A stretch of DNA of 39,260 bases from the IMG/VR virus record IMGVR_UViG_3300023118_000005, positions 1 to 39,260 of that record; one strand, written 5' to 3'. The position numbers and the translations under genes are program-made. Below the pieces are notes generated by a model. It did no database searches. It was not told the DNA's origin and worked only from the letters and a program-made list of their open reading frames with translations. This DNA is from a virus. This document shows positions 1 to 39,260 of this stretch, one piece after another (the stretch's first letter is position 1; each line of letters opens with the position of its first letter).

Positions 1-127
1 TGGTAGTCAATATTAATACCTTCGTTATAAACCAATTTACCGCCATAATCTGCAATAAGATAATTATAATAAATATTATTAAAACTATTTACAACAGTAC
101 TTAATATTTTTTCATGATTGAAGTTTT
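1..127. repeat. Left copy of the 127-bp terminal direct repeat (assembly overlap)
   Basis: These 127 bases are identical to the last 127 bases of the window. A perfect overlap of this length at both ends of a contig is the usual sign that a circular or circularly permuted molecule was assembled, and 127 is a common assembler k-mer length. The tail gene that enters from the far end continues through the repeat in the same reading frame, which supports circularity rather than a true short terminal repeat. Confidence 0.95.
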
Positions 128-497
128 GAAGATTCAAGTCTTTACCCATTGTTTTATTTTCAATAGCCTTGAAAAAATCAACCATTCCGTTGAGTATTGA
201 TCCTTTATAATTGTCATCAGTAGATTGAATATTAAACCATCCTTTTGAAATTAAATCAAAACCGTCGGCTTTTAACTGAGCATCATTTTTAATATAAGGT
301 ATTTGTGAATTATCTCCTGAAATACCTAGCTGTTGCATTGATTGAGTATTTGCCGGTGTTTTTTCAAAATCAAATGTATTGGTATAAGAAACTGATACAC
401 TGGCAATATCAAATATATCTGATATTTGCTTTGTATATTTTATATTTGAATCTTTTGGTAATTCAATTTTATTATTGTTTACAATTAATTCGACCAT
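1..497 (-). CDS. Tail protein, N-terminal part (gene spans the contig junction)
   Basis: The ATG at 497 opens a frame that runs to base 1 without a stop and continues in phase at the other end of the window down to 37711. On the circle this is one gene of 1920 bp, 639 residues. The N-terminal part contains stretches such as SVSYTNTFDFEKTPANTQ and a region ending GKLVYNEGINIDY that joins the second half. The start overlaps the end of the preceding 286-residue gene by 13 bp. Its place directly before the tape measure gene, and its large size, suggest a tail tip, hub or baseplate-like component. That role is inferred from position; no catalytic motif was recognised. Confidence 0.85.
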   Translation of the reverse strand, partial: MVELIVNNNKIELPKDSNIKYTKQISDIFDIASVSVSYTNTFDFEKTPANTQSMQQLGISGDNSQIPYIKNDAQLKADGFDLISKGWFNIQSTDDNYKGSILNGMVDFFKAIENKTMGKDLNLQNFNHEKILSTVVNSFNNIYYNYLIADYGGKLVYNEGINIDY

Positions 498-1345
498 AAC
501 AAAGAAGGATTAAATCTATAATTAAGATCAATGTTTAAATTAACCGTATATACTCTTTTTATATTATCTCTTTCAATATTATTCGACTTCATAAATAACT
601 TTTTCCATAATCCATTTTGATAAGCGTATACATCAGGAGATACAATTAAATCAAATGCGTAATCTCTGTACTCTCTTGGTATTTTAGAATAAATTTGTAA
701 ATCGCTTTTGCTTTCGCTACCTAAATCAAGCATATTATTTTTACCAGTAATAGTTTCGCCTAAAGGTGTGTTTGCTTCTTTCTCAGAATAGCTTTCAAAA
801 AGCCAATAAGAATATCCCCCTTTTTGATTTAGGAATTTTAAGTAAATATTATTGCAACCTCTTATTCTTCTATAATCTATATTAGTTACATCGGCTAAAT
901 TCTGTTCTTGAATTATGTATGATGAAGACAAAAAATAATCGTAAGCAGGAAATCCGGACCATACTGGAAGCGCAGTATTTAATCTCAATGTTTGATTAGG
1001 TGATATTGTTTGATTAGTATCGTTAACTCTATTACCACCTCTAACAAAATCTTTAATAAATGAAGTTGTAGTTCCTTCGTTAGCGGTGATTGTTATTTGA
1101 ATCTTAGTGGAGTTATTAGCTAATCCGTTTGGCACATCAAATAAGCTTTTTACGGCACTTTGAATGTTTACTAAAACATTGTTATTAATATCTGAATAAC
1201 TAATAAAATTCGTGCTTATTTTTCCATTACCTAAGTTTTGTAATACTAATCTAAAATACACAACAGGACTATCTGCATTTATATTAAACCAAATCTCATT
1301 GTTTATTAAATAACCGTTACTGTTTAAATCATGAGAAATTATCAT
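485..1345 (-). CDS. Hypothetical tail-region structural protein (286 aa)
   Basis: A 286-residue protein rich in Asn, Ser and aromatic residues with no signal peptide or membrane segment, as expected of a virion beta-sandwich protein. It starts inside the end of the preceding gene (17 bp overlap) and overlaps the start of the 639-residue tail gene (13 bp), so the three are translationally coupled. Position between tail completion-type genes and the large tail protein suggests a distal tail or tail tip part. I do not recognise the family from the sequence alone. Confidence 0.7.
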   Translation of the reverse strand: MIISHDLNSNGYLINNEIWFNINADSPVVYFRLVLQNLGNGKISTNFISYSDINNNVLVNIQSAVKSLFDVPNGLANNSTKIQITITANEGTTTSFIKDFVRGGNRVNDTNQTISPNQTLRLNTALPVWSGFPAYDYFLSSSYIIQEQNLADVTNIDYRRIRGCNNIYLKFLNQKGGYSYWLFESYSEKEANTPLGETITGKNNMLDLGSESKSDLQIYSKIPREYRDYAFDLIVSPDVYAYQNGLWKKLFMKSNNIERDNIKRVYTVNLNIDLNYRFNPSLLWSN

Positions 1346-1802
1346 GTAATTGCTTTTTTAATATTTTAGTTGTTTCAATAGTAATCCAAGTACCTAATTG
1401 TTGTTCAATGTATGCTTTACATTCTGGACCATTTAATACATCGATCAAATCAGTTCCATCCGGATAGTATTCTGTACCTTCATTCTTAATCTTCTGAGCA
1501 ATGGCAAATGCAATTCCTTTTGCTTCTGGTCCGCCTATTCCAAACTTAGCATTTACCCAAGTTATTAACGGGGCTATTGGTGGAGCTTTACCCGACTTTC
1601 TTCCGTGCTGTAGCCAATAGGTGTAATCCATTCCCCATATTTCACCGTTACCATTATTTGATCGTGGCTCTAATGCATTTATCCAACTTCCCGTTGCGTT
1701 CATACCTAAGCTAATAAACTTAGGAATCAAAAAATTATCAATTACGCCTTGCATTGTTTTAATAATTTCTTCTTCAGGTATTCTTGGTAGTTCAATTGCC
1801 AT
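1329..1802 (-). CDS. Probable neck or tail-completion protein (157 aa)
   Basis: A 157-residue protein with a central stretch YWLQHGRKSGKAPPIAPLI followed by a Trp-containing helix and a segment KFGIGGPEAKGIAFAIA. The pattern of Gly-Arg-x-Ser-Gly-Lys-x-Pro-Pro followed by a conserved Trp resembles HK97 gp10-like and related head-tail or minor tail proteins. This is family knowledge applied by eye, so moderately uncertain. Its ATG shares a base with the stop of the small membrane protein upstream (TAATG). Confidence 0.6.
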   Translation of the reverse strand: MAIELPRIPEEEIIKTMQGVIDNFLIPKFISLGMNATGSWINALEPRSNNGNGEIWGMDYTYWLQHGRKSGKAPPIAPLITWVNAKFGIGGPEAKGIAFAIAQKIKNEGTEYYPDGTDLIDVLNGPECKAYIEQQLGTWITIETTKILKKQLHDNFS

Positions 1803-1909
1803 TATTTTACAGAACGAATTAATAAATATCCGTCAATAAACAAATATAAAGCGAATATAACTATTAAACATTCGAAAAATAATACTAAACAATCTATTAC
1901 CTTTTTCAT
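1802..1909 (-). CDS. Small single-pass membrane protein (35 aa)
   Basis: A 35-residue frame between two coupled structural genes. It starts with MKKVIDC and is then almost wholly hydrophobic (residues 6-31), consistent with one membrane helix. The stop codon overlaps the next ATG in a TAATG arrangement, and the gap to the upstream gene is 2 bp, so it fits the operon exactly. Function unknown. Confidence 0.55.
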   Translation of the reverse strand: MKKVIDCLVLFFECLIVIFALYLFIDGYLLIRSVK

Positions 1910-1911
1910 AA

Positions 1912-2415
1912 CTATTTAACTTGTGTAAAAGTGTACGAAATTTTCCAGCCATTATAATTTTCATCAATGTAATTATGTACAATAACACCATTGGTTAAAT
2001 CTATATTTACATTTGTTTCTCCTAATATTTCGCAAGTATCTAAAATGTTTTCGCACCCTAAACATTCACGTATAGGATAAAAAACAGTATTCCATTTACT
2101 CTCTTCAATCGGATGCCCTTTGATCTCATTGTAATTATTTACACCTAAAGGGACCTTCATTAAAGCCCAAACAGTAATCGTATCAACACATGTTTTTGAA
2201 GTGATTAGATTTGTTTGGGTATTTCGTGTAATGTTTTCTCTGAATCCTGGATCTGTCAAAAATACATGAACACAACAATCTTCTTCGTTAGTTTCTGATT
2301 GAACAATATTCGTTTGGCTCTCTTTTAAAGGGGCGCTAAAATTCCAACAAAAATCACATTTAAGTTCATCGTTGTAAATGTCTACTTGTTTTTTGAAGAA
2401 ATCGACTATGTTCAT
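1912..2415 (-). CDS. Hypothetical head-tail connection protein (167 aa)
   Basis: A 167-residue protein with several Cys residues, including a CDFCW pair near residue 20, a CC pair near residue 47 and C-x2-C near residues 118-121 (ECLGC). It has no membrane segment. It lies between the terminase genes and the tail genes, where siphoviruses keep head-completion, stopper and tail-terminator genes. The role is inferred from position only. The paired cysteines could bind a metal or form disulfides. Confidence 0.55.
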   Translation of the reverse strand: MNIVDFFKKQVDIYNDELKCDFCWNFSAPLKESQTNIVQSETNEEDCCVHVFLTDPGFRENITRNTQTNLITSKTCVDTITVWALMKVPLGVNNYNEIKGHPIEESKWNTVFYPIRECLGCENILDTCEILGETNVNIDLTNGVIVHNYIDENYNGWKISYTFTQVK

Positions 2416-2418
2416 AGA

Positions 2419-2565
2419 TTAAAGTGTTTTAACTTGTATTCCGGCATACTTGCCATTAACGAACAAATATTTATATTTTGTAAATAAACTTTTAGAAACA
2501 AACATTACCGCATCCTTTCGTGGCTTGTGTCTTAATTGTGAAATATATTTATCTAATGGATTCAT
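2419..2565 (-). CDS. Small basic hypothetical protein (48 aa)
   Basis: The frame starts MNPLDKYISQLRHKPRKDAV and ends GIQVKTL. Its ATG overlaps the stop of the 58-residue gene (TAATG) and its stop lies 3 bp before the next ATG, so spacing strongly supports a real gene. The positive charge is concentrated in the first third. Its place among neck genes suggests a virion or assembly role, but nothing in the sequence proves it. Confidence 0.6.
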   Translation of the reverse strand: MNPLDKYISQLRHKPRKDAVMFVSKSLFTKYKYLFVNGKYAGIQVKTL

Positions 2566-2741
2566 TACTTAAGATCTTTGATAAAATTGCTTAAATCCTC
2601 TAAATTATTAAAAACATAAATAGCATCAGGATATGTAGCTACACAACTTCTTTTGTCCATTTCAACAATAAATCCGTTATTAACTCTTTCTATTCCAATA
2701 GTTGAAAATTTATATTCCGATTCTTTAATTTCTTCTTCCAT
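2565..2741 (-). CDS. Small acidic hypothetical protein (58 aa)
   Basis: A 58-residue frame starting MEEEIKESEYKF and ending DLSNFIKDLK. It follows the 174-residue gene after 1 bp and overlaps the next ATG by one base. It is compact and soluble, with a predicted helix at the C-terminus. It has no recognised family. Operon fit is the main evidence. Confidence 0.6.
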   Translation of the reverse strand: MEEEIKESEYKFSTIGIERVNNGFIVEMDKRSCVATYPDAIYVFNNLEDLSNFIKDLK

Positions 2742-2742
2742 A

Positions 2743-3267
2743 TTATTTAATTTTACTTAGTTTCTTTTCAATATCCGATTTCGTCACTTCTAAATACTGC
2801 TTGTCAAAAACAACATTATAAGGCAGTTCACGAATCAAATCATATTTTAATATATCGCCTTTTGCTAAATTATCCAAAGTATTCATTAAACCAAACTGAT
2901 CTAACTTATTTATTCCTGCTTGCAATAACTTAACATCTGGATCAGAACGCAAATATGTTGATTCTAATTCACGTATCGTTTTCATTTCATCAATCAGCCA
3001 TAAAATAAAGCTCATAGCTTGATTAACTTCTAGTTTCTGAACATCTGCCAAGAACACGAATTTTTTTCTGTCTTGAAGCATTAAATAAAACAATTTTTCG
3101 AAATCGTTTTTAGCAAATAAATAAGGCAATGTTTCTTTAAGCAATCCCCATTTTAAATAAATTAAGCTTTCGAAGTCAAAGTTAAACAATTTTGAATTAC
3201 GTTTACCGTTCTTTATCAGAAAGTTGAAATCATCCTGCGAAATCTGAGATAGTTTTTGGTTTAGCAT
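2743..3267 (-). CDS. Hypothetical protein downstream of terminase (174 aa)
   Basis: A soluble, largely helical protein of 174 residues with a hydrophobic central helix (NQAMSFILWLIDEMK) and a Lys-rich C-terminus ending KKLSKIK. It starts 9 bp after the terminase large subunit stop. The position suggests a head-completion or packaging accessory role. I do not recognise a named family. Confidence 0.65.
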   Translation of the reverse strand: MLNQKLSQISQDDFNFLIKNGKRNSKLFNFDFESLIYLKWGLLKETLPYLFAKNDFEKLFYLMLQDRKKFVFLADVQKLEVNQAMSFILWLIDEMKTIRELESTYLRSDPDVKLLQAGINKLDQFGLMNTLDNLAKGDILKYDLIRELPYNVVFDKQYLEVTKSDIEKKLSKIK

Positions 3268-3276
3268 AGTTTGTTT

Positions 3277-4515
3277 TTAATCGATAACGCCCCCACCAGA
3301 ACGTTTTACTTTTGGTTTAAGAGTTTCGTCTTCTTCAATATATCTAATCGGGTCAATACAATGATTCCAGTTATCAATCGGAACGTTTAATGAATTTCCT
3401 TTACGGTCCTTTGCCCAAACATATTTACCAAGTTCCTCAATCAAATGAACACTTCTACGGGTTACATAAAACTTTTCATATCCTTGAATATTTTGAACCC
3501 CAAACGAAATGCTGTCTTTTCCTTTTTCAGCTCCTTTAATCGTAATTCCATAGTTCTTAATCTCTTGAATTGATTTAGGTTCTGCCGAATCTGCAACTAC
3601 GTTTCTTTTAAATGATTTTAATTCTTTTGCAATTGAAGAGTTAACCAATCCTTTTTCATATAAATCCTCGTCGTAAATCGGGAAACCATTATAAGTATAT
3701 TTATCTATTATCGTTGTAGGATCATTTGTGTATCCAAAATCGACACCTGACTTATTATATTTTGCATCTGAAGGAACTGAATCAATAATTTCCCAATTCG
3801 TAAATACAACGCCTTCCAAAGAACCAACTTTACCAAGTCCATAAACTTTCCATTTATTTGCCCAATATTTATTTTTAATATTGTTTTCTTTAAATAAATC
3901 TTCTTCTTTTAAATTAGTGTTATGAAATCCTTTTTGTTTATAATCTAAAATAGATTTAACCTCGCTCTTAGATAAATATTCGTTGTCTTCAAATGTAAGC
4001 CTAATAAAATTGTTTTGGTTAATGTAATCATCACCCCAGAATAAAGCATCCGGATTGTAATCTATTATAGTTAATCCGGCACGTGATATAAATTGAACCG
4101 CTGTATCAATATCCATTTTATCAGCTTCGTTGATATAAAGAATATCTCTACGGAATCCTTTACCCACATCGTTTACATCTGCTCCTAAGAAATCTAAATA
4201 ACTGCCGTTTTCGTACTCGTGTTTGCTTTCTGATTTATTAAAATCGGCTTCATCTTGAATAACATTCCAATCACGGCAAATCTTTTTATAGTCACGAATA
4301 ACCGTGCGTTTCATTTTAGATAATTCAGAGGATAAAACAGTTGCTTCTTTTTCTGAATTTAAAAGCGACTGTGTTATTAACTCTAAAATAGAAACCGTTT
4401 TACTTGCTCCCTGACCTCCACAAACAACAAAAACATCTTCATTAGGATTAGACATAATTAAGTCTAAAATCTTGAAGTATGCTTTAGTGTACTTAAATTT
4501 ATTTTCGGTTGCCAA
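3277..4515 (-). CDS. terL: Terminase large subunit (packaging ATPase/nuclease)
   Basis: This is the motor that pumps DNA into the prohead and cuts the concatemer. The 412-residue protein has an N-terminal ATPase with Walker A GGQGASKT (residues 33-40), Walker B ILYINE (125-130, catalytic Glu130), and a coupling-type segment TIIDYNPD near 150. The C-terminal RNase H-like nuclease shows the expected acidic residues: Asp259 in GVDFGYTNDPT, Asp309 in VVADSAEP and Asp388 in NHCIDPIRY. The layout matches Terminase_3 plus Terminase_3C families. The start overlaps the small subunit by 17 bp. Circular assembly with no fixed end suggests headful packaging, which is an inference. Confidence 0.95.
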   Translation of the reverse strand: MATENKFKYTKAYFKILDLIMSNPNEDVFVVCGGQGASKTVSILELITQSLLNSEKEATVLSSELSKMKRTVIRDYKKICRDWNVIQDEADFNKSESKHEYENGSYLDFLGADVNDVGKGFRRDILYINEADKMDIDTAVQFISRAGLTIIDYNPDALFWGDDYINQNNFIRLTFEDNEYLSKSEVKSILDYKQKGFHNTNLKEEDLFKENNIKNKYWANKWKVYGLGKVGSLEGVVFTNWEIIDSVPSDAKYNKSGVDFGYTNDPTTIIDKYTYNGFPIYDEDLYEKGLVNSSIAKELKSFKRNVVADSAEPKSIQEIKNYGITIKGAEKGKDSISFGVQNIQGYEKFYVTRRSVHLIEELGKYVWAKDRKGNSLNVPIDNWNHCIDPIRYIEEDETLKPKVKRSGGGVID

Positions 4516-4933
4516 TGTCTGGTAAATTTGGAACGTTTAAAGATCCTTTTACGTCAATTTCTTTTTTATCTGATAGATCATTTAGCCTTTGGGTAATTGA
4601 TGGATTAAACACGTTCAAAAGACCTCCTGTTATCTGATTTTCTCTAATCGAGTTCTTTACACGCGAACAGATAGGTAAAAACTCTGAGTATTTATCATCA
4701 ATATTTTTAAAATACTGCTCAATACATCCAACTTTAATATCCCAACAATAACGTTTAAATCCTTCTAAAGTAAGTGGAAGTTTTAATTCATCAGTTTCTC
4801 TTACTCCTTCTTTTCCAACATATTGAACTTTCAGCCATTCAGATTCCTTAGACTTTAGATCAACAACATAATCCCGAAACAATTTCCACATCATTTCAGG
4901 ACTATCTATATTTCTTGGTCTTCCTGTTTCCAT
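4499..4933 (-). CDS. terS: Terminase small subunit
   Basis: A 144-residue protein immediately upstream of, and overlapping, the large subunit. The N-terminus METGRPRNIDSPEMMW is typical of Bacteroidota phage small terminases, with a basic GRPR start and a helical DNA-recognition region. The middle carries the DNA-binding-like segment LTLEGFKRYCWD. It recognises the packaging site on phage DNA and recruits TerL. Identification rests on position, size and general sequence character; the oligomerisation domain cannot be confirmed by eye. Confidence 0.85.
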   Translation of the reverse strand: METGRPRNIDSPEMMWKLFRDYVVDLKSKESEWLKVQYVGKEGVRETDELKLPLTLEGFKRYCWDIKVGCIEQYFKNIDDKYSEFLPICSRVKNSIRENQITGGLLNVFNPSITQRLNDLSDKKEIDVKGSLNVPNLPDIGNRK

Positions 4934-5085
4934 TACTTTATCTCAATTAGTTCACAAACTTTATTATCAATCAATTCTTTACAACGATCCAAAGAAACTG
5001 TATGTTCTTCAGTACGCATTATTAACCTATCCAATTGAATATCGTAGTATTTCATTATGCATTTAACTAAAGCAGTTTTTTCCAT
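4933..5085 (-). CDS. Small hypothetical protein between glycosyltransferase and terminase (50 aa)
   Basis: A 50-residue frame starting MEKTALVKCIMKYYD and ending VCELIEIK. It begins inside the last codons of the glycosyltransferase gene (19 bp overlap), and its stop shares a base with the small terminase ATG (TAATG). This tight packing at both ends supports a real, coupled gene. It looks like a helical protein and could be a terminase-associated factor. Function unknown. Confidence 0.6.
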   Translation of the reverse strand: MEKTALVKCIMKYYDIQLDRLIMRTEEHTVSLDRCKELIDNKVCELIEIK

Positions 5086-5981
5086 TGTTTGAATCCTGAT
5101 TTATGTTTGTGAGTGAATACTTTTTTTACTAACATTTCTGGTGTGAAATCTGATAGGTCTTTTTTAATTATGTAACCATTCGTTTCTTTTATCATTTCCG
5201 ATGCACTCGAATAATTTGTTGTAATTACCGTTGTGCCTAAAACTAACGCTTCTAATAAAACAAAACCGAACGCCTCGTAATCTGATAGCTGTAATAAAAA
5301 ATCAGCGTTCTTAATGTACGGGAATGGATTTTCTAATTTACCGTGAAATACCCAATTGCTCGGAGATTGTTTTTTTATATGCTTTTCATACTTCTTATCA
5401 TAACCTGATCCAACAATATGCCAAATGTAATCAATATCTTTTAATTGTTCAGAAACCTTTAACATTCTTTCAAAACCTTTCTCTCTTGAAATTCTTGAAA
5501 CTGTTACAAGTGTTAGTGGTTTACGTTCTGGAATATGTTCGTTTGCTAGTTCGTATATTTGTGAATTAAGCTCATTGTAAATTAATGTTGATTTCTGGTC
5601 CGTAAGCTGAGCGTCTAATTGTTCTTTACAAACTTGCCCCACTGCAATATAATTATCAATTTTTTCTTTTGGCAGTTTAACCTTCATATCCGTAAGACAA
5701 CCATGGAGCCAACGTAATTCTTTGTTGGCTTTTATTTTATCCTTCTTACAATAAATAGAGCAGTAAATAACCGTGTCAACTTCAATTGATTTGTATTCTA
5801 AATTAACTATTGAAGCATATTCAGCCATTCTTAAAAGCATTTCTATACTTGAATCTTTAGCTGAATAAGCTATTGTAATATCGTAGTGTTCGTGTAATCG
5901 TTCGCATAGATTTAATATAGCAACCTCCACGCCTCCAATAATATTGATATGATGATAATAAAAACAAATACTTTTTTTCAT
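5067..5981 (-). CDS. GT4-family glycosyltransferase (304 aa)
   Basis: A GT-B fold retaining glycosyltransferase, expected to move a sugar from a nucleotide donor to a surface glycan, protein or other acceptor in the cytoplasm. Evidence: the N-terminal loop HHINIIGGVE (10-19), the linker strand VTVSRISREKGFERML (159-174) and the donor-site EX7E motif EAFGFVLLE (Glu236 to Glu244). The ATG at 5981 (MKKSICFYY) is preferred over an upstream start at 6017, because the extra 12 residues would cover the promoter. Such enzymes are unusual between early genes and terminase. The gene has its own promoter and follows a terminator, so it looks like an independently expressed cargo gene. Possible targets are host surface sugar (superinfection exclusion) or virion proteins. 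Confidence 0.85.
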   Translation of the reverse strand: MKKSICFYYHHINIIGGVEVAILNLCERLHEHYDITIAYSAKDSSIEMLLRMAEYASIVNLEYKSIEVDTVIYCSIYCKKDKIKANKELRWLHGCLTDMKVKLPKEKIDNYIAVGQVCKEQLDAQLTDQKSTLIYNELNSQIYELANEHIPERKPLTLVTVSRISREKGFERMLKVSEQLKDIDYIWHIVGSGYDKKYEKHIKKQSPSNWVFHGKLENPFPYIKNADFLLQLSDYEAFGFVLLEALVLGTTVITTNYSSASEMIKETNGYIIKKDLSDFTPEMLVKKVFTHKHKSGFKQWKKLL

Positions 5982-5986
5982 ATGTG

Positions 5987-6017
5987 TAAATATAATAAAT
6001 CCAATCGTAAAAAGCAA
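5987..6017 (-). promoter_or_regulatory. Promoter of the glycosyltransferase gene
   Basis: On the minus strand TTG (complement of 6015-6017), 20 bases, then TATATTTA (complement of 5987-5994). This is one base away from the Bacteroidota -7 consensus TAnnTTTG. The ATG at 5981 begins 5 bases after the box, so the message may be almost leaderless. The promoter sits in the T-tail of the preceding terminator. Confidence 0.55.
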
Positions 6018-6040
6018 AAAACACGTAACTAAACGTGTTT
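6009..6040 (-). terminator. Rho-independent terminator after the small-gene operon
   Basis: On the minus strand an 8-bp stem AAACACGT / ACGTGTTT with a 6-base loop (6019-6040) is followed by TTTTTGCTTTTT-type sequence (6009-6018). The stem begins within the last codons of the 70-residue gene. It separates the operon upstream from the glycosyltransferase unit. Confidence 0.75.
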
Positions 6041-6241
6041 ATGTACTATTATACCATTATCTTTCAGCACGTCACAAACTAAATTCTCACTTACTCTAGG
6101 GCAGTTAGATACTATTTTGCCTTTTATAAATCTCCATTTTGGTATTCCGCACCAATACAATTCCGTAAGTTTAAATCCTTTTTTTATTTTTCTTTTAACA
6201 GATTCTAGTGCTTTTTTATCATTTTCTTTTAGTTCTTTCAT
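6029..6241 (-). CDS. Small basic hypothetical protein (70 aa)
   Basis: A 70-residue, Lys-rich protein beginning MKELKENDKKALESVKRKIKKG, with a central WCGIPKWRF segment. It is the last gene of the operon, its stop lying inside the terminator stem. The charged N-terminal helix followed by an aromatic core could bind nucleic acid, but no family is recognised. Confidence 0.6.
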   Translation of the reverse strand: MKELKENDKKALESVKRKIKKGFKLTELYWCGIPKWRFIKGKIVSNCPRVSENLVCDVLKDNGIIVHKHV

Positions 6242-6266
6242 AATCTACTTTATTTGTAATTCGTAT

Positions 6267-6451
6267 TTAGGTTTTGTCTATGTTCTCTCCGTTGTTGCCC
6301 CAATAAGGCTTGTCTACATCTTCCCAGAAGCTAATTTCATTCCTGTCTATAAATTCTTCAACTAATTCTAAAATGATTGCTTTTTTTGTTCTTCTGTAAG
6401 TCCTTTAATCCAATTGCGCAATCTTTCTTGTTTTTCTTCCCATGTTTCCAT
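6267..6451 (-). CDS. Small gene split by a -1 frameshift at a slippery A-run (61 aa if shifted)
   Basis: The ATG at 6451 opens a frame METWEEKQERLRNW... that stops after 27 residues at 6368. The -1 frame takes over exactly at the heptamer A AAA AAG (6380-6386) and continues AIILELVEEFIDRNEISFW... to a stop at 6267. The two halves read as one well-behaved small protein of 61 residues. A AAA AAG is the classic dnaX-type slippery site, with the zero-frame codons AAA AAG correctly placed. Alternatives are a real one-base deletion, or a homopolymer error in the assembly. No obvious stimulatory hairpin follows. Confidence 0.55.
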
Positions 6452-6461
6452 CCCTAATAAT

Positions 6462-6800
6462 TTACTTGGTTAATAATTTTTTGTATTTATTTTTTAATGA
6501 TCCGTTTTTTTTAAAGTATTCCTTATAAAAAGCGTTTGGTCTAAATATCCATCTATCTTTAAGCGAAATCCAAAATAGCTTCCATTTAAGATTATCTTCT
6601 ATTTCCACTTCAGTTAACGGTCTTGGTTTTCTATAAAACAAAAACAACATATAACTCAACATTCCGGCAACCAACAGAAACGCAAACAAATCACTTTGAA
6701 TAGATAATCCTGTTTTGCAATGCGGGTTGTTTTCACGTCCCGCAACGGAACACCAACAAGGCGAAAATACTTCACAGTTAAATGGCGGTGGTGGATTCAT
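6462..6800 (-). CDS. Membrane protein with Cys/Pro-rich N-terminus (112 aa)
   Basis: A 112-residue protein. The N-terminus MNPPPPFNCEVFSPCWC has a proline run and several Cys (also GRENNPHC). It is followed by one hydrophobic helix (about residues 38-56, DLFAFLLVAGMLSYMLFLFY) and a Lys-rich cytoplasmic-type tail. By the positive-inside rule the Cys-rich part would face the periplasm. The start overlaps the stop of the 145-residue gene (ATGA). Function unknown. Confidence 0.65.
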   Translation of the reverse strand: MNPPPPFNCEVFSPCWCSVAGRENNPHCKTGLSIQSDLFAFLLVAGMLSYMLFLFYRKPRPLTEVEIEDNLKWKLFWISLKDRWIFRPNAFYKEYFKKNGSLKNKYKKLLTK

Positions 6801-7234
6801 GATAATTGTTTTTGTGCGGTTTGGGTTAGTGTTGGTTCTAATTCACAAAGTCTTTCTACATTGTAAACTGTATCATCTTCAAAGTCAAAATATTTTCCGT
6901 TTGTAAAAGTAAACCTATATTCGTTCCAATAAGTTGATTTAATTATGTTTTTAGTAAACGATTCTAATTCAAAAAGACAACGTTCTTTTACTTCTTGGTA
7001 TTCTTGCATAGCGCTTGAATAATATTGATCGTTTTCACCATCATTAAAAGGCTCTTCCAAAACAACCCAAACACCATCAACAAGTTTACAAGGCACAAAC
7101 ATCCAAAGTTCTAGTTTTTGTGAAAGGAAATTAGCATAATTAATAACTACGTTGTAAAATTCTGATTCACTTTGAATGGTGTAATGTATTTCGCTGTTTA
7201 GTAAAACAAATTCGGTCATCGATATTAATTTCAT
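6797..7234 (-). CDS. Hypothetical protein, paralogue of the 150-aa protein at 11.3 kb
   Basis: A 145-residue soluble protein. It shares with the protein at 11316-11768 the start MKLISMT, a segment MFVPC near the middle, LEEP, a YYSSA motif and an end close to A-x-KQLS. The two are clearly paralogues separated by about 4 kb and lying in two operons. It starts 2 bp after the 170-residue gene. No known domain was recognised. Confidence 0.7.
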   Translation of the reverse strand: MKLISMTEFVLLNSEIHYTIQSESEFYNVVINYANFLSQKLELWMFVPCKLVDGVWVVLEEPFNDGENDQYYSSAMQEYQEVKERCLFELESFTKNIIKSTYWNEYRFTFTNGKYFDFEDDTVYNVERLCELEPTLTQTAQKQLS

Positions 7235-7236
7235 AA

Positions 7237-7749
7237 TTATTGATTTAAAGTATTAATATCAATAGCTAAATTTTTTTCGATTAGTCCGTGAATATCGAAA
7301 TGCCATTCGTAAAGTTTTTCGATTATATCGTTATGTAAATTACCTTCATTTATAACATATGAATAAGAATCTCCTGGATCTCCACATGAAATTTCAAAAG
7401 TTAAATCATTTTTTACAACATAATAATAGTCTTGATAATCATCGCCTCCTGTTGGAGTGTTCCATCCAAAAACACAATCTTCAAAAACACCGTTGGGTTC
7501 AAATGTTTTTCCAATAACTTCTAATGGCACAAACTTTTCCCCATCAACATAAATTTCTTTTGTAAGATCAGATAGCGGGCGTAGGATTGGTTTTGATTCA
7601 TTTATATGGGAAAGCTCTCGCTTATTGCCTCTGTAGTATTTAAAGCCATTATCCTCAATACTGTCTGCTTGAACAATGTCTCCGTAGCTATTTTCTATTT
7701 TTAATCCATAAGGCAAATACCCAACAATATGTTTTAATTCTAATTCCAT
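7237..7749 (-). CDS. Hypothetical phage protein (170 aa)
   Basis: A 170-residue acidic protein starting MELELKHIVGYLPYGLKI, with a Gly-Asp-rich middle (TPTGGDDYQDYYYVV, CGDPGDSYSYV) and a helical C-terminus ending LAIDINTLNQ. Bacteroidota phages often carry similar uncharacterised proteins in early regions. It stands just before the 145-residue paralogue gene (2 bp) and is probably co-expressed. No function can be assigned. Confidence 0.65.
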   Translation of the reverse strand: MELELKHIVGYLPYGLKIENSYGDIVQADSIEDNGFKYYRGNKRELSHINESKPILRPLSDLTKEIYVDGEKFVPLEVIGKTFEPNGVFEDCVFGWNTPTGGDDYQDYYYVVKNDLTFEISCGDPGDSYSYVINEGNLHNDIIEKLYEWHFDIHGLIEKNLAIDINTLNQ

Positions 7750-7794
7750 AATTTTAGTTTTTTAACTCGAAAGTAATCCTTACAAGTTGGTTGG

Positions 7795-7989
7795 TTATAT
7801 AAATCCTTTCATTTCATTTGGCATACATGATTTGTTGCCGAATAATTTATAAGAAGCCCAGTCGATAAACCTTTCTAAAAGAGATCTTTTATCCTTCATT
7901 GATTCGCTTAATAATGCTTTGTGAAGATTTACGAATGCGTTTGATGCTTCTGTACATGCTTCTGCTAATGTTTTGGTTTCTACTTTCAT
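7795..7989 (-). CDS. Small helical hypothetical protein (64 aa)
   Basis: A 64-residue protein starting MKVETKTLAEACTEASNAF and carrying a positively charged middle (SMKDKRSLLERF). It is mainly helical and soluble. It follows a hairpin at 8020-8038 and precedes the 170-residue gene by 45 bp. Unknown function. Confidence 0.6.
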   Translation of the reverse strand: MKVETKTLAEACTEASNAFVNLHKALLSESMKDKRSLLERFIDWASYKLFGNKSCMPNEMKGFI

Positions 7990-8019
7990 AATGTGTGGTA
8001 TTTATTGGGTTTTAAAATT

Positions 8020-8045
8020 AGCCGGAATTTCACCGGCTTTTTTTT
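8020..8045. terminator. GC-rich hairpin with T8 tail on the plus strand
   Basis: AGCCGG / CCGGCT (8020-8025 and 8033-8038) with a 7-base loop is a strong stem. The run of eight T lies on the plus strand (8038-8045). On the minus strand, the direction of all neighbouring genes, the stem is followed only by AATTTTAAAAC, a weaker tail. It may act in both directions, partly ending the operon that includes the 121-residue gene while also stopping antisense transcripts. Confidence 0.6.
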
Positions 8046-8048
8046 GGT

Positions 8049-8414
8049 TTAATTTTTATTATCTTCTATAAACTCCTTTGTTAATCCTATTTTATCTAAT
8101 AAACAATTAATTTCGTTAGATGTAAATACAATTCCTCTACTTCCGTAAGAACTTTTATTTTTGTTCTTTTCGTTTAGTATTTTAAGGCAAAAAGAAAGTT
8201 CTTCTATTGGATTAAAATTATACCCTATCGCTTTTAAATATTCTTCATGTTCTTCTTTTGAATTTATTCCTTCTGGCATGCAGTAAATAGGCTCAATTGT
8301 TTTATTCAAAAACCAATCTTGATAATCATTTTCCAAACCCTCTTGTTGTTCTGCAGTTAAAAACTTATTTGCATCTGATTTTGAGTTAAAAAACTCATGT
8401 AGTAAATTTTTCAT
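8049..8414 (-). CDS. Hypothetical protein (121 aa)
   Basis: A 121-residue soluble protein starting MKNLLHEFFNSKSDANKFL, with a polar middle (NEKNKNKSSYGSRG) and an acidic C-terminus ending FIEDNKN. It lies between the operator-controlled 81-residue gene and the hairpin at 8020, so it is probably transcribed from the promoter at 8753-8783. No family was recognised. Confidence 0.6.
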   Translation of the reverse strand: MKNLLHEFFNSKSDANKFLTAEQQEGLENDYQDWFLNKTIEPIYCMPEGINSKEEHEEYLKAIGYNFNPIEELSFCLKILNEKNKNKSSYGSRGIVFTSNEINCLLDKIGLTKEFIEDNKN

Positions 8415-8475
8415 AATTATATTATTTTAATTGTTTTAAATAAGCAGTTTTTAATCTTGCTTAGTATTTTTTGTT

Positions 8476-8721
8476 TTACAAATCGTTTAAATCTACTTCT
8501 ATACAGTTTTCATCTAAATTATGCCAAACTGTAGCAACTCTGAAATATTGTCCATCTCTAATAATATCCTCTCCTGTTCTTGGAACATCCATTGAAAAAC
8601 ATCTATCAATAAAAATTATTGATCCATCTTCAAAAGTTGGTTGCTTACTATGGACGTTTTGATACTGATAAATAACATTAACAGTTTTTACAAATCTTAA
8701 TTCTAATAATCTTTTCAACAT
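8476..8721 (-). CDS. Hypothetical protein under XRE-operator control (81 aa)
   Basis: The ATG at 8721 (MLKRLLELRFVKTVNVIY) is chosen over an upstream GTG frame, because the latter would cover the promoter at 8753-8783. The 81-residue product has a hydrophobic N-terminal strand/helix and a beta-rich remainder (GSIIFIDRCFSMDVPR, GQYFRVATVWHNLDENCIE) ending VDLNDL. It is the first gene behind an operator-promoter identical in plan to that of the XRE gene, so it is likely a direct target of that regulator. Function unknown. Confidence 0.65.
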   Translation of the reverse strand: MLKRLLELRFVKTVNVIYQYQNVHSKQPTFEDGSIIFIDRCFSMDVPRTGEDIIRDGQYFRVATVWHNLDENCIEVDLNDL

Positions 8722-8752
8722 AATTTTATTTTTTAGGTTTATTGTTATGATG

Positions 8753-8783
8753 TAAAGATATATTAGTTTCACTTATTGTGCAA
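8753..8783 (-). promoter_or_regulatory. Promoter with embedded operator, upstream of the 81-aa gene
   Basis: On the minus strand: TTG (complement of 8781-8783), 20 bases, TATCTTTA (8753-8760). The inverted repeat TTTCAC-N5-GTGCAA (plus strand 8767-8783) covers the -33 element and half the spacer, and overlaps the stop codon of the XRE gene. The same repeat occurs at the same distance (6 bases) from the -7 box of the XRE promoter at 8985-9015, which supports a real regulator-binding site for repression. Confidence 0.7.
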
Positions 8784-8967
8784 GTAATTCGAAGGATATT
8801 TTTAAATTAAATTGTGTTAAAATTTCATCAAGGCGTTTATCTCTAATGTTTCTAGTGCCTGAGAGCCATTTTGAAAGTTGTGTTTCAGTGCATTTTATTT
8901 TATCAGCGAACTCTCTTTGCGTAAATCCGGTTCCTTCAAGTATCAGTTTTAATATTTTTTTATTCAT
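8773..8967 (-). CDS. XRE/Cro-family transcription regulator (64 aa)
   Basis: A 64-residue protein that is essentially one helix-turn-helix domain. Residues 13-37 (TGFTQREFADKIKCTETQLSK...) form the helix-turn-helix, with the usual FTQxEFA first helix and SKWLSG recognition helix. It has no second domain for ligand or RecA response. It has its own promoter, and an inverted repeat overlies the -33 boxes of both its own promoter and the next one downstream. This indicates a self-repressing regulator that also controls the 81-residue gene. There is no integrase, so a timing or immunity role rather than classical lysogeny is likely. Confidence 0.85.
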   Translation of the reverse strand: MNKKILKLILEGTGFTQREFADKIKCTETQLSKWLSGTRNIRDKRLDEILTQFNLKISFELLAQ

Positions 8968-8984
8968 GGTTGTGATTTTTTATT

Positions 8985-9015
8985 CAAATTTAGCACTATT
9001 TCACAACACGTGCAA
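8985..9015 (-). promoter_or_regulatory. Promoter with embedded operator, upstream of the XRE gene
   Basis: On the minus strand: TTG (complement of 9013-9015), 20 bases, TAAATTTG (complement of 8985-8992), a full match to TAnnTTTG. TTTCAC-N5-GTGCAA lies at 8999-9015 on the plus strand, covering the -33 box. Half-sites and spacing are identical to those at 8767-8783; only the five central bases differ. Predicted autoregulatory site of the XRE protein, whose ATG is 18 bases past the box. Confidence 0.75.
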
Positions 9016-9017
9016 TT

Positions 9018-9146
9018 TTATTTCCCTTTTTCAGCGTAAACCGTTTTAATGTCGCTATAAGTAATGGCTGTTATCGACTTTGATTGCATGATTTGTTTTT
9101 TGGTTTCGGGTGGTAGGTTTCGCCACCAGAGTAAATACTTACGCAT
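9018..9146 (-). CDS. Small hypothetical protein, WW-rich (42 aa)
   Basis: A 42-residue frame beginning MRKYLLWWRNLPPETKKQIM and ending IKTVYAEKGK. It overlaps the end of the 138-residue gene by 8 bp and stops 3 bp before the XRE promoter. The pattern WWRNL-P followed by a short helix and ITYSDI recurs in small genes of Bacteroidota phages (from memory). Function unknown. Confidence 0.6.
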   Translation of the reverse strand: MRKYLLWWRNLPPETKKQIMQSKSITAITYSDIKTVYAEKGK

Positions 9147-9555
9147 CGAAATTAAACTTCAATTGTTCTGACAAGTTTTTAGTAAATTCTTTGAACTTAA
9201 TAGCGTCAAAATTATAATTAACTATATCGCAAATCACTAATGCAAATTCGTCTTGATTGTACAAGGCTTTTAAAAATCCATCTGAATCATTTTTTTCTTT
9301 GTATTTATCTAATGTTTTAAAAAAAGCATCATGTACTTCTCTTTTTTCTAATCTAATAGTAAAATCTACATCGTAATTTTTATATTCATCCTGTAGATCA
9401 TCCATAAAAGTTTCTAAGCAATCACAATAAAGAAGTTCTGCAAGTTTTTTAGATCCTAATTTTTCGCAAAATAAAAATATAGTTGCAATACTTAATTTAT
9501 CCTCTAAGTTTAAAACTCCTCTTGTCGTGTCGTATATTATTTCTTCTATTTTCAT
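9139..9555 (-). CDS. Hypothetical acidic helical protein (138 aa)
   Basis: A 138-residue protein with an acidic, helix-forming composition, start MKIEEIIYDTTRGVLNLED and end EQLKFNFDA. It carries a Cys cluster (YCDCLETF near residue 44). It follows the methyltransferase after 38 bp and is probably in the same transcript. No domain was recognised. An accessory to the methyltransferase or an anti-restriction role is conceivable from position only. Confidence 0.6.
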   Translation of the reverse strand: MKIEEIIYDTTRGVLNLEDKLSIATIFLFCEKLGSKKLAELLYCDCLETFMDDLQDEYKNYDVDFTIRLEKREVHDAFFKTLDKYKEKNDSDGFLKALYNQDEFALVICDIVNYNFDAIKFKEFTKNLSEQLKFNFDA

Positions 9556-9593
9556 CTTCCAATTCCGTTAATAGTTAATAGCTGTTTTAGGGG

Positions 9594-10484
9594 TTAAATA
9601 AAAGATAGTATGTGTGCAATTACATCAACTGTCCATCCGTTGCCTAGCATTTTATACCTCTGAGTATTAGATACTGATTCTGTGTAATTATCCGGAACCG
9701 TTTGAAGTCTCTCGCATTCAATAGGGGATAGTTTCCTTGCGTATTCTCCATCGCTTACTAATAATCCTAATTTCTTTCTTTGCATCATAGACTTTGCGTT
9801 CTCTTTGTAAATAGTACTTAGTATGCATTGACTTTTATCTTTAAAAACAAGTTGTCTTCTTGCTTTTTCAAAGTACTGTTTAAAATTTCCTCCTTTGAAA
9901 TAGTTTGCATCGATGCAGTATGATTTTTCCCTGTCCACAAAACCATCTTCTATAATTGAAGATAATAAAACGCTTTTATCTTCAGGGACACAAACTCCTT
10001 CTATATTTGTCCAGTACAATCTTTCTCTATTTTGAGCAGAAAGCAGAGAAGAGTTTATTCTTATCGGTTCAACTCCTGTGAATTTAGAAATAACATCTTC
10101 ATACTCTTTTTTCATTTTTACATTTTCCAAAATAAACTTAACGTCTGCATTTATAAACTCCTGTATAAATCTAAGGTCTGCCGCGAACTCAAAAAATAAT
10201 CTGCTTCGCGGATCACTAAAGTTTAATTGTTTTCCTGCAAACGAAAAACCCTGGCATGGACTTCCTCCTATTAATAAATGAATCTTAGGCAGATATTTAA
10301 TTTTTATTTTAGTAACATCACCTAATTGCTTTGTATTTGGAAAATTTTTATTTGTAACTTGAATTGCATATTTATCCACTTCAGATGCAAAGTAATTTGT
10401 TACATTTTTATTTAGTTTGCTTAATGCAATTTGACCACAGCTCATTCCGTCAAACTCTGCTAGTACATTATATTCTTCTTTCAT
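9594..10484 (-). CDS. C5-cytosine DNA methyltransferase (296 aa)
   Basis: Transfers a methyl group from SAM to carbon 5 of cytosine in DNA. Canonical motifs in order: motif I FDGMSCGQ (11-18), motif IV GGSPCQGFSFAG (73-84, catalytic Cys77), motif VI ENV (120-122), motif VIII QNRERLYW (151-158), motif IX-like RKLSPIECERLQ and motif X MLGNGWTVDVI near the C-terminus. The short target-recognition region and the FDGMSCGQIAL start recall the DNMT3-like phage enzymes. No restriction endonuclease is adjacent, so this is an orphan enzyme, probably protecting phage DNA from host restriction. It sits at the downstream end of the replication operon. Confidence 0.95.
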   Translation of the reverse strand: MKEEYNVLAEFDGMSCGQIALSKLNKNVTNYFASEVDKYAIQVTNKNFPNTKQLGDVTKIKIKYLPKIHLLIGGSPCQGFSFAGKQLNFSDPRSRLFFEFAADLRFIQEFINADVKFILENVKMKKEYEDVISKFTGVEPIRINSSLLSAQNRERLYWTNIEGVCVPEDKSVLLSSIIEDGFVDREKSYCIDANYFKGGNFKQYFEKARRQLVFKDKSQCILSTIYKENAKSMMQRKKLGLLVSDGEYARKLSPIECERLQTVPDNYTESVSNTQRYKMLGNGWTVDVIAHILSFI

Positions 10485-10520
10485 AATCTATTTTTTTAAT
10501 GTTATTTAAAATAAGGTTGG

Positions 10521-10826
10521 TTAGTCGATAATCTTGCAATGTTTAAATCTAAAGTCGTGAAGGAAATGATATTTATCATCCCCTAAAATACCACCGCATG
10601 GTTTAATTGATTCAGCAAAATAACCGCCTTTTGTGTTAATTTTTACAATATAAAACGGTTCTGTTGGATAATGGTCTTGTGTTTTAATTTCATACTTTTC
10701 ATTATCTCCATAATCACGGGTCAATAAATTGCCCTCTTTAATAATTTTACCATCCATGTCAACGGTTTCTTTAATTCCTGAATCACCTTTAAAGTACATT
10801 GTAATCTTTTTATTCGCTTGCTTCAT
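10521..10826 (-). CDS. Hypothetical protein, possibly YopX-like (101 aa)
   Basis: A 101-residue beta-rich protein. The start MKQANKKITMYFKGDSGIKE is followed by VDMDGKIIKEGNLLTRDYGD, a turn typical of small SH3-like domains, and the C-terminal segment HFLHDFRFKHCKIID. The pattern of a short strand followed by DGK-x-I-x-EGD/N-x-L is also seen in YopX proteins such as the one at 20.7 kb, but similarity is weak. Function unknown. Confidence 0.6.
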   Translation of the reverse strand: MKQANKKITMYFKGDSGIKETVDMDGKIIKEGNLLTRDYGDNEKYEIKTQDHYPTEPFYIVKINTKGGYFAESIKPCGGILGDDKYHFLHDFRFKHCKIID

Positions 10827-10873
10827 AATTTCTCTATTTATTTTTCAAATAAGGCTCAATTTTTGGGCAGGGG

Positions 10874-11200
10874 TTAATATATTTTGAATTTTATGTACTC
10901 AGATCCTTTTTTAACTATTGCTTTGAACACGTGCAATTCATTTATGTAACGATCATCTACGCCGTATTTTTTTACCAGGCAATCTTCAAATAATTTAATC
11001 GGATTGCTACAGTCGGATGCTCTACTACTAAATCCAAATTCTATTGCTAATTTAATGTTTTTTGGATCTGGAAAAACTATTTTACTCGGCAACAGAAATA
11101 ATACATTTTTAATGTATCGATTGTATTCATCAGTTTTATAGCGTTTTCCTTTCCACGCTCGGTTAACTGATAACGGCTTAATATTTATCGTGTGATTCAT
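10874..11200 (-). CDS. rusA: RusA-family Holliday junction resolvase (108 aa)
   Basis: Cleaves four-way DNA junctions symmetrically, resolving recombination and replication intermediates before packaging. The 108 residues match RusA length. The start has the expected short strand plus SVNRAWKGKR, and the catalytic acidic set is in place: Asp63 in ASDCSNPIKL, Asp73 in FEDCLVKKYG and Asp82/Asp83 in VDDRYI, then Lys93. Its ATG overlaps the stop of the 40-residue gene upstream. Its position near the replication genes fits. Confidence 0.9.
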   Translation of the reverse strand: MNHTINIKPLSVNRAWKGKRYKTDEYNRYIKNVLFLLPSKIVFPDPKNIKLAIEFGFSSRASDCSNPIKLFEDCLVKKYGVDDRYINELHVFKAIVKKGSEYIKFKIY

Positions 11201-11319
11201 AAACGCTGAGTTATTACGTTACGATAAACCAAATTTACTCGTTCTCTGTTTTGCCCACGGCTCGAATAAAAAGCAATTACTCGATTAATTCTTTTTAGTG
11301 GCGATTCTTTTGATTTCAT
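11197..11319 (-). CDS. Small arginine-rich hypothetical protein (40 aa)
   Basis: The frame starts MKSKESPLKRINRVIAFYSS and ends NVITQRL. Both ends overlap their neighbours by 3-4 bases: it begins at the stop of the 150-residue gene and ends over the ATG of rusA. This ATGA coupling at both sides is the best evidence that it is translated. It is strongly basic and may bind nucleic acid. Confidence 0.65.
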   Translation of the reverse strand: MKSKESPLKRINRVIAFYSSRGQNRERVNLVYRNVITQRL

Positions 11320-11768
11320 AAGCTTAATTGTTTAATTGCTGATTCAGTTAAATCAATTCTATGTTTTACAATTTGTTCTATAGATGTTTTTGGCCAGTTA
11401 GAGAAGAAAACCGTATTACCGTGTTTAAGTACATGTATGTTATTCCATCTTTTTTCTATTTCACAGCCACTAAACAATACTTTTTCTTTAGCATTGTCAT
11501 AATAATTTAGTGCTGAAGAATAATAATTTAATCCATTTTTATCATCTTCATTAAATTTATCAGAGGTCTTATTTATATCAAAATAATTTTCAGGTTTAGG
11601 TTCTTCTAAAATATTACCCTCCAAATCACAAGGAACAAACATTCCTATATTTAGTGGTTTTATTAAAAATTTAGAATACAGATCAATTGAATGGCATGTT
11701 GATTCTATTGATTTTTCTAATTTATTCATTTCCTGAATAACATAATCGGTCATTGATATTAGTTTCAT
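11316..11768 (-). CDS. Hypothetical protein, paralogue of the 145-aa protein at 6.8 kb
   Basis: A 150-residue protein with start MKLISMTDYV, a central MFVPC, LEEP, YYSSA and terminal A-x-KQLS, all shared with the product of 6797-7234. It sits between the RepA-type ATPase and rusA. The two copies have diverged over most of their length but keep the same order of motifs. No enzyme motif was seen. A role in replication or takeover is possible from context. Confidence 0.7.
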   Translation of the reverse strand: MKLISMTDYVIQEMNKLEKSIESTCHSIDLYSKFLIKPLNIGMFVPCDLEGNILEEPKPENYFDINKTSDKFNEDDKNGLNYYSSALNYYDNAKEKVLFSGCEIEKRWNNIHVLKHGNTVFFSNWPKTSIEQIVKHRIDLTESAIKQLSL

Positions 11769-11834
11769 GATTAATAATTTTAGTTGATATTATAAGTAAA
11801 TAACTTTTTTCTTTTTTCGTATTCGATTTCAATT

Positions 11835-12713
11835 CTAAAAATCAGGCGATGATTTATTTTTAGGCAAATTATCTATTTCATTTTCTTGTATTTCATAAGG
11901 CAACCAATCATCATTCACACCGAAAAGCAAATCTTCAAACGGAATGTTACGACTGTATTCGCAAGTTACATTTGTAAACCCTGTTTCTTTATCGTTGTCA
12001 ATAAAGGCAACCGTTTCGGCTTTCTTTAAAACAGATGATCCAACGTGTCCAACTGGCTTAGATGTTCCGAAATTCTTATGCAAAATTCCTGTTATATGCA
12101 TCTGTTCTTTTGAAGTCCATTCTAAAAGCTTCTCAGTAAGTCCTGTCGCTTGTTCTAAGCTATTAAAATCAGTTACAAGATCTACATATCCATCTATAGA
12201 AATTAATCCAATATGAGCCTTATATTCGCTTTCGTAAATAATCCAGTCTATAAACTCAAAACGTTCCTTTGGCGAATATTGTCTTAAAGAAAATGTTTTG
12301 TAAAGATCGTAATTACCTCCAACCATATCGCAAACACGTCTAACAACTCGCTGAGTGTGAAATTTTGATTGCTCCGTATCAAATTCAATAATAAATTTTT
12401 CGTTCGTTTGATGCCCTTTAATCGAAGGATTTAAAATATTTGATTGTCCTCCAATATATCCTGCAACAATCATAGACTTAAAAAATGTCTTTCTACTTTT
12501 AGAAGCTCCAACGATACATGAAAAATCTCCATAAGATCCAAACGGAATTGCAAATGATGTTCCTTTGTACAGGCTTGTGCCTACGCTTATTGCAACTGGC
12601 TGTGGTTTTATTTCTTCAGCAGGATCAATATAAGAATCTTTCGCTATCTGTGAAAAATCTATTTTCGCCTCTGGAATAATTAAGTTGTCTAAATCTGAAA
12701 AGTCTACTGGCAT
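11835..12713 (-). CDS. RepA/AAA_25-type ATPase, probable replicative helicase (292 aa)
   Basis: A RecA-fold ATPase of the RepA/KaiC-like group that typically acts as a hexameric helicase at phage or plasmid origins. Walker A is GASKSRKT (69-76). The Walker B strand is LISIDG, with Asp174. A sensor-like segment HITGILHKN lies near 206-214, followed by a Gly-rich HVGSSVLKK. The Asn/Asp-rich N-terminus of about 50 residues could mediate partner contact. It follows the 161-residue gene by 2 bp. The neighbouring initiator supports a role in origin loading. Confidence 0.85.
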   Translation of the reverse strand: MPVDFSDLDNLIIPEAKIDFSQIAKDSYIDPAEEIKPQPVAISVGTSLYKGTSFAIPFGSYGDFSCIVGASKSRKTFFKSMIVAGYIGGQSNILNPSIKGHQTNEKFIIEFDTEQSKFHTQRVVRRVCDMVGGNYDLYKTFSLRQYSPKERFEFIDWIIYESEYKAHIGLISIDGYVDLVTDFNSLEQATGLTEKLLEWTSKEQMHITGILHKNFGTSKPVGHVGSSVLKKAETVAFIDNDKETGFTNVTCEYSRNIPFEDLLFGVNDDWLPYEIQENEIDNLPKNKSSPDF

Positions 12714-12715
12714 AA

Positions 12716-13201
12716 TTAAATATAGTTATCGGTATCTTTCAAAAATTCGTTTACCGTGTTGCAAAATGATTTTGTTACTGATTCAGTTTTCCAACTGCTT
12801 TTTAATTTTTCAATTAATCCTTTTTCGTTTTCTTTTATTATTTCAGATTCATTTTTATACGAATCAAAATCAACTCCAATTTGTTTTAAATAATTAATCA
12901 AATCCTGATTATTTAAATTTGATGTCATTATTGACAAATGTGTTTCTATTGGTTTCTTAAATACATCTGAAACATCTTTAATTGCCATTTTAATATTTCC
13001 GTGAAAATGCAAATTTTGGTTAATAGTGTAGCAAAGTAATTTAGCGAATAATAAATTATCAACCATGTATTGCTTTTCACTTTCTTTTATCGTTTCGCTA
13101 ACGTATTTAATTGCCTCTATATCTTCAGGAAAAATATTTTTAGGAACTCGCTTAAATAGCTTTACTATTCTTTCTATTGATTTATCAGATTTCCACGACA
13201 T
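12716..13201 (-). CDS. Hypothetical replication-associated protein (161 aa)
   Basis: A 161-residue helical protein starting MSWKSDKSIERIVKLFKRVPK, with Lys-rich surfaces and no membrane segment. It sits directly before the helicase-like gene (2 bp), and its ATG touches the end of the 111-residue gene. Small helical genes directly before a helicase are often loaders or cofactors, which is the suggestion here. No motif confirms it. Confidence 0.6.
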   Translation of the reverse strand: MSWKSDKSIERIVKLFKRVPKNIFPEDIEAIKYVSETIKESEKQYMVDNLLFAKLLCYTINQNLHFHGNIKMAIKDVSDVFKKPIETHLSIMTSNLNNQDLINYLKQIGVDFDSYKNESEIIKENEKGLIEKLKSSWKTESVTKSFCNTVNEFLKDTDNYI

Positions 13202-13536
13202 CAGATACTTAATTTAGGTTCTTCGTGATTAACAAATTCAGGAATGTATTTTTTTCTTTTTGGAATTTGGTGTTTTGAATATTTACCAAAAGTTTGCAGA
13301 ACCCTTGCCACAATTATTTCATCAGGAGTTGAATTATCATTTACTCCTTTTTCGTATTTAATTAATTTAACGCACCAATTAAAGTACCAGCCATTTGTAA
13401 AAAGTGTATTTACACCGTTTGGCTTATTCCAATATTCGGGTTTTTCTTTTTCCAATGCTTCTTTAAGAATTTCGTGTAGTTCTAATCTAGTATATTTATG
13501 ATAACGAGCTAAATTTTTGGATTGATTTATATTCAT
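13201..13536 (-). CDS. Hypothetical protein in replication operon (111 aa)
   Basis: A 111-residue protein with a basic N-terminal helix (MNINQSKNLARYHKYTRLEL), aromatic core (LFTNGWYFNWCVKLIKYEKG) and basic stretch HQIPKRKKYIPEF near the C-terminus. It could bind DNA. It follows the 117-residue gene after 18 bp and shares its last base with the next ATG. No family was recognised. Confidence 0.6.
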   Translation of the reverse strand: MNINQSKNLARYHKYTRLELHEILKEALEKEKPEYWNKPNGVNTLFTNGWYFNWCVKLIKYEKGVNDNSTPDEIIVARVLQTFGKYSKHQIPKRKKYIPEFVNHEEPKLSI

Positions 13537-13554
13537 CTTTTCAATTTTTTAGGT

Positions 13555-13908
13555 TTATAATCTATCTTCTTTAATTTTTGGTTTAGGGAATTGTTTCTTT
13601 TGGCTTGGTGTTAGTTTAGAATAAACTTCATCTGATTTTAAATGTTCTCTAATCCAAATGCAAATTTCTTGAACGTTTAATTTATAAGTTTTTCCGTATT
13701 TACCTAAAGAGCCATTTCTAAGTGCTGTAATTATTAAATCAGAATCGATAGTTTTAAACTCTGAATAAATGTCAGCAGTTATTTTATTTAACTTATCGAT
13801 TGATATTTCTGATTCTAATCTATCATAAACAACCGTTATTGCTATTTTTATGTTATTGATTAAGAAGTCCGAGCCTTGCAAGTCTGGCAATGTCTGTAAT
13901 TGATTCAT
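13555..13908 (-). CDS. Hypothetical protein in replication operon (117 aa)
   Basis: A 117-residue protein whose ATG lies 56 bp inside the end of the initiator gene in another frame. This is the only in-frame ATG near the start. The middle is helical (IDKLNKITADIYSEF), then GSLGKYGKTYKLNVQEICIWIREHL. The C-terminus is basic and Pro/Lys-rich (PSQKKQFPKPKIKEDRL). It resembles small replication accessory proteins in layout, but no family is recognised. Confidence 0.6.
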   Translation of the reverse strand: MNQLQTLPDLQGSDFLINNIKIAITVVYDRLESEISIDKLNKITADIYSEFKTIDSDLIITALRNGSLGKYGKTYKLNVQEICIWIREHLKSDEVYSKLTPSQKKQFPKPKIKEDRL

Positions 13909-14599
13909 CTGTTTTTATATTTTTGTTAATATTTTCTTTTAAATAGGGCAAAGTGTTTTTAAGTTTAGTTTTCCAATTCTTAATTTCTTTACCGTGTCCG
14001 TCCTTCCATTCATTTTCTACCCAAGAATCATATTTTGCTTTTATCGAATATTCATCTATAAAAGGCTTTTGTTCTTTAGCATATAAAATGAAATCTTCAT
14101 AATCAGGAATACTATTTACTTTACTTTTATTTTCTATAGTATCCTTTACTATACTTTGTGTGTTATCGGCTACTGTAAGTTTACTTTTACTGGGTTTACG
14201 TACACCTAAACTAATTAAAAGGAGTAATAAACCCTCATAAGTTATACATGTATTTTTTCTCTTAAAATATGCATCACTAATACTTTCTATAAATGACTGG
14301 CACCAAATTATTTTATTTTCCTTCCAAAGAACAGAATCAAACTTCCCAATATCTACCAAATCATTAACAATTGATAAAAGAATTTCTTTGCTTACTTTAC
14401 ATTTTGCACTAAGAAACATTACTGTAGTAGGTTTTGATAAATCTAAGTAATGATAATTTGTTTTTGCTAATTCTCTAAGTAATTTAATGAATGTTGCAAA
14501 TCCATCGTTACCGTATGTTTCTTCAATGTAAAACATCTTATTGCCTTCTTCGCAATAAAAAGGAAAATAATCAACGTTATTTCGTTCAGGTCTAGCCAT
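13853..14599 (-). CDS. DUF4373-type replication initiator-like protein (248 aa)
   Basis: The N-terminal domain (1-110) carries the DUF4373/Lin1244-like pattern: MARPERNNVDYFPFYCEEG, then GNDGFATFIKLLRELAKTNYHY, a winged-helix fold common in phage initiators. A polar linker (about residues 130-165) precedes a C-terminal DnaD-like helical part (YEDFILYAKEQKPF, GHGKEIKNWKTKLKNTL). It should bind the origin and recruit the RepA-type ATPase encoded two genes later. The linker coding sequence contains a cluster of TTTACT repeats and an inverted repeat, as phage lambda O carries its origin inside the gene. Confidence 0.8.
   Translation of the reverse strand: MARPERNNVDYFPFYCEEGNKMFYIEETYGNDGFATFIKLLRELAKTNYHYLDLSKPTTVMFLSAKCKVSKEILLSIVNDLVDIGKFDSVLWKENKIIWCQSFIESISDAYFKRKNTCITYEGLLLLLISLGVRKPSKSKLTVADNTQSIVKDTIENKSKVNSIPDYEDFILYAKEQKPFIDEYSIKAKYDSWVENEWKDGHGKEIKNWKTKLKNTLPYLKENINKNIKTDESITDIARLARLGLLNQ
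14115..14200. repeat. Iteron-like TTTACT cluster with inverted repeat, candidate replication origin
   Basis: Within 86 bp of the initiator gene, TTTACT occurs five times (14115, 14120, 14145, 14180, 14186) plus TTTACG at 14195. The inverted repeat TATAGTA-TCCTT-TACTATA lies at 14135-14153. The segment encodes the flexible linker between the two domains, where protein constraint is low. By analogy with lambda O this could be the origin bound by the gene's own product. AT-rich composition alone could yield some of these repeats. Confidence 0.4.
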
Positions 14600-14638
14600 A
14601 ATAATATTTACTAATTGTTAAATTTTAGAGAAAAAAAA

Positions 14639-14794
14639 TTACTGTACTAATACAAAAGTAACTCCGTCTATAATGACTTTCGTTAATAATCCGTCTCCAA
14701 TTCTCTTATAAACAGTAGGTTTTGACAAATTATAAGTCTTTGCATAATTCTCTACTGTTTTTAATTTTGTTCTGTCTATTTTTAATGGTTGCAT
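14639..14794 (-). CDS. Small winged-helix/MerR-like DNA-binding protein (51 aa)
   Basis: A 51-residue protein starting MQPLKIDRTKLKTVENYAKT. It then has the helix-turn-helix NLSKPTVYKRIGDGLL and a wing VIIDGVTFVLVQ, the layout of excisionase-like or MerR-type minimal domains. It shares the SKPTV core with the protein at 18817-19044. It is the first gene behind the promoter at 14871 and precedes the initiator by about 40 bp, so it probably regulates the replication operon. Confidence 0.75.
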   Translation of the reverse strand: MQPLKIDRTKLKTVENYAKTYNLSKPTVYKRIGDGLLTKVIIDGVTFVLVQ

Positions 14795-14822
14795 ACTTTA
14801 CGATATGTTAATTTTTAATTCT

Positions 14823-14854
14823 AAAAATAGCCCATTATTTAAAACAGGCTTTTT
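14823..14854. terminator. Weak hairpin in the leader of the replication operon
   Basis: AGCC (14829-14832) and GGCT (14847-14850) pair around a 14-base loop, flanked by A5 on one side and T-runs on the other in both orientations. The stem is short, so as a terminator it would be leaky. It lies between the promoter at 14871 and the first gene, where it could attenuate the operon. Confidence 0.3.
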
Positions 14855-14870
14855 GATATTTATTTATAAG

Positions 14871-14920
14871 CAAATATAATACTTTTTATTTAATTAGCCT
14901 AATTTTCACTAGCCTTAATT
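14871..14920 (-). promoter_or_regulatory. Promoter of the replication operon with upstream repeats
   Basis: On the minus strand the -7 box TATATTTG (complement of 14871-14878) is perfect. The -33 position, 19 bases upstream, reads AGG instead of TTG. That position lies in a 13-base palindrome AATTAG-C-CTAATT (14892-14904). A second copy of the motif, TAGCCTTAATT (14910-14920), lies 15 bases further upstream. A missing -33 box with repeated sites suggests an activator-dependent promoter. Confidence 0.55.
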
Positions 14921-14945
14921 ATTTGGGAAGATAGGGTAAAACACA

Positions 14946-15296
14946 TTAATCTTCCAACATTTCTGCTTCTCTTTCTAATTGATAGGCTATATCTCTAAGT
15001 GATTTTGCACCAAGTTTTTTAATAACATCAGTATTTAAAATAGAATTTACTTTTTGTTGTAGCATATTTTCTTCAAACATAGCCTTTTTTATTAATCCTG
15101 AAAGATGTTTTTTCAGCAAGTGATGTATTTCTATTGCCGAGTGATTTTTATCGAATACATGCCAATATTTATTTTCTGCTACCTTTTCAGATGTTTCAAT
15201 AATCTTTTGCATAAATACTAAATCTGTTTGTTTCTGAATTATTTTTTCAGCTAGTACTTCAAAATCTTTTTCTGTTAATTCGTAATCTATTTTCAT
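14946..15296 (-). CDS. Helical hypothetical protein (116 aa)
   Basis: A 116-residue, mostly helical acidic protein starting MKIDYELTEKDFEVLAEKII and ending QLEREAEMLED. Heptad-like Leu/Ile spacing in the last 40 residues could form a coiled coil. It is the last gene before the promoter of the replication operon. No family was recognised. Confidence 0.6.
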   Translation of the reverse strand: MKIDYELTEKDFEVLAEKIIQKQTDLVFMQKIIETSEKVAENKYWHVFDKNHSAIEIHHLLKKHLSGLIKKAMFEENMLQQKVNSILNTDVIKKLGAKSLRDIAYQLEREAEMLED

Positions 15297-15322
15297 AATC
15301 CTAAATTTTATGCCTATTGGCG

Positions 15323-15565
15323 TTAGTGGGTTGGTGCGACTCTATCTAAAACACTGTCTTTCCTGATTTCGTAAATGATATCTATTTGCTTTCGGGTTTT
15401 ATCTTTGTTTTCTAAAACAGTATTTATAAATAATAGTTTGCCAATATCAATAGACAAATCTAATTTTTGTCTATGTATGTTGTTTTTAGGCTTTAATAAA
15501 AAGTCATAAATTAGAACGCCTATCAAAAACGAAACAATGATATATATTACTTTTTTATCGTTCAT
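15323..15565 (-). CDS. Membrane-anchored hypothetical protein (80 aa)
   Basis: Starts MNDKKVIYIIVSFLIGVLIY: one N-terminal membrane helix (residues 5-23) followed by a basic, soluble stretch of about 55 residues. No lipobox or signal cleavage site was seen. It lies 6 bp before the 74-residue gene's stop. It could act at the inner membrane during host takeover. Function unknown. Confidence 0.6.
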   Translation of the reverse strand: MNDKKVIYIIVSFLIGVLIYDFLLKPKNNIHRQKLDLSIDIGKLLFINTVLENKDKTRKQIDIIYEIRKDSVLDRVAPTH

Positions 15566-15571
15566 CCCAAT

Positions 15572-15796
15572 TTATTTTAAAGTTTCTTTGTTTGTTGTGT
15601 AGGTTTCGTCGTAGTACTCATGCGCACTTGAATAAGGCGATTTGTCGAAGTTTGCTCCGTGTGTTGCAGCCTCAATAATTTGCTGTTTTTCGGTGTCTAA
15701 AAGCGATTTAGCTTTTTGCCAAATTCCTTCTGTACACTTATTTTTTGGTTGAAATTCCTCTATGTATTCGATCAATTCCTCTAGCGCTGTTTTCAT
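15572..15796 (-). CDS. MKTA-family small protein, copy 3 (74 aa)
   Basis: Starts MKTALEELIEYIEEF. It shares with the products of 17074-17289 and 21732-21944 a plan of helix, short loop, a second helix ending E-x-x-x-I-x-x-A, then G and an acidic aromatic end (HEYYDETYTTN). These three form one paralogous family spread across three operons. No known domain. The common end (YY-D/E-E-T/S-F/Y) is the most constant part. Confidence 0.7.
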   Translation of the reverse strand: MKTALEELIEYIEEFQPKNKCTEGIWQKAKSLLDTEKQQIIEAATHGANFDKSPYSSAHEYYDETYTTNKETLK

Positions 15797-15810
15797 AATT
15801 TTAATTTAAG

Positions 15811-16008
15811 TTAGTTTTTGTGTTGGGTTAGAAGCTTGCTGATTTTTAGCCTTATTCTAGGGTCTTTTTTAGTGCCTTTAAAATCAGACATAACAACTTC
15901 GAAATATTCTCTTTTTTTAGTTTCTTTATTTTTTAGGTAAATTTTACTTCCTAAGTCCGGCTGTCCAAAATTTCGCCATTGTTCCGATGTTAATCTTAAT
16001 GTTTTCAT
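15811..16008 (-). CDS. Small basic hypothetical protein (65 aa)
   Basis: A 65-residue protein starting MKTLRLTSEQWRNFGQPD, with GSKIYLKNKETKKREYFEVV, which looks like a small beta-barrel, and a Lys-rich end KISKLLTQHKN. It is soluble and positively charged. A nucleic acid-binding role is possible. No family was recognised. Confidence 0.6.
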   Translation of the reverse strand: MKTLRLTSEQWRNFGQPDLGSKIYLKNKETKKREYFEVVMSDFKGTKKDPRIRLKISKLLTQHKN

Positions 16009-16025
16009 TTCCGTTTAGGTTTTAA

Positions 16026-16220
16026 TTAATTTTTTGATGGGTTAGTTTCGATTAATATAGTTCCATTATCACAAGGGCATTCTTTTTGATATTGTTCGGG
16101 GTCAGGAATTCCGCAACAATCGCCATGCTCGTTTATGTTCCCGCAACAAGTAGCCCTAACTTCTATCGTATAGCCATGTCCTTCACAATATGGGCATGTA
16201 ATATTTTTTAATTCAGACAT
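16026..16220 (-). CDS. DnaJ-type zinc-finger-like protein (64 aa)
   Basis: A 64-residue protein with Cys pairs in the CxxCxGxG style: CPYCEGHGY near residue 9, then TCCGN, GDCCG, and ECPCDNGT. The eight Cys could hold two zinc ions as in DnaJ-type zinc ribbons. There is no J domain. It overlaps the 43-residue gene by 13 bp. Similar small zinc proteins are frequent in Bacteroidota phages. The likely role is protein binding or regulation, which is inferred. Confidence 0.7.
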   Translation of the reverse strand: MSELKNITCPYCEGHGYTIEVRATCCGNINEHGDCCGIPDPEQYQKECPCDNGTILIETNPSKN

Positions 16221-16339
16221 ATCCCTATCTCTTTAATAATTTTACGTAACACTTCTCTATTTGTCGGCTCCGGCAACAATCGTTTTTTAAGCGAGTTGTT
16301 GTATTGGTGGAATATTTGGCGGGTGGTTTTACTCTTCAT
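16208..16339 (-). CDS. Small basic hypothetical protein (43 aa)
   Basis: A 43-residue frame starting MKSKTTRQIFHQYNNSLKKR. Its middle reads LLPEPTNREVLRKII, and it ends KEIGICLN. It overlaps the 74-residue gene upstream by 11 bp and the zinc-finger gene downstream by 13 bp, typical of coupled phage genes. It fills the otherwise empty gap exactly. Basic and helical. Unknown function. Confidence 0.55.
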   Translation of the reverse strand: MKSKTTRQIFHQYNNSLKKRLLPEPTNREVLRKIIKEIGICLN

Positions 16340-16553
16340 AACCTATACGTTCTATTTCTTTTTTTACTTTATTAAAAAAAACGATTCTTTCCTTTATTGA
16401 TTCTGAATTTACAGATGATTTTAAAACATCTAATTGATGTAATATTTCTTCACAAACAATAAGTGATATTATTTCAGATTGTGTTTGGTTAAATTTACAA
16501 AATGAGTTTTTAGAATAATTTATTAACTTTCTTGCTTTTTCTTCCGGTTTCAT
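16329..16553 (-). CDS. Small hypothetical helical protein (74 aa)
   Basis: A 74-residue protein starting MKPEEKARKLINYSKNSF, with the segment IISLIVCEEILHQLD and an end EIERIGYEE. The pattern K-A-x-x-L followed by hydrophobic A/C-x-x-x-V-x-E-I recalls a common family of small phage proteins found in Bacteroidota, but this is by eye only. It overlaps the next small gene. Confidence 0.6.
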   Translation of the reverse strand: MKPEEKARKLINYSKNSFCKFNQTQSEIISLIVCEEILHQLDVLKSSVNSESIKERIVFFNKVKKEIERIGYEE

Positions 16554-16588
16554 AATTCTATTTTTAGTGATTTTATTTATCTGTTGGT

Positions 16589-17062
16589 TTAGTGGAATAC
16601 AACTACTCCGTTATCTTTCGCGACTTGAAATATTTCTAGCCAGGATTCATATTTCCATATAAAAACATCATCATCAGCAAAAATTCCTAATGCTTTACTT
16701 TTATTTCTTTCAAAGTCATTATAAAGTTTTTCTGAAACCTCCCAATCTAAACAACCTTCATTATCGGCAAAGTTTATTAACTCAAAGAAATCAGAACGCT
16801 CTTTTTCTGTTTCGTTTCTCCAATTTTTATTTTTGCCAGTAACCTCTGTTAACTGATCTCTAAATAATCCGTGAGAACTATAACCGCATCCAAAATTAGT
16901 GCTTACATTTTTGCCTACATAATAAGAATCGTAATCTAAATTCTTAACTCTGTCTTTCCATGAATCAGAAATAACGAAAGCTTTAAAAGAGTAGTCTCCG
17001 TTTTCTATCTGTTCGTTACTCGCTTTTTTTACATCTTTGTAAATTGAAATGTCTAATCCCAT
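16589..17062 (-). CDS. Hypothetical phage protein, MGLDISIYK type (157 aa)
   Basis: A 157-residue protein starting MGLDISIYKDVKKASNE. It has an aromatic, Gly-rich middle (NFGCGYSSHGLFRDQL) and a C-terminal DDDVFIWKYESWLEIFQVAKD. The MGLDI/MGLDM start followed by a beta strand marks a widespread but uncharacterised phage family. It sits among the small-gene operon and is probably expressed from the promoter at 17795. No catalytic motif was seen. Confidence 0.65.
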   Translation of the reverse strand: MGLDISIYKDVKKASNEQIENGDYSFKAFVISDSWKDRVKNLDYDSYYVGKNVSTNFGCGYSSHGLFRDQLTEVTGKNKNWRNETEKERSDFFELINFADNEGCLDWEVSEKLYNDFERNKSKALGIFADDDVFIWKYESWLEIFQVAKDNGVVVFH

Positions 17063-17073
17063 AATATTTATTT

Positions 17074-17289
17074 TTAGTTATTATTAAAAGTTTCTTCATA
17101 ATAATTTTCATTAAATGAAAACTGATCTTCGTAACCTTTTTGATAAGCATTTTTTATTTGGTTTTCTTCTATTTCTAATAAACATTCATCTATCCAAATC
17201 ATAACATCATCTAGTGGTTTACTGTCTGTTAGTCCTGTGCACGGATATTCGTTAATCATTTCTTTTAATGTTTCAATTGCTGTCTTCAT
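17074..17289 (-). CDS. MKTA-family small protein, copy 2 (71 aa)
   Basis: Starts MKTAIETLKEMINEYPC and ends NENYYEETFNNN. It is the clearest member of the three-copy family (other copies at 15572 and 21732), sharing the first helix, the MIWIDECLLEIEENQI helix and the NYYEETF end. It lies 11 bp before the 157-residue gene. Unknown function. Confidence 0.7.
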   Translation of the reverse strand: MKTAIETLKEMINEYPCTGLTDSKPLDDVMIWIDECLLEIEENQIKNAYQKGYEDQFSFNENYYEETFNNN

Positions 17290-17308
17290 AATATTTATTT
17301 TTAAGTGG

Positions 17309-17461
17309 TTAATATTCTAAAGTCCATTTATCCCAATTACCGTAACCGAACTCTTTATTTACGGCTTTAATAATATCTGCACGAGTTAGTAAATTATCTC
17401 TATGTTCATGGAAAGAACCTACCCAAGATCCGTAATTCCAAACTTCTATTTTTGCCCACAT
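17309..17461 (-). CDS. Small aromatic hypothetical protein (50 aa)
   Basis: A 50-residue frame starting MWAKIEVWNYGSWVGSFHEH and ending GNWDKWTLEY. Tryptophans (five in 50 residues) and the small-gene spacing (17-35 bp on each side) support translation. It looks like a compact beta protein, with an HRDNLLTRADIIKAV helix in the middle. Family unknown. Confidence 0.6.
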   Translation of the reverse strand: MWAKIEVWNYGSWVGSFHEHRDNLLTRADIIKAVNKEFGYGNWDKWTLEY

Positions 17462-17496
17462 AATTTATATTTTTTAATGGTTATTTTATTTATGTT

Positions 17497-17775
17497 TTAA
17501 TCTCCGTTATAAGCTCCAATTCCGTAATCGTGTCTTGCTCCTGAGTTATCGCAAACTGTTCTACTCACAACAATATCAGTAAAAACCAATTCATTAAAGT
17601 AAACCGTTTCGTATCCTAAACCTTTGCTTTTTACCAGTCTATTACACTTCATTACAATAGCTTTAACGCCTTGTTTTACCTTCGACCATGCCAACGTCAA
17701 AGCCTCAGAAAAAGTTACGTTTTGCATTTTGAATATTGCGTGGGCTGAACGGAAAATAATTGATTTGTTGTACAT
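17497..17775 (-). CDS. Hypothetical protein (92 aa), first gene after the 17.8-kb promoter
   Basis: A 92-residue protein starting MYNKSIIFRSAHAIFKMQNV. The pattern AH-x-I-x-(K)-x-x-x-x-T-F-SEAL-x-x-AW-x-x-x-K recurs in small phage proteins of many Bacteroidota (recognised from memory). Its ATG is 20 bases downstream of the -7 box at 17795, so it leads this operon and is likely strongly expressed. Function unknown. Confidence 0.65.
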   Translation of the reverse strand: MYNKSIIFRSAHAIFKMQNVTFSEALTLAWSKVKQGVKAIVMKCNRLVKSKGLGYETVYFNELVFTDIVVSRTVCDNSGARHDYGIGAYNGD

Positions 17776-17794
17776 GATGTTTGTTTTTGTTCGT

Positions 17795-17824
17795 CAAAGA
17801 TAATACATTTATTTAATTAAACAA
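17795..17824 (-). promoter_or_regulatory. Bacteroidota-type promoter (17.8 kb)
   Basis: On the minus strand TTG (complement of 17822-17824), exactly 19 bases, then TATCTTTG (complement of 17795-17802), a full match to TTG-N19-TAnnTTTG. The spacer TTTAATTAAATAAATGTAT shares a TTTAATTAAATA core with the promoters at 18484 and 14871. It drives the small-gene operon from 17775 downward. Confidence 0.85.
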
Positions 17825-17843
17825 GCTTTTTTAAATAATTATT

Positions 17844-18017
17844 TTATTTATTTTTAAGCTTGTATTTCAAAACCTCTGCATCAACTAACGAGCAACATAA
17901 ATCGTGAATCGATTCAGGTACTTTTTTATAGACTATTTTCGTTTCGTAGGTTAGTTTCTTCCTGCCTACGTTTTTTTTGCTTCCTGATCCTCTGCCGTCT
18001 TTTTTTTGTTCTGTCAT
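17844..18017 (-). CDS. Small basic hypothetical protein with GRKKLT motif (57 aa)
   Basis: A 57-residue frame starting MTEQKKDGRGSGSKKNVGRK. A central GRKKLTYETKIVYKKVPESIH matches, in the GRKKLT-x-E part, the 41-residue protein at 21949-22074. The layout of a basic tail, a strand and two helices is compatible with a ribbon-helix-helix DNA-binding protein. It is followed by the promoter at 17795. Confidence 0.6.
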   Translation of the reverse strand: MTEQKKDGRGSGSKKNVGRKKLTYETKIVYKKVPESIHDLCCSLVDAEVLKYKLKNK

Positions 18018-18018
18018 T

Positions 18019-18297
18019 TTAATGTAAAATTAAGGTTCCGTCTTTTCTGTAAGACCTATCGTTTTTATTTATTAATTCTCCTGATTCGTTCCATTCTAAT
18101 TTCCATCCGAATTGACCATTATCAAAATGTTTTTCGCATTTAAGTTTTATATACGGCTTTGTACTGTTCCATTCTCTTAGTTGAGTATTGTTCATGTAAA
18201 AACCAATATATTTAGGATTTACAAAAGCTATTACCGTTGTAAAACACAGAGCGCCGTTTGGATGATACTCTGTGATTGTTTTTATTTCTCCTAGCAT
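18019..18297 (-). CDS. MORN-like repeat hypothetical protein (92 aa)
   Basis: A 92-residue protein with two or three short repeats in MORN style: YHPNGALCFTTVIAF, KHFDNGQFGWKLEWNESGEL and YRKDGTLILH, each with an aromatic residue followed by NG or DG and a strand. Such repeats make small beta sheets that bind proteins or lipids; some phage copies also resemble toxin-antitoxin antitoxins. No partner toxin is visible. It lies between two small genes in an operon. Confidence 0.6.
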   Translation of the reverse strand: MLGEIKTITEYHPNGALCFTTVIAFVNPKYIGFYMNNTQLREWNSTKPYIKLKCEKHFDNGQFGWKLEWNESGELINKNDRSYRKDGTLILH

Positions 18298-18314
18298 GAC
18301 TTTATAATTATTTG

Positions 18315-18452
18315 TTATTTTTCTACTTGTCTAATTATATTTATAATATGAGATTCAGAACATAAACAATTTTCTGCTAATTCTTTTACTTCTGATTTTA
18401 CTTGGTCGATTCCTTTGAAGTGTATTGCTGTTAAAATAATTCTCTTTACCAT
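18315..18452 (-). CDS. Small hypothetical protein (45 aa)
   Basis: A 45-residue frame, MVKRIILTAIHFKGIDQVKS then a helix to IIRQVEK. It is the first gene after the promoter at 18484 (32 bases from the -7 box to the ATG) and is followed by the MORN-like gene 17 bp on. A short beta strand followed by two helices gives a plausible compact fold. Unknown function. Confidence 0.6.
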   Translation of the reverse strand: MVKRIILTAIHFKGIDQVKSEVKELAENCLCSESHIINIIRQVEK

Positions 18453-18483
18453 GATATTTATCTTTTATGGGTTATTTCTTTGA

Positions 18484-18513
18484 CAAAGATACAACCATTA
18501 TTTAAATAAACAA
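18484..18513 (-). promoter_or_regulatory. Bacteroidota-type promoter (18.5 kb)
   Basis: On the minus strand TTG (complement of 18511-18513), 19 bases, TATCTTTG (complement of 18484-18491): perfect match. It follows directly after the terminator at 18564-18587, so it restarts transcription for the small genes below 18452. The spacer contains the palindrome TATTTAAATA. Confidence 0.85.
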
Positions 18514-18563
18514 TACTTTTTAAATAAATATTTCAAATTATTTTATTTTCCGCATATCACTAA

Positions 18564-18587
18564 AAAAGCCGAAGTGAATCGGCTTTT
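18564..18587 (-). terminator. Rho-independent terminator of the recombination operon
   Basis: A 9-bp stem AAAAGCCGA / TCGGCTTTT with loop AGTGAA (as read on the plus strand), followed on the minus strand by a T6 run. It lies about 23 bp after the 64-residue gene and ends the early operon. Confidence 0.85.
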
Positions 18588-18609
18588 ATAATATTGGGTG
18601 TTAGTAAGG

Positions 18610-18804
18610 TTATTTATCTTCAATGTCGAACCATCCGACTACTGCACCTAATCCGGTACATGCAGAAGCAGTATAGATTATTTCGGCTTTACCGATTGGC
18701 TCCCAATTACAATTTAATGCTTTGTAAATACATCTTACTTCTCCAATTAATACGGCTAAAATTATAGCTCCGTAAATTACAATTAATGTCATTTCTGTTT
18801 TCAT
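18610..18804 (-). CDS. Small two-helix membrane protein (64 aa)
   Basis: A 64-residue protein with one strong membrane helix (TLIVIYGAIILAVLIGEV, residues 6-23) and a second weaker one (IIYTASACTGLGAVVGWF). It starts MKTEMTL and ends FDIEDK. Very similar small membrane proteins occur in Flavobacterium phages (recalled, not checked). It is the last gene of the early operon before the terminator at 18564. Function unknown; possibly acts on the host envelope. Confidence 0.7.
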   Translation of the reverse strand: MKTEMTLIVIYGAIILAVLIGEVRCIYKALNCNWEPIGKAEIIYTASACTGLGAVVGWFDIEDK

Positions 18805-18816
18805 AATTATTTTTGT

Positions 18817-19044
18817 TTATTGATTATTTAATTTAGATTCTATTATTAAAAATTCTCCGTTTTCAGTAAAGTAAAAATGAGGTGATCTAATGTATTTGTA
18901 AGCCCTCATTCTTTCGACTTCTGATTCTGTAAATCTCCATTGCACCCCGTGTTTTTTGATGCCTAATTTATCAGCTCTGAACTTAACAGTCGGTTTACTT
19001 ATATTAAGTATCTTCTGCAATTGCTGTCCGCTATACGTTCCCAT
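18817..19044 (-). CDS. Winged-helix/MerR-like DNA-binding protein (75 aa)
   Basis: A 75-residue protein (an ATG two codons upstream at 19050 is an alternative start). Residues 1-40 carry YSGQQLQKILNISKPTVKFR and DKLGIKKHGVQWRFTESEVE, the MerR/excisionase winged helix with recognition helix SKPTVKFRADKL and wing VQWRF. It has no effector domain. It is a probable regulator of the early operon, by analogy to the 51-residue SKPTV protein at 14.7 kb. Confidence 0.75.
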   Translation of the reverse strand: MGTYSGQQLQKILNISKPTVKFRADKLGIKKHGVQWRFTESEVERMRAYKYIRSPHFYFTENGEFLIIESKLNNQ

Positions 19045-19099
19045 CTGCATCTACTGTTTCAGGGTCTATTACTTCGATGTTGTTTGGGTTGGTGGTCAT
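19031..19099 (-). CDS. Possible micro-protein between SSB and the winged-helix gene (22 aa)
   Basis: The frame MTTNPNNIEVIDPETVDADG... starts 2 bp after the SSB stop and ends 14-20 bp inside the winged-helix gene. It fills an otherwise empty 50-bp gap and has acidic, disordered composition. It may be translated or may be mere leader sequence. Low confidence. Confidence 0.3.
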   Translation of the reverse strand: MTTNPNNIEVIDPETVDADGNV

Positions 19100-19101
19100 G
19101 G

Positions 19102-19449
19102 CTAGAATGGTAAATCGTCTGGTTCTGCAGTATCTCCTTCTGTTACGGGCTTAGCGTTAAACACCCCGCCTTGTCCTGCATTATCCCACAGCGTTGTAAT
19201 TCCTTCGCCAATAAAAATAGTTTCGGCTTGTGCTTCTCGTTCTTCTTTGGTTTGGATTACGCTTGCAAAGTGCGACTTTTGCAATTTATATCCAGTTCCT
19301 TCATAAATTATTTTAGGTTCTTTTACAGGAACAAGCTCGAATTTAACTTCTTGAACTTCCATTTTTACACCTTCTTTTGAATCGTATTGACGCTTTGAAA
19401 CTAAGTTTCTTAATTTAGTTGCGTCTAATGTTACTGTTATTTTACTCAT
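19102..19449 (-). CDS. ssb: Single-stranded DNA-binding protein-like (115 aa)
   Basis: Identified by the acidic C-terminal tail GDTAEPDDLPF: DDLPF at residues 111-115 is the hallmark tip that binds partner proteins in bacterial SSBs. A small beta-rich body (MSKITVTLDATKL..., EVQEVKFELVPVKEPK) is consistent with a short OB fold. The gene is coupled to the YqaJ exonuclease (2-bp gap). It would coat ssDNA produced by that nuclease. The OB fold is not confirmed by eye. Confidence 0.75.
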   Translation of the reverse strand: MSKITVTLDATKLRNLVSKRQYDSKEGVKMEVQEVKFELVPVKEPKIIYEGTGYKLQKSHFASVIQTKEEREAQAETIFIGEGITTLWDNAGQGGVFNAKPVTEGDTAEPDDLPF

Positions 19450-19451
19450 AA

Positions 19452-20108
19452 TTAAAAACTTAATTTATTAATAGTTGTTTGTATTTGTAAATCCAATTTA
19501 TCTGCTTCAGTAAAAGAAACAGTTACTAAGTGTCCAATTTCCTGCATCACAGGTTTTGCAATAGTTCCATTATTAACCAATGAATCACGTGTCAGTAATT
19601 TAACGAATAACGGTTTAATTTTACACTCAGGTCGGTATGAGCAAAAATACAACTTTTCAAGTTTGTCATTTGCCGTAAACGAGTGAACACATTGATTAAT
19701 GTATTCGATTGGAATTTCGTCTTTATCACACATTTTTATATGCGCTACAATTCCAGGACATTTAATTTCAGCCTGTGTTTTAAAATCTGCCGTAATTCCA
19801 TCAGGAGAAATACCAATTAATGGATGCTCGCTTTGGATCCATCCGCATTCTAAAAACTCTAATCCTGTATATTTACCAAGCTCAATACGCGCCTGTGGTT
19901 CGTATTCGTTACCGCGTTCCATTGCATCAGATTGATAACCTTCTTCGTAATCTTCATCAAAAGGCTCTACAGCTTCGGCAAGCAATTTATAAAATAATGT
20001 ATCTGATTTTACAAATAATTCTTTCGCTCTTGTGCCTCCAATTTTAAAATGGCGTAATTCGTGCCATTCTAAACTATTCTGCTCTACGTTAAAGTGATAC
20101 GTACTCAT
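19452..20108 (-). CDS. YqaJ/lambda-type viral recombinase exonuclease (218 aa)
   Basis: A processive 5'-3' dsDNA exonuclease that makes single strands for annealing recombination. Motifs in order: SLEWHELRHFKIGGT (12-26), MERGNEYEPQAR (63-74, Glu70), ISPDG (100-104, Asp103), AEIKCP (113-118, Glu114 and Lys116) and YINQC (136-140, Gln139). These match the PD-(D/E)XK lambda exonuclease family. It is coupled to its 169-residue partner upstream (TAATG) and to SSB downstream. Confidence 0.9.
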   Translation of the reverse strand: MSTYHFNVEQNSLEWHELRHFKIGGTRAKELFVKSDTLFYKLLAEAVEPFDEDYEEGYQSDAMERGNEYEPQARIELGKYTGLEFLECGWIQSEHPLIGISPDGITADFKTQAEIKCPGIVAHIKMCDKDEIPIEYINQCVHSFTANDKLEKLYFCSYRPECKIKPLFVKLLTRDSLVNNGTIAKPVMQEIGHLVTVSFTEADKLDLQIQTTINKLSF

Positions 20109-20617
20109 TATTTTAGTACAGTTTTAAGGCGTTCTTTTTCGGCTAATACCTCGGCTGTGTTTTTTTCTTTAAGCGTTAATGCAGTCCATTTTTCGCCCAA
20201 CTCAGCAAGTGTTTTGCATGCCGATAAAATCCCAATGCATTTTTGAGCATCAACAACTTCAATTTTTGCACTTGCAACAACTACATTCACAATTCTAATT
20301 GCATCGTGAAACTCTCCGAACGCTTTAATTCGCTTTGTAGTTAATTGTATGCGTTTTCCTGCCATTTCTTCTATATATGAAGTATCAGTAACTTTTTTTA
20401 AAGTTTTTCGATTTGTGGCGTTTAAAATGATTGGCTTGCATTCATTAAAAAAAACAGTTAAAACTGGCTCTTCTATTTGCGCTTTTTGATTAAAAACGAA
20501 TTCTGATTTAACCTCTTTTATTGTGACGATAATATCGGTGGTTTTCCCGTTCTCGTCTTGTAAATCCCACCCCCCTAAGTAATTCGGGTTCCTTAATTTG
20601 TCAATGTGTGTTTTCAT
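20108..20617 (-). CDS. Recombination-associated protein next to the exonuclease (169 aa)
   Basis: A 169-residue protein starting MKTHIDKLRNPNYLGGWDLQ. Beta-rich sequence follows (DIIVTIKEVKSEFVF, LTVFFNECKPIILNATNRK), then MAGKRIQLTTKRIKAFGEFHDAIRIV. This resembles an OB-like DNA-binding core commonly found beside YqaJ exonucleases in Bacteroidota phages (recalled). It may be the single-strand annealing or DNA-end partner, in place of a classical RecT. Stop and next start overlap. Function inferred. Confidence 0.65.
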   Translation of the reverse strand: MKTHIDKLRNPNYLGGWDLQDENGKTTDIIVTIKEVKSEFVFNQKAQIEEPVLTVFFNECKPIILNATNRKTLKKVTDTSYIEEMAGKRIQLTTKRIKAFGEFHDAIRIVNVVVASAKIEVVDAQKCIGILSACKTLAELGEKWTALTLKEKNTAEVLAEKERLKTVLK

Positions 20618-20655
20618 AATTTCTTTGTTTTTAATAATCGTATTTTGTTGGTTTT

Positions 20656-21012
20656 CTAAATCGGTCGATTTAATAATTCAGGGTTTTCGTGAATGTTTCC
20701 GATAACAGTTATTTCGTCGTCCATACTATCAAAACTCCATGATGAATGAGTGTTTTTAAATTTTGCCATAAACATACATGTATCATTACAATAATAGACC
20801 TCTCCTTTACATTCTTGGTATGATATTAAGTCTGATTCATAAATATCTACACCGTTTTTATCTTTTAATCCTGTGTATTGCATTGGTAAAATGAAATGAC
20901 TATAATCTTGTTTTGTGCAATATCTATAAGCGTGATCTTTATTTATTGATTCATGCGAAATAATTTCCTTTTGATTAATATCCCAAAATCTAAACTTTAT
21001 TTCTCTTTTCAT
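20656..21012 (-). CDS. YopX-family protein (118 aa)
   Basis: Start MKREIKFRFWDINQKEIISH, then QYTGLKDKNGVDIYESDLIS, a middle sheet and the end GNIHENPELLNRPI. This is the YopX signature: K-x-R-x-W-D near the start, the (Q/S)YTGLKDKNG-x-x-I-YE-x-D motif and VIGNI(H/Y)EN(P)ELL at the end. YopX proteins are common in phages and have no established biochemical function. An ATG at 21018 is an alternative start. Confidence 0.9.
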   Translation of the reverse strand: MKREIKFRFWDINQKEIISHESINKDHAYRYCTKQDYSHFILPMQYTGLKDKNGVDIYESDLISYQECKGEVYYCNDTCMFMAKFKNTHSSWSFDSMDDEITVIGNIHENPELLNRPI

Positions 21013-21220
21013 AATCATATTTATTTATCTGATTAGTAATAATATTGTTTTTAAATACTTTTGCCTGTTGTTTGATTTCTTTGGCGTAGTGGGTTGTTGT
21101 TTGGATTGTTGTTATTGCGCCATTTTTAGACACGACAACCAACTTCAACGACTTTCTGTACACTCGCTTTGATTTCTTTCGGATTTGCGTTACGTAGTGG
21201 GTGAATAGTTCGGGGTTCAT
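20990..21220 (-). CDS. Basic hypothetical protein (76 aa)
   Basis: A 76-residue, Lys/Arg-rich protein starting MNPELFTHYVTQIRKKSKRVYRK. Its ATG overlaps the stop of the 94-residue gene (TAATG), and its end overlaps the YopX start. The sequence of basic helix, strand and helix suits a DNA-associated protein. A competing frame in another phase (21126-21326) was dismissed. Confidence 0.6.
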   Translation of the reverse strand: MNPELFTHYVTQIRKKSKRVYRKSLKLVVVSKNGAITTIQTTTHYAKEIKQQAKVFKNNIITNQINKYDYEKRNKV

Positions 21221-21504
21221 TATATATATTTTGAAAGTAGTTCTTTTGCTTGATTATAATAACCCGCTTGTTGCCATTCGATATCATAGTCAGACAATAA
21301 ATTTCCAACATCAGAAACCAATCCATAAAGAGTATTTAATAATTCATTTTGATTCACAATCATTTCATCCGCTAAACTGAAAGACTGTTCCGCAATATGA
21401 GTATTAAAATTATCTTTAGTTAAGTTCATTTCTTTAGACAATTTACTCGTAAGTATTTCCTGCATAGCTAAACCTGCAAAATAATCTCTTCTTGATATTT
21501 CCAT
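21220..21504 (-). CDS. Hypothetical helical phage protein (94 aa)
   Basis: A 94-residue protein starting MEISRRDYFAGLAMQEILTS. The RDYFAG-x-AMQ pattern followed by a short helical body is a common small phage family of unknown role. It sits in the early operon, with its stop overlapping the next ATG. The acidic C-terminus ends KELLSKYI. Confidence 0.7.
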   Translation of the reverse strand: MEISRRDYFAGLAMQEILTSKLSKEMNLTKDNFNTHIAEQSFSLADEMIVNQNELLNTLYGLVSDVGNLLSDYDIEWQQAGYYNQAKELLSKYI

Positions 21505-21510
21505 AACTTA

Positions 21511-21735
21511 TTAATTTAACTGATTAATATTATTCTCCACCGCCTTAATAATCGCATTCACATTCGGCATTTTTACCGAGTTCGATTTATTCACGTAGTC
21601 GTTGAATTGGTTCTTGTACACATCTTCAATAGTTTGCACTTGGATGAAGTTGGAAGATTCTCCGCAACATTGTTGCTCTACTCTATAAGTGTTGAAATCT
21701 CTGTAATCTGGTGTAATAACGGCGATTGTTTTCAT
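21511..21735 (-). CDS. Small hypothetical protein with CC pair (74 aa)
   Basis: A 74-residue protein starting MKTIAVITPDYRDFNTYRVE, with the QQCCGESSNFIQVQTIEDVY segment and a C-terminal helix ending AVENNINQLN. The beginning looks like a short beta-alpha-beta unit. The ATG overlaps the stop of the MKTA-family gene (ATGA). No family was recognised. Confidence 0.6.
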   Translation of the reverse strand: MKTIAVITPDYRDFNTYRVEQQCCGESSNFIQVQTIEDVYKNQFNDYVNKSNSVKMPNVNAIIKAVENNINQLN

Positions 21736-21944
21736 GGCTTAAATTTTGAGTCATAATAATTATCCGCGGAATTTTCAATGCTATCAAGAAAAATACTTTT
21801 ATCGCCTTCAATGAAAGCATCTATAATTTGCATCTTTTCTTTTTCTAACCAATATTTTATTTCTTCTTTATTGAACTTGGTTCTTACTGAGTTATCGGAA
21901 CGATTATTTATCATTTCCAATATTTCCTGCACTGCTGTTTTCAT
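21732..21944 (-). CDS. MKTA-family small protein, copy 1 (70 aa)
   Basis: Starts MKTAVQEILEMINNRSD and ends ENSADNYYDSKFKP. It is a paralogue of the products of 15572-15796 and 17074-17289: the same helix, W-L-E-K-E-K-x-x-I-I-D-A-F helix and acidic YY-containing end. It lies in the earliest operon. Function unknown. Confidence 0.7.
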   Translation of the reverse strand: MKTAVQEILEMINNRSDNSVRTKFNKEEIKYWLEKEKMQIIDAFIEGDKSIFLDSIENSADNYYDSKFKP

Positions 21945-21948
21945 AATA

Positions 21949-22074
21949 TCACTTTGTTTTTTGGTTGTTAATAAATTCTTCGCTTTTCTCTTTTGCGTAC
22001 TTCCTAACGTCTTGGATTACTTTGGGGTGGCATCTGATTTGAAACCTTTCATTTGTTAGTTTTTTTCTTCCCAT
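21949..22074 (-). CDS. Small GRKKLT-type protein (41 aa)
   Basis: A 41-residue frame starting MGRKKLTNERFQIRCHPKVI and ending NNQKTK. The strand RFQIRC followed by helix KVIQDVRKYAKEKSEEF fits a ribbon-helix-helix DNA-binding fold. It shares GRKKLT-x-E with the 57-residue protein at 17844. It starts 1 bp before the end of the 75-residue gene upstream. Possible early regulator. Confidence 0.6.
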   Translation of the reverse strand: MGRKKLTNERFQIRCHPKVIQDVRKYAKEKSEEFINNQKTK

Positions 22075-22075
22075 G

Positions 22076-22303
22076 TTATTTATGTATTAAAATTATCTCA
22101 TAAGAGGTTCCCATTCCTGCATGAACATCTATAAATGATTTATTGTTTTTCTCTAAATCTATTCTTAATTCTTTTTCATAATACTTTTTGCTTATTTGCC
22201 TAATCCTGTGAATACAATATTCTATGATTTCGTCAATATCACTACCTGTTATTTGATAGCGATTATTTGAGCTTTTAATCGGAGCATGAATAATATTTAC
22301 CAT
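22076..22303 (-). CDS. Small hypothetical protein (75 aa)
   Basis: Starts MVNIIHAPIKSSNNRYQITG at 22303; the longer frame from 22336 would overlap the preceding gene by 31 bases and is not used. Residues 22-50 form an acidic then basic helix pair, and the end reads VHAGMGTSYEIILIHK. Beta-alpha type small protein. Function unknown. Confidence 0.55.
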   Translation of the reverse strand: MVNIIHAPIKSSNNRYQITGSDIDEIIEYCIHRIRQISKKYYEKELRIDLEKNNKSFIDVHAGMGTSYEIILIHK

Positions 22304-22305
22304 GA

Positions 22306-22482
22306 TTATAAATTTACCGGAAACATTTCTCTCCATTGCTGTTTAACTTCAAAGAACTCTTTTGTTATTTCTTGAACTCTTTCTCTAGTTGCTTTTAATC
22401 TTTTAGAAGAAACAGAAAGTAATTGTTTTTGTTCGTTTTGCAATTCTATTAATCTTGCTTGAAATTGGTCTGGAGTTGTCAT
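22306..22482 (-). CDS. Small helical protein, first gene of the early operon (58 aa)
   Basis: A 58-residue frame: MTTPDQFQARLIELQNEQKQ then SVSSKRLKATRERVQEITKE, a long coiled-coil-like helix, ending FPVNL. It lies 30 bp downstream of the -7 box at 22513, so it is the first gene of the early transcript. Function unknown. Confidence 0.65.
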   Translation of the reverse strand: MTTPDQFQARLIELQNEQKQLLSVSSKRLKATRERVQEITKEFFEVKQQWREMFPVNL

Positions 22483-22512
22483 GTTTTTTTGTTTTAGTGA
22501 TTATTTCTTTAG

Positions 22513-22542
22513 CAAATATACAACACCTTTTTAAATACACAA
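22513..22542 (-). promoter_or_regulatory. Bacteroidota-type promoter of the early operon (22.5 kb)
   Basis: On the minus strand TTG (complement of 22540-22542), 19 bases, TATATTTG (complement of 22513-22520): perfect. The plus-strand segment ACAACACCTTTT occurs twice, 19 bases apart (22520-22531 and 22539-22550), placing one copy over the -33 element and one over the spacer: possible regulator sites. Confidence 0.85.
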
Positions 22543-22587
22543 CACCTTTTATAAATTATTTTTAAAATTTAACATTTGCCCACAAAA

Positions 22588-22615
22588 AAAGCGACCCAAA
22601 TAAATGAATCGCTTT
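22588..22615 (-). terminator. Terminator of the head/lysis transcript
   Basis: On the minus strand AAAGCGA / TCGCTTT pair across a 14-base loop, followed by T7. It lies about 150 bases past the spanin stop and just before the early promoter at 22513, separating late from early transcription. Confidence 0.65.
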
Positions 22616-22763
22616 AATAATAATCCCCAAAAAACGCAGTAACCAACTGCTAACCTAAAATTATAAATACAAAAATTATGAAAAGACTACTTGATAAACT
22701 AAAAATAACGAGGTCGGATCCAAATATGATAAATTTATCTTTGTAAAGATAATAATTATTTCG
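22616..22763. other. Non-coding stretch between the spanin gene and the terminator
   Basis: Holds no minus-strand gene. On the plus strand it has a 22-residue frame (22678-22746, MKRLLDKLKITRSDPN...) behind a leader AAAAATT and near a perfect inverted repeat TTATCTTT-GT-AAAGATAA (22735-22752). A small hairpin GCAGT-AACCA-ACTGC lies at 22636-22650. It may be an RNA or a micro-gene; nothing decides this. Confidence 0.3.
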
Positions 22764-23315
22764 TTACGGAAACATGAATTTTTTATATAGTATGTAAATA
22801 ACGTAAAGCAAAACCAATACTCCAATACCTGTCATAATCAAAACAAACGGATTAAACTGCTTTTTATCTACTTGTTTTGCTTTAACTTCCTTTGTTGACA
22901 CTTCTTTTTGCTCAATATTTTTTTTTTCTTTAGAGGCTTTGTTTTCGATTTGAACTTGTGCAATATTTGCACTTGTTGAACTATTATTCTTTTGAGTAGT
23001 TTTTTTGTAAACCTTTTTCGTATTATTTAAAACCACTTTGGTTCCGTCTTTTTCAATTATGAAAGCTTCTTTTGTATTGTCTGCCGGTGAAATAGTTGTT
23101 TCCTCGGTAACCGTTTCATTTTTATCATCAACTTTTACAATAGTAGTTGTTTTAACGTTGGTATCGGTTTGTTTTTCTATAACTGAATTGTCTACTGATT
23201 CTGTTTTAATTTCTTCTTTGGAGTGCTCTTTATTTACTTTTCTTGCTCCACAACTGCACATGCTAAAAAGCAAAACATAAACCAGGCAAATATAAATTAT
23301 ATTTATTTTTTTCAT
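22764..23315 (-). CDS. Probable unimolecular spanin (u-spanin), 183 aa
   Basis: Spanins fuse the inner and outer membranes after the endolysin has cut the wall. This one has an N-terminal lipoprotein signal (MKKINIIYICLVYVLLFSMC, lipobox ending at Cys22 in MCSC), a long polar Lys/Thr/Glu-rich periplasmic part (about residues 25-150), and a C-terminal membrane helix (FVLIMTGIGVLVLLYVIYIL, about 156-177) with a basic end. An outer-membrane lipid anchor and an inner-membrane helix in one chain is the u-spanin plan of phage T1 gp11. It lies two genes after the endolysin. Cys20 could be an alternative modified Cys. Confidence 0.75.
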   Translation of the reverse strand: MKKINIIYICLVYVLLFSMCSCGARKVNKEHSKEEIKTESVDNSVIEKQTDTNVKTTTIVKVDDKNETVTEETTISPADNTKEAFIIEKDGTKVVLNNTKKVYKKTTQKNNSSTSANIAQVQIENKASKEKKNIEQKEVSTKEVKAKQVDKKQFNPFVLIMTGIGVLVLLYVIYILYKKFMFP

Positions 23316-23374
23316 AATTAAGTTTTTAGGTGTTTTTCTTAAATAAGGATGTTTTAAGTTAAGCCTTTAATTGT

Positions 23375-23386
23375 GGCGAATTCGCC
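23375..23386. promoter_or_regulatory. Perfect 12-bp palindrome GGCGAATTCGCC in the spanin leader
   Basis: The palindrome is GC-rich in an AT-rich genome and is flanked by partial arms (TTAATT and AATTA) that extend the symmetry. It has no T-run after it, so it is not an ordinary terminator. It may be a protein-binding site or an RNA hairpin modulating spanin expression. Confidence 0.4.
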
Positions 23387-23396
23387 TTAATTAGAA

Positions 23397-23585
23397 TTAT
23401 TCTTCAATTGTTCTTGCGTTTTTTACTTTTATCCAAGGACTTTTTAATCGTGACCATTTCTGAGTTTTGCTTGACCAAATCATTAAATTATTATATATCG
23501 GATAATAAAAATTTGGTATTCTTGATATTGCATCACCTAAGTAATATAATATCCACGTTATTGGATAACCTATTGTTTTTCTCAT
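23397..23585 (-). CDS. Small hydrophobic hypothetical protein (62 aa)
   Basis: A 62-residue frame starting MRKTIGYPITWILYYLGDAI, with the ATG overlapping the endolysin stop (ATGA). The N-terminal half is aromatic and mildly hydrophobic; the C-terminal half is basic (KTQKWSRLKSPWIKVKNA). Between endolysin and spanin, it may help in lysis, but this is inferred only from position. Confidence 0.6.
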   Translation of the reverse strand: MRKTIGYPITWILYYLGDAISRIPNFYYPIYNNLMIWSSKTQKWSRLKSPWIKVKNARTIEE

Positions 23586-24187
23586 CTTGCTATATTTTTA
23601 TAATTAAGAATTGTTTTCCATTTATTTAAACATTCTTTACGGTGCGCGTAACCGTTAGAATCTCCTTCTTTGTCAGTTAACCTGCCGATATTTATTTTAT
23701 CGCTTATAGCGTCTAAATCATCTAAATCCGCGTATACATTTAATCCGTTTTCTTTCCAGAACTCTAAAGCGCAAATCATAGCATTTGCTTCCACTAAAAT
23801 TAAGTCAGGATTATTTAAAAAGTCTATTCCGGTTTTATCTGTAAGCCATTTATAACCATTTTTAAAAGTGTTTTGGATTAACCCACCGCCTCTATATTTA
23901 AACCCGTCTCCGCTTGCCTGATCTCCATTGCCTCCGCGATTAGCATAAACATAATTAGCACAATGTTCCGAATTACGTAAAAACGACTTAACGAACGAGT
24001 CTGTTTTATTTTTGAATGGCGAATAGAATGTTTTTTTTAACCCGTCTATAGATGTAAAGTATAGAGATTCTCTTTTAGGTACCAATCCGCTTTCGTGTTC
24101 AATCTGTGCCATAAAGTGAGCAGTACGCAAAGGTGTATTTACTCCGTATTTAGCAAGTAATGTTTTATATTTTTCGTTTAAGTTCAT
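23582..24187 (-). CDS. GH19-type endolysin (201 aa)
   Basis: A glycoside hydrolase family 19 (chitinase-like) lysozyme that cuts the peptidoglycan sugar chain. Evidence: the catalytic-acid segment AQIEHESG (27-34, Glu32), the second-site region YANRGGNGDQASGDG (81-95), and the substrate-binding YRGGGLIQNT (98-107). No signal peptide, so it needs a holin for release. The start overlaps the end of the 108-residue membrane gene. The neighbours are three membrane proteins upstream and the spanin downstream, making one lysis cassette. Confidence 0.9.
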   Translation of the reverse strand: MNLNEKYKTLLAKYGVNTPLRTAHFMAQIEHESGLVPKRESLYFTSIDGLKKTFYSPFKNKTDSFVKSFLRNSEHCANYVYANRGGNGDQASGDGFKYRGGGLIQNTFKNGYKWLTDKTGIDFLNNPDLILVEANAMICALEFWKENGLNVYADLDDLDAISDKINIGRLTDKEGDSNGYAHRKECLNKWKTILNYKNIAR

Positions 24188-24510
24188 TTCTTTAGGTTTT
24201 TGTGATTATGTTCATTCAATTTAGTGTTCATGTATTTAAAAGTATTGTTCTTATGATTTTCATTTTGCTTTGCGATTACGTCCTCTCTTAGTAATTCTCT
24301 TTCAATGCTAGATTTCATGATAAAATGATAGGTTCTTGCGCATAAATAAACAAAACCCGCCATTGATAAAAGTAATTTTACAAAGTTTTCTAAACTAGAC
24401 ATTGCCAAGTTTCCTGCAACTAAAGTCCCGGCTATGTCTATAAAAGAATAACCGCTAATGCTTAAGAAAACCCAATCTAAACCTAATAAGAAACTCTTAA
24501 CTTTGACCAT
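24184..24510 (-). CDS. Membrane protein upstream of the endolysin, holin candidate (108 aa)
   Basis: A 108-residue protein with two or three hydrophobic segments (about 6-28, 34-52 and weaker to 64) and a long charged C-terminal tail (KSSIERELLREDVIAKQNEN). The dense coupling to the endolysin (4-bp overlap) fits a holin or antiholin. It is one of three successive small membrane genes, so which is the main holin is open. Confidence 0.6.
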   Translation of the reverse strand: MVKVKSFLLGLDWVFLSISGYSFIDIAGTLVAGNLAMSSLENFVKLLLSMAGFVYLCARTYHFIMKSSIERELLREDVIAKQNENHKNNTFKYMNTKLNEHNHKNLKK

Positions 24511-24896
24511 ATAAAATAGATGCCATACGCTAAAATCAATTTAGCTATTATGAAATACTGCATATCTAGTAACCCTAAATGTATCAAATCTAATGCATTT
24601 AAAATAAACAAATATCTTGCAGTTTCTTTTATTTTTACATTTGAAGTCTCTTTTATAACATAATGAATTATAACCCCAAATATAATTATATTACAATAAT
24701 CCTCAACTACATTACAAACCCATCTATATTCACCAAAAAATAAAGCAGATTTAATTTTATAATCATAATGATAAAATATTGCTTTTGCTTCTGCTAATGG
24801 GATCAACAATATTAAACACAATGCTTTTCTTTTGCTATAAATTTCAAATAAGCATGATATAATTATATCTAATATAAATCTTAATTTACTTTTCAT
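24483..24896 (-). CDS. Multi-pass membrane protein in lysis cassette (137 aa)
   Basis: A 137-residue protein with about four hydrophobic segments: near residues 5-17, 24-38, 66-84 and 98-130 (DYCNIIIFGVIIHYVI; YFIIAKLILAYGIYFIW). It has no catalytic motif. It overlaps its neighbours by 10-28 bp. It could be a second holin, an antiholin, or a host-envelope protein. Confidence 0.55.
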   Translation of the reverse strand: MKSKLRFILDIIISCLFEIYSKRKALCLILLIPLAEAKAIFYHYDYKIKSALFFGEYRWVCNVVEDYCNIIIFGVIIHYVIKETSNVKIKETARYLFILNALDLIHLGLLDMQYFIIAKLILAYGIYFIWSKLRVSY

Positions 24897-25143
24897 CTTT
24901 TATTGGAGGTGGATTTGATCCACCGGGACCGTCTGCCAAAGCATCTGGTTTAGTAAATAAATTTTTCAATATATAAGCAACAGCTCCACCTACCGCAGAG
25001 AGCCAAAACAAATGCCAGTTTAAAGTAAAATCTCCTTTTTCTAAACTATTAGTTATTAATGTTGCGATTGGAGTTAATACCGCCATCGCTAAACCTCTTA
25101 AAATATCACGCCACCCAAGGCTAAAAAATCCTGATTGTTTCAT
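24886..25143 (-). CDS. Probable holin (85 aa)
   Basis: An 85-residue protein with two membrane helices (ILRGLAMAVLTPIATLIT, 14-31; LFWLSAVGGAVAYILKNLF, 45-63), a basic N-terminus and a polar Pro/Gly-rich tail (DGPGGSNPPPIKDEK). Size and layout match small class II holins. It is the first gene of the lysis cassette, 12 bp after the tail fibre gene. Confidence 0.65.
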   Translation of the reverse strand: MKQSGFFSLGWRDILRGLAMAVLTPIATLITNSLEKGDFTLNWHLFWLSAVGGAVAYILKNLFTKPDALADGPGGSNPPPIKDEK

Positions 25144-25155
25144 TTTATATTTGTT

Positions 25156-27624
25156 TTAATTATACACTCTTATTTCAACAGTAGCCGTGCTTAAAATACC
25201 ATCTGTAGCCGTACCATTGTTATTTGTTATAATCCTCATACCACTTGTACTATTTGGAAAAATACCCCACTTTGCCGAAGTAGTTCCAGTAACCTGTCCT
25301 ATGTTCAGAAAAGAGGCTGTTTTACTTGATGTAAAAGCACTTGATAATGTACCATCGTAAACGCCTATAGCTACATAAGACCAAACAATTGAACCTCCCA
25401 ATGTATTTTCTAAAATAGTGGCTACTGGCGCCGAAGTTCCAGACTGTTGTAATAAAGCCGTATAAACTTTATAAGGTCTTGAATCTGGCGGAGTAGATGT
25501 TGCGCTCAAATTACCGCTTGCATCTGCTACAACTGTGCGTGTTCCTGTTCCTGCTAAACTAGGTAGCTTTAAAACTCCTGAATCGGACAAATCTAATATT
25601 CTATTAGCGTCTGATTGGTCATTAATCCCAAAGCCACCGACCCCTCCGGAATAAAGTATATTAGCACTTGAAGAAACATAAGCGAATCTTTTACCGATAT
25701 CACCGGCATACATATATTTATTCCCATTCAATCCCCAATCGTAGTTATTACCCGAATATTCTAATCCGGTAGGGGTAATACAATCTTTAATCAAAACTGA
25801 ATTACCAGTAAAAGTAGTAGAATCTTCTATAAGACAGTTACTAAAAAAGTGTGTTCCTTTTGGCGTGATAGAATCTGAATTTGAAACTTCTCCACTTATA
25901 ATACAATTATTAAATATAAATCCTTTAGAGTTTATTATTTCTATATTACTAGAAGCCTCTCCGTAAAAATGACATGCAGATATACTTTGACCTAAATCGG
26001 CATTCTCTACCCTTAAATTTAAGGTATTGTGATTTATATTCATGCCACTCAATATACCGTGAGAGTTGTTAGTCCCTAAAGTACCCCCTATATAAACACC
26101 TATATTATTATCCACTATATTGCCTCCGGAGAAAGATATGTTACCGCCTTGAATTTTTAAACCCGTACCGCATTCAGTTGCATTTATATTTATGAAACTG
26201 TGGTATTCAGCTTGGTGACTATACCCAGTATTTACTCCTATATAATTTTGTATAAACTGTAAATTAGATATTCTCGCTCCGTCACCTCTTGGCATTACAT
26301 CTGCCCCAGGGTTTATATTAAGTCCTATACCTTTGATATTTTTAATTGTAATTCCATCTAAGTAAAACCCGTCGCATCCAGCCAAAGATATACCCGCGGC
26401 TGAGCCTATTGTAGATCCGTCTCCATCCCCTTCTAGTGTTAATTTGCCGGTTATTTGGAAACCAAACCTGTTTATAGATCCAAATATAGAGCTAGACCCG
26501 GCTAATGTCCTTTTTATTATCGCGTTATTAGAAAATATAAATTGGTTATCTAAAATCTCTATAAAATCAGTAACTTTATATTCTCCATATAACAGGATGT
26601 TGTTATTAGATGCAAAACAAGCTCTTATCGCTACAGTATCATCTGTCACACCATCCCCTATGGCCCCATAATCCTGCGGGGTTTTCCAAGATAATTTAGT
26701 TTGAAAAATTAAATCAATTTTTACTTTTATATAGTTCCATAAGTTTAATAAAGAAAACTTTTTTGAAGCACTAGAATTTGCACTATCAGAAATTACAGAT
26801 ATATCAGCGTCTACCAATGTAGATTTGTTCGGTAATGCTGTTATTTGAGTTCCTAAATCACCTGACCAATAACTTTTCAAAATCCATTGATTACCAATTG
26901 GCTCATAAACCCACGTATAAGTATCGTAAGATTTGGCTTTTGGTGGTAAATAATCTATAACACCTCCCGAATTTATCGTTAAATTGGTTACTGATGCATT
27001 AAATGTTACTGAAACTTCTTTTGCTTCTGTCAATGCCGGCAATGTAATAGTGTAGTTTGTTACTGCGCTACCATCTACAGACAAAATATCTTCATCGGGT
27101 GCAATTATTCTTGTCCCTCCGTTCACTGCTGTTACGTATCCCCATTTAATATTTGTATTTTCAATTAAATTATTAAAAGCATCAGTAACGGTAACTCCTG
27201 GCACAATAGAATTGTTTAAAACATTATCGCTTTCCGTTTCTGGTTCTTCAGATTCATCAGTCCAAACAAAACCGTTCCATTGCCATAATTTAACCGGAAG
27301 ATTATCAATATCCAGTTGCATGTAAAAATCCGCATAATTATATGCTGGTGGTGGCGTTACGTTTGGATCATTAATACCAGTGTATAATTGCACACCGTTA
27401 TTAACCAAATCATCAAAGTTTTGTTTTAATGAATTAATAGCTTCAACAATACTATTCTTTTCGTCTGTTGTTAATGTTTCTAAATCACCAATATTGTTGT
27501 TAGAAAAATCTAACATTAGTTTTAATATTGGATTTAAAACATTTGCTGTAATTTCATTATTACCGTTTGCAACAATGTAGGTATTTATTTGAGATAAAAC
27601 CGTTGCGTAAATTGGTATTGCCAT
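25156..27624 (-). CDS. Tail fibre/spike with pectate-lyase-like beta helix (822 aa)
   Basis: A receptor-binding protein. The N-terminal third is polar and helical, perhaps a virion-attachment and trimerisation region. Near residues 315-335 it has PQDYGAIGDGVTDDTVAIRA, the hallmark of the pectate-lyase superfamily, followed by repeated short strands with N-I, G-I and N-L steps up to about residue 600, the right-handed beta-helix. Near residue 695 the segment GTRTVVADASGNLSATSTPP begins the C-terminal receptor or chaperone-like part. No clear catalytic residues; it may bind or cut a host polysaccharide. Confidence 0.85.
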   Translation of the reverse strand: MAIPIYATVLSQINTYIVANGNNEITANVLNPILKLMLDFSNNNIGDLETLTTDEKNSIVEAINSLKQNFDDLVNNGVQLYTGINDPNVTPPPAYNYADFYMQLDIDNLPVKLWQWNGFVWTDESEEPETESDNVLNNSIVPGVTVTDAFNNLIENTNIKWGYVTAVNGGTRIIAPDEDILSVDGSAVTNYTITLPALTEAKEVSVTFNASVTNLTINSGGVIDYLPPKAKSYDTYTWVYEPIGNQWILKSYWSGDLGTQITALPNKSTLVDADISVISDSANSSASKKFSLLNLWNYIKVKIDLIFQTKLSWKTPQDYGAIGDGVTDDTVAIRACFASNNNILLYGEYKVTDFIEILDNQFIFSNNAIIKRTLAGSSSIFGSINRFGFQITGKLTLEGDGDGSTIGSAAGISLAGCDGFYLDGITIKNIKGIGLNINPGADVMPRGDGARISNLQFIQNYIGVNTGYSHQAEYHSFININATECGTGLKIQGGNISFSGGNIVDNNIGVYIGGTLGTNNSHGILSGMNINHNTLNLRVENADLGQSISACHFYGEASSNIEIINSKGFIFNNCIISGEVSNSDSITPKGTHFFSNCLIEDSTTFTGNSVLIKDCITPTGLEYSGNNYDWGLNGNKYMYAGDIGKRFAYVSSSANILYSGGVGGFGINDQSDANRILDLSDSGVLKLPSLAGTGTRTVVADASGNLSATSTPPDSRPYKVYTALLQQSGTSAPVATILENTLGGSIVWSYVAIGVYDGTLSSAFTSSKTASFLNIGQVTGTTSAKWGIFPNSTSGMRIITNNNGTATDGILSTATVEIRVYN

Positions 27625-27626
27625 TA

Positions 27627-28250
27627 TTAATAATTATTAAAGTCGTTATTAAAATCATCATTGAAATCTCCATTAGGCGTGAACACAACATCTTGAAATA
27701 AATTATCAAAGTCATTCGGGCCACCTTCATAAATAAACGGCAATTCATCTTCCAATGCTTCGGATAAAGAAACAAGTTTTATAATTGCCCCACCGTTTGC
27801 GTTTTGTGGATCGTAAGTATAATTGCTCGTTGTCATTCCAAATTCAAATCCATATATTTCTACAGTCCCATCATACAATTGCAAAGCAACAAAATAATCT
27901 GCATTGTCTAATTGTTGAAGCGTACATTTAACCATTTGATTTACTCCCAAAACATTTATCGTAACCCCATGTAAATATTGAGGTATTCCGTTTACAACTG
28001 ACTTCTCAACTGTCCCAAAAATAGTAGACCCGTTTTCTGTCATTGAAAATAAAAACCCTGATAAATCTTCTTTTAAATTAAATAATACTTTGTATCTGCA
28101 TTCGTAAACCCCTTCAATAGAAACCGTACTCGTTAGTATTTGTTTATTTAAAACATCCGCGCGATTAACCAAAACGGCTTGTTGATAATAGTTTTTTATA
28201 ACATTACCGCATGACAAATCTAAACCGTTTCGTAATTGTTCGCAACTCAT
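27627..28250 (-). CDS. Virion protein, paralogue B of the 201-aa protein (207 aa)
   Basis: Homologous to the product of 30823-31428: shared NYYQQAVLVNRADV, DGTVEIYGFEFGMTTSNYTY and a GG-A-I-x-L-x-SL segment in the same order. It ends in a repetitive acidic tail (NGDFNDDFNNDFNNY). The pair suggests a duplicated head-tail or decoration protein. It lies between the 199-residue gene and the tail fibre. Which copy is the tail tube, if either, is unclear. Confidence 0.75.
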   Translation of the reverse strand: MSCEQLRNGLDLSCGNVIKNYYQQAVLVNRADVLNKQILTSTVSIEGVYECRYKVLFNLKEDLSGFLFSMTENGSTIFGTVEKSVVNGIPQYLHGVTINVLGVNQMVKCTLQQLDNADYFVALQLYDGTVEIYGFEFGMTTSNYTYDPQNANGGAIIKLVSLSEALEDELPFIYEGGPNDFDNLFQDVVFTPNGDFNDDFNNDFNNY

Positions 28251-28849
28251 TATTTATTTACATTTGAAGATCTGAATCCGTAACCTTTTGCTTTTGTTCC
28301 TCCGCATTTATCTGAACCGCATCCGCATTTATCTTTAGGACAATGTGTGTAATCGAAAATTGTTGTATTTTGACAAATATATCTTTGCGTTCTTTCAAAT
28401 GAAATTAAACCCATGTTTCTGTATTTATCGGCAAAGTTATTTAACGCTTTTTGATCTATTGGTATTGAAAATTCATTTGTTTTTTGTACCAATCCGGTAG
28501 CTGTATCATTAAATCCGTTTAGCATAACGTAACGAGAATACGAATAATAAGCCATTATTTTGTAAATACCCTCGAATGGTCTTAATTTACCACCGCAATC
28601 AGTATAATTACCACCATCTAACAGTGCTTTTTTCTCTGTATAGTTCTCTGGAACAGGTGGTTTTGGATCTTCTGCATTGTCATAAGCAATAATCTCTGCA
28701 TTTATTTGCTCAATTTCAACCCAAAAATCACAAAACAACTCAGCCAAATCAAAATTTGAAGCTTCATTTTCTGCAACGCATAGTTTTGATAAGTCGCAAT
28801 GTTTTGCGAGTATTCCAATGCAATTATATTGTTGTGGTAGTAGATTCAT
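28250..28849 (-). CDS. Hypothetical virion protein with Cys-rich C-terminus (199 aa)
   Basis: The ATG at 28849 (MNLLPQQYNCIGILAKHCDL) is preferred over a TTG three codons upstream. The 199 residues include helical segments and a final Cys/Gly/Lys cluster (CPKDKCGCGSDKCGGTKAKG, five Cys) that could bind zinc. It overlaps the portal end by 26 bp. Position between portal and paralogue B suggests a head-tail connector part. No family is certain. Confidence 0.65.
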   Translation of the reverse strand: MNLLPQQYNCIGILAKHCDLSKLCVAENEASNFDLAELFCDFWVEIEQINAEIIAYDNAEDPKPPVPENYTEKKALLDGGNYTDCGGKLRPFEGIYKIMAYYSYSRYVMLNGFNDTATGLVQKTNEFSIPIDQKALNNFADKYRNMGLISFERTQRYICQNTTIFDYTHCPKDKCGCGSDKCGGTKAKGYGFRSSNVNK

Positions 28850-30245
28850 CTGGATCAATTTTTTCTGGACTGCCTAAAAGCGCATCTGCAACCTCTTTAG
28901 TAAATCCGTAAATTTCTGTAAATATTGTCATAGCACTATTATAATCTGTCAACCCTTGTGAAAAAGATGCTTGAACTTGCAAAACCCCTGTTACACCTCC
29001 AACAGATCCGCGTAAATTTGCTTGAGCTTCTTTCGTTGCATCGTCAACAACCACCTCTTGAACACCTTCAACTAATTCTTTTATTGATATATCAACAATT
29101 GGAATAATTTTACACGGAAAGCCTAAATAGGTTAGTGTATCTTCAATCTCTTTTCGTTCGTCTTGCGTTTGCTCAGTATAAAACTTCTTCATTTCTAAAT
29201 AAGTTTCTGACTGAGTTCCGAAAATTGATGATTCTGCCTTTACAAGTTGAGCAGGAATGTTGTTTGCCTGAGAGTAAATATTATCTCTTAAAGTCGTTTT
29301 AGTTTCTGAAAATAATTTATCGTCATATTCAGCTTTTACTTGCCCTACCTTAAACACTTTTTCAACTTCTGCTCCGGCTTCTAATGCTAAGTGATACGTT
29401 CCCCCTATGTTTTCAGATCCTAGCCATTTTGCAATATCTTCATCAGTTTTTTTAACATCTTCTTCGTCTAGTCCCGCAGTAATAACATAAGTTTTACCTA
29501 AGAATCCTGTTCGCACATTTCTATTGGTAAACATTGAAACTCTATACTCACTATCAAGGTCGTTATAACAAGCATCAAATGGAGAAAGCGCATATTTAAA
29601 TTCGGGTGTTAGGTTCATGTAGTAAACCTGACCACGATAATAAGGTAACATAACGGCTAAATCAACTTCAAGTTCTTTCGGCTCAGTTGCTAAATAATCA
29701 GCCTTTATTTGCGCTAAAATTACGTCAGGATTATTATCAAATGGATAGTACCATTCGCCTGTATCTGTTTTTGTAGATTTACCAAAACCTTTCTTTTCAA
29801 TAGAACAATCTTTTAGCCAATACTTTGAAATATAATCATTATCATCTTCTTTTCCTATTCTTGACTTTGTGTATTCTAAAATATCAATCGTAGGTTTTAG
29901 AACCGCATTTTCTAGTGTTTGCCCAATATGAAAGAACGTACCGTTTTGTCTTGAAACATCAACTGCCGACATTCTAACAATCTTAGAAAGTTTATAGTTT
30001 TTATCTGGATTAACGATTATATCATTTTCAACTCCTTTACCTGAAATGTATTTAGCAAAAACCTTAGATGCTGATTTACCGGAGGGGCTGTTTAAAATAG
30101 CTAATTCAATCTCGTTTGGATAAAGATTGTTTTCGCCATTGTAATAAATAGATTCGTCCTTGGTATCTGCCAATGGAATGAACCTACGGTAAAGCTCAAT
30201 GAATTTAGCTCTGTATTTGCCAACTGGTATTTTAGGTAAATCCAT
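28824..30245 (-). CDS. Portal protein (473 aa)
   Basis: The dodecameric ring through which DNA enters and leaves the head. The 473 residues are typical. The start MDLPKIPVGKYRAKFIELYRR is followed by ENNLYPNEIELAILNSPSGK, a core region with LYPN and KYISGKG as in many Bacteroidota phage portals, and a helical C-terminal part. Identification rests on length, position among the head genes and family-like segments rather than on a definitive motif. It shares a base with the upstream 191-residue gene. Confidence 0.8.
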   Translation of the reverse strand: MDLPKIPVGKYRAKFIELYRRFIPLADTKDESIYYNGENNLYPNEIELAILNSPSGKSASKVFAKYISGKGVENDIIVNPDKNYKLSKIVRMSAVDVSRQNGTFFHIGQTLENAVLKPTIDILEYTKSRIGKEDDNDYISKYWLKDCSIEKKGFGKSTKTDTGEWYYPFDNNPDVILAQIKADYLATEPKELEVDLAVMLPYYRGQVYYMNLTPEFKYALSPFDACYNDLDSEYRVSMFTNRNVRTGFLGKTYVITAGLDEEDVKKTDEDIAKWLGSENIGGTYHLALEAGAEVEKVFKVGQVKAEYDDKLFSETKTTLRDNIYSQANNIPAQLVKAESSIFGTQSETYLEMKKFYTEQTQDERKEIEDTLTYLGFPCKIIPIVDISIKELVEGVQEVVVDDATKEAQANLRGSVGGVTGVLQVQASFSQGLTDYNSAMTIFTEIYGFTKEVADALLGSPEKIDPDESTTTTI

Positions 30246-30820
30246 TATTTACGTTTTTTAGGACCTCGTTTTTTGCCTGCGTATGATGGCTTAACTTCAA
30301 TAACATCAACAACTTCTTTTACTGCATTGTTAATTTCTTCATCAGTTGAATAAGGTGATAATGTTTTTTTTACTTCTTCTAATTTAGCATCTACTTTTGA
30401 AGTGTTAATAAATGTAGTTGAATTAACAGAGATTTCTTCAACAGGAAAATTAAACATTTTTACACGTTCTTTATTTTCTTCTTCAGTACCCGAAACAATA
30501 AATTCTTTAATAAATTCATCGGTTAAAATATTATCATATTGACGGAACGTTTTACCATCTTTACGATAAGTCAAAATTTTACCTTGTATTTTTTTAATTG
30601 AAATTGTATTCATGATTTTACCTTTTTGTAAAGTTACTTTTTTTTCTCCTTTTATTGAGTATAAAGATACTAATTTTTGCCAATCCGTACCAAATGAACA
30701 TCCGGCACAATTCGGCACTCTTCCAAAAGCAGTTTTAAAAAAATCTAGGTATAAAGACATAAGGTTAGAATCTCTTCTAACCTTAGCTTTATCTAATAAT
30801 ATAAATTCATTAATTGTCAT
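30245..30820 (-). CDS. Basic hypothetical protein in head operon (191 aa)
   Basis: A 191-residue protein with a Cys pair (NCAGCSFG, near residue 38), a beta-rich middle (MNTISIKKIQGKILTYRKDGKTFRQYD) and a highly basic C-terminus (SYAGKKRGPKKRK). The tail could bind DNA or the capsid interior. It sits between paralogue A and the portal. The head context suggests an internal or connector role. Confidence 0.6.
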   Translation of the reverse strand: MTINEFILLDKAKVRRDSNLMSLYLDFFKTAFGRVPNCAGCSFGTDWQKLVSLYSIKGEKKVTLQKGKIMNTISIKKIQGKILTYRKDGKTFRQYDNILTDEFIKEFIVSGTEEENKERVKMFNFPVEEISVNSTTFINTSKVDAKLEEVKKTLSPYSTDEEINNAVKEVVDVIEVKPSYAGKKRGPKKRK

Positions 30821-30822
30821 AA

Positions 30823-31428
30823 TTAAACACTTGGCGCTCCATTATCGAAATTAGCGTCGAAATCTGCATTTTCAGATCCTGGAGGTGTTGATTGATAAAC
30901 CAAAGGTACGTAATTCTCAGGTGCAATATCTAAAGAAGATAAAACAATTGCAGTACCTCCACCGCCTTCTTGAACGTCATAAGTAAAATCTCCGGTAGTT
31001 AAACCGTTTTCAAATCCATAAACCTCAACAGTTCCGTCAGTAAATTGATAAACAACAACGTATTTACCTTTACTCAATGAATCCAAAATACATTTTGCTT
31101 CTTCTGTAGATCCTACAATTAAAAGCTGCGCATTATGTTTGTATTGTGTAAATCCTAAATCAGATAATGTTTTATCAAAATATCCTTTATAAGAGCTTCC
31201 TGATTCTGGACCAGTAAATCTAAAACCTGTCTTACCATCTTTCAAAGAGAACTGAACGTTATATAAACAATCAGGATCTTCTGCCGTAGGAACGCTTAAA
31301 ACAACTGATTCGGGATCAATATCTGCTTTATTAATAACTACCGCCTGTTGGTAAAATCTACGGGCAGGAGCAATGCAACTTGCGTCCTGACCGTTTTTTA
31401 ATGTACCGCATATACTTGCTACTGCCAT
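30823..31428 (-). CDS. Virion protein, paralogue A (201 aa)
   Basis: Next after the major capsid gene. Shared motifs with the 27627-28250 product: RFYQQAVVINKADI, DGTVEVYGFENGLTTGDFTY and GGGGTAIVLSSL. It ends FDNGAPSV, and its last 15 coding and stop bases are the same as those ending the capsid gene. It may be a decoration, head-tail or tail tube protein; the family is not known to me. Confidence 0.75.
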   Translation of the reverse strand: MAVASICGTLKNGQDASCIAPARRFYQQAVVINKADIDPESVVLSVPTAEDPDCLYNVQFSLKDGKTGFRFTGPESGSSYKGYFDKTLSDLGFTQYKHNAQLLIVGSTEEAKCILDSLSKGKYVVVYQFTDGTVEVYGFENGLTTGDFTYDVQEGGGGTAIVLSSLDIAPENYVPLVYQSTPPGSENADFDANFDNGAPSV

Positions 31429-31446
31429 TTTATTTGTTTTTTAAGA

Positions 31447-32517
31447 TTAAACACTTGGCGAAGCTGTTTCAGCACCAATGTAAACATATTGATTTGTAAC
31501 TAATGCAGCACCCACATTCGCACCGCCTTTGATGTAAATTTGGTCATCATCTTTTGAATACCAAATATCGAAAGCAGGCAATTGATCTAATTCAGTTGTA
31601 CCGATTAAGATGTTTGTATCGCTTGTTAGAATTGCTCTGTAAGGATTACCTAGAGCAAAAGCATTAATAACACCGTCAAACTCTCTATGAACATGAACAG
31701 TGATTCCGAAAATCTTCAACATTCCATCAACTGAATAAGTTCTTTGAGCAGTTAAACCGTCAGCAGAATAGCACTCGCAATTGATTCCTGTTCTATCTCC
31801 GATTGAATTCAACCATGAAACCAAAACCGCTGCCATTGCTTGTGTCATTTCAAAACGAGCTGTTGCAGGATTCCACCAAGGTTGTAAAGATGCATATTCG
31901 TAAGCTTCAGTTAAGTAGGCGTACAAAGCAGGACCAGTTAAACCGGTTCCAGCAACATTTTCAGCAACTTCAATTTTGTAACCGTCCATTGCTTCAGCTT
32001 GCGTGAAAATACCATCAGCACCTTCAAGATAATCATTTGAACTTGCAGAATCAGCGAACCAAACTCTACGCCATATTGCAGCTCTTAAATTCTTTTGGAA
32101 TAAATCTATGATGTATTGAAGTAATGCGCTGTTTAAATCAGCATCGCCAAAAATACGTTTGTGTTGATTCCAGAAAAGCAAAAAGTTTTCATCAAATGAA
32201 TTGATACAGATTGGAATTTTACAAGCAATCATTGCCGTTTCCCATGCTTTAGTTGAGAACCCCAAATCTAAATCACATGCAGGAATAACACAGTTGTTAT
32301 TTGCTTTTACAGGAAACGCTTCATAGTTTGGCGAATTATCCAAAATAGGAATTAGCGCACCAGGACGAATACCTGTTACAATTTGATGACCTTCCGCAAT
32401 ATCTCCCACCTCAAAGGTGCTCATATAAATTGCGTTTGATATGTCTACTCTATCAGCAGTTACAAGGTCATCAACCAATGCAAGAACCGCTGTGTTAAAA
32501 TTTGTTGTAATTGCCAT
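31447..32517 (-). CDS. Major capsid protein (356 aa)
   Basis: Directly follows the protease/scaffold gene, as expected. The 356-residue sequence has mixed alpha/beta composition typical of HK97-fold capsid proteins, with a helix-rich middle (NSALLQYIIDLFQKNLRAAI) and a C-terminal sheet region (LGNPYRAILTSDTNILIG, QIYIKGGANVGAA). It ends GAETASPSV. Identification is by position, size and absence of other candidates; no fold check was possible. Confidence 0.8.
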   Translation of the reverse strand: MAITTNFNTAVLALVDDLVTADRVDISNAIYMSTFEVGDIAEGHQIVTGIRPGALIPILDNSPNYEAFPVKANNNCVIPACDLDLGFSTKAWETAMIACKIPICINSFDENFLLFWNQHKRIFGDADLNSALLQYIIDLFQKNLRAAIWRRVWFADSASSNDYLEGADGIFTQAEAMDGYKIEVAENVAGTGLTGPALYAYLTEAYEYASLQPWWNPATARFEMTQAMAAVLVSWLNSIGDRTGINCECYSADGLTAQRTYSVDGMLKIFGITVHVHREFDGVINAFALGNPYRAILTSDTNILIGTTELDQLPAFDIWYSKDDDQIYIKGGANVGAALVTNQYVYIGAETASPSV

Positions 32518-32520
32518 TTT

Positions 32521-33036
32521 TTATTTTTTTATTACGTTTTTATTTAAATTTGCAACTGCCTGAGAAGCTTTAGAAGGTGTTGCTTCTTTTTCCTTTTCTT
32601 TAGGAGCTTCTTTTGATTGATTCGGAGCAGGTTTTGAACTTGCTTTATATCCTGCAATCAAAACATCTTTAGCGCTATTGCTTGCTTGCAATTCTGAAAC
32701 AGTATTGATAAGCTCATTTACTTTGTCAGTCAATGCAACAATTGTTGTTTCTGCTTCGGCTAAATCTTCTGCGCTGTTTGCATCAGTTTCATCTTCTGAT
32801 TTTATTTCTTGCAACTCGCCTGCAATGAATACATAAGTTTCTCCGTCAGGCATAATAAAACTACCATCGGCATCCATACCATCGTAGTAAGCTTTATCGC
32901 CAACTTTAATTACGGCATCATCTTCTAATTCGTAAAAATCTAAATCTTTACCGTCGGCAGTAACTACCAATTTGTTAGAAACCATTCCTAGCGTTTTCTT
33001 AGCGTAGAATGTTAATCTTTTTGTTTTATTACTCAT
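32521..33036 (-). CDS. Possible nested scaffold protein (171 aa, internal start of the protease gene)
   Basis: In phase with the protease gene, Met194 (ATG at 33036) lies after a leader AACAATAAATTAAATACA, the same kind of AT-rich leader as the phage's real starts. The resulting 171 residues hold the acidic middle, a helical region (AEDLAEAETTIVALTDKVNE) and the Lys/Pro/Glu-rich end. This matches the lambda C/Nu3 arrangement, where a scaffold starts inside the protease gene. Unproven. Confidence 0.45.
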   Translation of the reverse strand: MSNKTKRLTFYAKKTLGMVSNKLVVTADGKDLDFYELEDDAVIKVGDKAYYDGMDADGSFIMPDGETYVFIAGELQEIKSEDETDANSAEDLAEAETTIVALTDKVNELINTVSELQASNSAKDVLIAGYKASSKPAPNQSKEAPKEKEKEATPSKASQAVANLNKNVIKK

Positions 33037-33615
33037 TGTATTTAATTTATTGTTAGTACTAAATCTTTTTAATGCCACTGGTCTTAAAACCTCTTCTATA
33101 TAAGTTGCAAAACGTATTTTAACGGCTTCTTCTGGAGTAATAGATGTATCTGCGTCCATTAACGCCAATGCTTCTTCACGTGTCAAATCAGTATGTAATG
33201 CGTAATGGTCTGCAATCATGTTGTTACACTTTTCTAATTCAGCAGCGACACGAACCAATGTTTTTGAATCTCCTTCTGAATAAGTCCATGCATTATGAAC
33301 GAATGGTTCAGTATGTCCTGTTAAAATTCTTTCGTCTCCTGCAAGAAAAATAACTGTTGCAATTGAAGCAACTTGTCCTTCTCCTAATGTCGTAACCTTT
33401 GCGCTGTTTTCTTTAGCATATCTACGTAACTCATTGTACATAGTGAATCCTGTTTCAACATCGCCACCAAAAGAACGAATACGAACTTTAATATCTTTTC
33501 CTTTAGCTTCTTTTAAAGACTGCTGAAGCGTTGACAAGTTGTAAAATCCTCCTTGGTCAATTATCCATTGCTCTTCGAAAGGAACTATCTCACCATATAT
33601 TTTGATTTCGTGCAT
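32521..33615 (-). CDS. ClpP-like prohead protease fused to scaffold-like domain (364 aa)
   Basis: A serine protease that matures the prohead. The ClpP/S49-like core has the oxyanion region SFGGDV (48-53), nucleophile Ser84 in QVASIATV, general base His107 in PFVHNAW, and a likely acid near Asp154-Asp156 before the ITPEEAVKI segment. From about residue 195 an acidic and then Lys/Glu/Pro-rich scaffold-like region follows, ending NLNKNVIKK. This protease-scaffold fusion is common in phages. It is the first gene of the head operon. Confidence 0.9.
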   Translation of the reverse strand: MHEIKIYGEIVPFEEQWIIDQGGFYNLSTLQQSLKEAKGKDIKVRIRSFGGDVETGFTMYNELRRYAKENSAKVTTLGEGQVASIATVIFLAGDERILTGHTEPFVHNAWTYSEGDSKTLVRVAAELEKCNNMIADHYALHTDLTREEALALMDADTSITPEEAVKIRFATYIEEVLRPVALKRFSTNNKLNTMSNKTKRLTFYAKKTLGMVSNKLVVTADGKDLDFYELEDDAVIKVGDKAYYDGMDADGSFIMPDGETYVFIAGELQEIKSEDETDANSAEDLAEAETTIVALTDKVNELINTVSELQASNSAKDVLIAGYKASSKPAPNQSKEAPKEKEKEATPSKASQAVANLNKNVIKK

Positions 33616-33683
33616 TGAATTTTAAATTTTATATAAAATTAAAGTATAACATTGCTTACTATTCAAAAAAACATTGTCAAAAT
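33616..33683 (-). promoter_or_regulatory. Upstream region of the head operon with AT palindrome
   Basis: The 33616-33683 stretch before the protease ATG holds the palindrome AATTTTATATAAAATT (33625-33640) and a weak -7-like TATACTTTA, without a good TTG at 19-20 bases. The head operon must start here, because the upstream genes on the plus strand diverge. A late promoter needing another factor is likely. Confidence 0.35.
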
Positions 33684-33685
33684 AT

Positions 33686-33715
33686 TTGGTCAATTTAAAA
33701 ACATTACTATCTTTG
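33686..33715 (+). promoter_or_regulatory. Near-consensus plus-strand promoter
   Basis: TTG (33686-33688), exactly 19 bases, then TATCTTTG (33708-33715): a full match to the Bacteroidota consensus. It is the only good plus-strand promoter found. Start of transcription would be near 33719-33722, directly at the first stem of the structured leader. Confidence 0.85.
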
Positions 33716-33718
33716 TTG

Positions 33719-33779
33719 CTCGCTACAACTAAAAAATATATTAAAACGTCATTCTTTGTAGCGAGGGGTGGCGTTTTTT
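33719..33779 (+). ncRNA. Structured leader or small RNA with interlocking stems and terminator-like end
   Basis: Stem 1: CTCGCTACAA (33719-33728) pairs perfectly over 10 bp with TTGTAGCGAG (33756-33765). Stem 2: AAAACGTC (33743-33750) pairs with GGCGTTTT (33770-33777), with one G-U pair, and is followed by T6. Stem 2's left arm lies in the loop of stem 1 and stem 1's right arm lies in the loop of stem 2: a pseudoknot or an either-or switch. The RNA would end near 33779 as a 60-base RNA, or read on into the membrane genes. Function unknown. Confidence 0.55.
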
Positions 33780-33797
33780 ATTTTAAATAATATCGTT

Positions 33798-34220
33798 ATG
33801 ACTACATTATTTTACATTTACACAATCTTCTTTGTTTTTTATGAACTTAATTGGATACTAAGTCCTGTAGAAAAAACAGAAGATGCAAGAAAGTTTTTTA
33901 AATTATCAAAAGAATTTAAAGGCAAAAAATGGGATGATTTTTCTCCTGAGTATAAATCTGAACTTAAAACAAAACTATGGCTATCTACTCTTTTACTATG
34001 GATGTTTATAGGGCTGTTTACTTTTCAATGGAGCGTATTTTTATTATTCATTACTTTTAACTTTTTAGTAATAGCACCATTATCAAAACTATTAAAGTTT
34101 TCTATCGCTTACACTATTTTGCATTGGGTTAATTCCGTAATTGGTTTTGCTTTTGGAATATTTGTTATTTTAAATCACTACCATTTACATATTGACATTA
34201 TTAAATACTTTAATTTATAA
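33798..34220 (+). CDS. Multi-pass membrane protein on the plus strand (140 aa)
   Basis: Start ATG at 33798 (MTTLFYIYTIFFVFYELNWI), rather than a GTG at 33768 that would read through the leader structure. The 140 residues have one N-terminal membrane segment, a polar stretch with charged helix (EKTEDARKFFKLSKEFKGKK), and two or three hydrophobic segments after residue 60. It is one of only two plus-strand genes. A role in superinfection exclusion or host-membrane change is plausible for an accessory membrane protein but not shown. Confidence 0.7.
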   Translation: MTTLFYIYTIFFVFYELNWILSPVEKTEDARKFFKLSKEFKGKKWDDFSPEYKSELKTKLWLSTLLLWMFIGLFTFQWSVFLLFITFNFLVIAPLSKLLKFSIAYTILHWVNSVIGFAFGIFVILNHYHLHIDIIKYFNL

Positions 34221-34222
34221 TT

Positions 34223-34351
34223 ATGGAAAATAAAGTAATATTTGTATGGAACATGAAGGACATAATAGGTATATCTATCTTAGTTATATTCGCATTATTT
34301 ATCTCAGTATTATTTTTTGTTGATTGGATTAAAAGAAAGTTTAAAAAATAA
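34223..34351 (+). CDS. Small single-pass membrane protein on the plus strand (42 aa)
   Basis: A 42-residue frame 2 bp after the previous stop. MENKVIFVWNMKDI is followed by a membrane helix (about 14-34, GISILVIFALFISVLFFV) and a basic tail DWIKRKFKK. The charge layout suggests N-terminus out, C-terminus in the cytoplasm. It is probably a partner of the 140-residue membrane protein. It ends just before the terminator. Confidence 0.65.
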   Translation: MENKVIFVWNMKDIIGISILVIFALFISVLFFVDWIKRKFKK

Positions 34352-34355
34352 AACA

Positions 34356-34382
34356 AAACCCTTAGTTATTAGCTAAGGGTTT
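34356..34382. terminator. Bidirectional terminator between convergent operons
   Basis: AAACCCTTAG (34356-34365) and CTAAGGGTTT (34373-34382) form a 10-bp stem with a 7-base loop. A T-rich tract follows on the plus strand, and GGGTTTTGTTTTATTTTTT is read on the minus strand. It ends the two plus-strand genes and the late tail operon; the minus operon's last stop codon lies in its stem. Confidence 0.85.
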
Positions 34383-34615
34383 ATATTTTTTTCCATGTCT
34401 ACAATTGCCCTACGAACTGTATTAACTGATATTTTAAAATGTCTACTTACAATATCGTATTTCTTCATCTGAGCCGATTCGTAATCAATAGATTTATAAA
34501 ATAAATAAATATCGTAATCCGTCATAATCGATAAAGGCATACGTCCAATCTTTACGAATGTTTGCACAATCTTAATATTTGAACTTATATAATTTGCTAC
34601 TTTCATTCGCTCCAA
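34373..34615 (-). CDS. HTH-type regulatory protein, last gene of the tail operon (80 aa)
   Basis: An 80-residue protein whose C-terminal half, MKKYDIVSRHFKISVNTVRRAI, is a clear helix-turn-helix. The N-terminal half is helical (NIKIVQTFVKIGRMPLS). A DNA-binding protein after the tail genes could regulate late expression or act as an anti-host factor. It overlaps the zinc-ribbon gene by 13 bp. An ATG at codon 4 is an alternative start. Confidence 0.7.
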   Translation of the reverse strand: MERMKVANYISSNIKIVQTFVKIGRMPLSIMTDYDIYLFYKSIDYESAQMKKYDIVSRHFKISVNTVRRAIVDMEKNINP

Positions 34616-34893
34616 TTTTTACACTTAGTTATTGATTGACGTAATTTATAAGATGATGTACAACCACATTCCTCGCAATACATATTTGAAAGTTCTACAA
34701 TACGAGTATCCACAACACGCAAAAACGAAATTGGTTCTGTTTGGAAGAACTCGCATCCGGAACACTCGTTCATTCTATTTTCCGCCAACCGTTCTATTTC
34801 TAAAACAGGATTACAGAAATTATGCATACCAACCTCTAACGGCTCAATTCCGTTCGTTACCAAAGATACTATTTTCTTTTTAAAACTTTGCAT
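34603..34893 (-). CDS. Zinc-ribbon-like small protein (96 aa)
   Basis: A 96-residue protein with two Cys pairs: NECSGCEFF (near residue 41) and YCEECGCTSSYK (near 73), plus KCKNW at the C-terminus. This CxxC ... CxxC ... C layout is typical of phage zinc ribbons located near tape measure genes. It overlaps the tape measure stop by 14 bp, so it is translationally coupled. Role unknown, perhaps a virion or host-interaction protein. Confidence 0.65.
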   Translation of the reverse strand: MQSFKKKIVSLVTNGIEPLEVGMHNFCNPVLEIERLAENRMNECSGCEFFQTEPISFLRVVDTRIVELSNMYCEECGCTSSYKLRQSITKCKNWSE

Positions 34894-37708
34894 CAGCCAT
34901 TACTTTACGGTCGTTAGACAATTCTTTTATTCCTGATTGAGAACCTGATTTAGTTCCGGCTTCTGCTCCAATCGCAACGGCTTCAGCAATCATTTGAACC
35001 ATTTGTGAATTGTTCGCATTATTATTCAAATCGTTTTGATTTAAAATGTTTGATGCTCCATTAATTCCAACACCTCCACCAGCTTGATTTATTGCGCTTA
35101 ATTCATTTGCAAACATTGAAGTTGAACGCGCATTAATTACGCTTTCACCTGCTGATAAGTTTGTATTTATATTATCGCTAATTCCGGAACCTGATCCACG
35201 TAATCCAATTACACCAGTTGCATAACTAGGTGATTTACTAATTGTAGGCGTTTTAGTAGCTGTTATTTTTTTAACGTTAGCTAATCCCGCAACAACCGCA
35301 GCTCCCGCGGCAATTCCTCCTAATACTGGCCCAACAATTGGTATTCCAGATAATGCGCTATAAGCAGATGTTGCGGATTTATATGTATCAATTGTAGTTT
35401 GCGCAATTGCTGCAGCTTTTCCGGCTTTGCTTTCTGCTCCGAATATAGTTGCAAGACTTCCAAATGCATCACTTGCCAATTGAACTTTATTAGCTTGTAC
35501 TGATTTTTCAATATCTTCATTCATCTGCGCATACTTGGCATTGATTAAAGATATATCTGCGCCTGTTTGCTCAGCATCTGCAATTTCTTGCTGTCTTTTT
35601 ATTTCGTTTTGTGCTTTTTCAATCTCTGCTTGTGCTAAAAAGTTTTCCTCATTAGCAACTTTTTGGTTTTCTAAATCAAGTAATGCCTTTTCTTTTACAG
35701 ATGCTTCTCTTTCTATTGCTAATTGTTCATTAGCAATTCTGTTTTCTTCATTAACGCGATTTATTTCAGCATTGTATTCTTGTTCGTTAATAGCCCCTTG
35801 CTCTAAACGTATTTTTTGATACTCTTGATCAGCTTTTAAATTATTCGCTAACGCTTGTCTTTTTAATTCATATTGTTGAGCCGATAAAAACTTATCATTA
35901 TCAAGTATTCTTTGATTTTTATCAACTTCAATATTATATTCAAGTTCCGCATTCTGAATTGTTAGATCTGCATTTTTAGCCAAATAATCAACTCTTAACT
36001 GAGCCATTTGTGAATCAAATTCTGCCTGGCTAATTTTCTTTTTGCTAAGTTGTAATTTTAAATCTGCATATTCTTTATTGTAAAGCTCATAATTATAATT
36101 ATATTCATCCTCTGCTGATTTACGTTTAAACCCTTGTTCAGCTATGAATGCATCAATTCGTGCCTTGGATAATTTTAATTGTTCTTCTGTTGCTTTTTCT
36201 TGTCTTGCTTTCTCAGCATCAGCAGCTTCTTTACGTAATGAATTTAAATTGGCTAATTGTTCAGATTCTTGGCCGGTTATTCGTTCCTGAATGTCTGCTA
36301 TGTTAGCTTCGGCTTCGGCCCTGGCGTTTAATGCGTCTGTAGTCTGTCCCTCTGCTTTTAATTTTAAATTAGCTACTTGTAATTGCTTATTTGCTATAGC
36401 TAACTCAGAAGCTGATTGCTTTTGCAAAACAGATCCTAATTGATTGTTAATTGCAATTCTTTGAGCTATAGATTTAGTTTCGTCATCCCTTTGTTGTCTT
36501 AATTTCTCAGCAGTCTTTTGATATTCTAATTGTATCTTTCGTGCATTTCTTTGTTGTACTGCCAATTCCCCTTCGGCTCTGGCTAAATTGGCAGCCGCAA
36601 CCGACGAAGCTTTTACCTCCGAGGTAAATTTACGAACGCTTTTTGCGCTGTCTTCAAAACCTAAAAAATCTAATGCATCTGCGACAAGTCCCAAAGTATA
36701 TTCAGCTGCCTTACCTACGTTTTCAAGAACCTTTATAAACACATCGGCAAGAAATGTTCCGAGTGGTTTAATAATATTAAATAAGCCTTTAAATATCCCT
36801 GTAATTGCTCCAGTAACAACGGCAAGCTTTTGAGTTCCTTCCTCGGTACTTGTAAGCGACGCTTTAGCTAATTTAAACGCACCAACTACTAAGCCAACTG
36901 CAACAGCTAACGCGGCAATTGCAGCACCAATTGGAGTTGCTATAAAAGCTAATCCTGCCTGAATAGCTCCGACTATACCTACTCTTAAAGCGGTGAATGC
37001 TCCTGTAAACAAATTACCGGCACCACCAGCTTCTTTGGATCTTTCTATAAAAGACATTAAACCACCGTTAAAAGGATTTAATTCGCCTAAAGCATCTTTA
37101 ATACCTTTGGCATAATTACCTATTTCCATTTTAACCTTGCCTACTTCTGAAGTGTTTTCTTTTATAAATGCAGTATTTTTATCTATCTGAGCATTAACCT
37201 GGGATAATAATTCTGCCTCTTCTTCTATTTCAGGGTTTAATTGATTTGAAACATTATTTAAAGCAATGTTAGCAGCTCTAGCTTCATTTTTATTTTTTAT
37301 CTGTCTATCAATAGCTGCGTTACCTAAAGTAATTAATGATGTTGTCTTAGCTTCTGCGTTTTGATATGCGGTTAATTGAGTTGTAGTTTGATTAATTTCT
37401 TTTCGAACAACACCCATCTGTATTCCTAAGTTCTGTTCAGACTTATAAAGTTCCTTTTGTGTTTTTAAAAGATCTTCTAATTCTTTGTCGTTTTTAGAAA
37501 TAGCTTCTGTGTTATCTCCAGACGCAGCAGTCAAAGCCTTTTGTGTTTTGGTAAGTATATCTATTTGCCTTGCGGTTTCTTTTGACTGATCCGCATATTC
37601 TTTTTGAGCTTTTCTTAAATCGAAATATGTTTCTTGTAAATTAGATAGATTGCTTTCTAATTTTTGAGTATCTAAATTGAATGTCGCTAAATTTATAATC
37701 TCTGCCAT
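34880..37708 (-). CDS. Tape measure protein (942 aa)
   Basis: It sets tail length. At about 1.5 Angstrom per residue (established for siphovirus tape measures) 942 residues suggest a tail of about 140 nm. The N-terminal 210 residues are coiled-coil-rich. A hydrophobic segment follows (about 245-275, IPIG-like AAIAALAVAVGLVVGAF), then long charged coiled coils with many A-E-A-E repeats (about 380-750). A second hydrophobic part near 800 (GPVLGGIAAGAAVVAGL) precedes a polar C-terminus. It starts 2 bp after the large tail gene. Confidence 0.9.
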   Translation of the reverse strand: MAEIINLATFNLDTQKLESNLSNLQETYFDLRKAQKEYADQSKETARQIDILTKTQKALTAASGDNTEAISKNDKELEDLLKTQKELYKSEQNLGIQMGVVRKEINQTTTQLTAYQNAEAKTTSLITLGNAAIDRQIKNKNEARAANIALNNVSNQLNPEIEEEAELLSQVNAQIDKNTAFIKENTSEVGKVKMEIGNYAKGIKDALGELNPFNGGLMSFIERSKEAGGAGNLFTGAFTALRVGIVGAIQAGLAFIATPIGAAIAALAVAVGLVVGAFKLAKASLTSTEEGTQKLAVVTGAITGIFKGLFNIIKPLGTFLADVFIKVLENVGKAAEYTLGLVADALDFLGFEDSAKSVRKFTSEVKASSVAAANLARAEGELAVQQRNARKIQLEYQKTAEKLRQQRDDETKSIAQRIAINNQLGSVLQKQSASELAIANKQLQVANLKLKAEGQTTDALNARAEAEANIADIQERITGQESEQLANLNSLRKEAADAEKARQEKATEEQLKLSKARIDAFIAEQGFKRKSAEDEYNYNYELYNKEYADLKLQLSKKKISQAEFDSQMAQLRVDYLAKNADLTIQNAELEYNIEVDKNQRILDNDKFLSAQQYELKRQALANNLKADQEYQKIRLEQGAINEQEYNAEINRVNEENRIANEQLAIEREASVKEKALLDLENQKVANEENFLAQAEIEKAQNEIKRQQEIADAEQTGADISLINAKYAQMNEDIEKSVQANKVQLASDAFGSLATIFGAESKAGKAAAIAQTTIDTYKSATSAYSALSGIPIVGPVLGGIAAGAAVVAGLANVKKITATKTPTISKSPSYATGVIGLRGSGSGISDNINTNLSAGESVINARSTSMFANELSAINQAGGGVGINGASNILNQNDLNNNANNSQMVQMIAEAVAIGAEAGTKSGSQSGIKELSNDRKVMADAKF

Positions 37709-37710
37709 TA

Positions 37711-39260
37711 CTATACTTTATTAATTTTTATAAATTCACCAACTGAGTTTTTACCTTCTTCGTATGGCACTTTGTTGCAAATGTAAAATGCATTCTCTTG
37801 TTTAAAAAAAACTGGTCTTGTCAGATCAAGTCCAATGAAATCATTTATCGTTAATACTTGCTCTATTGAATGTATTCTAAAATTACTAAATATTCTTTGA
37901 TACTCTTGGTAATTGTTATAAACAGCCTCTTCGAAAAGCGTATCTGTATTTATTCCAATATGTATTTGAGGTACTTCCTGTTCATCGTTTAGTTTTTCAG
38001 AAATTAATTTATAACCTATTCCGTCACGATCAACTGTTTGTTTTCTTAAAAAATAAAACCTTCCGGATAATCCTTTATAAGAAATTTGCAATTCAGGTCC
38101 TGCGTCTTGATCTTCTTTAATTTCTATTTGCCAAATTTTATATTGGTTAGATTTTATTTCAAACCAATTTTCTGTTACTTGTTTTTTATCCGGAGCATAT
38201 ATTTTAGAACTTACAATCGTTTTTTCATCTTCTAAATTACGATTAAAAACATATAAATATCCATCACCAGTTAAATCTGTTTCATCATTCTTTTTTAATG
38301 CAAACACATTCTTTTGCGCATAATCATTAGCGTAAATTTCGTTAGTTCTTTTTACAAAAGTATGCGACATGTCTTGTGCGTTATCAAAATCTATCCGACT
38401 ATCTAATTTTATAAATTTAACGGTGTTTGATTCTAACTCATAAATTGGAGTTAGTCCAGTACGCCATAATATTTCCTTTATAAAATCTTTTACTAAGAAA
38501 TCTTTTAATTCATTTTCAAGATTAACGGTTCCTAAATCTGTTTTATAAACATTTAATATTGTACTATTATGCCTCCATTGAAGTATTTTTATTGAACCAC
38601 CCGGGCTAGTAGTTGGAGAAGTTATAAATACTTCTATGACATCACCCGCGTCACAAGATATTGTTAACAACAAGCTTCTTGCCTCTCCTGCAATACCTTC
38701 AGACGCTAAAATAGATCCGGCAACTATTCCGTTTTTTAAAATATCAACTCTGGGATTAACATTTGTTTTTTTATTAGTAATAAGTTGTCTATAAACAACA
38801 TACATTTCAGAAGTTAAATCAAATAAATAAGATGTTGTTTCGGGACAAATATAATTCCAGTTATACAATAAATATCCTTCTGTTATTGCCGAAGTGGTCC
38901 ATGAACGTTGCTCTTGAACAATTGAAGAAACACCTCCTAAAGATGCCATTCTATAATCTTGAAATGGGCCCTTTGTCATTACGGCAACTAATTCATTTTC
39001 CTGACCTTCCGCGGTATCTTTTGGATACGTAATGTATAACCCATCAATATATTCTAAGTTAGTATAATCACAATTAAACCCAAATGTTGAAAATATTAGC
39101 TTCCAAAGTTCTTTAACTGAAAAAGAAGGTGCTTGGTAGTCAATATTAATACCTTCGTTATAAACCAATTTACCGCCATAATCTGCAATAAGATAATTAT
39201 AATAAATATTATTAAAACTATTTACAACAGTACTTAATATTTTTTCATGATTGAAGTTTT
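37711..39260 (-). CDS. Tail protein, C-terminal part (gene continues at base 497 across the junction)
   Basis: The frame is open from 37711 to the end of the window and joins, through the shared 127-bp repeat, the segment starting with the ATG at 497. A TTG at 39168 is not the real start. The full 639-residue protein has a polar beta-rich middle (VYRQLITNKKTNVNPRV) and a C-terminus ending GEFIKINKV, with no enzymatic motif. It lies between two tail genes, so a tail tip or hub role is likely; no named family is certain. Confidence 0.85.
   Translation of the reverse strand, partial: NFNHEKILSTVVNSFNNIYYNYLIADYGGKLVYNEGINIDYQAPSFSVKELWKLIFSTFGFNCDYTNLEYIDGLYITYPKDTAEGQENELVAVMTKGPFQDYRMASLGGVSSIVQEQRSWTTSAITEGYLLYNWNYICPETTSYLFDLTSEMYVVYRQLITNKKTNVNPRVDILKNGIVAGSILASEGIAGEARSLLLTISCDAGDVIEVFITSPTTSPGGSIKILQWRHNSTILNVYKTDLGTVNLENELKDFLVKDFIKEILWRTGLTPIYELESNTVKFIKLDSRIDFDNAQDMSHTFVKRTNEIYANDYAQKNVFALKKNDETDLTGDGYLYVFNRNLEDEKTIVSSKIYAPDKKQVTENWFEIKSNQYKIWQIEIKEDQDAGPELQISYKGLSGRFYFLRKQTVDRDGIGYKLISEKLNDEQEVPQIHIGINTDTLFEEAVYNNYQEYQRIFSNFRIHSIEQVLTINDFIGLDLTRPVFFKQENAFYICNKVPYEEGKNSVGEFIKINKV
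39134..39260. repeat. Right copy of the 127-bp terminal direct repeat
   Basis: Exact copy of bases 1-127. Removing one copy gives a circular map of 39,133 bp with the large tail gene restored in frame. Confidence 0.95.

Follow-up and report, generated by a model that had tools for sequence, protein, structure and literature searches.

We identified a family of leader RNAs of about 60 bases, apparently unnamed and uncatalogued, which occurs in phages of Bacteroidota-type bacteria before small, variable genes. The structured RNA is real beyond reasonable doubt, because dozens of relatives show coordinated changes at its paired positions. The most likely reading is that of a portable cis-acting attenuator leader, and we give the attenuator mechanism a probability of about one in two.

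Anatomy of the leader in the window

The window is the whole stretch of DNA analyzed, the 39,260 nucleotides of the virus record IMGVR_UViG_3300023118_000005, whose relatives are found among Flavobacterium phages. The leader, the first helix of which is called P1, lies with its promoter in an intergenic region that has a minus-strand head-maturation-protease-like gene on one side and a plus-strand small membrane gene on the other. The features are as follows.

33685..33688, plus strand: -33 element TTTG, 19 nt from the -7 box
33708..33715, plus strand: -7 box TATCTTTG, of the TAnnTTTG type of the Bacteroidota primary sigma factor, 3-nt spacer to P1
33719..33728, plus strand: P1 5' arm CTCGCTACAA, pairs with 33756-33765 (10/10 Watson-Crick)
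33729..33742, plus strand: L1, A/T-rich linker, 9-14 nt long across 42 relatives
33743..33751, plus strand: P2 5' arm AAAACGTCA, pairs with 33769-33777 (9 bp, one G.U)
33752..33754, plus strand: P3 5' arm TTC, pairs with GGG at 33766-33768 and extends P2 inwards
33755..33765, plus strand: apical loop of 11 nt, in which 33756-33765 (TTGTAGCGAG) is the P1 3' arm
33766..33768, plus strand: P3 3' arm GGG, pairs with TTC at 33752-33754
33769..33777, plus strand: P2 3' arm TGGCGTTTT, pairs with 33743-33751
33774..33784, plus strand: U-tract TTTTTTATTTT, after the second helix
33798..34220, plus strand: cassette gene 1, a 140-aa membrane protein
34223..34351, plus strand: cassette gene 2, a 42-aa protein with a single hydrophobic segment
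34356..34382, both strands: bidirectional terminator-like hairpin AAACCCTTAG...CTAAGGGTTT, which closes the cassette and separates the plus-strand membrane genes from minus-strand genes

Along the plus strand, the locus thus reads TTTG - 19 nt - TATCTTTG - 3 nt - CTCGCTACAA - 14 nt - AAAACGTCATTC - T - TTGTAGCGAG - GGGTGGCGTTTT - TTATTTT..., with the ATG at 33798. The P1-arm pattern with the promoter end occurred once within the window. Folding of the hairpin gave -17.2 kcal/mol (z = -3.5), a value that 1 of 200 shuffled sequences reached. A sequence-only reading of this DNA had proposed two interlocking stems, the second of them a terminator. The interlocked (ABAB, pseudoknot) order was confirmed by the paired arms at 33719-33777 and by the recurrence of the anatomy, well above any chance level, in 59 other phage sequences, and the second stem is indeed a terminator-like, G+C-containing hairpin directly followed by the U-tract. 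That reading had missed P3, with which the second helix comprises 12 bp, and the P1 3' arm is the apical loop of this helix. A classical terminator/antiterminator with overlapping arms, the other geometry that had been suggested, is not supported, because the P1 3' arm fills the apical loop and not the P2 or P3 arms.

The promoter of the leader agrees with the Bacteroidota consensus and was not listed by a sigma-70-type scan. In F. psychrophilum, TAnnTTTG sits at -12 to -5 (PMC9723704). From this placement, the transcript start is predicted at 33720 (+/-2), nucleotide 2 of P1, which is one base from the 33719 proposed earlier, so that the RNA would begin no more than one or two bases from the first stem.

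The 140-aa protein has a homologue with 64% identity in Flavobacterium phage hattifnatt9-1, where the gene lacks a window-type leader, indicating that the membrane gene and the leader are separable. The leader was also absent from locus L002, which carries a homologue of the membrane gene. Adjoining the cassette, 34373-34615 on the minus strand encodes an 80-aa ORF that by eye resembles a winged-helix DNA-binding protein and had no PHROG match. Elsewhere on the minus strand, 9594-10484 and 5067-6017 encode DNA cytosine methyltransferase-like and glycosyltransferase-like proteins, respectively, as judged from their translations alone.

Collection of relatives

An exact scan of IMG/VR for the P1 arms yielded nine loci, among which L004, L007, and L010 had the whole anatomy but a different second stem. 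Loci were then fetched by homology to the terminase and the neighbouring protein of these three, blind to the RNA; many of them carried the element after the terminase gene, including the P1 variants CTCACCAC/GTGGTGAG and TTCGCTAC/GTAGCGAG. Two relaxed scans and a descriptor script gave 60 elements with 42 distinct cores, the window included, in uncultivated phage contigs (class I), and several further elements were recovered by using a covariance model. In reversed-sequence controls, the stricter descriptor produced 0 matches in 0.43 Mb, and the looser one produced 30 matches in 1.85 Mb against 60 true and 6 chance matches.

The sampling of class I leaned on the P1 sequence and the sequences are related, so that the conservation of P1 is partly ascertained. 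A P1-agnostic scan for AAGCCCC-type P2 helices revealed that all true elements had GTAGCGAG, the remainder being ordinary terminators. Because this P1-blind scan gave only GTAGCGAG, and a geometric scan of whole contigs found one class I element per contig, pure ascertainment of the P1 conservation appears improbable. Each of 49 whole records contained exactly one strong copy (54-80 bits), the next best score (32 bits) being the antisense of the same element.

An exact-P1 scan of GTDB contigs returned 14 matches, none with the promoter-loop-U-tract anatomy; it demanded CTCGCTACAA when most members have TTCGCTACAA, and it therefore says little about prophages. These matches were rejected as members; they resemble terminators next to tRNA genes and structured RNAs from other bacteria. 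In Erysipelotrichaceae/Bacillales MAGs (L013, L017, L018, L020, L022, and L025), an apparently unrelated CTCGCTACAA/TTGTAGCGAG inverted repeat follows a tRNA-like gene, with a T-rich stretch next, and in Patescibacteria-like MAGs (L014, L016, L019, L024, and L026) the CTCGCTACAA/TTGTAGCGAG arms lie inside a conserved structured RNA that may be RNase P RNA. Named phages and plasmids contained no real match to class I by BLASTN. Covariance-model matches of 21-30 bits in phages 11b, phiST, and FPSV-S2 were rejected because they looked by eye like terminators or coding sequence; only the match of the mumin/hattifnatt type survived.

Covariation and geometry

In the alignment of the 42 cores, 88.9% of the cells of P1 and P2/P3 were paired, compared with 75.9% after shuffling. 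Doubly changed cells numbered 135 against 40.9 in the shuffles, a count that none of 500 shuffles reached, and the covariation score was 0.438 against 0.174 for shuffled and at most 0.124 for slid controls. Each of the two interlocked helices was backed separately. All twelve pairs of P2/P3 were changed on both sides somewhere in the family, and in P1 exact compensations were present at two columns (G-C to A-U, and U-A to C-G in 10 sequences); the P1 compensation was first seen in the loci fetched through terminase homology and not through the P1 sequence. The inner positions of P3, a helix that was not used in the searches yielding the 42, were both paired in 40 of them (shuffle means, 23 and 28) and comprised eight standard pair types (CA/TG, CG/CG, TG/CA, TC/GG, AG/CT, GG/CC, GA/TC, and TA/TA). 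Compensatory changes in homologues, which the sequence-only reading had named as its own check, are hence present in both helices.

The geometry was similarly rigid. The box-to-P1 spacer was exactly 3 nt in all 42 distinct cores, for which the -7 box was a criterion of the class I descriptor (it was not one of the geometry scan), and of the 42 distinct relatives, approximately one third had an upstream TTG with 19-20 nt spacing (14 occurrences). In the loop, one nucleotide preceded the P1 arm in 41 of 42 and none followed it, and the starts of the two P1 arms were 33-40 nt apart. Across the family, the 8 nt after P2 contained 5.2 T on average, compared with 3.2 in the 8 nt beyond (P = 1.5e-7 in a paired test), and the first TTT lay at most 3 nt from P2 in 39 of 41 relatives; one relative had no TTT.

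A wider class with other P1 sequences

The covariance model also matched three cultured Flavobacterium phages weakly, and the match proved to have the same architecture before an endonuclease gene (P1 GTCGTCG/CGACGAC; P3 CAAAG/CTTTTG; P2 CCACCAA/TTGGTGG). The identical variant sequence was found in 25 cultured Flavobacterium phage isolates from the Baltic collection (34 records with RefSeq copies); these phages are described in PMC7077304, the text of which does not mention the leader. A scan by geometry only yielded 44 matches at a score of at least 17, against 3 in reversed controls. A -7-type box stood just upstream of 8 of the 10 matches outside class I, against a background of 8%, although one of these eight (G002) lacks the look of the others and may be a chance match.

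The geometry scan points to about ten putative leaders with the same architecture but other P1 sequences (class II). Their P1 sequences all differ (CGGTCAG, CCGCCAAG, CTCTTCAC, GTGGGG, AGTCGG, GTGGTAC, and others). The distance from the box to P1 is 6-17 nt in these leaders. Genes follow these leaders closely, several of them of early or replication type as judged from translations. Contig G020 carried three leaders with three different P1 sequences, namely two on the reverse strand at 30204 and 30574, in tandem before early-type genes, and a class I element at 9270 (-).

Genes downstream of the leader

A same-strand ORF of at least 25 aa began 18-34 nt after the P1 arm in 57 of the 60 class I elements; two others had short ORFs there, and one was cut by the contig end. 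The distance from the end of P2 to the ATG was 7-22 nt in those relatives whose start could be seen. When genes were called on both strands of 30 contigs, the first downstream gene was co-oriented with the leader in every contig, including those in which the cassette lies against its neighbours. The elements occurred after the terminase, between tail genes, in early operons, or, as in the window, opposing the neighbouring genes.

The first downstream protein varied nearly every time and included HNH and GIY-YIG endonucleases, RNA ligase-like and ParB-like proteins, lipoproteins, small membrane proteins, and mostly unknowns. The first ORF after the element in L085 encodes a 100-aa protein starting MAKVGTIGNVDHGKTTL, with an EF-Tu-like P-loop stretch (Pfam GTP_EFTU, E = 1.1e-4). 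Because this gene differs in almost every phage and the set does not belong to one pathway, as the genes of a riboswitch would, the earlier suggestion of a riboswitch-like leader dedicated to the two membrane proteins was abandoned. No shared phage protein that might serve as a trans factor was universal among the 30 contigs, many of which are incomplete.

Proposed mechanism and alternatives

In the proposed attenuator, a host-type promoter would start the RNA at the P1 5' arm. The growing RNA would form the P2 hairpin, closed by P3, with an apical loop complementary to the transcript's own 5' segment; a pseudoknot with the 5' tail in the loop would result, and the hairpin would end in a U-tract, with the start codon of the accessory gene only a few bases further on. 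P2 and the U-tract would constitute a leaky intrinsic terminator and thereby restrict the amount of RNA that extends into the gene. P1, the arms of which are made first, may set the speed or quality of hairpin closure and so raise or lower the read-through. The computations establish the helices with their covariation, the rigid spacing, the U-tract, and the orientation and placement of the leader ahead of a gene; we infer transcription start, coexistence of P1 with P2/P3, termination, and any effect of P1. Attenuation is the simplest reading because the U-tract comes right after P2 with the ATG close behind. P1 and P2/P3 probably coexist, as their arms do not overlap and their geometry is compatible, and such coexistence fits better than a classical antiterminator because the pairing of P1 with the loop does not occupy the stem arms. 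Against a terminator, P2 and the T-run are separated by 2-3 nt (AAC) in several relatives, which is poor for termination, and one relative lacks a TTT. Against the pseudoknot, the minimum-energy fold of six of six sequences was the hairpin alone without P1, computed by a program that cannot form pseudoknots.

The main rival to the attenuator is a leader controlling translation or stability, in which the pseudoknot governs ribosome access or shields the mRNA 5' end (which in class I would lie where P1 meets P3), without attenuation of transcription; we consider this possible but not likely. Flavobacteria use initiation signals other than Shine-Dalgarno (PMC9723704), which is consistent with such control, as is the end of P2 at 7-22 nt before the ATG, and the U-richness could instead aid translation initiation. 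The start predicted at P1 nucleotide 2 and the fixed 3-nt spacing to the box in class I also fit this reading, and the T4 gene 32 leader is a precedent for translational control by a pseudoknot. However, P1 of class II lies 6-17 nt after the box, leaving the 5' end unburied, and this reading does not explain the position of the U-tract right after P2. An inverted-repeat operator that acts as DNA downstream of the promoter, without any role for RNA, would account for P1 as a conserved inverted repeat; its probability is negligible, because the varying arm spacing does not keep the helical phase, P2/P3 covary, and P1 position 1 is most often a U.G pair (34 of 42).

A small phage RNA of about 60 bases had been offered as the other possibility by the sequence-only reading. 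In this rival, an RNA of approximately 60-65 nt would end at the U-tract and act in trans, with the downstream gene incidental. Its own promoter, the terminator-like end, the single class I copy per phage, the strongly conserved P1 sequence, and the varied downstream genes are all compatible with this. Such an RNA would leave the orientation and distance of its neighbour unconstrained, yet the neighbour is co-oriented in 30 of 30 contigs, its ATG stands 18-34 nt away in 57 of 60, and class II leaders likewise lie close before genes. Orientation and ATG spacing thus favour a cis-acting leader over a short RNA, and we regard the latter as unlikely. A two-state switch controlled by a metabolite or a protein, in which P1 excludes the fully closed hairpin, seems slightly more doubtful still. 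A loop pairing of the UUUG/CGAG type that competes with P1 is possible in all 42 class I sequences, and the energies are close: the hairpin alone averages -17.0 kcal/mol, and the open-loop hairpin with the P1 duplex -22.1 before the pseudoknot penalty. Nevertheless, P1 overlaps neither P2 nor P3, and the inner pairing was not seen by eye in class II loops; the unrelated downstream genes argue against a metabolite, and the lack of a protein family common to all 30 contigs argues against a protein.

As an extension of the attenuator reading, we suggest, with considerable reserve, that these are modular Bacteroidota-phage leaders whose terminator is gated by the 5' segment of the same transcript through apical-loop pairing, and that differing P1 sequences within one phage, such as the three of G020, would act as separate addresses through which each leader is controlled individually, for example, by antisense RNAs or by related phages in the same cell.

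Comparison with known systems and significance

Consistent with the earlier impression that the element belongs to no recognized family, no Rfam 15 family attained the gathering score when the window and 23 loci were searched, except for a tRNA in L129. The S15-Flavobacteria leader (RF03161) was rejected at 17.1 bits against a cut-off of 46.5; the displayed match covered the promoter and the A/T-rich stretch that precedes the ATG, outside the paired core. A word search of open-licence papers found no literature on such a leader in Bacteroidota phages.

Attenuator leaders with an intrinsic terminator similarly have a promoter, a short leader, and a hairpin with a U-tract followed by a start codon, and part of their hairpin pairs with a segment lying upstream of it. 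Here, in contrast, the partner of that segment is the apical loop rather than a stem arm, the downstream genes are unrelated, and no peptide, tRNA, or metabolite logic was seen. In phage T4, a pseudoknot in the 5' leader of gene 32 controls translation; the present leader resembles it as a phage 5' leader pseudoknot before a gene, but the T4 leader serves a single essential gene and its protein, whereas this one travels with many genes. H-type pseudoknot riboswitches (for example, preQ1-I and SAM-II) share the ABAB order of two helices and a compact 5' leader; unlike them, the present family has no Rfam match at the gathering score, a P2 free in sequence, and no metabolic genes. The window cassette also resembles phage morons, independent units with a promoter and a terminator between phage genes, in having its own promoter, small genes, and a terminator and in being inserted against the surrounding genes. 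It differs in the added structured leader, and only a minority of the relatives' contigs showed a terminator behind the first gene.

These findings describe structured leader RNAs that form a family, covary with unusual clarity, and belong to a host group with atypical expression signals. The leader marks where small, fast-changing phage genes have their promoters and start codons and is thus usable for finding accessory genes. The architecture, a terminator loop paired with the RNA's own start, constitutes a directly testable mechanism, and the presence of a variant in 25 cultured Flavobacterium phages opens it to laboratory study.
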